Origin: Agroathelia rolfsii
Lineage: Eukaryota > Basidiomycota > Agaricomycetes > Amylocorticiales > Amylocorticiaceae
Direction: 5' to 3'
Assembly (NCBI GenBank): GCA_018343915.1
Contig: JABRWF010000003.1
Coordinates: forward strand, 992,001-1,056,000
Length of the DNA stretch: 64,000 nucleotides
Of this stretch, positions 1-64,000 are shown piece by piece. Position 1 is the stretch's first letter. Every line of letters begins with the position of its first letter. The notes beneath the pieces are model-generated. The model had not been told where the DNA came from. It searched no databases and was given only the letters and a program-made list of their open reading frames with translations. Position numbers and translations under genes: made by a program.

Positions 1-1
1 C

Positions 2-88
2 CCGTCTGGTCTTGACGATCCTTTCCCTAAGCTAGGAACAAACACTTCCAAATTTGCCATGAGCGGCCGCTATATGATTGGGTACTAG
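2..88 (+). CDS. possible 3' tip of a gene that begins left of the window
   Basis: One frame is open from the window edge to a TAG at 86-88, giving 28 residues that end in SGRYMIGY. The composition is protein-like, with no low-complexity run. I recognise no family. It may equally be a chance open stretch or part of an intron. No upstream exon is visible, so function and membership stay open. Confidence 0.22.
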   Translation, partial: PSGLDDPFPKLGTNTSKFAMSGRYMIGY

Positions 89-2640
89 GAATAGGACGGG
101 ATAGCTGCTCACAGAGCAGCTGATATCGGAGCATGATCACACGAGCAATAATCCCTTTTCTGCGTCTTCTTTTTTTCCTGACCATGGCTCTTTCTCTGTC
201 TTTCAATCACAGGGCTTTCTCCCCTCCCCTGACCACTAACCGATCGGGTAAGACGGTGGATGGTGCCACAGGCAACCGTGGCAAGAATACGCATAAACAG
301 CGATGCCTCCGCATGCCAATGTCATGGTAGAATCCTAGAACATACTTACATGCTGCTTCTGAATCATTCTAATCACTTCTAAAACATATGAAGGTCCCCA
401 CCCCCTTCGCCCTCAGTTAAGAAGATGCATCGTGACCTGGCTTATCACTTTCTAATCATCATACATGACTGGCAGTGGCGGCGCAGGCAGCTTGTGCGGA
501 TATAACCCTGCCAAAACCATCGATATCCACCATCTCAGATCCAATGATTCGCAATACGCCCACCTTTTGTCCTCTGCTCCAAGTCTTACAACAAAGAAAA
601 GAAAAAACGATGACACTCTAACCGTCTCAAGTTCCGAACACCGCTCAAGACGGACGGATTGTCCGCGATAGGAAAAATTGCGTATGTGTATCTCTACGGT
701 GCTATCAGGTAACCGTGTAAACCCGGTTATGGCGATGCAAGTAAATTCAACCGAACCTTTTGGTCTTTGTATAGTCTGTCTTTGGTTTCTCAAATTTCAA
801 AGCTCGGACATTCTCAAAAGGCTTTGACCAATAATTACATAGTTTCGTACTCGGTCTTCTCCGGTGTCATACAGAAGCCGTATCGTATTTTTTGCTGGCT
901 TCGGTTTCAAATGAAATAAGGGCATTTTATCCCTTTCGGCCGGTGGGAACATGGTTTCGGATTCCTGTAATACTGGCGGTATTTCGTATAGCCTACCAAT
1001 TCTACAGACAAAAAAGAAGCAGCGCGAAACTTTGGATGAATGAGTAGAATTCGCGGTACCGTATATGTGCGGAATGCAGGTACAGCATACGTTTAACTTA
1101 CCCGTGCATGACGTTCGGTCGAAGACAAGGGTTTTAAGAACAAGCAAGCAGCCACAGTCAATACTCCTCCCGGCTGCACCAGTGAAATAAATAAAATAAA
1201 AACCATGGACGAGTGGATGAGCGAATGAAAATCAGGATTGAATTTTGATTTCTATGACATTTCCCCTTATAATCTATCACGCCCATTACACATAGGAATC
1301 TATTGTAGTCCATCTATCGCAAACAAACGGACAAGACACCACACCCGGGGAAAAGGAAGAGGTGGGAGGGTCTGTAACAGGGTTTGTCACATGACACAAC
1401 AGCCATTTCCATTTAGAAAGGCTTGTCGGAGGCGGGGGTGTTGTCCTGCCAGTACCAGCCAATCTAAATAATGAAGGACGACCGTCAGTTCTTTGAAATG
1501 TGTACTGTTAAGAAAGGGGTGAAATTGGATGTTACGAACCCCTGGGACCTTGCTGAGGACTTCACGTCTCACAAGAGGTGTCGAGGACAAAACCTATACG
1601 TGGGTGCGTGTTGTTGTGGGTGTTCGTAGTGATTATGAACGTGTGCCAATGTGAATGCGGTGGCGTAGGGCGAACATGTGAGAGAGCGATGAGGTCAACC
1701 GTTTTAGCAGAGGGTGGAGAACAAAAGGAAGCGAGTGCGATTAAACGTGCGATTATCCATCATGAATCCGGAATCACACAATAGGATAGTAGTCATGGTG
1801 AAGACGCGATCATTACGCGGGGATGAATTTCAAATCGGCAAGGATAAAAATTCAAGTAAGGCCATGCGCGGCGAAAGGGAAAAGGCAGAAGGAGCACATG
1901 TTAGCAAGCTAGATGGTAAAAAATAAGAAAAGAAATGATAATACGTACGAAGAGTGCCGCGGTACCTGCGCCGAAACCCCAGAGGCCGAGGCTCGTCGAC
2001 CAGCGTTTAGCTTGCTAGTTGCCGCAAAAGAGTACCGCCGTATTGATACATTGTGTCGAGATCAATATAGACAATGCAGGCAGATACAAGATAGTTGTGA
2101 TAATCCGAAAACGAAGAGAAGAAAAGGCCGGAGTTAGTGACAGCGCACACAAACTGCAGATCCACAACAACGGAGGGGCATGCTTAGCGTACGTTCAAAG
2201 GGAGAGTGTAAGGGTTCTGTGCGGCAAAGTGGAGGCGAGACATAATTCAAAATAACGAGTGCGACAGAAGACGTCGTGCAAATCAAAAAGACGTATAGTC
2301 AGTCGATGGTTGGCGTTTACAGTAGTACGGCTTGTACCGGGAAAGGACATCCAAAATGGCGGGAGCGACAATTTAAAGCGGAGTCAGAAAGACTTGTTGT
2401 GTTGCAGGGTTCTTGCTTCACTCACAATTTGCACTTTTGAGCTGGACTCTCAAACTCGGACATAGAGGAGATTATCAAGAAACTTGTTGACTGGATAGGC
2501 TCTTCTAGTCTTTGATACATCATCTCTAACTGCTTACAACTGGAAGTACACTATACTATCACCAACCTCTGACGATCACGACCACTGCGACTCCAAAACA
2601 AAAAACAAAAAAAGCGTTCATCTCTCCAAACTGACGCACC
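89..2640. other. 2.5 kb without a gene I can support
   Basis: Both strands hold only open frames of about 60-116 codons, with no recognisable domain and no chain of frames joined by convincing splice sites. The last few hundred bases are the presumed promoter and 5' leader of NOP16. A stretch of short A/C-rich runs lies at 2590-2612, just before the NOP16 start. Confidence 0.5.
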
Positions 2641-4616
2641 ATGGCTAATCCACGCCAGAGACGCAAAGCACGTTCGTCGACACACAAAAAAGTGACCGTT
2701 CATAGAAATGTCAGAAAGAACCTTAAGAAACCGAAGCGTTAGTGCGCATTCTCCTTCCTGCTTGTGACCTCCGTTTGTTCTGGCCACCCTGGACCGTCTA
2801 TCTTTGGCCATGGGACTCCTTTCTATTTCTTGAACCTTACTTTCGCATGGGTCCAGAATTTTGAGGCTGACGACGATGCGCACCGTTGATAGCGATCAAG
2901 GGACCCAAGATTTTGCAGGACGCATGGGATAAGACGAAGACACTAAGGCAAAAGTGAGTACTTTTCGACTCCTGTGGATTTTTCCCACCCTATTCAAATA
3001 GCAATCCCCATAATAATGTTCATGTGCACATATGAATGCGAATTCACATGCTGATTACATGTGTGGCGGTAGAGGTGGCTGACGAAGATCACCATCGTCT
3101 CCATTTGTATCAGTTCATATGGTGGTGGGCAGCTATCTATTGAATCATATGCTCTCAATAATTTGAGTTTTTTCTCAAATGAATCCATTATCTATTAGGG
3201 TGTATCCAACAGACCCTCACATGCTGATGTCTTTTATTACAGCTACGCCGCCTTGGGACTAGCCCTATCGCACAATCCAATCCAGTCTGGAGGCGTCGAA
3301 CATGACAGCGTCATACAGACAGATAGCGGAATATCGATATCCTCGGCGGGGGAAGCAACGACGACGCTACCGCAACCGACAATATCCGCATCGCCGACTT
3401 CGACAGCAGCGGCTGCTCAGAGCGCCGGCAGCGGTATCCAAGTGCGCCGCCGCGGACCAAAACTGGGGCGGATCGTGCGTGACGCGCAGGGAAACGTAAT
3501 TGCCGTAGAGCTTCCGGAAGACCATGACGAGGATGAGGGAGATGACGGGGGCAAGGATCAGGACGAAGAGGAACCACGGCAACGACAGCGGCGACAGGCA
3601 GCGGGCAATAGCAACGGTCCAGATCTCGATGAATCACTGAAGGACCCGGAGCTCGATCGAGTCGTCGTCCAAAACTGGGCACAGAGGACGATATTGTCGG
3701 GCACGGCCGAAAACAGTGTGGTGTCCGGTGAGTGCATTTCACCTGTTGGCTTCTCGTCTTCTTTCTTCTGCTTTTGTGTCTTTTGGCCGATTTTTTTTTT
3801 TTTTTTTTAATGTTTGATGACTTGTGCTCCGCGTCTATGTTGTGGCACACGCCAATCACTTTTATCATCACCATTCACCATCGTGGCTATTCACATATCC
3901 ATCCATCATCGATCATGGCTATGTGTGCATGTGTAGGCGCATATACCACCCTACACACAAGCGTGAATCGCCGTTATCATCATCATCATCCTTCCCATCT
4001 TTGGTGTCTGGTGTTTTGACATGATTACCTCATGTTTGCGCCCGGTGGCGTCACGGGGTCACAAATCACGACAGCTTACGATTATGATCCACTCCCCCCA
4101 CTCGTGCATCTCGCTGTGTTGTTGGATCATTTCCATTCATGGAGCGCTGTCAAAAAAAAAACTTCTTTGGTCATTTGATGGCACCCTAGTTGCTTCTATT
4201 TATTTTCCTATCCATCGCCCTCTTTGCACTGCTTCTTGTTCTTGTTTGCTTCCTTTTAGCTCAAAGAACGACATGATTGAGGACGGAGGAGAGAGGATGG
4301 ATCTGAAATCTTACCTTTAATCTCACGCTTCCTCGTCTTCTCCTACATTCTCCACATGCTCACGTACAATATATCAACGTAAAAAAAAACAGCGCTGGAA
4401 TCGCTCTCGACGACCGCATCGAGCGTCGTGCGTCACACGTCTGGTGGCGAGCGCAACTATCTTGTTGCGCTCCTATGCACATATCCCGATGACAGCAATA
4501 TGGAACGCGCTAGTCGCGATCGACGGTTGAATCCTATGCAGTATACCCCCGGCGAACTTCGCCGCGCCGTGCGCAAGGCTGGCGGGCGCGACCAAATCCT
4601 GGCTAGCCAGCCGTAG
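2641..4616 (+). CDS. NOP16: Nop16, 60S ribosome biogenesis protein
   Basis: Nop16 is a nucleolar factor of pre-60S ribosome assembly. I place four exons at 2641-2737, 2893-2953, 3243-3727 and 4393-4616, which join in frame to 288 aa. The N-terminus MANPRQRRKARSS is the typical basic Nop16 start, followed by GPKxLQDAWDK and NYAALGL around residues 35-58. GRIVRDAQGNVIAVELPE lies near residue 125, then an acidic Asp/Glu-rich segment. The C-terminal motif RHTSGGERNYL and the end DRRLNPMQYTPGELRRAVR also match the family. The third intron is long for this genome (665 nt) and holds a T run at about 3790-3808. The ATG is the first in frame and gives the conserved N-terminus. The gene stands alone on the plus strand. 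The family call is strong and the exon ends follow GT-AG rules. Confidence 0.93.
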
Positions 4617-6203
4617 CGGTAGGAGTAGGACTATTGAGGAGAAAGAGGAGAGGGTAGGATCACTGCTTACTATTTTTGGGGTAGTATGATCGCTGTAGAG
4701 TGGTTGTAGTCTCCGGGATTCATATGATTATCTGTATATTTCGGGAGATATTGATATCAGTGCCTCGGTGTTTTTCTTTCTTTGCTTGTTCAACTTGTCG
4801 GTCTTTGTTCCTTTCCTCATGTTGTACACCTTTTTTTTTATGTGATGCTACCCGTAGATATCAGGCGTTTTCTCGGTGCCTGTGAAACATGAACATATCA
4901 ATGCGAAAAGGTAAAAGAAAAATGAATCGATCAATCAATCCGAAACATCCATATGCAACCCGCCCTATGCGTGCGCATATGTACATGTACCCGACGCGCA
5001 TATATTCCACCCCTTTTGGGCTAAATGCAAACTTCCCACCTACATGATGTACCACATACAATCCATACATTCATGTGCATTTCAGTTAGTCACGAGTCTA
5101 TCTATTATTAACACTGCAAGCGCACTACTATTTCTTGAACACCACCTGCTTTCCTCATTCACTTGCTCATTCATCGGTGCTTCAAATTTTCGATGTGTGA
5201 ATGATAATCGGCAAACACCGGACGAATAAGGTAACATCCCTTACTCCGAAGCTCTCCGTAGCACCGACAGCGCATTCCGCTACGATTGGCATGGGGTAGG
5301 CCGCTCATATATAGGTTCGAATTCTTCCAGAAGTCTTTTTCGATTGCTGTCAGCCCGGGCGGCATGTGTGTTCACATGCACACAGTGTGATATTTGCCAA
5401 TGTCAGAAAGAAAAAACCCCGAGATGTATCCACACTTGGCAGGAGTGTGAGGGGAGTGGGGGAAAAGAAGAAAAACAAAAAACAAAAAAAACAATATACC
5501 GCGCATCGCGCGGGGTTATCGTATCGAGTACTACTGTACAACTATAGTAGTTCATGTTTTGTTGTCCAAGTCATTATTTGAATAACCCACGTAGTGGTGC
5601 AGGTATATGCGCGTCGAGAGTTGTCCAGGCATGTACGATAAATGTACCCGTCTCCGTCGTGGACATCATTGTTATCAACATCGACCTATCCATCGGCGGT
5701 GACAAGGCGGGGACGTAAGTCGCAGGAAGAAGAAAGATGGAAAAATCAGTAGAAGAAGAAAAAAAACCAAAACAAAGCGGATTAGGTTACTATCGATAGG
5801 GCGGCAACACGTACGTACAATGTTTCCCAAGACATGTCGGCATCCTTTGTTTTTAACAGAGGAGTTGAGCTCCGGGTCCAGGGGGTATTTGCAACTTCTT
5901 ACACCCGTGCCTTTCGACTTGGCTGACTAGCGGACTGGTATATGGTAAGTATAGTATCGTATACGTACAACAGCGACTTGGCAGCCCGAGTGCCTTGTTT
6001 CGTCCTGATGATTTCTTGTCATTCCACATGTGTGCACGCTGTCGCGGATTATTTATTTAATTAATTACTAGTATCATATCGTTGGTTCGGATTTTTGACA
6101 TGTTCCTGTGTCGGTTTTGGAGCTACATAGGTGCGCCCAATACCTACTACGCATCTAGTCGGGCGGCGTACCGGTGCACCCTCCCGAACATGCGTAATAT
6201 GGT

Positions 6204-6224
6204 AAAAAAAAAAAAAAAAAAAAA
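6204..6224. repeat. 21-nt poly-A run
   Basis: An uninterrupted run of A residues in intergenic DNA. It has no sign of being the tail of a retroposed copy: no gene-like sequence lies directly before it and I see no flanking target duplication. Confidence 0.9.
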
Positions 6225-6745
6225 GTGTGCGGCAGACTAAAAGGCAGCCGGCTAATTTGGGGAGAAGTCGTTTAGGCTCCGCACTGGTGAAGAGGATTCG
6301 CAATTAGGCCGATGTGCTGTCATGCCATAGGTAGTGGGCAGAGGGGGGTGTTGTAAGTGTATGCCGAATGAGAAGTATAATTTATGATTTGATTACATCG
6401 GGTACACACACACGCGCGTGTATGTATCAGTCATTTCCCAAATAGTCAATTGTCAACTATATGCAATGTGTGCGCTGCATGTTTACAAACACGTGATATT
6501 GTGTGACGCACCGAGCGGCTACAAAATTTATCGATGTGCTCCAGAGCCGCTGAGGGGCAGATGATACGGTTAAAAAGCCAGAAGCAATATTTCCTTCTCC
6601 TGTCAAACGAGAACGAATCGAAGGCAGAGGAGGGTCCGAGAGTGGGGATTCATAAGCTAAAAAAAAATACGTGCTAGTGAGCGACAGCGATGATTGTGGG
6701 TGAGTTGAGTTTTGATTCGTCATGATTACGACAATGACGAGGGGC

Positions 6746-6768
6746 AGAGAGAGAGAGAGAGAGAGAGA
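6746..6768. repeat. AG dinucleotide microsatellite
   Basis: About eleven and a half AG units without interruption, in intergenic DNA about 0.8 kb upstream of the zinc-cluster transcription factor. Confidence 0.9.
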
Positions 6769-7565
6769 CCCCTCTGTCGTGCAGCGAGTGCGGCGCGGAT
6801 AGAGGAAGCTGGCCAGATCTCGAAGGGGGATGGATGGGATCTATGCAGGGACCTGCCAAAGTTAGAGCGACGGGATCGTGTGGGGAGTGGCCGTGCCGTG
6901 TCCGGATATGGGAGAGAGCTTGGAACTTATTTAGCCGGGGGGATGGGTGGATCGACTTGTCCGATGGGCGATGATGCTATTGTTGCTGTCCGTGGGAGGA
7001 GATGGAAGTGGCCCGAAAGACCGGAAGCAGCAGCAGGATTGGACGGTGCTGAACGGAGACCGAGGGGGATATGATGATATAATACTATACCAAAAAAGGA
7101 AAATTAATTGAGCTGAGTGTGGATCTCTGGTCTTGGTCTGTGTGATGAAGAGACAGGCGATAGAGTAATAGCGCCATTGCATGCATGTCAGCCATGGCCA
7201 GGTCCCGAACCGGTTGTAGAGTTGGGCCTGCGCTTGCGGCGCCGCCAGTGGCTCAGACTGAGCCAGTCAATTTGCTGCTTCGTTGCTTGTCTGTAAGAAG
7301 CACTGTCTTGTCAGAACTCTACTCTCAGCCGTGTTTCTGATTCGCCCTCAGAAACTCTCGATCATTTATTATCCCGCCCCATTCAACCCATGCCATTCAC
7401 GCTCTGTTGCCCCCCGCTTGACACACTCTCAGACTCGACGTCATATCATCCCTGCTGCTACTTATACTTATACAGCAGCTCTTTGTCCCATTTATTATCA
7501 TACGCTCACCCGCCTCTGTCACTGCCCTCCCTCCCCTCCCACCTACCTGATCTCTGTCTACTGAG

Positions 7566-10500
7566 ATGGCTCCGAGAAAGGCGTCGGCCTCCGCCGCCGC
7601 CCCATCTGCTTCCGCTCAACCCAAATCATCTCGGCAGCAATTCACGGCCTGTGGCGCATGCCGAATGAGACGGTCCGTTACCTTTCGGCTTATTCTCCTT
7701 TCCCCCATCTTCCTCGTTCTTCTGGGGGCGAATCGGCGTACAGTCAAGGGCGGAGGGGGAAGAAAAGTATGGCACTCTTGCTAACTGAGCCCCTCTTGTA
7801 CACAGTGTAAAATGCGACCTCAAAACACGGATAAAAGAACTCGAAGATGCAGATAAGGACATCAGCCATGGTAAGAATGAGCACCGCTCAGTATGGGCAA
7901 GATATCCCGTCAATAGCCTCCTTCAATCGCACCTATTAATTCTTGTCCCCATTCATTTTAGCCAGCTGCTCAAACTGTATGGAGCGGAACCTCAAGTGCA
8001 TGTATGCATCTTAGCTTTTTGCCTATCTATGGAACCTCTCGATGATCAACTGACTCATTTGTTATTTCCTCCGATACAGCGATGAGAACGCAGAAATCAA
8101 AACGCAGAAACTCTTACGACGCGGCAGACGCCTGCAACAGGTCGCGTAAGGACTTCTTGTTGCCTCATCTGCCTTCTCTTAATGAATCCATCCTGGTTCC
8201 ATATTCAGCGCGATTTATGGCAAGGACGTCGAATACGTCTCCCCTCGGATGCCATCGGCTTCCACCTCAAGCTGCATTCCAACCTTGCAACGAGAGTTAT
8301 TTGACTCGCATTTCTATCGCGCCTTCTCCATTCAATGTAAGCCGATTGGCCCCCCCCCTCCATCTTCAATATTCTTGATCCGTTCATATTTATATCGCTT
8401 CATTGAAACCGCATACTGATTTCCTTTCTCTTTCCTTCTTCCCCCTTTCCCCTCCATTGTGTTTTGACGCCAATTGCATGCGGACCCGCTTCTTATCTAT
8501 CCCAACCTTTGGTTCAATAACAACTATTGCCAATACGGCCATGACGCACCTTGCACGGCACTTGGCTAAAAATCAGATCCGATCCTGGACTCGGCGGAGT
8601 TTGCGGCCAGCTACGATGCATATCTCTCTGGTAACCGTACAGCGCTCACTCTTGAGGGCCAGCTCTGTGCCAAAATCCTCGTCATTTGGGCTGCAAGTTT
8701 CGGTGTTGACCCCTCTGGCACCCCCACTGCTAGTGGTACCACAGATGGCAGTCTTTCTTCTTCACCCCAGCTCTCATCTTCCTCCTCCTCCTCCTCGTCA
8801 TCGCGCGGGGCTGGCAACGCTGGACGTCAGCGCGTAAAGGAGATGCTGCGTGAGGCGCTGAGCACCGTTGACGTGCTTGGCGTGATGCGCAAGCCGTCGT
8901 GGGATGGTGTACGTGCACTCATGCTCCTGCTACCCCTCGTGGAGGGAGCACAACCAACATCGGAACAAATCACAATGCGTGAGACGATGATGAACCAGGT
9001 CCACACGCTTTGCACACTCTCAAAACCATCCAAGGCGGACTACACCGACAGTCTGGCCCGCGCAAGGCTTTTCTGGTATGCCTATGTGTACGAAGGGGTG
9101 CACACCGCCCTGCGGGGTGGGCGTCTTGTTCTGTAAGTCCCCGTCCCCTCATTTTCTAATTACGTGGTGTGCAATCCGGGATTCTGGCCTAATTGTACTA
9201 CATCATACTAGTGACGAAGACGATCTAGCAGCTTTCCAGCGCACGCTTCCCCCGTTTTCCAAGACTACTACTCCTAGTGCTCGTGCTACCAGCGCCGCTT
9301 CGCCCACACAAGCACCCTCACCGGCCGCCTCCATGGCATCTTCATCCCCTTCCTCTTCCTCATCCTCTCCCTTGCCTTCACCCTCTCCAGCGCCACCGTC
9401 CCTCTTATCCTCCTCGTCGCCATCACGATCAAAATCGTCCCCAGCGACACTCTTCCACAACCTCACACAAATATTCACCGTCCCCCTGCGCGCATCAGCG
9501 ACATGCCGCATCATGCACGCCGCCCTCCTGGGCCCCAAGGCTGTGCGTAGGAATACCGTCGACGAGGAGGCGCTGGTCAGCGTCTGGGCCGGCCTGGCGC
9601 GCTGTTGGGACGAGCTAGAGGGGATGCGCATGCACGCTGCACGCTCTTCCTCGCCAACATCCATGGGTGTGGCGAATGACAACGCCGCCGCGGCGGGTAC
9701 GGAGCGGTTCGTGGCGCGCTGGCAGCTTTTTGTGTTCCAGTGTCGTAAGTATCCCTTTTTTTATTTTCCTTTTTTTATTTGTCCTTTCTTTTCTCCTTTG
9801 CCCTCTATCCATTCTTGGGATTATCCCCCCTTTGTTGGAGCGGGAGAAAGGTAGACGCCGCAGGCCTTTTTTTGCTCTATCTTTTCCACCCAATGATAAT
9901 TATCTTCCCTCCGCGGGCGGGTGTGGGATGAGGCAGGCGAGCGGTTCTTCTACACGAAAAAAGGGGGGAAACGCAGAAAAGCTTGAGTTTATTTGTGCCT
10001 AAGTGTCCATTTGATCCCGCCCCCCTTGCCTTCTATTTCCTTTTTTGTGCATATATCTTTTCTATCTTGGAAGTATTCTTTTCGATGAGGATAATGTGAC
10101 TAACCAACAAAAACACCCGATGCGTGTGCTTTTTCTTTTCTTTTTCTATTTACAGACAACATGATACGCGAGGTCCTGCATCAGCGCCGGACATCGTTAC
10201 CGCCACCGACGGCGGCGGCGGCGGCGAGCATCGAGCAGCTTTACATGCATGCGACAGCCAAGTGCGCATCGTACCTCCCCCGCGTGCTGGATACGCTGCA
10301 TTTCCACCATCAGCGCGCGCCTGTGCTGGGATTCTTGGCGTACGATGCGGCATGTGCGCCGGATGCGGCGTTTTATGCCGGCTTGTCCCTTGCACAGAGG
10401 GACGCGAGTACGTTGGCAGCGTTGGATGGATCCACTTCTACAACGGCACCGACATCGCTTGCGGCTTTGGAGGAAGGTGTAAGTGTGTGTCTGACGACGT

Positions 10501-11393
10501 TGCAGGGCTCGCGATGGGTCTTTGGCCAGCGCGAGACTGAGCACCGTGTGGGTGCCATCCGGCTTGCGTGGGGTGAGGTGACTAGGCGTGGACAGCAGCA
10601 CCAGCAGTTCCTCTCGCAGCACCAGCAGCGCCAGGCGATTGAGCCGCAGCATGTGCAGGAGGTGATCCCGATGAAGCTCGAGCCTGGTGGACCAGAGATT
10701 TCGCTCGATGCTTATACTACCGCGCCGCCGCCACCACCGTCGCAACACCAACAGCAGTTCTTGTTCGAAGTGTCGGCGGCTGTTGCGCCTTCTGCGCAGC
10801 AGCACCAGCAGCCACATCATCATCATCATCATCATCAGCAACAACAAGCCCCAATGTCGCTCTCTATATCGATCCCGCCTTCTTCTGCTCAGGATGGAAC
10901 GATGCTAGCTAGCGCTGTCAGTACTATGGACGATGGGACGTTGTCAAGCGCCGCCACGGCGATGTACACGAGGTTTTACACGCCGCCGTTGACGGGATCT
11001 TCGTCCAGCGCATCGTCCTCGCCCACCATCGAGCTCTTCCACCAATATCAGCCATCGCCGGAGCAACAGCACCATTCTCAGCATCAGCATCACGCTCAGG
11101 CTCATCACGCGTTGTTTTCTGATCCATCTACGTTCATCAATGCTGCGGACGGCACCACTAGCGCGTGTGGGCAGCTTGATCAGAGTGGCACGTATGGGTA
11201 TGGGATCACCGACACTAGCATGCCCCATCATCATCCCTATCATGCGCACGCTCACGATCCTTCGCCGGGCATGGACGACTCATCGTCCATCGTATCTGCT
11301 TATCCCGCCTCGGTGTCACTCGCACCCCACGATCCGACTCAACAATACGGGGGTTTACTCTACGCGCCGGAGCCCGCTTACGCCATGTCGTAA
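7566..11393 (+). CDS. Zn2Cys6 zinc-cluster transcription factor with Gln/His-rich C-terminus
   Basis: Predicted nuclear DNA-binding regulator of the Gal4/XlnR class. Eight exons (7566-7672, 7806-7870, 7962-8001, 8080-8145, 8209-8336, 8577-9132, 9212-9744, 10156-11393) join to 910 aa. The zinc cluster is split over three exons. Its cysteines are at about residues 29, 32, 39, 60, 63 and 70 (CGAC, VKC, CSNC, LKC). The 20-residue gap between Cys39 and Cys60 exceeds the usual 5-12. A basic linker (LLRRGRRLQQV) follows. The fungal-specific middle homology region contains FSIQYPILDSAEF, GQLCAKILVIWAASFG and ARARLFWYAYVYEG. Ser-rich low-complexity segments follow, and then a tail with QQ and HHHHHHH tracts near residue 720. 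The target genes cannot be read from the sequence. The split of the exon pair at 8336/8577 is the least certain join but restores a conserved motif. Confidence 0.85.
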
Positions 11394-14300
11394 ATGGGGT
11401 AATGGACTTATCCATTATCTATCTCCGTGAAGAGTAAGTAAATTGGTTACAAACTATGGACAGACGACGATAAGCGGCGAGGGCGGCGGGCGGTCGTCTG
11501 CTTTAGCCACTAGTGGCAGATACGGCCGATTATCATCATGGCAGGGACTGTCACGGTTAAAAATTTCGAAGTGTTTTTGTTTGACATCAACTGTCAACGC
11601 ATTTGGATGTGGAGCTGATATTTTTCGTTGCGATTCGCGCATTGGTGGAGGTGGTGGACGGGACGGTGAGAATGGGGGATCTGAGGGGTGTGTGTGTGTG
11701 GCTTGCACGATCCCTGTTGTGTTGCCGCTTGCTTGAATGTCGGGTTGGCGACATGACCAGTATCTGTGCAAGTCCTCGTGGTTGTGAAGCGTTATTGGCC
11801 AGTTCCAAGCGGCGCGGACTAAGCTCTCCCACTCCTCCCTTTCCTCCCGTCTTTCCTTGATGGCTTTGGTGATGTTGATGATGAATAGCCCTTCTGCACC
11901 CGTGCGCGTTACGCTGATCGCGGCTATGAACGGCTAACTCTAACAATGCCCCTTCTTCTCCCTCTCTCCTTCCTCTCCACGCTCCTTCATCTCATCTCTC
12001 ATCTCCCTTTTTCTTTTTTTCTTTGTGTCCCTTCTTCATTTGATTCATTGATCATCTCATGCAAACTCTTCGCATTTCTGTCCTACTTCGTACACTACCT
12101 TTCTTTTTTCTGTTCTGTTTCGCATCAACCTCCATTTCATTTGTTCTGCTCTTTACCTCATTGTAAAACTTTATTTCTTTTCTTTCTCTCCCAACTCTAC
12201 ACAAAAAAGGCAAAGCAAACGCGAGCCTCGTTGCCGCCTAATTACAATTATTGTTCTTTTTCCTACTGATTCAAACTGCTTATCACTACGTACCATGTTA
12301 TTCTCACCCATGCAACTGTGTCATTTCATAGCTCTAACCATGTCTTAGTTTCTTTTTTCTCTGCTCATTTGCTTTTCTGTACTTATCATCATTGACACCA
12401 TTACTTGTTTCGCTTTTGTCTTCATCAACTTTATTTTATTCCTTGTTTCCTTTACTTTTTTTTGTCTTCCCTCGCCACACCATACGATACAATATATATT
12501 TATACCCTATACGATTATCTGCAAAATCAAAGGCATCTATGCTGTGTACCTTCATCTGAATGTGTCTGAACCTTGAGCCTGATTTGGGTAGTAGAACATA
12601 AAGTTGCCAAGTACTTGATTTCTATATTCTCTGATTTATGTGATTGATCGAATACTAGTCTTGATCTTCTAATCTACGTAATCTTCTCCGTATTCTCTGA
12701 GACTTTCTCAAACGAGTGTGGTCCAGCCCATGGATTCTATATTTACATGCATGCGGTATGACCGACGTGTGCTCCACAAATCAAACAAAGACAGAAGAAG
12801 AAGAAAAGACAGCTATGGCTGTAGGATTAGAAAAACTTTTGTCATATATTACCAAACAATTTCCATGCGCATTAACACACGTTCGATCGGAAGAACAGAG
12901 AACCCCATGGATAACAGATTCAGAAGCATCGTTTGTGTATTTTTTTTTTCTTCCACTGGCAGACTGTCAAAGGGAAGAAGACTCGGATGGTCCATGCCAA
13001 GCGCATACAGTCAGCCCAAGCTCCGTGGATAAGACTCATGCATTTGTTATACGTCTTTTCATTCAACCCGATGGGCGCGCATACATGGACACCTCGGGCC
13101 GTTCGAATTCATCGCTTTGTTATGCGCTGTGGGAATCACTCAGTGGCAGCGCTTGCTACGAGTCGCCGCCGGCATCATCAAAACACCTGACGACTCGAGC
13201 TCGAGGGAGTGAGGATCCGGCAGAGAAAAGTAGACAAGCGCACATAACATTTCGATTGCAAGATGTTAAAATGGCGATTAGAACTTCTGGGTGCATATCA
13301 TCATTACTATCGACCGAATATACGATACTCGCTTATAATGTATTGCATACAATCGGCGCACGTCAATGGTGTTTCAGCTGTCAACCCTGTGTTGTTTGGA
13401 AGCCTCACTTACGATTTCCTCCTCCTCATCCCCCTGAAATCTAGACGAAAGCAAACAAATGACAATTATGACTGCTTTCATGTCCGGTCTTGTTTTCTGA
13501 CCTGAGACACTACAAAGGTTTTAGCGTAAAGAGACAACATACATATCACTCATATTGGCCTCACCGGCCCGCAATTACTTACATGTAGTACGCGACACGG
13601 CTGCCACCCTTGTATCAACATATAACATGTATTTACAAGTATACCAAATCACACATAACCGACGGCTGGCGTACATTAGAATGTACAATATTATTGTATA
13701 TCACATGGACAGCAGAAAATAAAAGATAGAAAATTGCTATGTTTCCGTCTATCTTTTAGTTTTTTTTTAGGTTTCAAGTTGAAGGTCAATTGCTTCGAAG
13801 TTCCTATCTCTCTAGCATTCAGTAATTGTAAAAGCACACTCGGGTGTGAATTCAATTGATTCAAGTCAACCGACCATGAGGTCGGATGAGAGTGGTCCTC
13901 GAGAATGTTGCCTTATGAAGTTAATAAATGCATGTTAATTTTAATTATCTTGGCGGAGCAATTGAGTTGTAATTATGTGAAACGGCTCGGACCTGGAGGA
14001 ACACGGAGAATGCTCACCAACGCACATACGTCATCGCTATTCCGTATCGGTGCAGGTCATAGTTCAAATCCTGCGGTGCAGCTTTTTCCCACGGAATAAC
14101 CTGCGGCGTACCTGTTCCATGTCCATTTGGTCCCGGACAGGACAGCGTGGTGTTCATTGTGCGGACAATTTGAAGTGCAAATTATATATGTGCATCGATT
14201 GTATGCCATAAGTCAACCTCATGTGTGTTGACATGCTTCACGGCTCGTCTAGTTTGGTGTGTTTCATCATTATTTCTTTCCTTTTCTTTGTCCATCAAGA

Positions 14301-17300
14301 GTCGAGACTTCAAGTTGGACTAACCATGGACGTGACGAGTATGCTCATCGACCCGCTAATGTCAAGATTTGCAACGTGTTACTGCGCGTATACGGTATAT
14401 TTACCATTATCTAGAAAGCTGATACATCGAAGATGACCAAATATTGAAATATATTGACCAGCCAATGAGGAAAAGAGACATGAATTCACTTTTGAAAAAG
14501 CGGAGTAGTATGTCCAAAACAAGGAGCAGATTCTCTACAATCAAGTGTTCTGCTTGCGGCAGGACTCGGCCATCACGAAGAGATGTCAACGTCCATCTGC
14601 ATCTGAAAGTATGGATGGGCGTGGGAGACCTGTCAATCGGGCGTCAAATCAACTACATATATATATATGTGTGTGTATATAAGAGATGATTGATAATCCG
14701 AATGACGACGATTGTGACGACCTGAACCGTGTGCTCTCGATTTGAGCTGCTATGGACAATCGATACTGCGTGTTTAAAAATTAGGCCTATACAATCATAG
14801 CTTCATCGAGGAATCGTTATTTTTGAGTGCCAGTGTGTGTGCAATGATTGATTATTCTCGATGGCTTTCAAGTATCTTCCGGGATGTATATGGTAAAAAT
14901 GATGTTCAAATCCGTTGATCGTGACTCGATTCATAAGGCTGTGCTCCGAAAAGGGGGGGAAGCCAGGGAGGGGCATCGTTGCCGTATGCATCGGCAGAAA
15001 AAAAAAAGGATAAGAAGAATGGTTTAATCGATAATTGACGTCGATCAAAAGAGTACGTGCAAGCGCAGGCGGTGTGGAGGGTGAGGGAAGAGGGGGAAGG
15101 GATAAGATTGCGCAACTTCCCTAGTATTCCTAACTTGGCCTGGATGAAGGGACGCGTAACTTACAACAAATGAATAAAATAAAAACCCTGAATTGAAAGT
15201 GTATAAGATAACATGTAAGCAAAATGGAATCCCGTCCGTAGGAACCTTTACAGCACTTGGCTAAATCCGAAACAATGGGCCCGGTGCAACCGCTCGTCGA
15301 CCTAAATTGGATGACGGGATCTGAATATTAGCCTAGGAACATACATGTCTAGTGGGCTGATCATGGACTTTTGATGAGCGTGCCCTTCTTTTGTGAGTCC
15401 TGAGCTCATTACCCTTGTCTTCGTCCAATGGGATTTTTCCAGAACCTGCCAATGAGGGTCAATGCTAAGATGAGGTCAAGAATGGCAAGCAAGGCCGTGA
15501 TCGGATATAGCACCCCATTGGCTACTGTCCTACTAGTGGACCATGTCCATACTGTGTCCTCAACTGAACAAGGGAATTAATAATCCGGAGATAAAAGTCT
15601 GTTGCTATGTATCACGCACGCCTTGGTTTATGAGCTTCACCCGTCCAGCAACACGGTCATAGAGAAATGGGTATGGTCCGAGCCTGGCAATAAGATCAAT
15701 GAATGTTGATCAACAAGCGGGAAGCTCCGTGGGTAGAGACAATGTGTATGCAAAACTGATCCGTTAATCCACGGAGCACACCGCCCGCGCTCATTGGCTA
15801 GATCATCATGTTCACTATCTGATATATCCATGATGATGGATAGACAGAACTTCGCCACGTCCTTGCTCCAACTAGTCAGTTGCCTCGGGTATAGGTCCGT
15901 TGATCTCCATTGGTATATCGAATCTCTGTCAGTGGACAAGTGTTGACGCGTTCACGGACCTGGGCATGTACATTTCCATTGGCTAGGATGCTGATGATCA
16001 CTAGCCAATGGGCATCCGCTAACAGGCACTCAATGCATGTGATATGATCCCTGTCCGGTCTAGACAAGTTGTCATAATCGGGTCACTTGTTCCATTTAGC
16101 TATCTATAGGTCCCAGCAATCCCTTTTCATCTCTTTACACCCACGCCCTTTATGGTTTCATACAAAGAAAGGCGGAGACAGCAGACCTTCTGGACGCGGA
16201 ACCGCGATAGACAACAGGACGTAGGTGAGTAAAAAGCGGACTAGGCACTGCATCCCTTTCAGCGCCGAGGAGCCGTTGTTACATTTCAGAAGATAGAGGA
16301 AGGCACTTCTAAAAGACAATCTAACCTTGTGCGCAAGCTCCGTACACTAGAAGGTCTGATTTACACTGCCATGATGAGGCCTGACCTAAAAACAGAAGTG
16401 CTTGTAAAAATGCACATTTCCCTGAGAAAATATGAATATGTGCATGCTGAGTTAATAGTGACGGTATTTTCTCTTACTACCCTTACCGATGATTCTAGTC
16501 TGAGAAATTGGAGTTGTGGCGCCAAGCGGAACGTGGATACAGCATCTCATTAGAAATCGTCGACGTAAAAGAACAACGCTGTCCAAGAAGGACTAAGCAT
16601 GGGGATTTAACAAAAGTGGGCACCACACTTATGACATGCGGAACGCATCACGTAGATTGCCGTTATGACATCCACAATGCATAATAGTGCAAACAAAACA
16701 AGATCAAACCACCTGTTATCTTATGAAATCGATTGTTTGAATACCACTTGAGTTGGAGCTGGATCATGGCCTTAATGACGAGCATCTTGGTTGAAAACAA
16801 AACCCTCCACGACCGCAAGTGGAATTAGCACGCATTGCCATGACAGATCTTCTCTGATAAAGATGCAACTTGTTCAGACATAAATCGTAATGCATGAATC
16901 AGTGAGTGGGGATGAGATCATGTCAAGGGTACATCTCTCTATAATTTATCCGTTTTAATATTGGAAAACAATGGATTCGTCATATTGAGTGGCCATACGG
17001 CCATGCCCGAGAGTGGTCGCTAAATGTGTCCATTGTCGGACTTTCGAGGGCGAATACGCCAGTAGCCGTCTATTGGCAATTAGTTGTTCCGCCATTATCA
17101 TCTGCCTTGCGTAGACTGGGTGTAGTGGCTCGAAAAACCCGATAGTTTATGCTGAGGCTATTGAAGGCATCACTGGCTGCTGGTGAGCGTTGATGGGGCT
17201 GATTGTGAACCACGAAGAATTGACCTACGAATATGTAAAGCTACAATAGCGCTTGCAAGGCAGAGGAAAGGCCATTGTCTTGGGGCTCTCGCCATTGATT

Positions 17301-17891
17301 TCATCATTTTTGCATGTCAAGAAACCTTTGATTGGGCTTCATCTCCATTATTCAAGTCAATTAATTACTCCAAAACAGAGTTTTGAATGACGAGCCTTTC
17401 GGTTGGTCCTAAGACTTAGAGTATCTAGCGCATTGTTTCACTTATCAGCAATTATTGTCATCGCAAGATTATAGGCGCTCTTACAATCAGGTTGGAAGAT
17501 GCCTTGACGCCGTAAGTGGCTACCGTTCTGATGCACTGCTGAGTTTAGACATGCTAAAAGCGGAGCCACAGTAGTGGGTAGACTAGTCAGCTAGAAGGGG
17601 ATAGATGGCTCAATGTCTCCTGAAGTTTCGTTTGACTAGGCTAGTTTTTCTTGCTCTGTATTCATGTTGATGGTAGTAGGGAGTCTTGAGTAGCATGATG
17701 GAGATACTTGAAAAGTTTATTATTAGCCATGACGGATACTTGTGTATGATGGATACTACACAGTAATACGGATACTGTGATCGTTAATTGAGCGGATTGT
17801 GGAAGAAAGTTCCAGGTTGGATTCGAATCATCTATTATTCCTCAATCGACATTGAGCATTTTATATTAGATAAAAATTTACTACTTCCAAC
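11394..17891. other. 6.5 kb gene-poor stretch
   Basis: The first 1.3 kb is likely the 3' UTR and downstream spacer of the transcription factor, with long C/T-rich runs at 11940-12480. The longest open frame (12716-13444, 242 codons) has no recognisable domain and contains low-complexity starts. A plus-strand frame at 16270-16553 encodes a Lys/Arg-rich stretch (VRKLRTLEGLIYTAMM) but could not be joined to any upstream exon without a stop. A TA/TG microsatellite lies at 14660-14680. A cluster of CCAAT motifs is listed separately. Confidence 0.4.
15424..16010. promoter_or_regulatory. cluster of seven CCAAT/ATTGG motifs
   Basis: CCAAT or its complement occurs near 15425, 15450, 15516, 15791, 15907, 15976 and 16003. 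Four of these share a longer core CATTGGCTA or its complement TAGCCAATG. CCAAT is the known site of the HAP/NF-Y complex. No gene that it could serve is recognised on either side, so a regulatory role is only a guess; the longer core may mark a decayed repeat instead. Confidence 0.28.
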
Positions 17892-17962
17892 ACATCGGTG
17901 GTGAAACGGTATCATGCTTGCCTTCCAAGCAAGCGGCACGGGTTCGACTCCCGTCCGATGTA
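17892..17962 (+). tRNA. tRNA-Gly (anticodon TCC)
   Basis: A 71-nt cloverleaf. The acceptor stem ACATCGG pairs perfectly with CCGATGT. The anticodon stem CTTGC/GCAAG encloses the loop CTTCCAA, with anticodon TCC. The T arm is ACGGG-TTCGACT-CCCGT and the discriminator base is A. A run of T directly downstream is the expected RNA polymerase III terminator. There is no intron. An identical 71-nt copy lies inverted at 38625-38695. Confidence 0.97.
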
Positions 17963-18675
17963 TTTTTCCATTTGTTTTTGGACAGGTATTCGGCTCTGCA
18001 TAAAGACCAACTAGTTTCAAAGCTATTGAAGGAATTTTTTTTCTATACTCGCAATGGTCATATAAGAACAATATAAATAACAGCTATGACATCGCGCACA
18101 AGCAGAATAAACTTCCGAAAAAGGTCTACTTGTAACCGCGACTACTTGACTACACGTGCCAGTAGTAGCTGTTACACCAACTTGCTCTTTTTTTGGTCAA
18201 CCGTTGCGCTTCCTCGGTAGAAACTCACTTATTGACCAAAAGATATCTTTCGTGCCCCCCACGATGTAAGTGGGTCTCTACCGGCTGCGGTTAGGGAGAT
18301 GTGAAGAGCTCTTGTCGATATCATTTTCAGCCATTGTTTGTCGCTTCTTATAAACACACAATTCTACCGTGCTTAGATGATCAGGGTCATCACCTTTGCA
18401 ATTATAGGCAATTTTCCTTGGTTTCTTTATCGGTACCCTTGTAGCTCCTCGATTTGTCAGCTCAGCCAGCCGGCACCTTTGCTCAAATTGATCCCTCTAC
18501 CGCTCAGTTGTTTCATGACAACATCAACTAGACTGACAGTTCTAATCATGCTGAATTTTTACTTTTAAGCACCCTACTCTCATATTCAGCTGCTAGCACC
18601 GGCTGCGAAACACTTAGAGAATCATTACTCAGCACTGTATTTGCTCAAACAAGACAATCGCGCAGACATCACATT

Positions 18676-19444
18676 TAACTAGCTCAATGTAACGATGCCG
18701 GGACAGGTGGCACACGCTCCTGTAATATGGGGTAACATGGTTGATGATAGTGTCCCTAAACTCACATGTCCAGCAGGGACCATTCCGAGGGTCGAAGCAA
18801 TATCCTATACGACAATGCCAGCATTGTAGATAAGGCCATTGCTGATACCAGTTAATTCCCATTACCGAGTGGGAACAATGCCTCCTGGAGTGTGTTCAAC
18901 TTTCTGGCCTGGCGTATCACCACGGAAAATTTATTTCGTTGTGTTGACCAAGCCGCCTTCCATAGTGCTGTTTGAAATTGCGTGCTCTCTATGATTTAGT
19001 TGTATCAATTTGACCGTCCTTACCATATGCTTTGATGGGATCCCGACCAGCCGATCTGCTATGTTCCCGTGACGACTTCACATCCACTTGGGGACCCTAG
19101 CCTGCCATATTTCAAGTGCCATTGCAGTGATCTCATGTTCCGATTTGATACTAAGACATTGTAATGAATATGAGCTACCGTTCATGCAGCTTGTAATCAT
19201 GGACCACTAAACAAGCTTCGTGCGCATACACGACCCAAATCCTGATTCTAAGAGCTCACTATACGCGAGTACGTGTACACTTCCGCTGCTTTCGCGAGTA
19301 ACGAGATGCGGGAACCTGCGACGAGCAGATACACTAAGGAAGTTGGATTATCCGGATTGACACACCATTGACACATTCTTTGAGCGAGTGTGGTGTGAGA
19401 CACTGGACTTGTTAATTAATTACTATGATGCTAATAGTGAGTGA
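18676..19444 (+). pseudogene. decayed carboxylesterase (C-terminal half)
   Basis: Translated in shifting plus-strand frames, this stretch follows the C-terminal halves of the two esterases at 31-36 kb. LNVTMPGQVAHAPVIWG is matched by LNVTTPGQAAYVPVLWG, and FRCVDQAAFHSAV by LRCIDQATIHSAV. TSHPLGDPSLPYFKCH is nearly identical, and RIHDPNPD and the terminal INYYDA also match. Several in-frame stops occur (for instance after FHSAV and after the segment near 18830), and at least one frameshift lies near 18880. The N-terminal half with the nucleophile serine is missing. It is an unprocessed-looking relic of the same esterase family, in opposite orientation to the intact pair and downstream of a tRNA-Gly as they are. 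Confidence 0.85.
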
Positions 19445-19765
19445 TAAAAACTCATCATTTATAATCCTTCGATATAGTAAACATCAATTTCTTGTTTTAC
19501 TTCTGTGGCGATTTTGCATGAAGAAATACACCCTGTTCCTTTCTAAAATGCTATGAATTTCCGTGATGTGCATGTGCCAAAAAATCAATTTTTGCAAGCA
19601 TTGAAGGGATATATACTGCCGCAGAGCCGCTACTTTACAATCACGATGTTGTCACTGCTAACTTTATTACGACTAGATAATGCTTTCCAAAATCCCGGCA
19701 CTACTTTGCTTCTGAGTTGTTATGTGTTGAGCACTGCCTACGATCTCATCACTCTGGCGTATGTC

Positions 19766-20545
19766 ATGACCAAGAAGAACTCATGTTCGCTCCCCCAACC
19801 TCACGAAGATAAAGCCTCCGTAAAAGTCTCTGCACTGGAGGCGGGCCATTTTGCAGTTAGACTGGGATGGATTATTGAAGGCGCCTTAGAGGATAGATGA
19901 AAAAAAAACCTACCCTTTCATTCTTTCTGGAGCACTCGAAAACGAAACAGACAATTCTCTTCGACCTCGGTCTCAGGAAAGACATAGAGTCATCCCCACC
20001 TACTTTCCAATCTGATATTTCCTGTGTAAATCCCGCAGAGCGTGGAAGAATCGCTAAAGAAGGGTGGAATGAATCCAGGAAACATAAACCATATTATCTC
20101 CATTTTGACCATTAAGCAAACAGACAAATGAATGTGTGTGCGAGGATTGACTCGTTTCCTACACTTATAGCGTTGGCAATTATGTTGCCTTTCCGAATGC
20201 AATATTTCACAATACTGAAGACTGTAAGAAGGCTCTATATGACAAAGCTCCTGACGGAATGAGATTTGCTTTGCCTTCAGACAAAATCAAGTTCATTTCT
20301 AATTCAGCTTTAGATCAATCTATCATCGCACTATGGACTATTTTGGTGATGGAAGTGTTTACATTGCAGACGCTCCAGGGCATGAAGAAGGACACATTAA
20401 TATACTTGCTCGTATCTCTACAGACAGCTCTTGGATCTGCTTTGCTGCTGGTAGAGCTCACAACCCGAAGATGGTTAGAGAAGAGAAAAATATACCGCAA
20501 CAAGGCATGTACGCGGATGTAGAGATCTCCAAAGAACACATCTAG
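19766..20545 (+). pseudogene. broken metallo-beta-lactamase-fold hydrolase
   Basis: The pieces line up with fungal metallo-beta-lactamase-fold hydrolases. In order they are VSALEAGHFAV (near 19840), SFFLEHSKTKQTILFDLGLRKD (19920-19985), a degenerate metal site ending LHFDH (about 20097-20111), VGNYVAFPNAIF (from 20172) and YFGDGSVYIADAPGHEEGH (20336-20390). The frame breaks at an A8 run near 19898 and again near 20330. After LHFDH the expected donor GTAAGC reads TTAAGC (20112-20117), although the matching acceptor TTATAG at 20170 is intact. The first His of the HxHxDH signature is replaced by Tyr. The hydrophobic ORF upstream (19553-19765) may be unrelated. Family level is clear; substrate is unknown. 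Confidence 0.75.
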
Positions 20546-21068
20546 AGGTTGCAGACACTTCAAGAGATAAATAGGCGGGTTTAGGTTTTGATTGCCCACG
20601 ACAATGAATGGTATGATACAAATCAAGAGAAGGGCACATTTTTTCCTGGCACAACCCCAGCGAATGAGTTTATTATTTGTAATGTACCAGTACTGTACGT
20701 GTCATTAGCATTAATGTTGCTCATTGCAATATCAAGTTACATTACCTTTATGGAAAATTTATATGTAAGAGGCAGTGACTGTACATTGCTTCCACAGTAT
20801 AATTACTATAAAATAATGTAACGTGATATTGCACCGAGCAGCAACAAATACATACAGTATTTGTAACATAAAAGCTGCGGTATAATTATCAAGTTCAAAG
20901 CTCTGCTTGCCATATATGGATAAAGGTGGGGTAAAGCCCCAATTGCACGTTTACGCTAAACTCTAGCACGTGATTTGAGCTTTGTGTTACAAATAAACTC
21001 AGATGTCGTGACTCAACACGCGAAGACCACCTTCTAGCCAGTGAAATCGCGACGAAACCACATCTACA

Positions 21069-24000
21069 ATGTTGTCCGACGGAAAAACATACATTAAAGC
21101 CATAGGTATTTTAAACTCTCGCCGAGACTGCAGATTACCTCCGTAACTTTTTTCTTGTAGATATCTCTTGCTATGACCTGTCTGTCATCGGCCGTATCAA
21201 TCACAGCATCGCTACATTCTATCTCGTCGTCACTATTGATGATCAAATACAATGGACAACTGCCATTAAACAATCTAATGAACCTAAATGGAACGATGAA
21301 CTTTACTTGTTAGTCCGTGACTCTGTGTCATATAGCCTGGTTTTCTACTAGTAAACTGAAACTAAAACGTACTTGGGCAGTGATACGTCCATGTTTGATG
21401 ACGGATTACTGAGTATTCAACTTTATGCAAAACGTGCCTTTGGGGAAGATAGTTTAGTTGCAGAACTAAATACGCCATTGTATGTCTCAACACTACTTGC
21501 GAATGAAGACCGTGAGTTTGGGGTGCGTTTGGTTGAAGTGCAGCTACCTCTAACCAAATAGCTACGGACCATGAAATTCGAGAACCAATCCATAAGCAAG
21601 ATAAAAAGACACAGACGCACCAAATACAGGGGTTTATTAAGTTAAACCTGCTCCGCACGATCGGCAATCCCCAGCCCGTATCGATCGATTTACGGACCGA
21701 AGGTGCAAACAATGCGGTCAAGATTATGAGTAAACAGCGGAAGACCATGCAAATTGCCGAAGTGCCGCTGTTTGGAGCTAGTAATGGGATGAAAAGGATA
21801 CAAGGGTCCTACGATATTTGGAGGCCGCTTGTGCAGAACATCGACGTTTTTGTTAGGATCGTCGACGATATTTCGGAGGTATGAGTCGTAGGAATGATTT
21901 TCAAAAAAAGAAGCTTCTTAATCTCTTTTTTGTTTGGTAAGATTCATCCCTATGCTCGTTTGGCCTGGTCCGTGCTGTCACTCCTCTTAAAGGCAAGTGG
22001 TTATGATATAGGTGTTATATCAAAACTTACGGTCGACATCAGGCTATTGTGGCTCAGTCTAAGAGGGACAAGAAGATACAAGGCCTTCTAGAGAGCATGA
22101 ACGAAATATACTCGTATGTAGTGGATGCCGGACCACTCAGGCTAGTTAAGAGTCACCAAAGAACCATCCAGCTTATGTGCCAGCAAACAGCAGAATGCGC
22201 ATTTTTCATTACCGATCATGCCTCGCGGAGTTTTGGTGACAAAATTTCTATTGCCGGATTTTAAACATGGCTAACGGGTGTTCAGGAGGGCGTATAATCA
22301 AATCTATGACAACGGACTACAATGGGAAGGTAGATGGGTACTAGCAAACGTTTAAACAACTCAGGAAGGACTTCAATCGGGAATCCGCGATTGTTACAGA
22401 AATAACCGTGTATCAAATCGCAACCAAGGTCGATGACATATTATTGGAACTCAAAGAAACGAGTATGGATGAATATTTCATTATTCATATGGACGTACTC
22501 ATGATCTTTCTTAGACATCACGCAAAAATTGGACGGTATGCATTTTTCTAAAACACAGTATAGGCCAGACCCGTGCCTCGTCGGTACGCGCGAAAACGTT
22601 ATCCGCAATATTATCAGATGGTTCTCCCAACCGGTAGCAGACAATGCTACCGATAATCGATTGTACTGGCTCTCAGGTGTCGCGGGATGTGGCAAGTCCT
22701 CTATAGCCCGATCAGTCGCTGATCAGCTAGCTGCTCAGCACCGCTGCGTTTCCTTCTTCTTTCACGCATCGACAAAGGCTGAGTCTGGGTCTGATCGCCT
22801 CTTTGCTACAATCTCTCGTCATTTAACCGAATTTAATGACGATTGGAAGGCTTGCCTTGTCAAGATTCTGAAATCTATCTCAACCCGCGACTGCTCGACT
22901 GTCGAAGAGCAGTTCGAGAACTTTATCGTTCGTCCAGCGGGGATGCTGGAGAATATCGGACCCATGCTGATTATCATTGATGCTCTGGATGAGAGTGGAA
23001 CAGCGCAAGAACGCCAACGCCTTCTTGAAGTTTTGAAATCTCTGCATAAACTTCCACCCCATTTCCGTTTCTTGATCACATCGCGACCCGAAGCTGATAT
23101 AGTACACGCGCTCGATCAAAAGCCTTGGGCACACCGATTTCAATTACATGACTCTGACGCATTTCTAACCAATCTTGACATCGAGCGTTATGTTCGTAAG
23201 AACTTGTACGATACTCCTGGGCTCGACAAGACGAATATCGACACTTGGGCTCAGCACATTGTCACGTGCTCCGGACGACTATTCCAATGGGCAGCTACTG
23301 CATGCAGATACATCAGAGGGGAAGGCATGATAGGGGACGATCCAATGGAGCGGGTCATCGAAGTCGTGAACTTAACCGCATTCAACGGTCTTGATGCTCT
23401 CTATATAACCATCCTTGACCGTTTGTTGAAATCCCAGCGAGGAGACGTCATCAGCCGACGGTTCCAAACAATCATGGGACGTGTGCTCTCCTTGCGGGAA
23501 CCTATAACGATGGCTGGACTGGCTGATCTCTGGTACGACGAAGAAGACAAGGGCTTTGTTGGAAAGATACTAGTGCCCCTGGGCTCGCTTTTAAGCGGAG
23601 TCTCGCGTCATGATCAGCCTGTGAAGCCACTTCATGTCTCCTTTGCCGATTTTTTAACAACAGAATCCCGGAGCGGAAAGTATTGGATAGACATGGAGGA
23701 GCAAAACAAGCGACTAACATGTGCACTGTTCCGAGAGATGAAACTCTTGCTTCGGTTCAATATATGTAACTTGTCGTCTTCTTACGTGCGCAATTCCGAC
23801 GTCAAAGATCTCGATGTACGTATTGAGAAAAATATTCCGATACATCTAGATTATGCTTGCCGGAACTGGGTGTATCACCTTAGCAATTGTCCCGCCACAC
23901 GTGAATGGGAAAACAGTGCTGAAAAACTAATGTGTTTCTCTCTACTTTTCTGGTTTGAGGCTTTAAGTCTAATGGGCAAGATGGGCGTGGCCTTGGATCA

Positions 24001-26527
24001 ACTCATAAAACTTCGAGATTGGATAGTTTTATTGGTATGAGCTATTCCCATTTATATACTAGTTATCACGATAGATTGACTTCATAAACAGGGAGACGTT
24101 AATAACCTCCAAGATTTTGTCCGGGACGCTTATCGATTTGGGAGTGCCTTTGCCCATATTATCCAATACAGCACACCGCATCTGTATCTATCTGCATTGC
24201 CTTTTATACCTAGAAGCTCTTCTATATCCAAGATATATCTACCGCAATATCCAGGTTGCATCAAAATTATAGATGCTCATAAAATCTCGTGGCCACAGGT
24301 ACTTCTGACCATCGACGTCGCGTCGCCTATTGATGCCGTAGCATTCTCATTTGATGGTAAACGTATAATATCTGGCTCTTTCGATAACTCAGTGAGGATC
24401 TGGAATGCACTTACAGGCGAACTCGTCGCTGGACCATTCCAAAACCACACTAGTCGGGTCACATCGGTCGGGTTCTCTCCCGACGGTAAACACTTCGTCT
24501 CCGGCTCAGAAGACACGACAGTCAGGATCTGTAATGTACAGACGAGTGAGCCTGTAGTCGGTCCGTTTCAGGGCCATGCAAGTTCGGTCAGATCAGTGCA
24601 CTTCTCACCTAATGGTGAACGAGTCATTTCTGGCTCGTTGGATGGGACGGTCAGGAGCTGGAGTGTAGATACGGGCAAACTTGTAGCTGAGCCATTCCGC
24701 GGCCATCAAGGCTGGGTTAGATCGGCACGATTCTCCCCCGACGGAAAGCAAGTTGTTTCCGGCGCACACAATGATACGGTTAGGATATGGAATGCGGATA
24801 CAGGTGAACTTGTAGCCGGGCCGTTTCGGGGCCATACCGATGTAATCACATCCGTTGGATTCTCACCTGATGGTAGGCGAGTCGTCTCAGGATCAAATGA
24901 CAAGACAATCAGGGTCTGGGATATTGATACGGGCGAGCTCTTTGCTAGGCCATTTCAAGGTCATACTGATCGGGTTAGGTCGGTTCAGTTCTCACCTGAT
25001 GGGAAACTTGTCGTCTCTGGTTCAGAGGATTATACAGTCAGGATTTGGGACGTAAACACAAGCGAGCTTGTAGCTGGGCCATTTCAAGGACATTCGGATT
25101 TTGTTAGATCAGTCGATTTTTCACCTGATGGCAAGCGAGTCATCTCTGGTTCAAACGATGGAACTATCAGGGTTTGGAATGCAGATATATACGAGTCGGG
25201 AGCTGAATTATTTCAAGGTCATAGCGCGCCAGTCAAATCAACTGGATTCTCCCCTGATGGTTCGACAGTTGTTTCTGGCTCTGATGATGGCACAGTTAGG
25301 ATCTGGGATGTAGTTACGGGAAAGCTTGCTGCCGCCCCATTAGAAGGTCATATCGCACCGGTCACGTCAGTACAATTCTCGCCAAATGGCAAGTGAATTG
25401 TCTCCGGCTCGGAAGACAGGATGATCCGGATTTGGGACGTAGGTTCAAGCAAGCTTTTGGCCGGGCCGTTTCAAGGTCACACAGATTGGGTTACATCCGT
25501 GGGATTTTCGCCCGATGGGAAGCAAGTTGTCTCTGGCTCAGATGACAGGTCGATCAGGGTTTGGGGTGTAGAGTCAGGGAAACTCATGACGAGGCCATTT
25601 CAAGGCTATAACCACTCTGTCACATCTATTGGATTCTCGTTCGACGGAATGAGAATCATCTCTGGCTCATCTGACAAGACAGTCAGGATTTGGAATGCAA
25701 GTACAGGGGAGCCCGTGGGTAGACCATTTCAAGGTCATACCGATTCGGTTACATCAGTCGGATTCTCGCCCGATGGAAAGCAAGTCGTCTCCACCTCATA
25801 TGATCGGACAGTCAGGATTTGGGATATAGCTACTGGCGAGCTTGTATCTAGGCCATTTGAGGGTTATACAAATTTGTCAGTCGCGTTCTCGCCCGATGGC
25901 AAACAGATTGCCTGTGGTTCATATGACTGCAAAATCAGGATCCTAGATGCGGCCACCGGTGAGCTCTTATCAAGACCGCTTCAAGGTCACACTCACTCGG
26001 TTACATCTGTTGGATTCTCCCCCGACGGCACCCGAGTTGTCTCTAGCTCATTTGATAAGACCATTCGAATTTGGCGCTTGCAAGATACCCTAAAGACTAC
26101 CACTAGTATGTTTCGGTGTTCAATCGCGCTTTAGTATCTTCTGTTAAATTCTTTTGTCCCCTCTCTTTCATTAGGTCTTCCGGCATCAACGTACCCCGAT
26201 AACTCTCAAGCACGTGAGCCTCATACCACATGAATCACTCGTCCCCTCCCCTTAATACTTTTATATACTAATGGCAAAATTGCATCATTAGCTTCCTCTG
26301 TCCCCGCATTTCGATATGAAGATGGATGGATTGTTCTCACCGATTCTAACGTAGAACCGCTGCAGCGTCTTTTTTGGATCCCTGAGCAATTTTATCCCGA
26401 CATCATGTCTCCCGAGAGTCTTCTTCTAATAGGAGCGGAAAATCCTCTTCGTATTGACATCCGTGGCCTTTCGCACGGCGAGAAGTGGATACGCTGCTAT
26501 CAGCCTCTAGTCCCAAGCCCGGCGTAG
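21069..26527 (+). pseudogene. NACHT-WD40 NLR-like gene with two in-frame stops
   Basis: Fungal NLR-like protein of the NACHT-WD40 class (signalling or heterokaryon-incompatibility type). Eleven exons (21069-21105, 21161-21308, 21381-21511, 21562-21878, 21942-21992, 22043-22235, 22286-22462, 22515-24034, 24092-26105, 26175-26213, 26292-26527) join to 1,620 codons. An N-terminal C2-like domain (MLSDGKTYIKAIDISCYDL) is followed by a helical linker. The NACHT ATPase has P-loop GVAGCGKSS (about residues 406-414) and Walker B MLIIIDALDES. Fourteen WD40 repeats follow, then a conserved C-terminal domain (PAFRYEDGWIVL, HGEKWIRCYQPL). The exon plan is intact, but TAG at 22342-22344 lies before the NACHT domain and TGA at 25394-25396 falls in WD repeat 9. 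The intron after 21992 has a GC donor. It is either a recent pseudogene or expressed as separate NACHT and WD40 pieces. Confidence 0.88.
24314..26093 (+). repeat. tandem array of fourteen 43-residue WD40 repeats
   Basis: Each unit of about 129 nt encodes a variant of GHTDxVxSVxFSPDGKxVVSG followed by xDxTVRIWDxxTGELVAGPFQ. Fourteen units are enough for two seven-bladed propellers. The units are similar at DNA level, a known substrate for unequal exchange. Unit 9 carries the TGA stop and unit 13 is slightly short. Confidence 0.95.
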
Positions 26528-26880
26528 CGTGAATATCAATATCATACTTGTAGGCGAGGAATTTATTCGAAGTGCAAGCAAAGAATCTCATAGGTATTAT
26601 AGGGCCTTATCGACATAAAGATCTTTGTAATGAGCGCTTTGTCGAATTTGCTCTGAAATCCTTCAAGACCACGTCGAACAACCCTCTATTTTTACTCACA
26701 AGATCAAAAAAAGCTTTCGCTATACAATCTCCTATAAAAAAAAGTCGAGATTCCTAAAGCCACTGTTTTGAATTATGTAATTGTAATTGACCTTGTCTCT
26801 AAACTAACCAATTGTACTAGTACATATAGAGATGGCACACCACTAACTACCTATGCCTTTAGTTTAAGCTTAGTGTAAGT
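26528..26880. other. AT-rich spacer between the NACHT-WD40 gene and a transposon relic
   Basis: This short stretch holds the presumed 3' UTR of the upstream gene. No further coding sequence is recognised. Its right end is the TA dinucleotide that flanks the inserted element. Confidence 0.5.
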
Positions 26881-26882
26881 TA

Positions 26883-27581
26883 CAGTGTGCGCCAAAAGTC
26901 TGTCACGCTTTTTATTTTCTATATTTCATCCATTTCCACATTGTTTTGTTGGAGATAAAAATTCATGTAGATTGTTAAGAGTACTCCCTATAAGCCTGCA
27001 ACATTCTATTCTTAAAATTTTTTGTGGCTGGCCGTTAATGTACAAGATTCACTATTACTGCCAAAGCTGCCAAAACCCAACTGTGTATATCTAACCTATT
27101 TTCAAAGATTGATGATTTTCCTGTAAACTAGCCCTAAAATAAATTGAAACCAAAAAAAGGTTTAAATGAATTGACTAACTGGATGATGTGCTAGAAATTC
27201 TGCAAGTTGGTTATGTTGACGGTGTTTTAGCAGCGTTTTTGGTCTTTCCTGCCAAAACACTGTCAACGTAACCAACTTGCAGAATTTCTAGCACATCATC
27301 CAGCTAGTCAATTCATGCAAACTTTTTATTGATTCCGATATATTATAGGTCTAGTTTGCAGTGAAAATACTTATATATTAAAATAGCTTAAATTCACAGA
27401 GCTATTTTTTTATTATAATCTGACCAATTTGCACATTAATGTCCAACCACAAGATATTTTTTAAATATGACATCACAGGCTTTCTCAGAATACTCAAGGC
27501 ATGCTACCTGAGTTTTTGTTTGAAGCAAATCAGCGTGGAAGTGAGTGAACCCAAACTATGACAGACTTTTGGCATATACTG
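26883..27581. mobile_element. 699-bp Tc1/mariner-like terminal-inverted-repeat relic
   Basis: The left end CAGTGTGCGCCAAAAGTCTG and the complement of the right end CAGTATATGCCAAAAGTCTG form inverted repeats of about 29 bp with six differences, five of them transitions. Both ends are flanked by TA (26881-26882 and 27582-27583), the target duplication of Tc1/mariner elements. The CAGT start is also usual for that superfamily. No transposase frame survives. The interior is AT-rich and carries a large palindrome. It is therefore a non-autonomous or MITE-like relic. Confidence 0.75.
27156..27326. repeat. 171-bp near-perfect palindrome inside the transposon relic
   Basis: Two arms of 78 nt (27156-27233 and 27249-27326) are inverted copies around a 15-nt loop. 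The core CTAGAAATTCTGCAAGTTGG is identical in both arms, and only a handful of positions differ across the arms. It could be a second palindromic MITE nested in the larger element or part of that element's own structure. Transcribed, it would fold into a long hairpin RNA. Confidence 0.9.
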
Positions 27582-27583
27582 TA

Positions 27584-28229
27584 ATTTATTAAATTTAAAG
27601 TCGCCTCGCTAAATCTACAAAATAGAGTCAGTAGAAGGGGAGGGGGAGGATTTGGTTTAAGGTCTGTGAACTGTTAGTTCGATGAATAGAGGAATAGTCC
27701 GATGCTGGACTTACACAATAAAACTGAGAGAAAGCGGATTTAAATTCCGCAAGAAAGGCTCTTTTCAAAAAGAAAACTCTACCTCATGACTTCGTTACTA
27801 GTAAACAGCATAAGAAACCACTTTGATTACTCAGACTAGTGCTAGTGTTTGAATACCTATGTCGGTTATCATAAAAAGACGTCGACTACGCATACTATTA
27901 GTAACGAAATATCACTATAAATTTAAAGGCTGGTATTTGCCTTTCATGGTCCATCTTTGGGTTGGATAATAGTAGGTAAGCGTCAGTATAGATAATAATT
28001 CGAGCCAACGAAGAAAGTGATAGTAAATGATCAACTCAGCGATTACTATGATGCGAATTGAGGGAAGTCATATTTGTCATAACTGAAGTTTGGAGAATAT
28101 TCACCATCCAATGATGATCGGAAGCAAACGCGTTTCTCCACGAAGAAGGCGCTGCTGTCGGTGGACCGTAACGGTGACACTGCCCGAGCTGAGCTCGTTC
28201 AAGTTTACACTATCTATCATCTTCCTATC
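27584..28229. other. spacer and presumed SRP101 promoter
   Basis: About 650 nt with no recognisable gene on either strand. It is AT-rich on the transposon side, with more mixed composition over the last 150 nt before the SRP101 start. Confidence 0.5.
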
Positions 28230-30901
28230 ATGTTAGACTATTGTTCTATATTTCACAAAGGTAGGATAACCGAGTCGACTTCTGCTGGTCAATTTTGTGA
28301 AGTACGGCTGTAATCCTAGGTGGCTTGGTTTTATGGTCCAGGTCCTTCACGCCCGAAGCAGCTCAATTGGCGTCATCTTCCTCGTCCCCCGTCAACTCTT
28401 TGATTCGCGAAGCACTTATCGAGGGACGTGGCGCAGAAAAGTACGAAAAGGATGGATATGCGGTCAAGTGGACCTTTGTCAACGACCTGGAACTCATCTT
28501 TGTGGTGCGTCCGGACATATCGACTCATGTCATGATTTTCTCTCGTTCGTGAGACTGAGCAAGACTTCTACCTTGGAATAGGTTGCATATCAGCGCATCC
28601 TCCAGCTGACATATGTCGAGGATCTTTTGGCTGCTGCGAAAACGCTTTTTGTCCAATTGTTCGAACCATTCCTGACATCGTTTGTCGCCTCGCTCCATGT
28701 CGTAGGCAGCGCAAAGCTCGTTTCGTCGCCTTCAGGAGAATCAGGCTCGGCTTGGGACTTCGCCAAGGCCTTGGCAGATTGGGACAAATACTTCGATAAG
28801 TTGTTGCGCAGCTTCGAAGAGAAGGCCATGCAAGTGAATATGCGTGTTTTTGAATAGCACGAAATATGCATTGATGGTTTTTTGCAGGAGCGTAAATCAC
28901 GCCGTAGTAACACCAAGACTGTTGTTTCCAAACCTGTCTCTTTCCCTTCTCAAGATGACGAATCCAGCACTGGTAAACGCATTTAGACTGTTCTGTACAT
29001 TTTTGCAGTGTTTGAACATCTACGATAGCACCAACAGAGGCCACAGACACCCCTTTGGATGAAAAGCAGATAGCTGGCACCATTGATGTCTATAAGAATA
29101 GGCTACGCGCCCGTGGCGGCCGTAAGGTCTCAAGCAGGGTATCTCGTGTCGATTCTGGAGTTAGCAGTGGACGTGAGAGTGCTCCAAATTCAGAGTACTG
29201 TTTTAATTATACATATTCCTTGCGCTAGCTGACAACATCTCTTCTTTTTTATCAGCACCGAATCCACTCCCAAGAAAACTAAGCCGGTTAAAGGACGCCG
29301 GACGTGGACCGATTCAATCCCCACCGAATCCGACATGTCAAAGCTTGATTATAGCGTGGATGGGCTAGAGGCCGTCAGCGAAGCGAACCATGCGCCTGAT
29401 GTGAGTGCACTCGTTGATGAAGCCTCGCTCGGCACGCGCACCGGCGATGGCATGTACGAAGTTAAGGATTGGGAGTTCATCCGTGGATCCAAAGATGACT
29501 CTGAGGCAGACGATATGATCACGCGTGCCCTCCAGGCTGGCGGACTTGCATCTGAGAAACAGGTTGCCGCACCCTCATCTCTTGGCGCTTTGGGCTCCCT
29601 GTTTTCTAGGCTTACGGGTTCGAAAGTCCTTACGAAGCAGGATCTGCAACCTGTCTTGGAGGGCATGAAACAACATCTCATGCGCAAAAATGTGGCGATG
29701 GACATCGCAGACAAGATCTGCGAGGGTGTCGGAGAGAGCCTTGTTGGCCAGAAAGTGGGCGGGTTCCAAAGTATGTCTTGTTTTCTGTTTTTGCGACTCC
29801 TCGTTAATTTCTATGCAATTTTTATCAAAGGCACAAGTACTGCTGTTCGCCTTGCACTCTCTGCCTCCCTCACACGCATCCTAACACCCAAAACATCTAC
29901 CGATCTCCTCCTTTCCATCAAATCCAAACTGTCCACGTCCTATACCGCCTCACAGCAGCGACAGCCGTATAGCATCACTTTTGTCGGCGTCAACGGCGTT
30001 GGCAAGAGCACGAACCTGAGCAAGGTCTGCTTCTGGCTCATCCAGAACGGCATGCGTGTCCTCATCGCCGCGTGCGATACGTTCCGGTCTGGTGCTGTAG
30101 AGCAGCTCCGCGTGCACGTGCGCAATCTCGGATTGTTGGGTGTTAATGGTGCAGCGGATAGTAAAGGCCGCGTGGAGCTGTTTGAGAGGGGTTATGGCAA
30201 AGATGCAGCTGGGATTGCGAAGGAGGCTATTGCTTATGGTAGGTGGCCTCTCGACTTTTTCCCATCTATTAATCAATGTTTCTGATGCAATTTACTTGGT
30301 TCATAGCTCGAGATAATAGCTTTGACGTCGTTCTCATCGATACCGCTGGGCGTATGCAAGATAACGAGGTAAGAGTATTTATGGACATACTTTCTTTCTT
30401 ACCTCGGCCATTAACATCGCCACCTAGCCTCTGATGCGTGCTCTGGCCAAACTTGTCGCCGTAAACAACCCCGACAAGATCATCTTCGTCGGCGAGGCTC
30501 TCGTCGGTAATGAGGCCGTTGATCAGCTGACCAAGTTCGACCGTGCCCTGCGCGACTTCTCCTCGGCCTCGGGCGCGGGTAAAGGGCGTGGGATTGATGG
30601 TATGCTCGTGACGAAGTGGGATACAGTTGATGATAAGGTATGTGGCTTGGTGCAGAGCTCAGTAATAGTTTTTATCCAGTTTGCTAAACCCCCCGTGTTT
30701 GATGTTGTTTAGGTGGGCGCTGCGCTCTCTATGACGTATGTGACTGGTCAGCCGATTTTGTTTGTCGGCTGCGGTCAGGTATGTTTCCTGTTTTCATCTC
30801 TTACTCTTTGATGTCTAATTTTTTGCTTAAACCCATAGACGTATACGGATTTACGACAGTTACGAGTCAACAATGTTGTGCAAGCAATTCTGAGAGACTG
30901 A
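28230..30901 (+). CDS. SRP101: Signal recognition particle receptor, alpha subunit
   Basis: GTPase that docks SRP-ribosome complexes at the ER membrane. Eleven exons (28230-28260, 28320-28504, 28582-28833, 28888-28972, 29029-29194, 29256-29770, 29831-30238, 30307-30368, 30428-30637, 30713-30778, 30839-30901) give 680 aa. The N-terminal SRX domain (MLDYCSIFHKGGLVLWS) contacts the beta subunit. A charged linker is followed by the NG domain. G1 is GVNGVGKST (near residue 464), then DTFRSGAVEQL, G3 DTAGRMQDNE, G4 TKWDTVDDK and the closing VGCGQTYTDLRQL. All GTPase motifs are intact. The 60-nt intron at 29771-29830 is in frame and stop-free, so its retention would only lengthen the protein. Length and domain order are normal for fungal SRP101. 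The start ATG is followed by an intron after ten codons, which is required to reach the conserved SRX sequence. Confidence 0.96.
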
Positions 30902-31183
30902 TGAATGCGCGGTCTTATTTTACGTCTGGTCCCCTACTTGCTTTGAGTACATGCTATTAGTATTTATTCTTCAGGATAGATGTCGTCTATTATTTTGTTT
31001 GCTCTGTATTCATTTTGTAATCACATCGTGTCTTTTTCATGGCGTAATAATGTGAAGCTTAACTGAAGACGAGAGCCATTCCGTTTGATGTCGCAATATA
31101 TCAAGTATAATAGTATTTCACAACATATGGCTACATCAATAAGTTGTACAAGCTGCCTGACCACCACTCATGCCGTACATGTG

Positions 31184-33349
31184 CTATTCATAGTAGTCAA
31201 TTGGCAAACCGATCAGTTCACACTGCGCCACGTCCTGGAAGCTGTCCTGCCAAACCCCAGGGTAGTCCAACCTCCTCAACGTATCGTTGATGCCCGTCAC
31301 AGGCACCCAGGCCCCATTGCTCTTCACAATCGCAGAGGTATTCGTATACCCCCGCACGGCGAGATAGCCCTCATCCGGGTTCGGATCACGCGTCCGTATG
31401 AAACTCGACCAGTAATCCACCACGAGCTGTACAAACGGCAAATCGTACTCGTCCCGGAAACCGAGCCCGAACTGGTTCAGCGTACCGAACTCGATCATAA
31501 GGTCGCCCGCGTGACACTTGTAATACGGCAAGCTCGGGTCGCCCAGCGGGTGGGACGACGTCACAGGCGCGTCGCACAAAGGGCGGTTGGGGTTGTAGGT
31601 CGTAAGCTGGTAGGACCGGTCAAATTGGTAGTAGAACGCTTTGCCCGGCGGGAAGACGCCGTGGAGGACGGCGCTGTATATCGACGCCTGGTCAATGCAC
31701 CGCAGATCGGCGTCGGTGGCGAGGTGAGAGGTGAGGTTGAACACATCCAGCGTGGTGGCAGACTCGGAGGTTGGGAGAGGGAACAGGGCCGTAGCAGTAA
31801 GGGCGGCAGAGGCAGCAGTGGGATGATTACCGAGGATGGAGCTGACGGCAGTAGTTCTGTTGGAAGTGTTGGTCGGGTAGCCAATGAAACCGGCACCGTC
31901 GTCGGCCATGGTGCCCCAGAGTACGGGAACATACGCCACTTCTCCCGGTGTGGTCACGTTGAGCTGAGAAGACGTGATGTACGTGCCGTCAACTATAACG
32001 GAGGCCGACGCATGCGAAAGGGCTATGATGGCGGGCCCTGATAATGCATTCAGACAGGCGACTTCTTGAACTGTATCATTGCTTGTGCACCCTGCTGCGC
32101 TTATGACGTACTGAGCAGAGGCGCTATATTCTTGGGCAAGCGTGCGGTATAAGGCGTATGTCGTGCCAGAATTGTAGCCTCCTGGGCTGGACGATGCTAT
32201 AGCGCCGGCGAATAGTCCACGAGCCTTGGGACTTGCGATGAGGGCACGAACAGATGCAGCACCTGCACTTTGGCCGGCGATCGTTACCTGAGAAGGATCG
32301 CCACCGAATGCTATAAACAGGATGAGATACGAGAAGTAATAGAGGAGCTATAAGCACATACTTTGAATGTTTGCTTGTACCCACTGCAAAGCTGTAATTT
32401 GGTCGGCTATGCCATAGTTTCCCGTGACATTTGTTCCAGGTATGGCGAGGAAACCGAGCGTGGTCAGCCTGTAATTGATCGTGACAACAACGACGTCTCC
32501 CCGAGAGGCTAAATTCCCCCCGTCAAACGTTGGATCGGCACCTGTACCCTCCGTGAAACCCCCACCATGGATAAAGAAAAGAACGGGCCTCAACTGAGAC
32601 GGGGAGTCATTGGGGGAGGGCAGGTAAGGCGTAAATATGTTAAGGAAAAGACAATCTTCGCTCATCGACAGAGACGCGCTTTGCCAGCATGCGTCGCCGA
32701 ACGCGGTGGCGTTCACTACAGCGTCCTGCGTGGTGGACACAGAGGAGTATGCCCATCGAGCAGGATTATCGGCGTACGGGATACCGAGGAATCGGAAACT
32801 TTTGAGATTGCGGAATCCAACGTAGGTGTTACCGTTTGAGATGCTAGTCACATTGACTCCGTTCGTGCTTGTAGCAAAGCTATTAGCGTCAGTAGTGCCG
32901 CTGGCAGACTGGGTGCAGATGGCAGAGAGTGTGATATCTATGCTAGATGGCTCGCTATACCAAAGCAAACCATCTGCGGACACAGTTACAGTACCATCCG
33001 AGAGCCAGTACTGCTGTGTCGGCGAATGCCCGTCTCTGTAGAGCGCGTATGCAAGCTCAGGTGCCAGGTCACTCTGACCTACTTGAGCGGACAATGTTGT
33101 CAGGAGAGACTCCCCGAGTGTGGCACAGCCTGATTTGGCAACCACATAGGAGACGGGTGTGCCTAAAAGGAGGAAGCCGGGATGGTTAGAATCATCTGTC
33201 CAATTGAGATTATTATGAAATAGCTGAGTGACGGAAGAACCGATTTGAACCGGAGTCCGAAGGTTGGCTGCATTAACAAACAGCATTGGGCGAGGAATTA
33301 ATGAGCCCAATGTAAGACCCAACGCCCAAGCCCTAATGTTCCAACCCAT
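31184..33349 (-). CDS. Secreted type-B carboxylesterase, copy 1
   Basis: Alpha/beta-hydrolase of the carboxylesterase/lipase family, predicted to be secreted. Two exons, complement(31184-32310, 32362-33349), give 704 aa. The start chosen (33349) gives a hydrophobic N-terminus after MGWNIRAW, like the start of the neighbouring paralogue; an upstream in-frame ATG at 33481 lacks this. Visible motifs are EDCLFLNIFTP, the oxyanion-hole HGGGFTEG, NYRLTTLGFL and the nucleophile elbow GQSAGA, where most members have GESAG. HPLGDPSLPYYKCHAGDL probably bears the catalytic His. About 150 residues before the canonical core (from VQIGSSVTQLFHNNLNWTDD) are extra compared with typical 550-aa esterases. The paralogue at 33916-36114 follows in tandem, with the same intron position. 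Natural substrate is unknown. Confidence 0.92.
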
Positions 33350-33915
33350 ATTTCCGTAATATGTGGAGAGGAATTCACGGGCAAGTCTGGGAGGGATGAT
33401 AACAACGGATGTAGATGGGATCCCATATTTTATAGCAGAATTGTTGCGTCTCATATTCTCAAAGGAAGATGCAAACATCATGCAGCACCATGCAGATCAT
33501 CACGAGTGTTGCTCTAGAGCTGGCATATAACAAAACTGAGCGACCTACACCGGACACTCAGTGCCAGAACGTCCAAGTCCGCTGGAGGTCGGACAATAGT
33601 ATCGTCCTGGCACGACTCAGAATTTTTTCCAAATAAAATCTCCGACGGCGCCTCGCAAGCTTGAGTGAAATGGGAGGTTATGGTGAGATCAATGACGACG
33701 TTGTAGACCGGGCAGTAGTAGCAGCTCGTTGAATCATACAACCTGAGCGACTGTCCAGAAGTGCGCAGATTCAAATCATGAAATTGTGATCGGGGCCAAC
33801 GGAAGCAAAACTCATCATGTGACAAATGACTGCTTGCAGTATTTTGCTCAGACGTGAATTGTGTTAGGACTAGTATTTCAAGGCAAACCGCGTGAGCAAG
33901 TAAGGAGAAAACTAA
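33350..33915. other. spacer between tandem carboxylesterase genes
   Basis: This stretch contains the promoter of the first esterase (reading leftwards) and the 3' end region of the second. A 103-codon minus-strand frame here has no family match that I recognise. Confidence 0.5.
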
Positions 33916-36114
33916 TTATGTACTACTGGCACTGGAGCTGTCGTAGTAGTCAACTGGTATGCCCATCATTTCACACTGAGCCACTTCTTGGAAGGTATCC
34001 TGCCTGTTTTCCGGATAATTCAGCCTCCTTAACGTATCGTTAGTAGTCGTCACAGGCTGCCACGGCCCAGTGCTCTTGATAATGGACGATGTGTTCGTGT
34101 ACCGCCGCACGGCAAGATACTCCTCATCCGGGTTCGGATCATGCGTCCGTATGAAACTCGTCCAGTAGTCCATCACGAGCTGCATGAACGGCAGATCATA
34201 TTCGTCCCTGAACCCAAGCCCGAACTGGCCCAAAGTACCGAATTCGAGCATGAGATCGCCAGAATGGCATTTGAAATATGGCAAGCTCGGGTCACCGAGT
34301 GGGTGTGTAGACGTTATAGGCGCATCGCACACAGGTGCGTTGGGGCTGTAGCTCGTGAGCTGGTAGGACCGGTCGAATTGGTAGTAGAACGCTTTGCCTG
34401 GAGGGAGGACACCGTTGCGCACGGCGCTGTGTATCGTCGCTTGGTCGATGCACCGCAGTTCGATGTCGGTGGCAATGCGGGCAGTCAGATTGAATACATT
34501 CAACGTTGCGTTTGTGGTTGAGGTTGGGAGGGGGAAGAGGCTCGTGGCGGAAATCACGGAAGAGGCGATGCTAGGTTTACCACCTAGCATAGTGTCGATG
34601 GCCGTAGTCCTGTTGGAGGTGTTTGAAGGATAAGAAATGAAAGCGGCACCGTCGTCTGCCATGGTACCCCAAAGCACGGGGACGTAGGCCGCTTGTCCTG
34701 GCGTCGTTACGTTGAGTTGAGAAGATGTGATGTATGTCCCATCAACGACAATGTACCGCGCGGGATTCGAGAGTCTTACGATGTTGTAAGCTGACACGGC
34801 ATTGAGACAAGATATTTCGTCTGCTGTACTGTTGCTCGTGCAGCCCGCTTCCTCTATGAGATACTGAGCGCCGACACTGTACTCTTCTTCGGGTGTGTAA
34901 TACAGAGAGTAAGTCATGCCGGAATCGTAGCCGCCCAAATTGGAGGCTGGTATGGCAGCAGAGAACAGCCCACGTGCCTTAGGGCTAGCGAGGAGGGCTC
35001 GGACAGATGCAGCACCGGCGCTTTGGCCATCGATCGTCACTCGAGAGGGATCGCCACCAAATGCTATGAACAGGGTAAATATCAGTACGAGGTGCTAGAA
35101 AGAGTGGTGAAAATGCTATGACATACTTCGAATGTTTTCTTGTACCCACTGTAAGGCCGTGATTTGATCAGCTATACCATAGTTTCCGGTTATGTTCGTC
35201 CCTGGTATGGCCAGGAAACCGAGCGTGGTTAATCTGTAGTTGATCGTGATGACAACAACGTCTCCCCGAGAAGCCATATTTCCTCCATCGAAAGTCGAAT
35301 CTGAGCCGGTACCTCCCGTGAAACCTCCGCCATGGATCCACAAAACGACAGGTCTTAACTCGGATGATGAAGCGTTCGAGGAAGGCAGATGGGGCGTAAA
35401 TATGTTGAGGAAAAGGCAATCTTCGCTAAATGCTGAGGACGCGGCTTGATAACAAGGATCCCCAAATGCAGTGACGCTAACCACGCTATTCTGCGTAGTG
35501 GACACGGAAGAGTAAGTCCATCGAGGGGGGCTGTCGGCATACGGAATCCCAAGGAATCGGAAACTTTTGTAGTTACGAAATCCAACGTATGTATTGCCGT
35601 TCGAGGCACTGGTCACGTTAACTTCGTTCGCACTTGTAGCGAGGCTAGTCTTGTCTGTGGTACCGCTGGCGGATTGAGTGCAGATAGCGGGAAGCATGAT
35701 GTTCGTGCTGGTCCCATCGGAATATTCAAGAGTGTCATTTCGTTTGGATGCAGTCACGATGCCATCTGAGAGCCAGAATTGCTGTGACGATGAAACTCCA
35801 GCCCTGTAGAGCACGTATGCAAGTTCGGGTGCAAGATCACTCTGGCCTGCCTGAGCAGACAACGTCGTCAGAAGGGTCTCTCCAAGGCTTTCGCAACCCG
35901 TGCTGGCGGCTGAGAGGGATAGAGGGGTGTTCAAGAGAAGAAAGCTCGGATGGTTGGAATCGTCCGTCCAGTTGAGATTGTTGTGGAATAGTTGAGTGAC
36001 GGAGCCGATTTGGACCGGAGTTACAGCATCAACCGCGTTGACGAAAGACATCAGGGGAGTAATCCAAACACCCAGTAAGAGACGCAAAGCACATAACTGT
36101 ATGCTTGTGCCCAT
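33916..36114 (-). CDS. Secreted type-B carboxylesterase, copy 2
   Basis: Tandem paralogue of the gene at 31184-33349. Two exons, complement(33916-35063, 35127-36114), encode 711 aa. The first exons of the two genes have exactly the same length (988 nt) and the single intron sits at the same codon. The N-terminus (MGTSIQLCALRLLLGVWITP) looks like a signal peptide. The core contains EDCLFLNIFTPHL, HGGGFTGGTGSD, the elbow GQSAGA, and HPLGDPSLPYFKCHSGDL. Many NxS/T sequons fit a glycosylated secreted enzyme. The family call is firm. The odd Gln in the elbow is shared with copy 1, so it is a lineage trait and not a sequencing error. It ends in SSSAST beyond the end of copy 1. Confidence 0.92.
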
Positions 36115-37019
36115 CGCTACAAAAGATGAATAAAGGGTGGCGCGTCAACCAATGATACTTGCCAGACTCGGAGGGGGGCAACAGCGTTGAACTCAGGCTC
36201 TACGCATGAATCCTCGACTATTATAACAGTTCGGTTTTACAAAAAGAAGACGTGAACGATGGTCGCGAGTATCGCTAGAGCGTTATACATCGCAAGGCGG
36301 AGTACAAGGTGGAATATCCGGTGAAGGTCGGACGGGGGTCATGGGTCCAACTTGAACTTGAAGTACGTTGCGAATTTATATTGGTGGGCCTTGATATATC
36401 CAGACGCTATCGCCAGTACCGTAATGTCGGGAATAGATATAGAGGCGGCAATAACATGAGGGCATCATGATTTGGGCGATTATGATAACTTCGAGTTCCG
36501 AGTCCGAGTCGAGTTGCGGTGACAGGACTGGACAACTAATTTGATTCGTCTTTTCTACTGGGCTGTTTTCCCCTTGTGGTCGCAGCATTGTGCTTTTTAG
36601 GTATGAGTCAAGGACAAGACTATCAACAGTCAAAAATAAGAATCAATTCAGAGTTTGCATGGTCGGCGTACGCACTAGCAGGCAAATGGCTACGCGCGAG
36701 TAGCTGTTACAACATTCAGCCGTTTTTATCGGGCACATATATTCAGAGGCGCTGTGGCATTCCCGCAGCGCGTCGTCATTCAATTCATTGTGTGTAATAC
36801 TACAAATCAGAGTATGTTAGTTCCCTTCATGCAATCAACGAAGGCAAAGTAAATGATATGTAAACTTCGCAAGTGAGAGAATAGGTAAGATCATGAAAAG
36901 AAAACGAAATGACTAAAATTACAAAAAGAAAAGATGACGACATCGAAAATCCAATGCAATAGTATGTAGATACGGGGAGGTCACTCGTGCCCCCCCCCCC
37001 CCAGCAAAAAGGCGAGAAA
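36115..37019. other. 0.9 kb spacer, promoter of carboxylesterase copy 2
   Basis: No gene recognised. The left part is the presumed promoter of the minus-strand esterase. A C13 homopolymer at 36990-37002 lies just downstream of the stop codon of the next minus-strand gene. Confidence 0.5.
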
Positions 37020-37952
37020 TTACTGGATCCATGCTCCAACTTTCTTGCATTCAAAGTGGCCGAGAATTGGTTCAAGGTGAAGTCTATGTTCTGCTTCTCG
37101 CACTCCAAGAAAAACCGAGTTGTCCAACTTTTCTCCGCATACACAGCAGATAAAGGGTATCCAAATGTCTGCCAAGTGTTCATCAATGATATGATTGGTA
37201 ATGAATATTGAGCCAGCTCCTTTGAGGCTAAATTTGCATGCCGGCTTCCATGGGCAAGGCAGCACATCACGAAAGAGGAGTGTGGCATGATATGTTTCGA
37301 TATGTTTTTTGAACCACTCGTGATCTTTGGAACAGATTTTGTTGCAATCGTCAATTTTGCAGCGGAAACTGGGGCTCGCTACCCAGGAGAGTGTCGCGTA
37401 AAAATGCTCTTTGAGGCCCGGTAAAACCTTGTCAAGAGTCTCCAGGTCCCATTTTTCATGAGTGGCTCGGGGGATCGGAAGATTGACGTTGGACGGAGCT
37501 TGGTATCTATCAAACACGGTTATGGGAAGGTGGTTAACGCATGATCAAATGAGAATGATGACTGCGTTGAGAACGAACACATACAAGATAGGCCTAGAGT
37601 TAATGACGTTCTTATTAGGGTCGCGAAACACGAGTGGGGCCCTACGTGGTTTGCGTTTCCAGTGTTTCCATTGATCCTTGCAGCCGCAATCGCAGACCAT
37701 TCGGATGGGATCGGCGCTTTGAGTTGTTAAACGGTTCGCATCTAGCGACGGCTGTGGCATTTTCGGGACTCCCTGAAGAGTAAAATTGAATACTTTCTTC
37801 TGAGGTACGCGATAAAAATCTTCGGGCTTGTTTCTAGTTGCTAACTCTTGACTACTAGTACGGGATCCCACAACCTTTACTTGACCTGCAGGCGAAGTGA
37901 CTCCTGTCCAAATGGCTCCAACACGTAGGTTTGGGTCAACTTCCAAAAACAT
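37020..37952 (-). CDS. C2H2-like zinc-finger protein of unknown function
   Basis: Two exons, complement(37020-37506, 37585-37952), join in frame to 284 aa with the start at the MFLEVDPN methionine. The frame stays open upstream to an AG at about 38057, so further 5' exons are possible. A finger-like motif CKIDDCNKIC with HIETYH downstream (C-x4-C ... H-x4-H) sits near the middle. Other Cys/His-rich spots are CDCGCKDQW before it and CCVCGEKL after it. The arrangement suggests structural zinc or nucleic-acid binding, but I do not recognise the family. It is unrelated in sequence to its esterase neighbours. The exon join restores a continuous conserved-looking stretch (RPILYQAPSN), which supports the intron. 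Confidence 0.6.
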
Positions 37953-38624
37953 TGCGAGAGATACCCCAAGATTCTCTCTGAAAAGAGTACGAAGTATCAG
38001 GTAGTGATGAATGGGCGCAGCAATAATTGGGCGGAATAAGACGATGGTGGCGTCAAGAACAGGATCTGTAGTATTAGGCAAAAAAAAAAAAGCGGATTAT
38101 ATAGCTTCCTAAGCGTGCCACATGGGATTCACATGGTTCATTGTCTTCGAGTCGTCGAAATAAGGTCTCCTGTTGATATGCAGCATCAAGTCTCTCCCCA
38201 AGCTGCAGACATTGTCAAAGACATAACTTGAACAAACATCAGTAGAATGTACAAGTTCTACGTAAATAGGTAATCCGGAGCTCCGGGGTTCATGTTTTCT
38301 TGTGTTCAAGACCAGTTTTTCGTCAGCCCAGGAGCTTTCACAAAAAAGTATTGCAAGCTTCAGCTGTCAGTCCTGCGTAAATCAAAGTGGTTCTCGACGG
38401 CCGTCACTATGCTTCCGGGTGGTTCGCTGCCAAGATTTGCCACTTTTGGTTAAGAAACGACCTCGGAAGCAAATAACTGCATGCCCATGATTCCATAAAG
38501 GCAACCGACAGACGTCCTATCGCACCTATTGACCGTGTTTATGTGAGAAAGAAAAAAAAAATGAGCCTATTTTGAATATCATCCAGAGCAAAAGTGCTCA
38601 GCAGGATATGTATCAGCAGGAAAA
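37953..38624. other. possible 5' exons of the zinc-finger gene
   Basis: The minus-strand frame encoding DPVLDATIVLFRPI (38057 leftwards) begins after a T-rich tract and TACAG, which looks like a splice acceptor. A second minus-strand open stretch at 38109-38309 could be an upstream exon. I found no donor that joins the two in frame, so no model is given. Confidence 0.35.
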
Positions 38625-38695
38625 TACATCGGACGGGAGTCGAACCCGTGCCGCTTGCTTGGAAGGCAAGCATGATACCGTTTCACCACCGATGT
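38625..38695 (-). tRNA. tRNA-Gly (anticodon TCC), second copy
   Basis: The reverse complement is base-for-base identical to the tRNA at 17892-17962 over all 71 nt, including the acceptor stem ACATCGG/CCGATGT, the CTTCCAA anticodon loop and the ACGGG/CCCGT T stem. A short T run follows the 3' end in its own orientation. Flanking DNA is not obviously alike beyond the terminator. Confidence 0.97.
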
Positions 38696-39126
38696 ATGTT
38701 ATTAGCAGCCTTTTGCGTTTTTTATATCTACAGATTTGTAACATGCGTAACACGATATTGACGACAACGTTTACGTTCACGATAGCCTGTTTACAAAGCC
38801 CATCTGTTTCGTTGAGATATTCATATTTACTGATAGGCTGTGGAGCAATCCCTCTACTTGAATTCCTCCTCCATGAGACAATGTTTCAAGAAATACCATC
38901 GCATCTCCAATATTTTACAGTGCTAGTATTCCACAGATATATAGTGGCAATAAATTAAACGTGTTTCGGTGAACAAGGACAAACCGTATCAAAATGCATA
39001 ACTATCGTGAATCGAAAAATGAAAGGCAAGGTCGAAAACAAACTACTTATACTTCTAGTCTAATAAGAACCTAGAATATAAATCGAATACAACGGATATA
39101 GGGAAACACAGAGAGATGACCCAGCC
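38696..39126. other. AT-rich spacer without a gene
   Basis: About 430 nt upstream of the minus-strand tRNA-Gly and downstream of the membrane-protein gene. A plus-strand frame here is only the antisense continuation of the tRNA region. Nothing else is recognised. Confidence 0.5.
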
Positions 39127-39854
39127 CTAAATAGCATATGACCGTCCTTCGAAATCTATATAGGTCCTCCCCGCATTCCGACTGTCTAGATGCGCAAGAA
39201 CTTCTGTTTGCTGCCTCTCAGCTGAAGCTGCTTTTTCAAGCACGGGATCCTTCCAGCTTCCAACAGTAAACGGTGGCGGATTGTCACTTTCGATTACAAG
39301 CCTCTGGCTGTCTGTGTGGTGAGGCATCCATCGCGAGAGGACAGATTTGTCATGTTGGGCATGAAATGGATCGTCATTCGGTGACATAAATTCTGCAGAT
39401 GGAGGAAGTTGATTTCTTTTTCTGCGGCGTCTGAGGAAGAGCAGTACGCCCAAAATCAGCAGGAAGACAGATACAAGGGAGCCGATGATAGCTCCTGCAA
39501 CCACACCAGCATGGGTGGTTGTTTTCGCCGCATCTGCTTGAGGAGTATATACAACCGTCGACGTAGTGGACAATGTCATCAAAGATGATGTAGTGGTTGG
39601 ATTTGATAAAGATGATCTAAAATCTGGTCAATATATACAAGACAAAGGAAGGAAACTAATACCAACGTTGGTATCACAGTGGAATTTTTTACAGGTAGCG
39701 ATGTACCTATTGCAGATGAATAACTGGAAGTTGGTGAAGGGGCGGAGTCCGATGAACAATTTTGCTTTTCCTTCTGCGAGGTGCAGAAGTCATTACGCCC
39801 ATAATCGTTAGAGGACTGTGGATCAGGGTATTTATGTTTGGTTTTTTCGTTCAT
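39127..39854 (-). CDS. Single-pass membrane protein with Ser/Thr-rich ectodomain (5' end uncertain)
   Basis: Two exons, complement(39127-39616, 39667-39854), separated by a 50-nt intron, give a 225-residue frame. The order is a Ser/Thr-rich segment with sequons, then one strongly hydrophobic span (GVVAGAIIGSLVSVFLLILG), a basic stop-transfer RRRRKR, and a cytoplasmic tail ending in GRTYIDFEGRSYAI. This matches the common basidiomycete mid-TM surface-protein layout, in which a signal peptide and folded ectodomain precede the Ser/Thr stalk. No signal peptide is present here, so at least one upstream exon is probably missing. A minus-strand stretch around 39955-40035 encoding VVIFVDVPGLFEPESYAGF is a candidate. 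No function can be assigned. Confidence 0.6.
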
Positions 39855-40561
39855 CTTATTGAATACAAAGACAGGACAACGAGGAGGTTAGAATGTAAGA
39901 GTTATATGTTTACAGTGACCGGCACCAGAGGCCAAATAAGAAATCCGGCATAAGATTCGGGTTCGAAGAGTCCAGGAACGTCGACAAATATCACCACTGT
40001 TGCGTATGGTGTGGGAGTAAGTGGTAAGGACTAGGAAGAGTGAGAGTAGTGTCGTGCCATCTTAGGCAGTGAGCAAACCCAGCAGCCATTGGCAACATCA
40101 TGATGGAGATGATGAACGGTGTTAAGGTTCCTAGTCACAGCAACTTTCACAGCAACCATTCATCATATGTGGCTATGCGCGGGTCACGTGATACACCTTT
40201 GAAGTTCTCCGGGATGGCCGTGGACCATGGTGATGCGAACTAGTAAGTGGGTGTAGGTGCAGGACCTGTCGCACTGACCAAGGATCATCTTTAGTACCAT
40301 GCTTTCACAAACAATACAAAACCACAGTACGTCTCCTGAAGTTCCGGTAGAATCCTTGATTTCTCTGCTACTAGGAATGGGACCGTCAGGGTCATGATGC
40401 TTATAGCCGGTTTACTCCAAAACAGGAGAATATATCTACTTCTGCCGGCGGGATTGCGTCCCAAATGTCGGCCGGCGGGTTACGCAATGCCTCCAAAATG
40501 TATAATAGGGTTGATGCCATTGCCTCATTTTTCCTTGCTCGCACAACCGACCACTTGAAGT
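39855..40561. other. divergent spacer; candidate 5' exons of the membrane protein and the GLO2 promoter
   Basis: The left part may contain unresolved 5' exons of the minus-strand membrane protein. The right part is the presumed promoter of GLO2. A GCCGGCGGGTT-like short direct repeat occurs at 40444-40480. Confidence 0.4.
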
Positions 40562-41991
40562 ATGCTTCCGAAGTCACCTGCCGTCACTGGCATCACCAAC
40601 ATCATCATCAATCAGCCATCTCGACTGCGCTGTGCGTCGCGGCAACAACGAAAGCATCTACAGAAACTGTTATCAACCCGCCGCACATTCTCATCTACCC
40701 TTTCACTACAAAAAATGAAGATCGTACCCGTCCCTTGTAGAGCGGATAACTACATGTATCTGTTAATCGACGAGGCTGTTGCGGAGGCGGCTGCTGTCGA
40801 TCCATACGATGTGCCCAAGATCACTGCTGAGGCTGAGAAACAGGGTGGTGAGTGGGCTGGATCTGCATTACACCAGTATGGAGTGGGGTGGATATCTTGC
40901 ACCGCGTTACCGTTGAGATATCAACGCACCCTGTACACTGTTGCTCATTTATAATGATGATATAATGATCCTTGGTGCTGACTTGACTTTCATCTGGATC
41001 CTTTAATGTACATTGTAAAGTTCGAGTTGTTGCAGCGTTAACAACGTAAGATGCTTTTTTATGATTCGTGATTTCACATGGTCTGATACTCCGACTAGGC
41101 ACTGGCATAATGATCATGCTGGTGGCAACAAGGTTGCGCATTTGTCATGATCGTGACTATTGATAAACTGACAAACTTATTCCAATGCTGTATTCAATGC
41201 AGGCATTTGTATGTCGTTTTCAACGAATTGCTTATTACAATCAAGCCTGATGTTGTCTTTTTACCGGTAGGCTCAACATTATCCTGACGTACCCATCTAC
41301 GGCGGCAGTGATAAGGTTGAAGCGCTGACTCGCCAGGTCGGTGACAAAGACGAGTTTACGATCGGCAAGCATATCGCTATCAAGTACGCTGTTCCTTTTT
41401 TTGCCTACCATATCCATTGCTTGGCCGAAGGCTAATTTCGAATGTCGCAAACACAGATGCCTTGCCACTCCTTGTCACACACAAGACTCGATTTCCTACT
41501 ACGTTCAGGATAAAGCTCCAGATGCATCCCACCCAGGCGGCGTCTTCACAGGCGACACGCTCTTCGTAGGCGGGTGCGGCAGGTTCTTCGAGGGCACTGG
41601 TGAAGAGATGATCAATGCTCTCTCGTATCTCGCCACGTTGCCCGATCAGACGGTAGTGTATAACGGCCACGAATACACAAAGGGCAATGTTGCGTTCGGT
41701 AAGAGTATTGATTCGGAGAACCCGGAGGTGCAGAGGCTGGAGAAGCTCGCACAAGAGAAGAGTGAAACGACGGGAATTACGACGATTGGGGAGGAAAAGG
41801 AGTGGAATGTGTTTATGAGGCTGGATAGCAAGCCTGTTAGGTCCGTGGAGGATCTTATTCTTATGTGCAGGTGTGCTAATGATTCAAAATGCATGGGCTT
41901 ATGCAGAGAGAAAACGGGTGCTTCTGCAGACGCGCCCGCAGATCAGATTATGGATAAACTCCGCGAGCTGAAGAACAATTTCAAGGGTTAG
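40562..41991 (+). CDS. GLO2: Hydroxyacylglutathione hydrolase (glyoxalase II)
   Basis: Second enzyme of methylglyoxal detoxification: hydrolyses S-D-lactoylglutathione to D-lactate and glutathione. Seven exons (40562-40847, 41021-41045, 41099-41132, 41203-41208, 41271-41383, 41457-41840, 41907-41991) give 310 aa. The binuclear metal motif THWHNDH is at residues 104-110. Further ligand regions are CLATPCHTQDS, GDTLFVGGCGRFFEG and YNGHEYTKGN. The C-terminal WNVFMRLDS is typical. From the first ATG the protein has an Arg-rich N-terminus (STRRTFSSTL) that looks mitochondrial. An internal in-frame ATG (40715, MKIVPVPC) gives the cytosolic form. Exon 4 is only six nucleotides (GCATTT). The last intron is 66 nt, in frame and stop-free. 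Function is secure; the exon plan was derived by hand. Confidence 0.94.
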
Positions 41992-42667
41992 AAGTGTGGC
42001 GGTATCCTCTCGCCTTTCATGTATGACAGACTGTCCTGACGTTCAATGTATTAAGCGTCCATGCTTTAGGCCTTGTTTTGGAAACACCGAATTGTGTTCT
42101 GTAAAATAAATAACCAACATCATCATACATACTCAGCCCAACTCTGCTCCATTTCATGTATAACATCGTCAAAGTCTTTGATATTAATCTGATAATGCTA
42201 CACAATCGGTTGATAGGCGCATACTAGGACTGCACAATATACATCCGATACAGAGCTAGACGGGTATGATTGGCTGCAAGATACCAAATAAAGGATCATG
42301 ACTTGGAGAACACGGGAAAAGTAAATTTATAACGAATTATCATGATTTCTGTTAGTCCAGTGACACTATAACCGAAGTTGTCGAATCTGGAAAAATGATG
42401 ATAATAATAGCGCTATGGGCTCACGCTCATGAATATCGCCGCTACTCCGAAGGATTACAATGGCCCATGGAGTTACTTCGTCCTTCGATCTACCGTAACA
42501 TAATCTCTTGCATCAAAATGCGTATCAGATTTGGTTTGATTATTATGCACAGTTTTGATATTGCCGAAATACAATTCCAAGATGATAAGTATGAAACGAA
42601 AAAAAAGAGACGGAGATACAAGAGCTTTGCGGATCATACCGTCCGAGCTCAGAAGGTGCAGAGTAGT
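41992..42667. other. spacer between convergent GLO2 and SFT2
   Basis: Convergent 3' ends meet here. A plus-strand frame of 128 codons (42395-42781) overlaps the SFT2 last exon in antisense and shows no domain. Confidence 0.5.
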
Positions 42668-43488
42668 TTAAGACATGCCAAAGACTTTGAGGACCGCGCT
42701 GCGTGCGTATGGGATGTACGAGAGCGTATACCAGGTATAGGCGAGATATTCGATGATGACGAAGACTATAGACGAGATTAGTAAGGCAACTGACATGGCA
42801 CGGGAGGACATACTGATGCAGAGGAGCTCGCTGCCGAGGACGAATGCACCGACGAAGACAAGGCCGATCGAGGCAAAGAGGATGATAGTTGCGACTACTC
42901 GGATGGGTTTGAACATCTGTTGTGTTGTTAGCTTGGCGTCATTATGGCATTGAGAGGGCTACGTACGAGCTTTAGTTGTTTCAAGAACTTTTTTTTTTGT
43001 AAGTTGCATCAGATTAAGTTGGTTCAGGTGAATAGAATGATTATACGTACTCCAATGACAAAGCCAGTTCCAATGAGAGATATGATTGTGCCTAAAACAT
43101 ACAGGACTAGACGGAAGTCAGCGACGGATTACAGGCTCTTCCAGCAAGCTTTCACATACTAGAGAAGAGACCAAGCATGCCCAAGAACAACAGTATAGCG
43201 CCGAGGAGACTGAGCACAAAGCCTGCGATCAAGCTAGTAATTATGATGATCAATGCCTGGTAACGACGGTCTCAGAGAGTGCGGGTGCAGTACCATCCGA
43301 CGAAGCCGTAGAGCCTCTGTGTCCTGGTAAGACCCAGGAAGTTGAAAGCAGAGTCGCCTTCAAAGAAAGATGTCTCTGGGATGCCTGTGCCGGCCGTCTC
43401 GAGATTAAACCTGAAGCGAGTACGGTTAGGATTGACAAGCACTGGGAAGTTGCCTGAATGATAGAACATACCATCCTTTGCCAGACAT
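42668..43488 (-). CDS. SFT2: SFT2-type vesicle transport protein
   Basis: Small tetraspan Golgi membrane protein of the Got1/SFT2 family, linked in yeast to endosome-to-Golgi vesicle fusion. Seven small exons, complement(42668-42765, 42814-42916, 42967-42987, 43051-43106, 43160-43233, 43294-43410, 43472-43488), give 161 aa. After the start MSGKGWFNLETAGTGIPET come FFEGDSAFNFLGLTRTQRLYGFVG and four hydrophobic spans. Between spans two and three is the family motif GFLKQLKLMFKPIRVVATII. The last part reads YLAYTWYTLSYIPYARSAVLK, the conserved SFT2 end. Exon 5 is only 21 nt. Each join was required to restore the family consensus. The gene is divergent from EDC4, whose start lies 414 nt to the right. 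Confidence 0.93.
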
Positions 43489-43902
43489 TTTGAGCTATGA
43501 GTATGATGTGTTCGTTGTTCGGGTCAATAAGCAAGGAAGCAGTGCCTCGGTACTTGCAAGCTGAGCCAGCAGCAGATGCGCAGTCCTATAGTTATAGTCG
43601 TCCAATGGGTAGTCTTGGATGGCCTGAGACGTAAAAGGAAAGGCTGTGTGTGCGGGGGCGTGTGTGACTATATGTGTGACTATGTGACGAGGCCGGGTAT
43701 TACGTCAGCCAGCATTTACGTCAGCGTAGGGCTACGTTGACGCCGCCTCGTGTGTACGGTGAGGCGTTGAGGCAAGGCCTGAGACACACAGCGAGCAGCT
43801 TGCTCTTATACGTCGCCCAACACAGTCCGCGTATCCCCGTGTGCTGCTTGCTCTCTTTCTCTATCTCTATCGCAAGCACCCCCTAATCTATCGTGCCGTG
43901 CC
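43489..43902. other. divergent promoter region of SFT2 and EDC4
   Basis: A 414-nt spacer between two divergent start codons. It is G/T-rich near the middle (GTGTGTGCGGGGGCGTGTGTG at about 43645), with three TACGTCAGC-like motifs at 43700-43725 (TTACGTCAGCC, TTACGTCAGCG). TACGTCA resembles the bZIP/CRE core, so this could be a shared control element. Confidence 0.4.
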
Positions 43903-46900
43903 ATGGAGCGCCAAAATCTCTTCTCACCGCGCAATGTCACTCCCCCGCAGCCGTTCCCGACGCTGCCCCAGCCGTTTTCCTCATCCGAGACATCCAGTCC
44001 TCCCAGCCATCTCGAGAGTCTCTTCCAAAGTCTAGGATCTAGCTCGAGCAATCCTGCTCATTCGCCTCCTGTCGAATCGCACAGCACAGAGCCCCCTGCG
44101 AACGTCGATGATCATCTTACAGTCACATCGCCCAGTCTATCTGCTCAGAATCAGACCACGACCGAAAGGCAGAATGTACTCTTGAACTTGCTCAGCTCGG
44201 CGTCAAATCCTACGCCACCACGGCCTGCTCCGCAGCAGATTGCTGGCCCCTCTTCTCCACCCCAGCAAGTCCCAACACCACCCGGCTCTGCCCATCTCCC
44301 AGCACCACCACCTCCTCAGAATGATAATGAAGCCCAAGGACGATCGCTGCTAGAACAGCTCATGTCCAGGTAAGCTTTGCTTGAATATCGATTTAACAGA
44401 TGCAATGGACGTCTGTGGATAATATTTCATATGGTCAAAATAAAAATATTATTTTTATCATATTATATATGCCTAGGCATACTCCGCATTTGCGATTGCT
44501 CTATTGCACGCTAGAACAATTGACCGTAGAATTTACTGACCCTACTCATTGATAGTGCCGCACTACCGATGTCATACCCAGACTCCCAACCAAGTTCTCA
44601 TCTGTCCCTGCCCGCCGTCTCGCCTGCAGGATCCTTCCATCCACCCGAGCACGAACAATACTCTTTCCACACTCAGGAAGTCCCGCGCGGCGACGAATAC
44701 CCAGGTCCTCAGAACTCTTTACCGCCAGCCCCACCGATGTTCCCGGCAGCGCCGATCCAACAGCCACCGCCTCCTCAACCATCTCCTCCGCGCAAGTCTA
44801 CCATGTTCGATTTCAATTCTCCCTTCGATGCACTCTCTTCGCCCAACAGCGCCCCTGCCTCGCTCAGGAAAAAGTCTACGGATGATTCTTGGCCCTCCAT
44901 TTCCAACGTTGACCCTAAGCGCAAGTCTGTAGAGAACCTGCTAGATCAACTTACCAGGGGACAGGCGCCCCCACCACCGCCTCTCCAGCCTCCGCCTCCG
45001 GTGCAGCCGGAGACCATTACGCCCACCGGTCCTGGCGTGCCAGGTGGATACGAGTATTCTTCCGATGATCATCTCTCGCAGGCCGAGTTGTTGCAGCCGC
45101 GCGGAGCCGTGCCACCCCCGCAGGCGCCCTTCCCCAAGCCACCCAAGGTGGCCTCACCCAGATCATCCCCACCGAAGCTGCAGGCTCAGCGCCAGATGAA
45201 TGTGAATATGCCCGTGGCCCGGAGTGGCGAGTCTCCCGTCGGTCAGGGTATTGTTGGAAGGAAGGAGAAAGACCACTCCCCTGCCCCGAGAGGTGGAAAC
45301 CACAGGCAGGAAGGAAGAGGCAAGAATGGAAAGGGAAAGGGCAATGGGGGGAACAACAGGTACCTGACCTCGTCCCCTTTGGTTCTTATCAGTTTTGTCT
45401 TAACATTTCACCTTGTGTAGTGTTCCACCACCTCAGTCTATCATCTTCGATGTCTCCTCGCCATTGGACGAAATTCAGGCACCTTTGGATTACGTCAAGT
45501 ATACTGCTATCGCACTCGTCAAGATTGATCCCGTATTCTTGCCTGGAACAACTATCGGTGTGACCCAGTGGGTCGCATATGCGATGACCAGGGGTTCGTC
45601 CATCATATACAGCTATTCTTTAATTTTCTCTTGATGATATATTCAGGTCGTGTTCGTGTTATCTCGCGACAAAGTGGAGATCGCACCCTCCTTCAGCTGC
45701 CCCATACTTTCCCGACATCTACTGCAGTCACTGACATGGCCGTCCATGGCAATCGCCTGGCTGGTATCACCTCGGATGGTGGTCTCATCGTATGGGAGCT
45801 GCCCGATATCATCACCGATGACGTCCCGTGAGTTGTCTACTCGTGAGAAGAGTTTGGCTAGTCAAACTTACTATAAGCCCTCCAATCAGTGGCCGTGTCC
45901 TTTTGTGTGTTGCTCCCGCGATCGATATTGATGGTCTCCACTCAGTTAAGTGGCACCCTGGCGAACACGATACGTTGGCTGTTGCTTCAGATTCGACGAT
46001 TTACCACCTTGACTTGAGTAATGCCGAGCGCACTTTTGGCGGCGATCCTATTCCTCAGATGGAGCTTGCTCGTTTGGGCCCCGTTTTCCATGCCTCTTCT
46101 GTGAGTATCTTCATCTTGCTTGTGCTTGGCGTCATTGTGCTCATCATATACCCTACTTTTCTAGCGAATCATCGCCTTTGACTTTGATGTTGTCCATTAT
46201 GCCATTGCTAGCATCTCAGAGGACTCTAGCCTCGTCCTATGGAACCTGCACGATAAGATCCCCTTCTGGACGCAAAAAGTCCGTGGTGATGACACACCTT
46301 CTTCTCTGACCTTCGTCGAGGATGGAATCATCGTCGGTCGCAAGAACGGTACCATCTTCCAGCTCCTCTCCAACATCACGCGCCAAGTTTTATCCACCAT
46401 CAAGTTCGTCAACGGTCAGCACCAGGACGACATAGACATGTTCGGTCACATCAACTATGATGCGCGCATCCAGACGCTCTGGGTCGCCAACAGCCGGCGT
46501 GACTCGCTCGTGGCCATCAAGCTCGGTTATGAGCACACGCTTACCGCATCTGCCGAGCTCGTTCGCGGTCCGTTCTTTGAGCAAGTGACCGAGTTCGCTG
46601 GTCTGAAGCCGACGATTCATTTCGTGATCCTGACGGGTGATGCGGACCCGCACGGAGACGAAGCGCATGCAGCATGTGTAGCGGCGAAGATCCCGCCCGG
46701 AGAGTTGGCGCTTGTCTCATTCTCGGTGCACTCGACGGGCGTGGACCAGATCTTGATCAGGAGGGAGTGGTTCGAAACCGCGATGGCGAACACGCATGCG
46801 AAGTTCCCCGCATATGCCTTGCCACCGCCGTTACCATCGTCGCAACTGCCCCAGCCCCAGTCCCAGCAGCAGACACCGATACTGGTGGCTGAGAGCAAGA

Positions 46901-48965
46901 CATACCGCGGGCCCATAGCTTCGATTGGGTTGCCACTGCCACCACCACCACCGACACAGTCCCAGACGCCGCCGTATGTGACTCCCGTGCCTAAGCGCCC
47001 GCAGACGCCACCGTATGAGGATGCGGAGATTGAGACCGCTGCGAGAGAGGATGCTAAGCTACAGGAGCCGAGGGGTGGTAGGAACGCCAAAGGGAAGAAT
47101 GTTCTCTGGAAGGATAAGGACGAGGGTTCTTCCTCAGTCCAGCAGAAGGAAAAGGAAGGAGGAAATGGTGGTGGTAGTAGCGGAAAGAGTGGCAAGGCGG
47201 ACAAGGAAACCGCTGTGCTCAACGAGTCTGCCCTCGGCCAGGTGCTCAGCCGGGAGATTCGGAAGTCGGAGGAGAACCTGCATGTGCGGATCGGCAGGCT
47301 GATTGGGAAGGAGATGGAGAAGCAACGTAATGCAATCCGATTATGTTTTAGGCGTTCATTCCTGTTTTTGGCTGACATGCGGCTGCTTTTTTGCTCTCTG
47401 CCCTTTTTTTTTTGATCAGATACACGCCTCGAGGAAGCACGATTGAATGACCAAGCTGCCGAATTCAACCGCCAGGAGACAATCTTGAAGATGATCTCCA
47501 CGGAACTCACGAAGAACACCCAGCGCGTCGTCGAAGTGGCGGTCAAATCTGAGATTAGGGATACCGTCCTTCCGTCATTGGAGAACATTACGCGCAACGA
47601 GGTCAAGATGGCCATGAACGAGCATCTTGGCCGCGGACTTGGTGATTACGTCCAAAAGGTTGGTCATCGCATAGACGATATTTTTCTGTTTCTTTGGAGC
47701 AAAAACGATACTAACGACATCATGATCATTCTCCTAACGTATGTAGGGTCTTCCCGTCGAGCTTGAGAAATTACTCGTTCGTCCAGATATTTCTGGACAT
47801 TTTGCGCATATATTGTCATCGAACCTCGTGCCTCTCTTTGAGCGCCATGTTCGTGATTCGATCCACAAAGGGTTCTTGCCCATCTACACTCAGCAGTCTT
47901 CCAGCTCTCATGATGAGTTGATGCGCGAAATGCGTAATGAGTTGCATACTATGAAGGCGGATATGAACTCATGGCGTAACGAGGTCTTGCGTACACAAGA
48001 GGTTATCTTGCCGTCATCTCATGACTTGACACTTTTGTTAATGTTGATCTTTTTGCAGGCGACCGTCAGAGACCTCGAGCTTACCGTTCGGTCGCTATCG
48101 GACCAAGTCAAGTATTTGTCCCTGAACGGCCCCACCAACGCACCACTTGTTCATCCTCAGGTCCAGCAGGCCCGAGGGTCGCCTTCCGGACCTACGGGTA
48201 TGGGCAGTGGCCTCATGCACCAGACGGCCCTGCCACCGGCTAACCCACCCGTGCCTACGTACAATCATCCCTCTTATGCTCAGCCACCTCCACAGCAGCC
48301 GATGCAGCGGCACCAACCGCAATGGTACCCCACGAACATCGCGGCTCCGCAGGCATCGCACCCGCTTGCGCCGCCGCCGGCTGGACCGGCGTTGAACCAG
48401 CGACCGTCACCGCCGCCAGAAGACTGGGACAACACCTACATCACCGTTTTGGGTCAGCAGGACGCACGCCAGTTCCGCGATCTGTTATTGCGCTCGAATC
48501 CTGATCATCTCTTACCGCTTAATGGGCCCTGTGTCTTATCGGGACCCGTGATTTTGGCCTTGATATCTAGAGTGAGTTCATCTGTTGCTATAGAAGCCTT
48601 TTTAGCACTCATATGATTTTAATTTTAATTACTTCTTTAGCTCTCTGGTGTCTTGAGCGATGCCGGCGCGTCCGAAGACACGTTCAAGAGTGCGTTGTGG
48701 TGGTTACAGCGCGCCTCGCTTTGTTTGAATGTTAAGGTAAGCAATGTCACGCCATCCTCTATTCTTCTTTATTGGATCACTCATTTTCTTTTCTTTTCTG
48801 TAGGACCCACAAGTTTCTGCTTTTGTTGCACGTGTGTTGCCTAACGTGCAGACCTCGCTAAATACTATCAAATCACGACTTGCGATCATCCCTGGTGGAA
48901 GCTCGATCGACATGGTTAGATCTCTATCCGAAATCCAAGACACCCTGGTGCGAAAGACCTTGTAA
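43903..48965 (+). CDS. EDC4: EDC4/Ge-1-like enhancer of mRNA decapping
   Basis: Scaffold of cytoplasmic P-bodies that links decapping factors. Eleven exons (43903-44369, 44556-45359, 45421-45593, 45647-45827, 45890-46100, 46165-47326, 47420-47658, 47747-48001, 48059-48571, 48641-48736, 48804-48965) give 1,420 aa. A long Pro/Ser-rich disordered N-terminus (LLNLLSSASNP, SLLEQLMSR, VENLLDQLTRG) is followed by a WD40 propeller at about residues 430-720 (GRVRVISRQSGDRTLLQLP, GLIVWELPD, DSSLVLWNLHDKIPFW). Then come a Pro/Gln-rich linker, a charged helical segment, and a C-terminal helical domain (DPQVSAFVARVLPNVQTSLN). The order matches Ge-1/EDC4. The leucine-rich short motifs in the disordered part may be interaction sites. 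The intron at 48002-48058 is in frame and stop-free. The donor at 45594 (GTTCGT) is weak but needed for frame. Confidence 0.85.
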
Positions 48966-51037
48966 TAAAACAATAAATTGATTACACCATGTTTTATCTC
49001 TTTTCCGTTCTCGTTTTCCTTTTTTTTTCATGGGTCATGAATTACTACTACGCCTCACGACAACGGCTGTTAGGGCCACCGTCATGATTTTCCCTTCTCA
49101 TGTTGTTGCTCTACTAAATCGTTTTTACATTCACTTACACCATCATGGTACAACTCTGATCTGGTCCTTGCCTTATTTCCTTTCCTCTACTTTTTTTTTT
49201 GTTCTCTTGAAAATTTCATATTTCGAAATCGATCCTTTTGTGCTTCGTCTAGCTGTTGTTGTTCTTTTATGATGATTGATGTTCCGTACCGTATATACCA
49301 GAAATTACATGCCATTTCTTTGTTGTACTCATGTCTTCTTGGATCGCCGGTTGTTCTAATCCTTGTCCCCAGGTAGGCAACGTGAGTTTTTTTTTATCTT
49401 CATGACTGCGAGTGTACATGATATGCGGGGGACGACGGCATCGGATGCTACCCCCAAAGCTAGAATGGTAAAACTGTGTTGAAAGAAGCCTGAGATGATC
49501 CCGTGGTATGCTCAAGTGGTGGCTGACCAATCCGAACAAAACGGTGGTGTACCTCTAAGTAATCCGAACGAAACGGTGACAATGACGCACAATAGCACGA
49601 TACGAACAGAACGGATGGATGAGGCATCGATGAGGTGTGAGATCGCAACGATCCGAACAAAACGGCGAAAGAGGGGAAGTTGTCACTACACTTATTGGCT
49701 TGGAGGAGAAAAGAATCTACTGACTATAGACCATCCATTCTTTTTTTTTTTTTATAATTGTAATGATATCATCTATCTTTTTTTGTCCCCCCTCGTGGAC
49801 ATCCCACTCCCCATTAGACCGTTTGAGGAAAATCTGGACTCAGGCAACGAATTGTCTATAATTACAAAGGGGTCGCAAACTTGAAGAGTTGAAAGCCACT
49901 TGAATTCTTAGTGCTCTTTGTCTGAACATCACACATATTAATGGACCTTCTGAGTTCTTGATTGTAAAAATTGCACGATTCTTTCTACCGTTGAGAACCT
50001 TACAGAATATGGGGTATCTTGCGCTGGCCGAAGTGATAATGGAAACGCTGAAAACCTCAAGCCGAAGTTGCAATGGCCGAGCCTTGCCTTGAGTGACTGG
50101 TCGAAATTAAAATCGATAGTTGCGCCACTGCAGCTGCCACTGTAGCCACCGCTTATCGGTGTGGCGGTGCCAAGCCTCTTCCTTACCCCAGTTCTGTCAC
50201 GATTGGCATTGGTTGATACTCTATCCAGGCAGTCACAATCGCAACCATCATAATCAAGCTAATTGACACTCCATACTCTGCCCTCGGACTCGGCGAGCAA
50301 ACCAGCTGAACGTCCGTGCAGGCCAGTGGTGACTTAATTTTACCGCCAGTTCACCGACTATTATCTCCAACTCAAGTGCAATTCAGGAAGTCGTCTTTCC
50401 ATTTTCCAGTCGCAAGAACTCCTTCTTCTTTTCTATCACCTCCAACTCATGGTTTCGAATAGCTCAGATCCGTTTCTCGGGAATGCCATTCGACGCCACC
50501 ATACTACAATTAGATACTATTGTTCACGTAAAGCAGATATGCTCAAACTGAGGACCAAATCCAGGACTGAATTACCAAAGTATTCATGAAATAATACCTC
50601 AGATAACGCCAATGCAACATTTTTGATGTGACTTTCGAAACAAAACAAAAAAAATTCGCGTAGTCATTAATTAGCAGCGCTAGAGGTTGAGATATGATGG
50701 GATCTTGCCAGAGAAGTGGGTAGCTGCATGCGCAAAGGCTGGTCATTGGAATATTGTGGTTGTCAGTAATCTTCCAATTCTTTGTCAATTTCACATGTGA
50801 ACGTACGAAAATGGTAAACTGAAGATGATGATAGATCACGGGAATCAGAGCGATAATCAAGAAGGTAATGATGCAAGATACAACTTGTGACCCTGGAGAA
50901 CATGTGCGTTCGACTTCGAGGCAACCAAAAATACCCCGTGATTGCAGCAAAGGCACCAAAGATGTTTCCACCATCTGAGGTTGGGAGCGCATCGGTGCCA
51001 TTGCCTTAACTGGTACACATATCGCTAGCAAGAAAGG
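48966..51037. other. 2 kb spacer between EDC4 and the first ammonia-lyase
   Basis: The left part is the 3' region of EDC4, with T-rich runs (49020, 49190, 49390, 49740). A short repeated motif sits at 49531-49665 and is listed separately. A 162-codon minus-strand frame at 50543-51031 overlaps the promoter of the downstream gene and has no recognisable domain. Confidence 0.45.
49531..49665 (+). repeat. four spaced copies of TCCGAACAAAACGG-like motif
   Basis: Copies start at 49531 (TCCGAACAAAACGG), 49563 (TCCGAACGAAACGG), 49601 (TACGAACAGAACGG) and 49652 (TCCGAACAAAACGG). Spacings are 32, 38 and 51 nt and the intervening DNA is not repeated, so these look like binding-site copies, not a tandem duplication. 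The first and last copies are identical. Confidence 0.7.
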
Positions 51038-51044
51038 TATATAA
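51038..51044 (+). promoter_or_regulatory. TATA box of the first ammonia-lyase gene
   Basis: TATATAA starts 63 nt before the ATG at 51101. The tandem paralogue has the same heptamer 58 nt before its ATG, which supports a real core promoter element. Confidence 0.6.
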
Positions 51045-51100
51045 TCCTATGCGCATTATCGAGTCTGGAGCAACACATATCCCACCCTACCGCTGGCACG

Positions 51101-53691
51101 ATGTCCCAACACCTCTTATCTGTTCACCAAGACTACAGTCGACTGACTGCCCTCCGGCAGGCAGCAGGACCAAGGATTACCATCTCTGGCCATGGGTTGA
51201 CTATCCCAGACCTCGTGGCGGTTAGCCGGTGAGGGATCTTGCATCATTCATGCGCTTGTTTGTATTGCAGCAACTGAACGTGGTTGCAGTTATCATGCAC
51301 CCTGTGAAGTCAGCACCGATGGTGCTGTTCGTCAGCGCGTCGAGGCTGCTGTTTCATTCATCAACAAGGCCATTCAACCAGGAGCCAAGACGAGTATTTA
51401 CGGTGTAACAACCGGCTTCGGTGCATCTGGTAAGTTCATGAATTACCTAGTGGATTAGACATATGGCTAACAAATTAATTGAACAGCGTGAGTAAATCGC
51501 GGCATTCAATTGTTGCTTCCCATAGCTTAATTCTTCAATACAGCGGCTTGCGTACGAACCAGGCCCAAAGTTTGCAGCTTACATTCCTCTGGGGCTTGAT
51601 CTGTGGTATCCGGCCCGACCCTGACGGTGCAGATGATCCCAGGACAAAAGATTTCGATGTCACCTGGGATGATTCGTCACTCGTCTTCCCCGAGCCATGG
51701 GCCAAGGGATCTATCGTTCTGCGTCTCAACTCTATCTTGCGAGGACAGTCCGGATGCAGCTGGCAATTGATTGAGAGGCTGCATTCACTCCTGGTGCACA
51801 ATATCACACCATGCCCACCACTGAGACAAAGTATCTCTGCATCGGGAGATCTTGCTCCTCTCGGATACGTCGCCGCAACCTTGTCTGATGACTTTAACGT
51901 GCCAGTCTGGAGTGGCAAGGGGTAAATGAATTCCTCTTCTTTCTACTTAGCGCAAAGGCTGATGGTGCTGGCATGATTCCAGGAAAGACCGTAAGCGCAT
52001 CTCTTCGCGACAGGCCAGGCGTGATCACGGATTAGAATCACACACCTTCGGCCCCAAAGAGGCGCTCGCTACTGTCAACGGCACAGGTGCCAGCTGTGCC
52101 GTCGCCGCGCTTGCACTGCACGACACCAACATCCTGGCCTTGGCGGCACAGGTCACATCGGTCATGGCTGTTGAGGCTTTGCGAGGCACACCCGAAAACT
52201 TTGATTTCATCACGCACGATGTCTCACGCCCCCACCCCGGACAGGTCGAGGTTGCGCGCAACTGTCGTGCACTCTTGGAGGGCAGCCAGCTGGCGCGCCT
52301 TCATGATGAGTCTGACCCGACTCAGGCACTGCGTCAGGATCGGTATGATCTGCGTGCTGTACCGCAATGGATTGGGCCACAGCTCGAGGAGTTGTTGACC
52401 TCCAGGAAGACAATTGAGCTTGAGATGAACAGCACTACGGATAACCCCATTCGTGAGCTTTCCTATCATGACATTTCTTGACATCGGGGATTCTCAACCT
52501 CCCTTGCAGTTGATGTGGAGGGAGAACGTGGTGTTACCGGTGCCAACTTCATGGCAACATCTGTATCGACCGTCATGGACAAGACCCGAATTGGTCTTAA
52601 CCACTTCGGTACGACATTCCTCGGGGCTTATTTTTCTCGGCTTGTTTTCATTCTGATCTCCTGCTTTCGCGCTCTTCACTCTTTCTACCAACAGGTAAGA
52701 TTGCTTTCGCTCAGTTCGGCCAGCTCACAAACCCAACCATGAGTCGCGGTTTGCCCGTTGACGTTGCCGCCTTTGAGCCTTCGTTGGACATGGGCCTGAA
52801 GATCGCTGATATTGCCATGGCTGCATACTACAGTGGTAAGCTGCTAATATACCCTCAATCAGCTTCTTTCCTTTTATATCACTGTTTTTTTTTCTATAGA
52901 ACTCTCATTCGTTTGCAACACTCTTACAAATCACGTCCAGAGCGCCGAGCAGCACAATCAATCAGTCAACTCTATGGCTTTGGCATCCGCGAGAATGACA
53001 TATGACGCAATCCAGATCTTGTACATGGTATGTTTTGCAAGGATTTTTCCTCCTCACCTTCTTGAAACATCATCTTGATAATCAAATGAATCCCTAGATC
53101 TACTCTACCTTCCTCGTTGCGTTGTGCCAAGCCATCGATATTCGTGGTTTGATCGCCAAGTTCTTGGAGCGTCTGGAAGCAGAACTTCACCGCAGCCTCG
53201 CGCCCCTCTTCGACGGAAAAGATGACGCACAACACGCGGCGCTTACCAAGAAGCTCTTCATTCAGTCCCGTCTCTACTTCGACCAGAGCTCGGCCAAGGA
53301 CAGCACATTCCGCTTCCAGGACGTCCTCCGCCCGCTCGTGGCCGACATCGTTGCGTTCCAGGCGACCTACAAGACCCCCTCGTCGGCGACATTCGATGTC
53401 ACCGCCTGGCACGCCAACCTAGCCGAGACGCTCGGAGAGCTGTACAGGGCCACGAGGTTGGAGTACTTCGAAAATGGATCCGCCGACCACTTGATGGGCA
53501 GGACCAAGGTCGTATACTTGTTCATCAGGAAGACGCTCAAGGTTCCCATTCACAAGGGCGACCACAAGGATGCCGAGGGATGGGACGCCAAGTTCTCTCG
53601 TGTCTACCGCTCCTTTGAGTCTGGCGCCATTATTCCCGTGCTCTTGGAGGCCATGCAGTTGGATGGTGTCAATGGGTCGAACGGGGCGTGA
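51101..53691 (+). CDS. PAL: MIO-type aromatic amino acid ammonia-lyase (PAL/TAL-like), copy 1
   Basis: Converts phenylalanine (perhaps tyrosine) to cinnamate (coumarate) and ammonia. Exons 51101-51228, 51290-51429, the single base 51487, 51544-51921, 51983-52452, 52510-52608, 52695-52835, 52900-53027 and 53098-53691 give 692 aa. The active-site loop with YGVTTGFGAS is near residue 85. The MIO prosthetic group would form from Ala189-Ser190-Gly191 in SISASGDLAPLGY. STTDNPI, GVTGANFMATSVS, AAYYSELSFV and [10 protein letters not shown] are family motifs; most PALs have HNQDVNS. Without the base at 51487 the frame after GAS is lost. Copy 2 follows in tandem with identical lengths for exons 1, 2 and 5-9. 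Substrate preference cannot be read with confidence. Confidence 0.93.
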
Positions 53692-55578
53692 GTGCCGCTA
53701 GCGCTGTTTCTTTTAATTGAGACGAACTGTTCGTGACGCGCATAATGCAGGGGTACGAACCGAACGCATTTGGCCAAGATGTGAAGGACCATGAAGATGG
53801 CTAGTGGGGCGTTTAATTTTTTTTAACAAAAAAAGTGATGTTTGCGATGTATCATTATCGATTGTAACAACATTGGACTTGCATACAACAAATTTTTCGA
53901 TTGAGAAATGCTACTTACTACTCTACTGGTGTTTCTCGCTACAGGAATGAGCAAATATATCCGTTATCTTCTGCGTTATCTGGATGCTGGTTTCAGTGTC
54001 ATCACCCCTGGAACATAACTCGAATGAGTGATTTGTACATGTTTGCATAGTCCTGCATGAGAGGCATGTGACTTTACTTTTTTGTTTGTTAATTTGTTTA
54101 TAGTCTTATCATGCTACTAAGGCAACCAGACTCCAAGGGATATCTTGGCTTTGGGCTATCGACCCCAAGCGTTTCCTTTTTTTGATTTGACTTATGGAAA
54201 CGGCTGAAAGCCAATGGCATGCATTGCCTTTACTTACAATCACAGGAATTAGATAAGTCATATAAGTATAATAATGCCAAGTTGCTTAACACAAGTATAT
54301 GGGAAGACAAGCAAGCACACACCATATTATAAAGTCACCTCTACCCATATAAATTTAGTTGCCTATCAAATCTGTTTACGGCTAATTACTGATAATCCTA
54401 CTACTAGTAGGGTAAATCAAAACCTCTTCTAGTGGTGCTAGCTTATGTGAACCAGCAACCACATATACGGACCTTATTTTTATTATTATCTCTGTCTAAA
54501 AGTAACTTTTCTCCTTGCAGACAATTATCGATCTGGGGCCCCAGCAACATTGTTTTTTCGCATCTTATTTCTTCTTGAAGTCTGTCATTTATCCTCGGAT
54601 TTAAGGTAATGATACCTTCCGTTTTCATTCACTGTCCATCGGTAAGCTAAACTTGAACAACCCCATGACCGCAGCCCGGACCTGTGGCCACCGGCATCGG
54701 GACCACTTGTACCTATCACTGACATTTTTGCCACATGTGCCATCAATTATTTCTGGAATTACAAATTGGGGCGGCGGTATCGTTTGGTCCAGTGGTCTGG
54801 TTGGAATTCTACAGTAACCGATGGAAAATCACTATCGATTAGGATGATAACACATGTCATTATCCTTGTGACTGAGACATTACTGCTTCGAACTCTACCT
54901 ATCCTACACTAGCATTGTGACTTCCTATTAGTGAGCCGCCGGTCTTACAGCTGATCTAGACGCTCGGGAATGATGTTTCGCCGACTCATGCACTGATACA
55001 ATCAAAGATATACCATATACAGTAGCTGGGCTTATCATTGATTTCTAGATCAACTGGTCACGATTAAACAGTTAAAGGAATGGCTATTTCCATAGTGCGT
55101 CTTGGTTAACCGCTTAAGTTACCGCATCCTTACCCCTTTTTTATATTCCCAGATCACTCACTATCCAGAGTGAGTTGTGATTACCTATCCAAGTGGTTGT
55201 TCAAGGGTGTGAGCTGAGATATTTAAATGAGAACGTGGCCTCTATGACTTCATCGAAGTGGATTCAAACATTTGTTACGCCCTTCCTCTTGACTGCTATG
55301 AGTTTGAACTTACGGGGATCACTGTCAGGAGCACCACGGACATCAAACATTCCTGCACTGCTGAAGTCAATTGACAGAAATATCATTTACACGTGTTAGA
55401 TAAGAGCATCAACTCCGAATGACACTGGCACACACATGTATCCTCTATTGAAATCACCAAAAATGCTTCGGGATGACAGGAGAATGGTTTGATAAATTAG
55501 CAACAATATAATAACTAAATGAATACACAGTCGGATAACTATCACCGCCGGTAGCACGATTTGTTATATTCAGGAAGA
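53692..55578. other. 1.9 kb spacer between tandem ammonia-lyase genes
   Basis: AT-rich from about 53800. No gene recognised on either strand. The last few hundred bases are the presumed promoter of copy 2. Confidence 0.5.
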
Positions 55579-55585
55579 TATATAA
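55579..55585 (+). promoter_or_regulatory. TATA box of the second ammonia-lyase gene
   Basis: TATATAA starts 58 nt before the ATG at 55637, at nearly the same distance as in copy 1. Confidence 0.6.
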
Positions 55586-55636
55586 TAAAAGATCCATAAC
55601 TCTGGATCCAATCATCCTCTGCCCCTTCCTACTTCA

Positions 55637-58184
55637 ATGACTCAACACCTTTTATCTGTACACCAGGATTATCGCCACCTGACTGCCTTTAGGCAAGCAA
55701 ACAATGCGAGCGTTACTATCTCTGGCTATGGCATGACTCTGCCCGATGTCGTAGCTATTAGTCGGTGAGATTTCTCTTGACTCATGCATGTGCCTTGCAG
55801 TCGTCAAATATGTTTTATAGTTACCACGCAACATGTGCCTTGAGCACAGATACCACCGTTCGTGAGCGCGTCGAGGCCGCTGTTCAGTTTATCGTTCAAG
55901 CCATACAACCGGGGGCCAAGACAAGCGTTTATGGTGTGACAACTGGATTTGGCGCATCTGGTATGTTCTTGAGTGTATGTACACTTCCATACACCTCTAA
56001 CTCAGAATCTGCATAGCGTAAGCGTATTATCACTAGATATGCTTTCCAAGTTTGATTATTTAACTTAAAAACCAGCGGACTGCGCACAAATAAGGCATCT
56101 AGCCTGCAGCTTACGCTCCTCTGGGGGCTGACCTGTGGGATTTTACCTGTCCCCGATGCAGAAGAAGCACAGAATCCTGATGCAACTTTTGATGCGTCGA
56201 CACTGACCTTGCCTGAGCCCTGGGTGAAGGGAGCGATTGCTCTACGACTTAACTCTCTTTTACGGGGACATTCTGGATGTAGCTGGGCTCTAATCGAAAA
56301 GCTGCATGCTTTGCTCGTGCACAATATCACACCTTGTCCACCGCTAAGACAAAGCATCTCAGCATCTGGTGACCTTGCTCCATTAGGATATATCGCTGCA
56401 AGTCTTAGTGATGACTTCGTCGTGCCAGTTTGGAGTGGTGAAGGGTTAGTAAGCCTTAGCCCTATGCTTATGTGAAGCAAGAGGTTTTTGATGCATCAAT
56501 TGCTCAGGAAGGACCGAAAGCGGATTCCATCATCTCAGGCCCGGCGCGAGCATGGATTGGAAGCACACACATTTGGACCTAAAGAGGCACTTTCCATCGT
56601 AAATGGGACGGGCATGAGTTGTGCGGTCGCTGTACTTGCACTTTACGAAGCGAATATTCTTGCATTGGCGGCCCAGGTCACGACAGCTATGGCGATCGAG
56701 GCCCTACGTGGCACACCTGAGGCATTTGATGTATTCACACATGATATCGCGCGACCACATCCTGGTCAGATTGAGGTTGCACGCAACTGTAGAGCCCTAT
56801 TAGAAGGCAGCAAGCTCGCACGTTTGCATGATGAGTCAGACCCAACGCAGGCACTAAGACAAGATCGATACGATGTGCGTTCTGCACCGCAATGGCTTGG
56901 GCCGCATGTCGAGGAATTATTGGCATCCAGGAGAACACTTGAGATTGAGATAAATAGCACAACGGACAACCCTATTCGTGAGCTTTTTAAAACTTGCCAT
57001 CTCTCGCTATCTTGATTTCTTATGCCCTGGTAGTTGATGTGGAAGGGCAACGTGGTATTACCGGCGCAAATTTTCAGGCGACATCCGTAGCCACAGTAAT
57101 GGAGAAAACACGCATTGGACTACAACATTTCGGTATTTTGTCTCTTGGATTTGACTTCGGAAAATCTCAATTTTTAAATTTCACTTGTAAACAAAAAATA
57201 GGTAAAATGGCTTTTGCGCAGCTAGGGCAGCTTGTCAATCCGAGCATGAGTTGAGGACTCCCACTCGACCTAGCCGCTAATGAACCATCATTAGACATGG
57301 GTATGAAAACCTCGGATATGTCCATGGCTGCATATTACAGCGGTATGTGCTCTTTCACATTACATAATTTCTTTTCCCTCAGGCTCCTTATAATTTTTCT
57401 CTCTAGAACTAGCTTTCGTTTGCAATACCGTTACAAATCATGTCCAAAGTGCCGAACAACACAATCAATCCGTCAATTCTCTCGCTTTAGTTTCGGCAAG
57501 ATATACATACACTGCGATACAGCTATTGTACATGGTGTGCTGCAATTTTTTTTTTACTGCAAGTACTGCCCTAATAGTCGCACACCTTAGATGTACGCTA
57601 CTCATCTTTGTGCTTTGTGTCAAGCGCTTGACCTGCGCGCCTTGAACGCCAAATTTTTGACCTACATGGAAAAAGAGCTTCATCACAGCCTTGCACCTAT
57701 CTTCGAGAAAAAGGATGAAGCTCAGCATGCTGTGCTGACCAAGAACCTCTTTATCCAGTCGCGTCTCTATTTCGACCAGACCTCGTCCAAGGACAGTACG
57801 ATCCGCTTTCAGGAGGTCCTGCGCCCACTCGCAGTCGACATCATTTCATTCTTGTCGACACATAAGGCATCTTTACCATTTGACGTCGCCGCGTGGCATG
57901 AGAGTCTGAGTTCAACGCTCGCAGAGGTGTACCAGAAAACAAGACAGGAGTATTTCGAGTCTGGTTCGGCCCAGGAGTTGTTAGGAAGGACTAAAGTGGT
58001 CTACTTGTTCATCAGGCAGACACTTAAGGTTCCTCTACATAAAGGCGACTTCTGTGATCCAGAGACATGGGGCGCGAAGATTTCTCGCATTTATCGTGCC
58101 TTCGAAACCGGAGAAATCGTTCCTGTATTGCTGGAGGCCATGGAAGTAAATGAGCAAAATACGAAAATAAGGAGCAAGATGTAA
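55637..58184 (+). pseudogene. PAL: Ammonia-lyase copy 2 with a premature stop
   Basis: Tandem paralogue of 51101-53691. Exons 55637-55764, 55821-55960, the single base 56017, 56076-56444, 56508-56977, 57034-57132, 57202-57342, 57407-57534 and 57591-58184 sum to 690 codons, all in frame. The MIO triad Ala186-Ser187-Gly188 (SISASGDLAP) and STTDNPI, GITGANFQATSVA and [10 protein letters not shown] are present. At codon 420 (57252-57254) TGA replaces the Arg of MSRGLP in copy 1, which removes the C-terminal 40 percent. Everything else is intact, including the one-base exon and a TATA box, so inactivation looks recent. A 45-nt excision from 57250 to 57294 would skip the stop but also delete conserved GLPLD...PSLD residues. 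Readthrough or a sequencing error are further alternatives. Confidence 0.9.
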
Positions 58185-59127
58185 TACGCTATAACACTGC
58201 CCTCATAAACAAACGTCTATGATCGGCGAATATGTACGAATAGTGGTATTGACTAATGTAAAAAAAAAAGTATCACATGCGAAATGCTAGTTTGTTTTGT
58301 TCTACTAGTATAAGTTTATTACAAATTAGTTACAATTCTCGCTGCTTTAGAAATTCAATATGGAGACTACAGGTACTAAACGAGTTATACGAGTAACGGC
58401 GCTCACTGGCAAATATAATTCAGGCTGAGCAAGCACAGATTGAGACCAACAGACTATGGAATGTAAATATGCTTGTGGCTTTACCAACTACTTTCCGAAT
58501 TAGGAGATACCATCAGGGAACGAGGCCTTCTCATGCGATATTTTACCTTGTTACCAGCATACTTCAACTTCGCATTTCGCCTTGATCGTAAGACTACCCA
58601 TCCTTAATGACACAGAGTGATATTAGAAACACCCCTTAGTAGTGTACGCCTGTCTGAATGGTTGTCACAATTCACGACAAATTATGCAGTGCTTGCTAGA
58701 TTCGCGCGTAGGTTTTTTTTGCCAGTGGTGACCGCCAGTGCAAGCATTTAACATCAAAGCTTGAAAAAATCGAAGGCTTTGGCTCTGAACCCACTTCTGA
58801 GAGCCATATCCTTAATGAGGGCTCGATATCTAAATTATTTATTCGTCCCAACGGGGAAAGACAATAATGGAACTTCCTGGCTTGCTATATGCAATTTTTG
58901 ACTTGTCCTGTGGTACAGAGAACAATAGAACTGACCGAAATCGGCTATCTTAGTCGACATTGAACCGGTCGATCACGGTGGTTCCGGTCGACCACGATGA
59001 ATGAGCCTTTCATAAAGACGCGTGGTTTTGCGCCCGCATCTGGTACTTCCTTTTATGACGGTTGACAACATCTGGTAGGTGTAACCACTTATGCCAATCA
59101 CTAAAAACTATAGATGTTGAAAAAAGT
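58185..59127. other. 0.9 kb spacer
   Basis: No gene recognised. It contains a direct repeat of CCGGTCGA(T/C)CACG(G/A)TG at 58965-58980 and 58984-58999, separated by three bases. These could be paired binding sites. Confidence 0.45.
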
Positions 59128-59134
59128 TATAAAA
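59128..59134 (+). promoter_or_regulatory. TATA box of the dsRNA-binding-like gene
   Basis: TATAAAA followed by GG, 126 nt before the ATG at 59254. Confidence 0.5.
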
Positions 59135-59253
59135 GGAGACTCTCAAATTATTTCATGTCTCATCACCCCGTCCCTACTAGGCTGTCAGCATATCTCAAAT
59201 TTGCCAACACTCTTGCATAACCATACCCTTACCTTGTTTAAACACCATAACAA

Positions 59254-59651
59254 ATGGCAGAGACGGTATTTGTGAAACATCCAGAGACTGGTAGGTATTT
59301 CTCCATAAAGATGATCTGTAAAACAGACTAATCCTAAGGAACCATAACTCAGATGACTTCAAAGAGTTGAGAGCACTAATCGAGAAATACGGCGAAACCA
59401 GATATCTTGAAGTTCGGCAGTATCAGAATCCGGAGCCAACGACGAACACAATTTGGAAAACTGAAGTTCTATGTAAGCTTGTATTCAGAATTTGTATTAG
59501 TATAATTCAAAACCGAAATACAATCAATTTTGTTACAGATAGCAAGGAGGTTGTGGGTTCCGGTATCAAATACAGCCAAGAAGACTCTATCAACGCTGCT
59601 TGCAAGTTTGCCCGAAGAAATATGGCGGACAAGGGGTTGATTTGCCAGTAG
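59254..59651 (+). CDS. Small protein resembling a single dsRNA-binding domain
   Basis: Three exons (59254-59290, 59353-59472, 59539-59651) with good GT-AG introns give 89 aa, starting MAETVFVKHPETDDFKELRA. The second half (VVGSGIKYSQEDSINAACKF then ARRNMADKGL) resembles the end of a dsRBD, where G-x-G-x-(S/K)...A...AA...L forms the last helix. The first half (LIEKYGETRYLEVRQYQNPE) could supply the alpha-beta part. A TATA box precedes it. If the reading is right it would be a stand-alone RNA-binding module; no catalytic domain is attached. The family match is by eye and weak, and a lineage-specific small protein of other function remains possible. The exon structure itself is convincing. Confidence 0.55.
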
Positions 59652-60680
59652 TCGACTAAAACACTGGAACTATCATGAGTTCACAATGTTGTCGAGCTTT
59701 GACTCGATGATATCTATGATAAATTGATAATTAGGAGTAGGGCATGAACTTACATCGAAACACAGGTCTGCGCAAGCTAGTCTTTAGGACTCGGAGTATC
59801 GTCCAAGAATAATGGCATAAATTCGACGATAGTTCTTGCAATTGAGTACTTCGAGCAAGGGACAAATGAGAATACTTCAGATAAGAATATACAATTGAGG
59901 TGGAGGAAAATAGCACAGTCGAAATTGTATAACTGAATACGCAAAAAACCATGTTTGAATGCATGGGTCTCCTCTTCTACACACAGAATGAATTGCTAAC
60001 TTGCGGATTAATAAGATTGGGTGCATGCGCAGCATGGGATCATGATAAATAAGACTAGAGGTTAGAGGTGAGGGGAACCGAAGCCCCCAAAGATTCAGTT
60101 ATGCGGTTTTGACTGTATTGCAGTAGAAGTCATAGAAGAGTCCCCAGGTTTTGGAAAAGGTCAAATCAATAGTCATAGGCTGTGCAAGTGTGCAGCCAGC
60201 AGTTATATGGGTGTGCCGGATGTGCCCGAATGGCCGCCTTATTAAGAGGCACGTGTGTATACCATCGGTATTGCTTTATCCACCGAGTCTGAGAGAATAG
60301 TTGGGATATTTTATTCGTATGCGAGCACAAATGCCTCAAAAATCAATTCGGGAAAACATCTGTACAGCTCCTGCCGTACCAATTATCTATTGGAGCTAGT
60401 GAAGGTTGTATACTGATCTAGAGCTCCTGATGATCACAGACTCACGGGACTGACCCTCAAAGCCTCGAAGCCTAAGCTACACCAATTTGCGCCATACAAT
60501 CCGAGAGCCATCACACCATCAATGACAATCTTTACTCTCAAAGTCAGATGACCCAGGGGTACCGAGCTTTTTTCGCTGGGCGACGTGAGCCAAGCAAGAG
60601 CCACCTGTTGATAGTCGCGATTCGTGGCTCCAAAAAATAGCTCATTGGACCAAACATGTGCAAATAGAGATGTCCCCACA
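59652..60680. other. 1 kb spacer upstream of the metallothionein
   Basis: No gene recognised on either strand. The right 400 nt are the likely promoter of the metallothionein gene. I could not identify a convincing copper-responsive (Ace1/Cuf1-like) motif by eye. Confidence 0.45.
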
Positions 60681-60687
60681 TATATAG
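60681..60687 (+). promoter_or_regulatory. TATA box of the metallothionein gene
   Basis: TATATAG lies 87 nt before the ATG at 60768, with pyrimidine-rich DNA between, as in a strongly transcribed small gene. Confidence 0.55.
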
Positions 60688-60767
60688 ATCTCGGGCTGCG
60701 CTAGGGCAGCCTACTAAGCAATTACCAGCACACCCATCCTCTCTATTGTACCGTTAATCGAATCGCC

Positions 60768-60999
60768 ATGAACCCTGTACGTTTCTTCTCAGAATCTTAG
60801 ACATGAGGCTTGCCCTGACTGTTGCACGATGCCATCTAGACCAACCAGTCAACTCAAGGCCAATCTTGCGGCTCCTCCACTTGCTCCTGCGGCACTGGGT
60901 CAGTCATTGTGATACTTCTATGAGAACATTATCCTAACATGGATTGTGTTTATCGGAATAATTAGCTGTGGCTGCAAGCCCGGAGAGTGCAAGTGCTGA
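60768..60999 (+). CDS. 30-residue fungal metallothionein (seven cysteines)
   Basis: Binds soft metals, most likely Cu(I), in the cytosol. Three tiny exons (60768-60776, 60849-60898, 60966-60999) join in frame to 30 aa: MNP, then STQGQSCGSSTCSCGTG, then CGCKPGECKC. The seven Cys form C-x4-C-x-C-x3-C-x-C-x4-C-x-C, with three CxC pairs and no aromatic residue. This resembles the short copper metallothioneins known from Neurospora and Agaricus, which also have seven Cys. The reading frame only works with both introns (72 and 67 nt) removed, and both have standard GT-AG ends. A TATA box lies 87 nt upstream. The nine-nucleotide first exon and small size explain why simple ORF searches miss it. Metal specificity is inferred from the family. 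Confidence 0.85.
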
Positions 61000-61265
61000 G
61001 CGCTTCACCTTTTCCATTTCATATGCCTCTCGACTAGCGCCTGCTTGATCAGAGAGCGGCACCTAGCACTTTCGCTAAAGATCATTATTATTGCCATGTA
61101 ATATATGCATTAAGATTAAGGATATTATGCTGATCATTATTGGAGTGCACCTGGTCGGTGTTTGCATGACGGAATCGAAAGTTGCGAGTGATCGTAGTAC
61201 GAATATAAATTAGTTTATCATGGAATATCGAATTCGACAAATTCATGTCTAGTCGACTATATCTA

Positions 61266-62680
61266 CTATGATTGAATCGAACTGGCGATGTCTTGGTATC
61301 GCCTTGTTCTAGCAGGGTCGAGTATCTCCAATTGCGATAAAAGCTTTAAGCATTCTGCCGAGAGATCTTTGGCTTGTTCAGGACGGTGAGAGATTAAAAG
61401 CCGCTTATAGTGTACTAGCGATTCCATACACCCTGTATAATGTTGGGTTAGTAAGAGTGGAACATAGGATAAAAGAGACATGCATTTAGAATCTGGCTGT
61501 TCGTTCAATAATTCCTGTATTGACTCAATTTCGCGATCGAGAATTGATGGATTTTCTCCTGTAACAAAAGTTTATGAGGATGTATAATACAGAGAGTATC
61601 TAGGGGGCAAACCTTGACCAATCAGCCAGCGATGGTATATCCAAACACTCTGGTCATTAGGATCTGTATACATTGCGTTCCGGACCAGCTCGAATTCTAG
61701 TATAAGATGAGAGACATAGTCAAAGATGCATTAGTGACTGAATAGAAAACTGACCGTCTTCCTTCGACTTGGTAGGATCTAGCTGCTTGCTTTCCCAGAG
61801 TAATGTAAGAACCTTCGTGCGTTGATGCCAGGCACTAAAATTGGAGAAATTCGACTCGATCTTCTTGGTTGTATACTTGAGCTCAGCTGTACTCGGTCGA
61901 GGTGCTGGCATGCTTGCTAAAACGTAGCGTCGATAGGCCCAGGCATGGTCTGTTTAAATACGCATTAACCGTCATCAGGACGCATGGGTAATATTTAAAC
62001 AAAAAATTGTACATACAATTCCGGGCATCGACATCGAGCATCTTCTCCACAATAAACAGCTCGCGATCCCAATTGGCTTTCTTCCATCCTTGGGGGTCTG
62101 TTCCCTCTGGGCTGCCTTCGATTGCTCCTGGCCCGTCAGGGAAGTTCTCCAAGCACCAGCGACGGTGGTTCCAAATCCAGTATACTTTTGGGTGGGATTT
62201 GAGAGCTGCCGTCGTAAAGGCTAGATCAGCGGAAAGCAAGTCGTTGATCTCACTGGGAGATCTGTATTATGGACATAATAGTTAGGATACATTATAACAC
62301 GATTAAACGGGAGTAGTAACCATACACATCGACAAAGATGCCACGCAGCATAATTATGCGTCTATAATTCCAGATGGTGTAGAATTCGGGATTGACTTGA
62401 AGTAGCTTTTGGGTAAGTGTAAATGCATCTTGGCTATAATCGTTGGCAGTTTTCTGCTCAGGCTAGTCAGTACGTATATATATAATGGCATTGAATAGCA
62501 AGGAGACAAACCCGAGCCAGAACGTCATCGCAGAGAGCCAGATACTCCTTGATCTTGGATTGCTCTCGCTGTTTCTTGGCTTCAATGGCATCTTTGCTTT
62601 GCTTGACGCGCTTGACGTGATGCTGAATAGCAGCTCATGAGAGGAGTGATGAGTAGTATAAGCCCCTTCAAGCTTGCCAT
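61266..62680 (-). CDS. BET4: Rab geranylgeranyltransferase, alpha subunit
   Basis: Alpha subunit of protein geranylgeranyltransferase II, which prenylates Rab GTPases for membrane traffic. Seven exons, complement(61266-61558, 61613-61696, 61755-61949, 62017-62261, 62326-62462, 62512-62622, 62678-62680), give 355 aa. Five prenyltransferase-alpha repeats are visible: FYTIWNYRRIIM, VYWIWNHRRWCLE, YHAWAYRRYVL, FSAWHQRTKVL and SVWIYHRWLIG. The N-terminus HHVKRVKQSKDAIEAKKQR matches the family start but lacks its own in-frame Met. The best solution is a first exon of only the ATG (62680) followed by an intron with a GC donor (GCAAGC...TTCAG). This is the weakest part of the model. It is divergent from SYF1. 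Length is usual for fungal BET4. Confidence 0.9.
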
Positions 62681-62983
62681 ATTCCCGTCGTATGGTTAGC
62701 ACAAGTGTTATGATTCTAAGCAAGAAGTGTGTGAGATAGGCCTTGATATTGCAAATGGTGAGTAATGCCAACAATTGTAATATGTAGCAATCACAGAAGA
62801 CTACAAGCTATCAACAAAACGCCAGTGACGCGAATTATTAGAACTCAGCACTTCATCTTCTGTCCGCGTCTCTCAACTTCAGTTCTCTTGACCTACGCTG
62901 TAATTTCCCGGCAACTGCAGGCGTCTCGTTCCGGGCTTTTATAGGTGCTTACCAGGGTATCATAGTACAAGGAAAATTACATT
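62681..62983. other. divergent promoter of BET4 and SYF1
   Basis: A 303-nt spacer between divergent start codons. No extra gene. Two housekeeping genes probably share this short control region. Confidence 0.5.
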
Positions 62984-64000
62984 ATGGTCACCAATGTCGA
63001 ATCTTTGTCGTCTTATTTTCCTCTGACCTTCCCCGTTCCCAATCCTGCTACTCATCCTGACATCATCTCTCCTGCTGATCTCCACCGTGAAGAAGACTTA
63101 TTGCGAAACCCTACCTCCTTCAGAGCATGGTGGTCAGCTATACATACTACCCGTGAAAACTTGAATGCGCAGCTCAGGCTTGAGAGCAAAGACGACATTC
63201 CACAAGAAGCACTATCACTACTTGGACCTCTCGCCACACCTCTTGCCCGCAAGTCTTTGCAGCAGCTGACGTATCTATATGAGTCTGCACTGGTTCAATT
63301 CCCAAACTCTTACAAACTATGGAAGTCGTATCTGCAGATGCGCATGTCCTTTGTTTTGGGCAGGTTAGTCTCCAAAAAACGCGCTGGTGGTAAAAAGAAG
63401 TTTCCAGAAATGAAGGATGCATTGGAGGATGAAAAGGAAGACCTGGAAGTCTGGGAAGGTGGGTTGGATAGCGTGGTTGGCTGGGAAGAGTGGAGATCTT
63501 TGGTGTCCGTATTTGAGAGGGCGCTCATGTGGTTACCTAACGTACGTGTTACGTTTTCCTCGCGAGGATGGATGTGAATGTATAATTTTCTGTTGCAGAT
63601 GCCCCGGCTTTGGTTGTCTTATGCGTCGATTTTCTTCCACCCCACGTGCCCTTCCATTATTTCCCATACACACGCTCGCAGAACGTTCGACCGTGCCTTA
63701 CGTACCCTCCCTCCCTCTCTTCACTCACGCATTTGGGTACGGTACTTGCTATGGGCGGAGGCTCGTGGTGGTGCCACCACAGTCGCCGTCTATCGCAGAT
63801 ACCTTGCCATAGACCCCTCTCTGACCGAACGCTACACCTCGCTCTTGCTGGCCCCCGAAAACTCCAACCCACGGCCCTTGGAAGCGGCAAAACTACTTCT
63901 CAGTCTAGCGCGCAAGGCCAAGCGGGGGCAGTACACTAGTCCGGAGGGCAAGAGTCCTTACCAGCTACTCGGTGACTGGCTCGACGTGGTGGAGCAACAC
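62984..64000 (+). CDS. SYF1: SYF1/XAB2-type splicing factor, 5' part
   Basis: HAT-repeat scaffold of the Prp19-associated complex in the spliceosome. Exon 1 is 62984-63541. Exon 2 starts at 63599 and is still open at the window edge, so the C-terminal part is missing. The N-terminus contains EEDLLRNPTSFRAWWSAI, a typical SYF1 start, followed by HAT-like repeats: YESALVQFPNSYKLWKSYL, FERALMWLPNMPRLWLSYA and FDRALRTLPPSLHSRIWVRY. An acidic insert (DALEDEKEDLEVWEGG) separates the first two. The frame across the 57-nt intron is phase 0 and joins WLPN to MPRLW within a repeat. About 320 residues are visible out of the 700-900 usual for the family. Confidence 0.92.

Follow-up and report, generated by a model that had tools for sequence, protein, structure and literature searches.

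In the window, that is, the whole 64,000-nucleotide stretch of DNA that was analysed, two tandem paralogous genes, A and B, of the phenylalanine ammonia-lyase (PAL) type were found. The product of gene A matched TIGR01226 (phenylalanine ammonia-lyase) with a score of 571.3 bits, the curated cut-off of this model being 519.15. On alignment to the structure 1y2m, which is presumably the PAL of R. toruloides, the translated model was seen to carry SISASGDLAPLG and SIYGVTTGFG; we take these to be the Ala-Ser-Gly cofactor motif and the segment with the Tyr of the YG loop, which would assign the product to the MIO-dependent aromatic ammonia-lyases. The features of both genes that are relevant here are listed in Table 1.

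Table 1. Features of the ammonia-lyase genes A and B (positions in the window).
Feature	Position	Strand	Description
Gene A, PAL-type aromatic ammonia-lyase	51101..53691	+	9 modelled coding exons, 692 codons, stop 53689-53691
Gene A, exon 5' of the putative one-base exon	51290..51429	+	phase 1 end (TCT G); terminates ...GGTGCATCTG
Gene A, upstream intron	51430..51486	+	57 nt, GTAAGT...GAACAG, branch-like GGCTAAC at 51465-51471
Gene A, putative one-nucleotide exon (C)	51487..51487	+	middle base of GCC Ala codon, GASAGLRTN
Gene A, downstream intron	51488..51543	+	56 nt, GTGAGT...ATACAG
Gene A, exon 3' of the putative one-base exon	51544..51921	+	opens CGGCTTGCGTACGAACC; first base is third base of the Ala codon
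Gene B, tandem paralogue of A, same exon layout	55637..58184	+	in-frame TGA 57252-57254 (codon 420)
Gene B, upstream intron	55961..56016	+	56 nt, GTATGT...GCATAG, branch-like CTCTAAC
Gene B, putative one-nucleotide exon (C)	56017..56017	+	codon position as in gene A
Gene B, downstream intron	56018..56075	+	58 nt, GTAAGC...ACCAG

The preliminary description of this DNA placed two introns back to back at 51430-51543 in gene A, and its boundaries and splice motifs proved to be exact when they were re-read from the sequence. If the C at 51487 is kept, TCT G, C and C GGC are joined and encode Ser-Ala-Gly within YGVTTGFGASAGLRTN; the translated model confirms the earlier claim that this base completes a GCC codon and the motif GASAGLRTN. 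If the C is left out, translation stops after 107 codons, and retention of the upstream or the downstream intron alone leads to a stop after 98 or 90 codons, respectively. The accompanying statement that the frame is wrong without the C holds for the strong donor of the upstream intron; however, single-intron readings that keep the frame do exist, for example with a donor 4 nt downstream, and they were judged unlikely, as discussed below.

The genome (37.7 Mb, 8 contigs) was found to contain 19 matches to PF00221, out of 21 candidates that were all scored, and contig C3 carries all five of the genes to which they belong. Four of these genes, which are all the members of their subfamily (A, B, L009, and L010), share a single base enclosed by two complete GT-AG introns, in the layout AG-C-GTRAG, at corresponding positions, although the four are related by descent and gene B is possibly a pseudogene. 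In each, this C occupies the middle of the same Ala codon. Genes L009 and L010 lie about 0.8 Mb from A and B and read GTGCGT...GAACAG-C-GTGAGT...AACAG and GTATGC...AAACAG-C-GTGAGT...AACAG, respectively. In gene B, the codon replaced by the in-frame TGA encodes Arg in the four other family members of the genome, and the remainder of the modelled gene is open; gene B is probably a decaying copy or an early pseudogene. The fifth gene, L011, clusters with canonical PALs in the phylogenetic tree; its Ala codon is interrupted once, by a phase-1 intron (G/CC), and a separate 9-nt exon lies just 5' of this intron. Since L011 has the G/CC intron alone, the upstream intron is common to the five genes, and the intron at GC/C is limited to the four. 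No retrocopy of a spliced junction was seen, as all 19 PF00221 matches fall within the five genes.

If the base were skipped, translation would end early, namely after 107 codons in A, B, and L009 and after 114 in L010. This raises the question of whether both products are made, with inclusion acting as an expression switch, an arrangement that would be compatible with a normally included exon. Partial skipping of an artificial one-nucleotide exon was described for a potato invertase gene (PMC4674806), and alternative isoforms were described for the one-nucleotide exon of VPS55 in some plants (PMC8831610), according to the accessible parts of these reports. Nevertheless, an early stop is not specific to a switch, because any frameshift meets one sooner or later, and we regard occasional skipping with such a function as a rather improbable addition.

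The alternative splice models of the four genes were enumerated between fixed protein anchors, allowing GT or GC donors and AG acceptors and requiring a minimum intron length of 35 nt. This yielded 4, 2, 10, and 5 one-intron solutions and 20, 25, 17, and 12 two-intron solutions in frame for A, B, L009, and L010, respectively; when the whole span was left unspliced, stops appeared in all four genes. Scored with site models derived from the 35 remaining introns of the same five genes, which were placed by homology and not by cDNA, the model with a one-nucleotide exon had the top site score in each gene, both summed and per intron, and gave GASAxLRTN throughout. The base is needed for both the frame and the conserved motif, the in-frame alternatives having weaker sites and losing the motif spacing. 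The comparison with one-intron models was made per intron because the two-intron scores sum four sites; in A, B, L009, and L010, respectively, the one-nucleotide-exon model reached 13.0, 11.2, 11.2, and 12.8, and the best model with one intron reached 8.4, 4.8, 9.3, and 8.7. The runner-up two-intron solutions were close in A (25.62 vs. 25.95), B (21.26 vs. 22.43), and L009 (21.11 vs. 22.48); these contain the same one-nucleotide exon, but the motif is disrupted by a change of the outer donor or acceptor.

The individual sites differ in quality. The downstream donors of A, B, L009, and L010 (GTGAGTAA, GTAAGCGT, GTGAGTAA, and GTGAGTGA) outscored 32, 31, 32, and 34 of the 35 others, respectively (rank test p 0.003, from four related donors). 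The base preceding these donors is C, while G occupies this position in 30 of the 35 other donors. Weak sites are found among the proposed introns as well, since the upstream donor of L009 outscored 6 of 35 and the downstream acceptor of gene B outscored 4 of 35. The introns flanking the single base are 56-80 nt long, and the other 35 introns range from 55 to 101 nt with a median of 62.

The codon was also followed in homologous proteins, 175 of which were collected from two overlapping searches (the best 120 of 2,416 and the best 120 of 6,195). The upstream anchor was present in 174 of the 175 listed homologues, and the spacing was normal in 164. Ala follows G-x-S in 161 of these 164 normal-length proteins, and Gly takes its place in P0005, P0121, and P0169; structure 1y2m aligns as YGVTTGFGGSADTRT, likewise with Ala after G-x-S. 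The closest protein among the PAL matches listed has 63% identity, and the five closest genome-annotated relatives among those listed come from Tetrapyrgos (P0001), Dendrothele (P0004), Sistotremastrum (P0003 and P0006), and Gautieria (P0005). Spacing at the Ala codon is aberrant in four of these five models versus 6 of 168 other listed homologues (Fisher p 2.8e-5), a count from which P0002 was omitted as a probable transcript and P0011 because it does not span the site, in which P0003 and P0006 represent one strain, and in which two of the six aberrant others, P0015 and P0122, belong to the sister group. The sixth close relative, P0002 (683 aa), has GGSAVTRTT with normal spacing and Ala; its position on a 2,177-base contig suggests that it was derived from a transcript. 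In a midpoint-rooted tree of 34 rows, the four genes, P0001-P0006, and a sister group of eight rows were united, apart from L011. The aberrant lengths at this very spot fit the earlier expectation that automatic gene finders would break the gene here. The arrangement is kept in all four subfamily paralogues and is indicated indirectly in other species, through aberrant protein models; any conservation across species rests on protein models because the viral_contigs search confirmed no DNA of the relatives.

These proteins bear on a further reading, in which a single longer intron starts at a donor shifted inwards by 4 nt (position 51434 in gene A) and ends at the last acceptor (51543), so that GASGNGLRTN with one added residue is formed and the inner AG-C-GT is a decoy. 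The corresponding product is in frame in all four genes (GASGNGLRTN, GASGIGLRTN, GASGAHLRTN, and GASGINLRTN in A, B, L009, and L010), and it resembles the annotated proteins of Dendrothele bispora (P0004, GASGAVTR) and Mycena floridula (P0122, GGSGNNTR), which have the extra residue expected from a shifted donor (SGAV and SGNN, respectively). The extra residue in these two models speaks against the one-nucleotide exon but may be a predictor artefact, which is how we read it. However, the shifted donors GTTCAT, GTTCTT, GTACGA, and GCATGT outscored just 4, 0, 6, and 2 of the 35 others, a better donor located 4 nt upstream is ignored in each gene, and the resulting introns, at 110-140 nt, would be longer than any of the other 35. 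In addition, the added N, I, A, or I would replace the Ala found in 161 of the 164 normal-length listed relatives, at a site that we assume to adjoin the catalytic Tyr loop, and the occurrence of AG-C-GTRAG in four genes would be left without an account. A single shifted-donor intron is therefore very unlikely.

The pattern was compared with chance expectation. YAGCGTRAG flanked by roughly 50 nt or more on both sides arose in 0.01-0.035% of 20,000 dinucleotide shuffles per gene, this narrow pattern having been picked after the genes were seen; the looser AG-N-GT at such a place arose in 2.3-11.9% of the shuffles. Between L009 and L010, 82% of the coding bases are identical and dS is 0.93, and the identity of the introns beside the single base is at the level of shuffled sequences (0.36 vs. 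0.35 and 0.36 vs. 0.32). Values above the null were obtained for the flanking introns of A and B (0.51 and 0.49 vs. 0.37, sd 0.09) and for the downstream introns of A and L009 (0.48 vs. 0.32, sd 0.09), each null consisting of 20 shuffles. Synonymous divergence was saturated (dS >2) for A/L009 and A/L010, and also for A/B, where 419 codons were compared. The dN/dS ratios of 0.08-0.15 among A, L009, and L010 indicate purifying selection. This selection, together with the same arrangement at four loci and the open frame of gene A across 692 codons, leaves next to no room for a damaged gene or a mistake in the assembly, in which a one-base indel would put a normal single intron out of frame, despite the in-frame TGA of gene B.

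Taken from the sequence, the most probable explanation, to which we assign a probability of about 0.9, is that position 51487 is a one-nucleotide exon of a PAL-type gene that would normally be included by stepwise, intron-defined splicing, and that the second intron was acquired later. As proposed in the preliminary description, the exon would be real, and this is supported by the frame, by the protein motif, by the place of the single base at the centre of a conserved Ala codon, by two abutting short introns that are complete, and above all by the repetition of the layout in three further genes. Since neither flanking intron is incomplete or unusual in length for this gene set, each could be recognised across itself (intron definition). 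The most likely mechanism would be sequential removal of the two introns, since sites one base apart could hardly be occupied by two spliceosomes at once; in either order of removal, the second intron would stay intact. The strong downstream donor (GTRAG) may compensate for having C as the last exonic base (position -1). As for the origin, the second intron may have arrived a single base downstream of an older intron in phase 1; this older intron would be the one that L011 still has by itself, and the layout would be older than the duplications that yielded A, B, L009, and L010.

Two related kinds of arrangement were considered as well. Spliceosomal twin introns (stwintrons) are compound fungal introns that need consecutive excision, as the short adjoining introns described here would, but in the accessible accounts they are defined by an inner intron that splits the donor, branch site, or acceptor of the outer one, whereas here the GT and AG ends of both introns are intact and one exonic base remains between them, so a stwintron is hardly conceivable. 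In a zero-length exon (recursive splice site), the donor immediately follows the acceptor and no base is left in the mRNA. In the present genes, a C that is required for the frame separates the two, and this reading was rejected as well.

One-nucleotide exons represent a limit case for exon finding by the spliceosome and are known but very rare. Nuclear examples described in the consulted parts of the literature are those of APC11, VPS55, and CYP621A. In Arabidopsis APC11, stepwise removal of the flanking introns was proposed (PMC4674806), and another exon of this kind was reported in plant VPS55 (PMC8831610). The exon of Fusarium CYP621A is presented in the available portion of the report as the second example and the first in a fungal gene (PMC12940212). 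The earlier remark that one base is below the length usually thought definable by the spliceosome is thus right as to the rarity of such exons, but these cases show that they are within its reach.

The plant cases resemble the one described here in that a single base lies between two complete introns and was missed in annotations (PMC4674806; PMC8831610), and in VPS55 the base is likewise followed by a conserved GTRAGT donor (PMC8831610). They differ in organism and gene, and they were confirmed by RT-PCR and RNA-seq, as far as the accessible text of the reports goes (PMC4674806; PMC8831610). A close parallel is CYP621A, which according to the available portion of its description is also fungal, has the single base in the middle of a codon of a conserved motif, showed a mismatch between a phase-1 end and a phase-2 start, and was found through comparison with homologues (PMC12940212). 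There, however, the single base is G, the codon one for Gly, and the protein a P450, with 18 RNA reads presented for two species (PMC12940212), whereas the ammonia-lyase case concerns a putative exon read from genomic sequence, with C in an Ala codon, in a mushroom-type fungus and in four paralogues. In the open-licence literature, no published one-nucleotide exon was found in a basidiomycete or a PAL. As far as these searches show, neither a basidiomycete nor an ammonia-lyase would have an earlier example. The kind of exon is known from APC11, VPS55, and CYP621A, and what is notable here is its occurrence across a four-gene family.

The four paralogues and the simpler fifth gene form a natural series in which the origin of the one-nucleotide exon, the order of the introns, and the need for a strong downstream donor can be addressed. 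The evidence leans moderately towards an old, family-wide one-nucleotide exon in a PAL subfamily of Agaricomycetes that includes the Dendrothele, Tetrapyrgos, and Sistotremastrum members. In that case, a second intron would have settled one base from an older one in the codon beside the catalytic Tyr loop, would have been kept through duplication and speciation, and would have been mis-annotated systematically. In several sequenced mushrooms, the region next to the catalytic Tyr loop is probably modelled incorrectly in proteins of this ammonia-lyase subfamily.

Other small features of the family were observed. In gene A, intron 1 (51229-51289) has two candidate CAG acceptors, of which the second alone is in frame (VSRYHAPCEVS), and a gene finder could err there too. 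The 9-nt exon of L011 (GCGGCAGCG, 1081-1089, C3:2085380-2085388) is flanked by introns of 58 and 55 nt; it is comparable to the single base of the four paralogues in belonging to the same gene family and motif and in sharing the phase-1 intron of the Ala codon, but it comprises nine bases and is without a second intron at GC/C. The annotated fungal PALs P0059, P0074, P0075, and P0150 have deletions or insertions at the site of this 9-nt exon and may represent mis-annotated small exons.

Outside the ammonia-lyase family, subunits of RNA polymerase II were considered. Among subunit proteins between 0.55 and 1.75 times as long as the query, the best named matches belong to Marasmius sp. (95%), Agrocybe (94%), and Mycena (93%), which makes a mushroom of the Agaricales a likely source. 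A further observation was made on the gene of the second subunit, which is usually single-copy. Two loci, L012 and L013 (1375-2556; contigs C2 and C1), encode an identical stretch of 393 aa and differ at 49 of 1,182 bases; thus, this gene seems to be duplicated.
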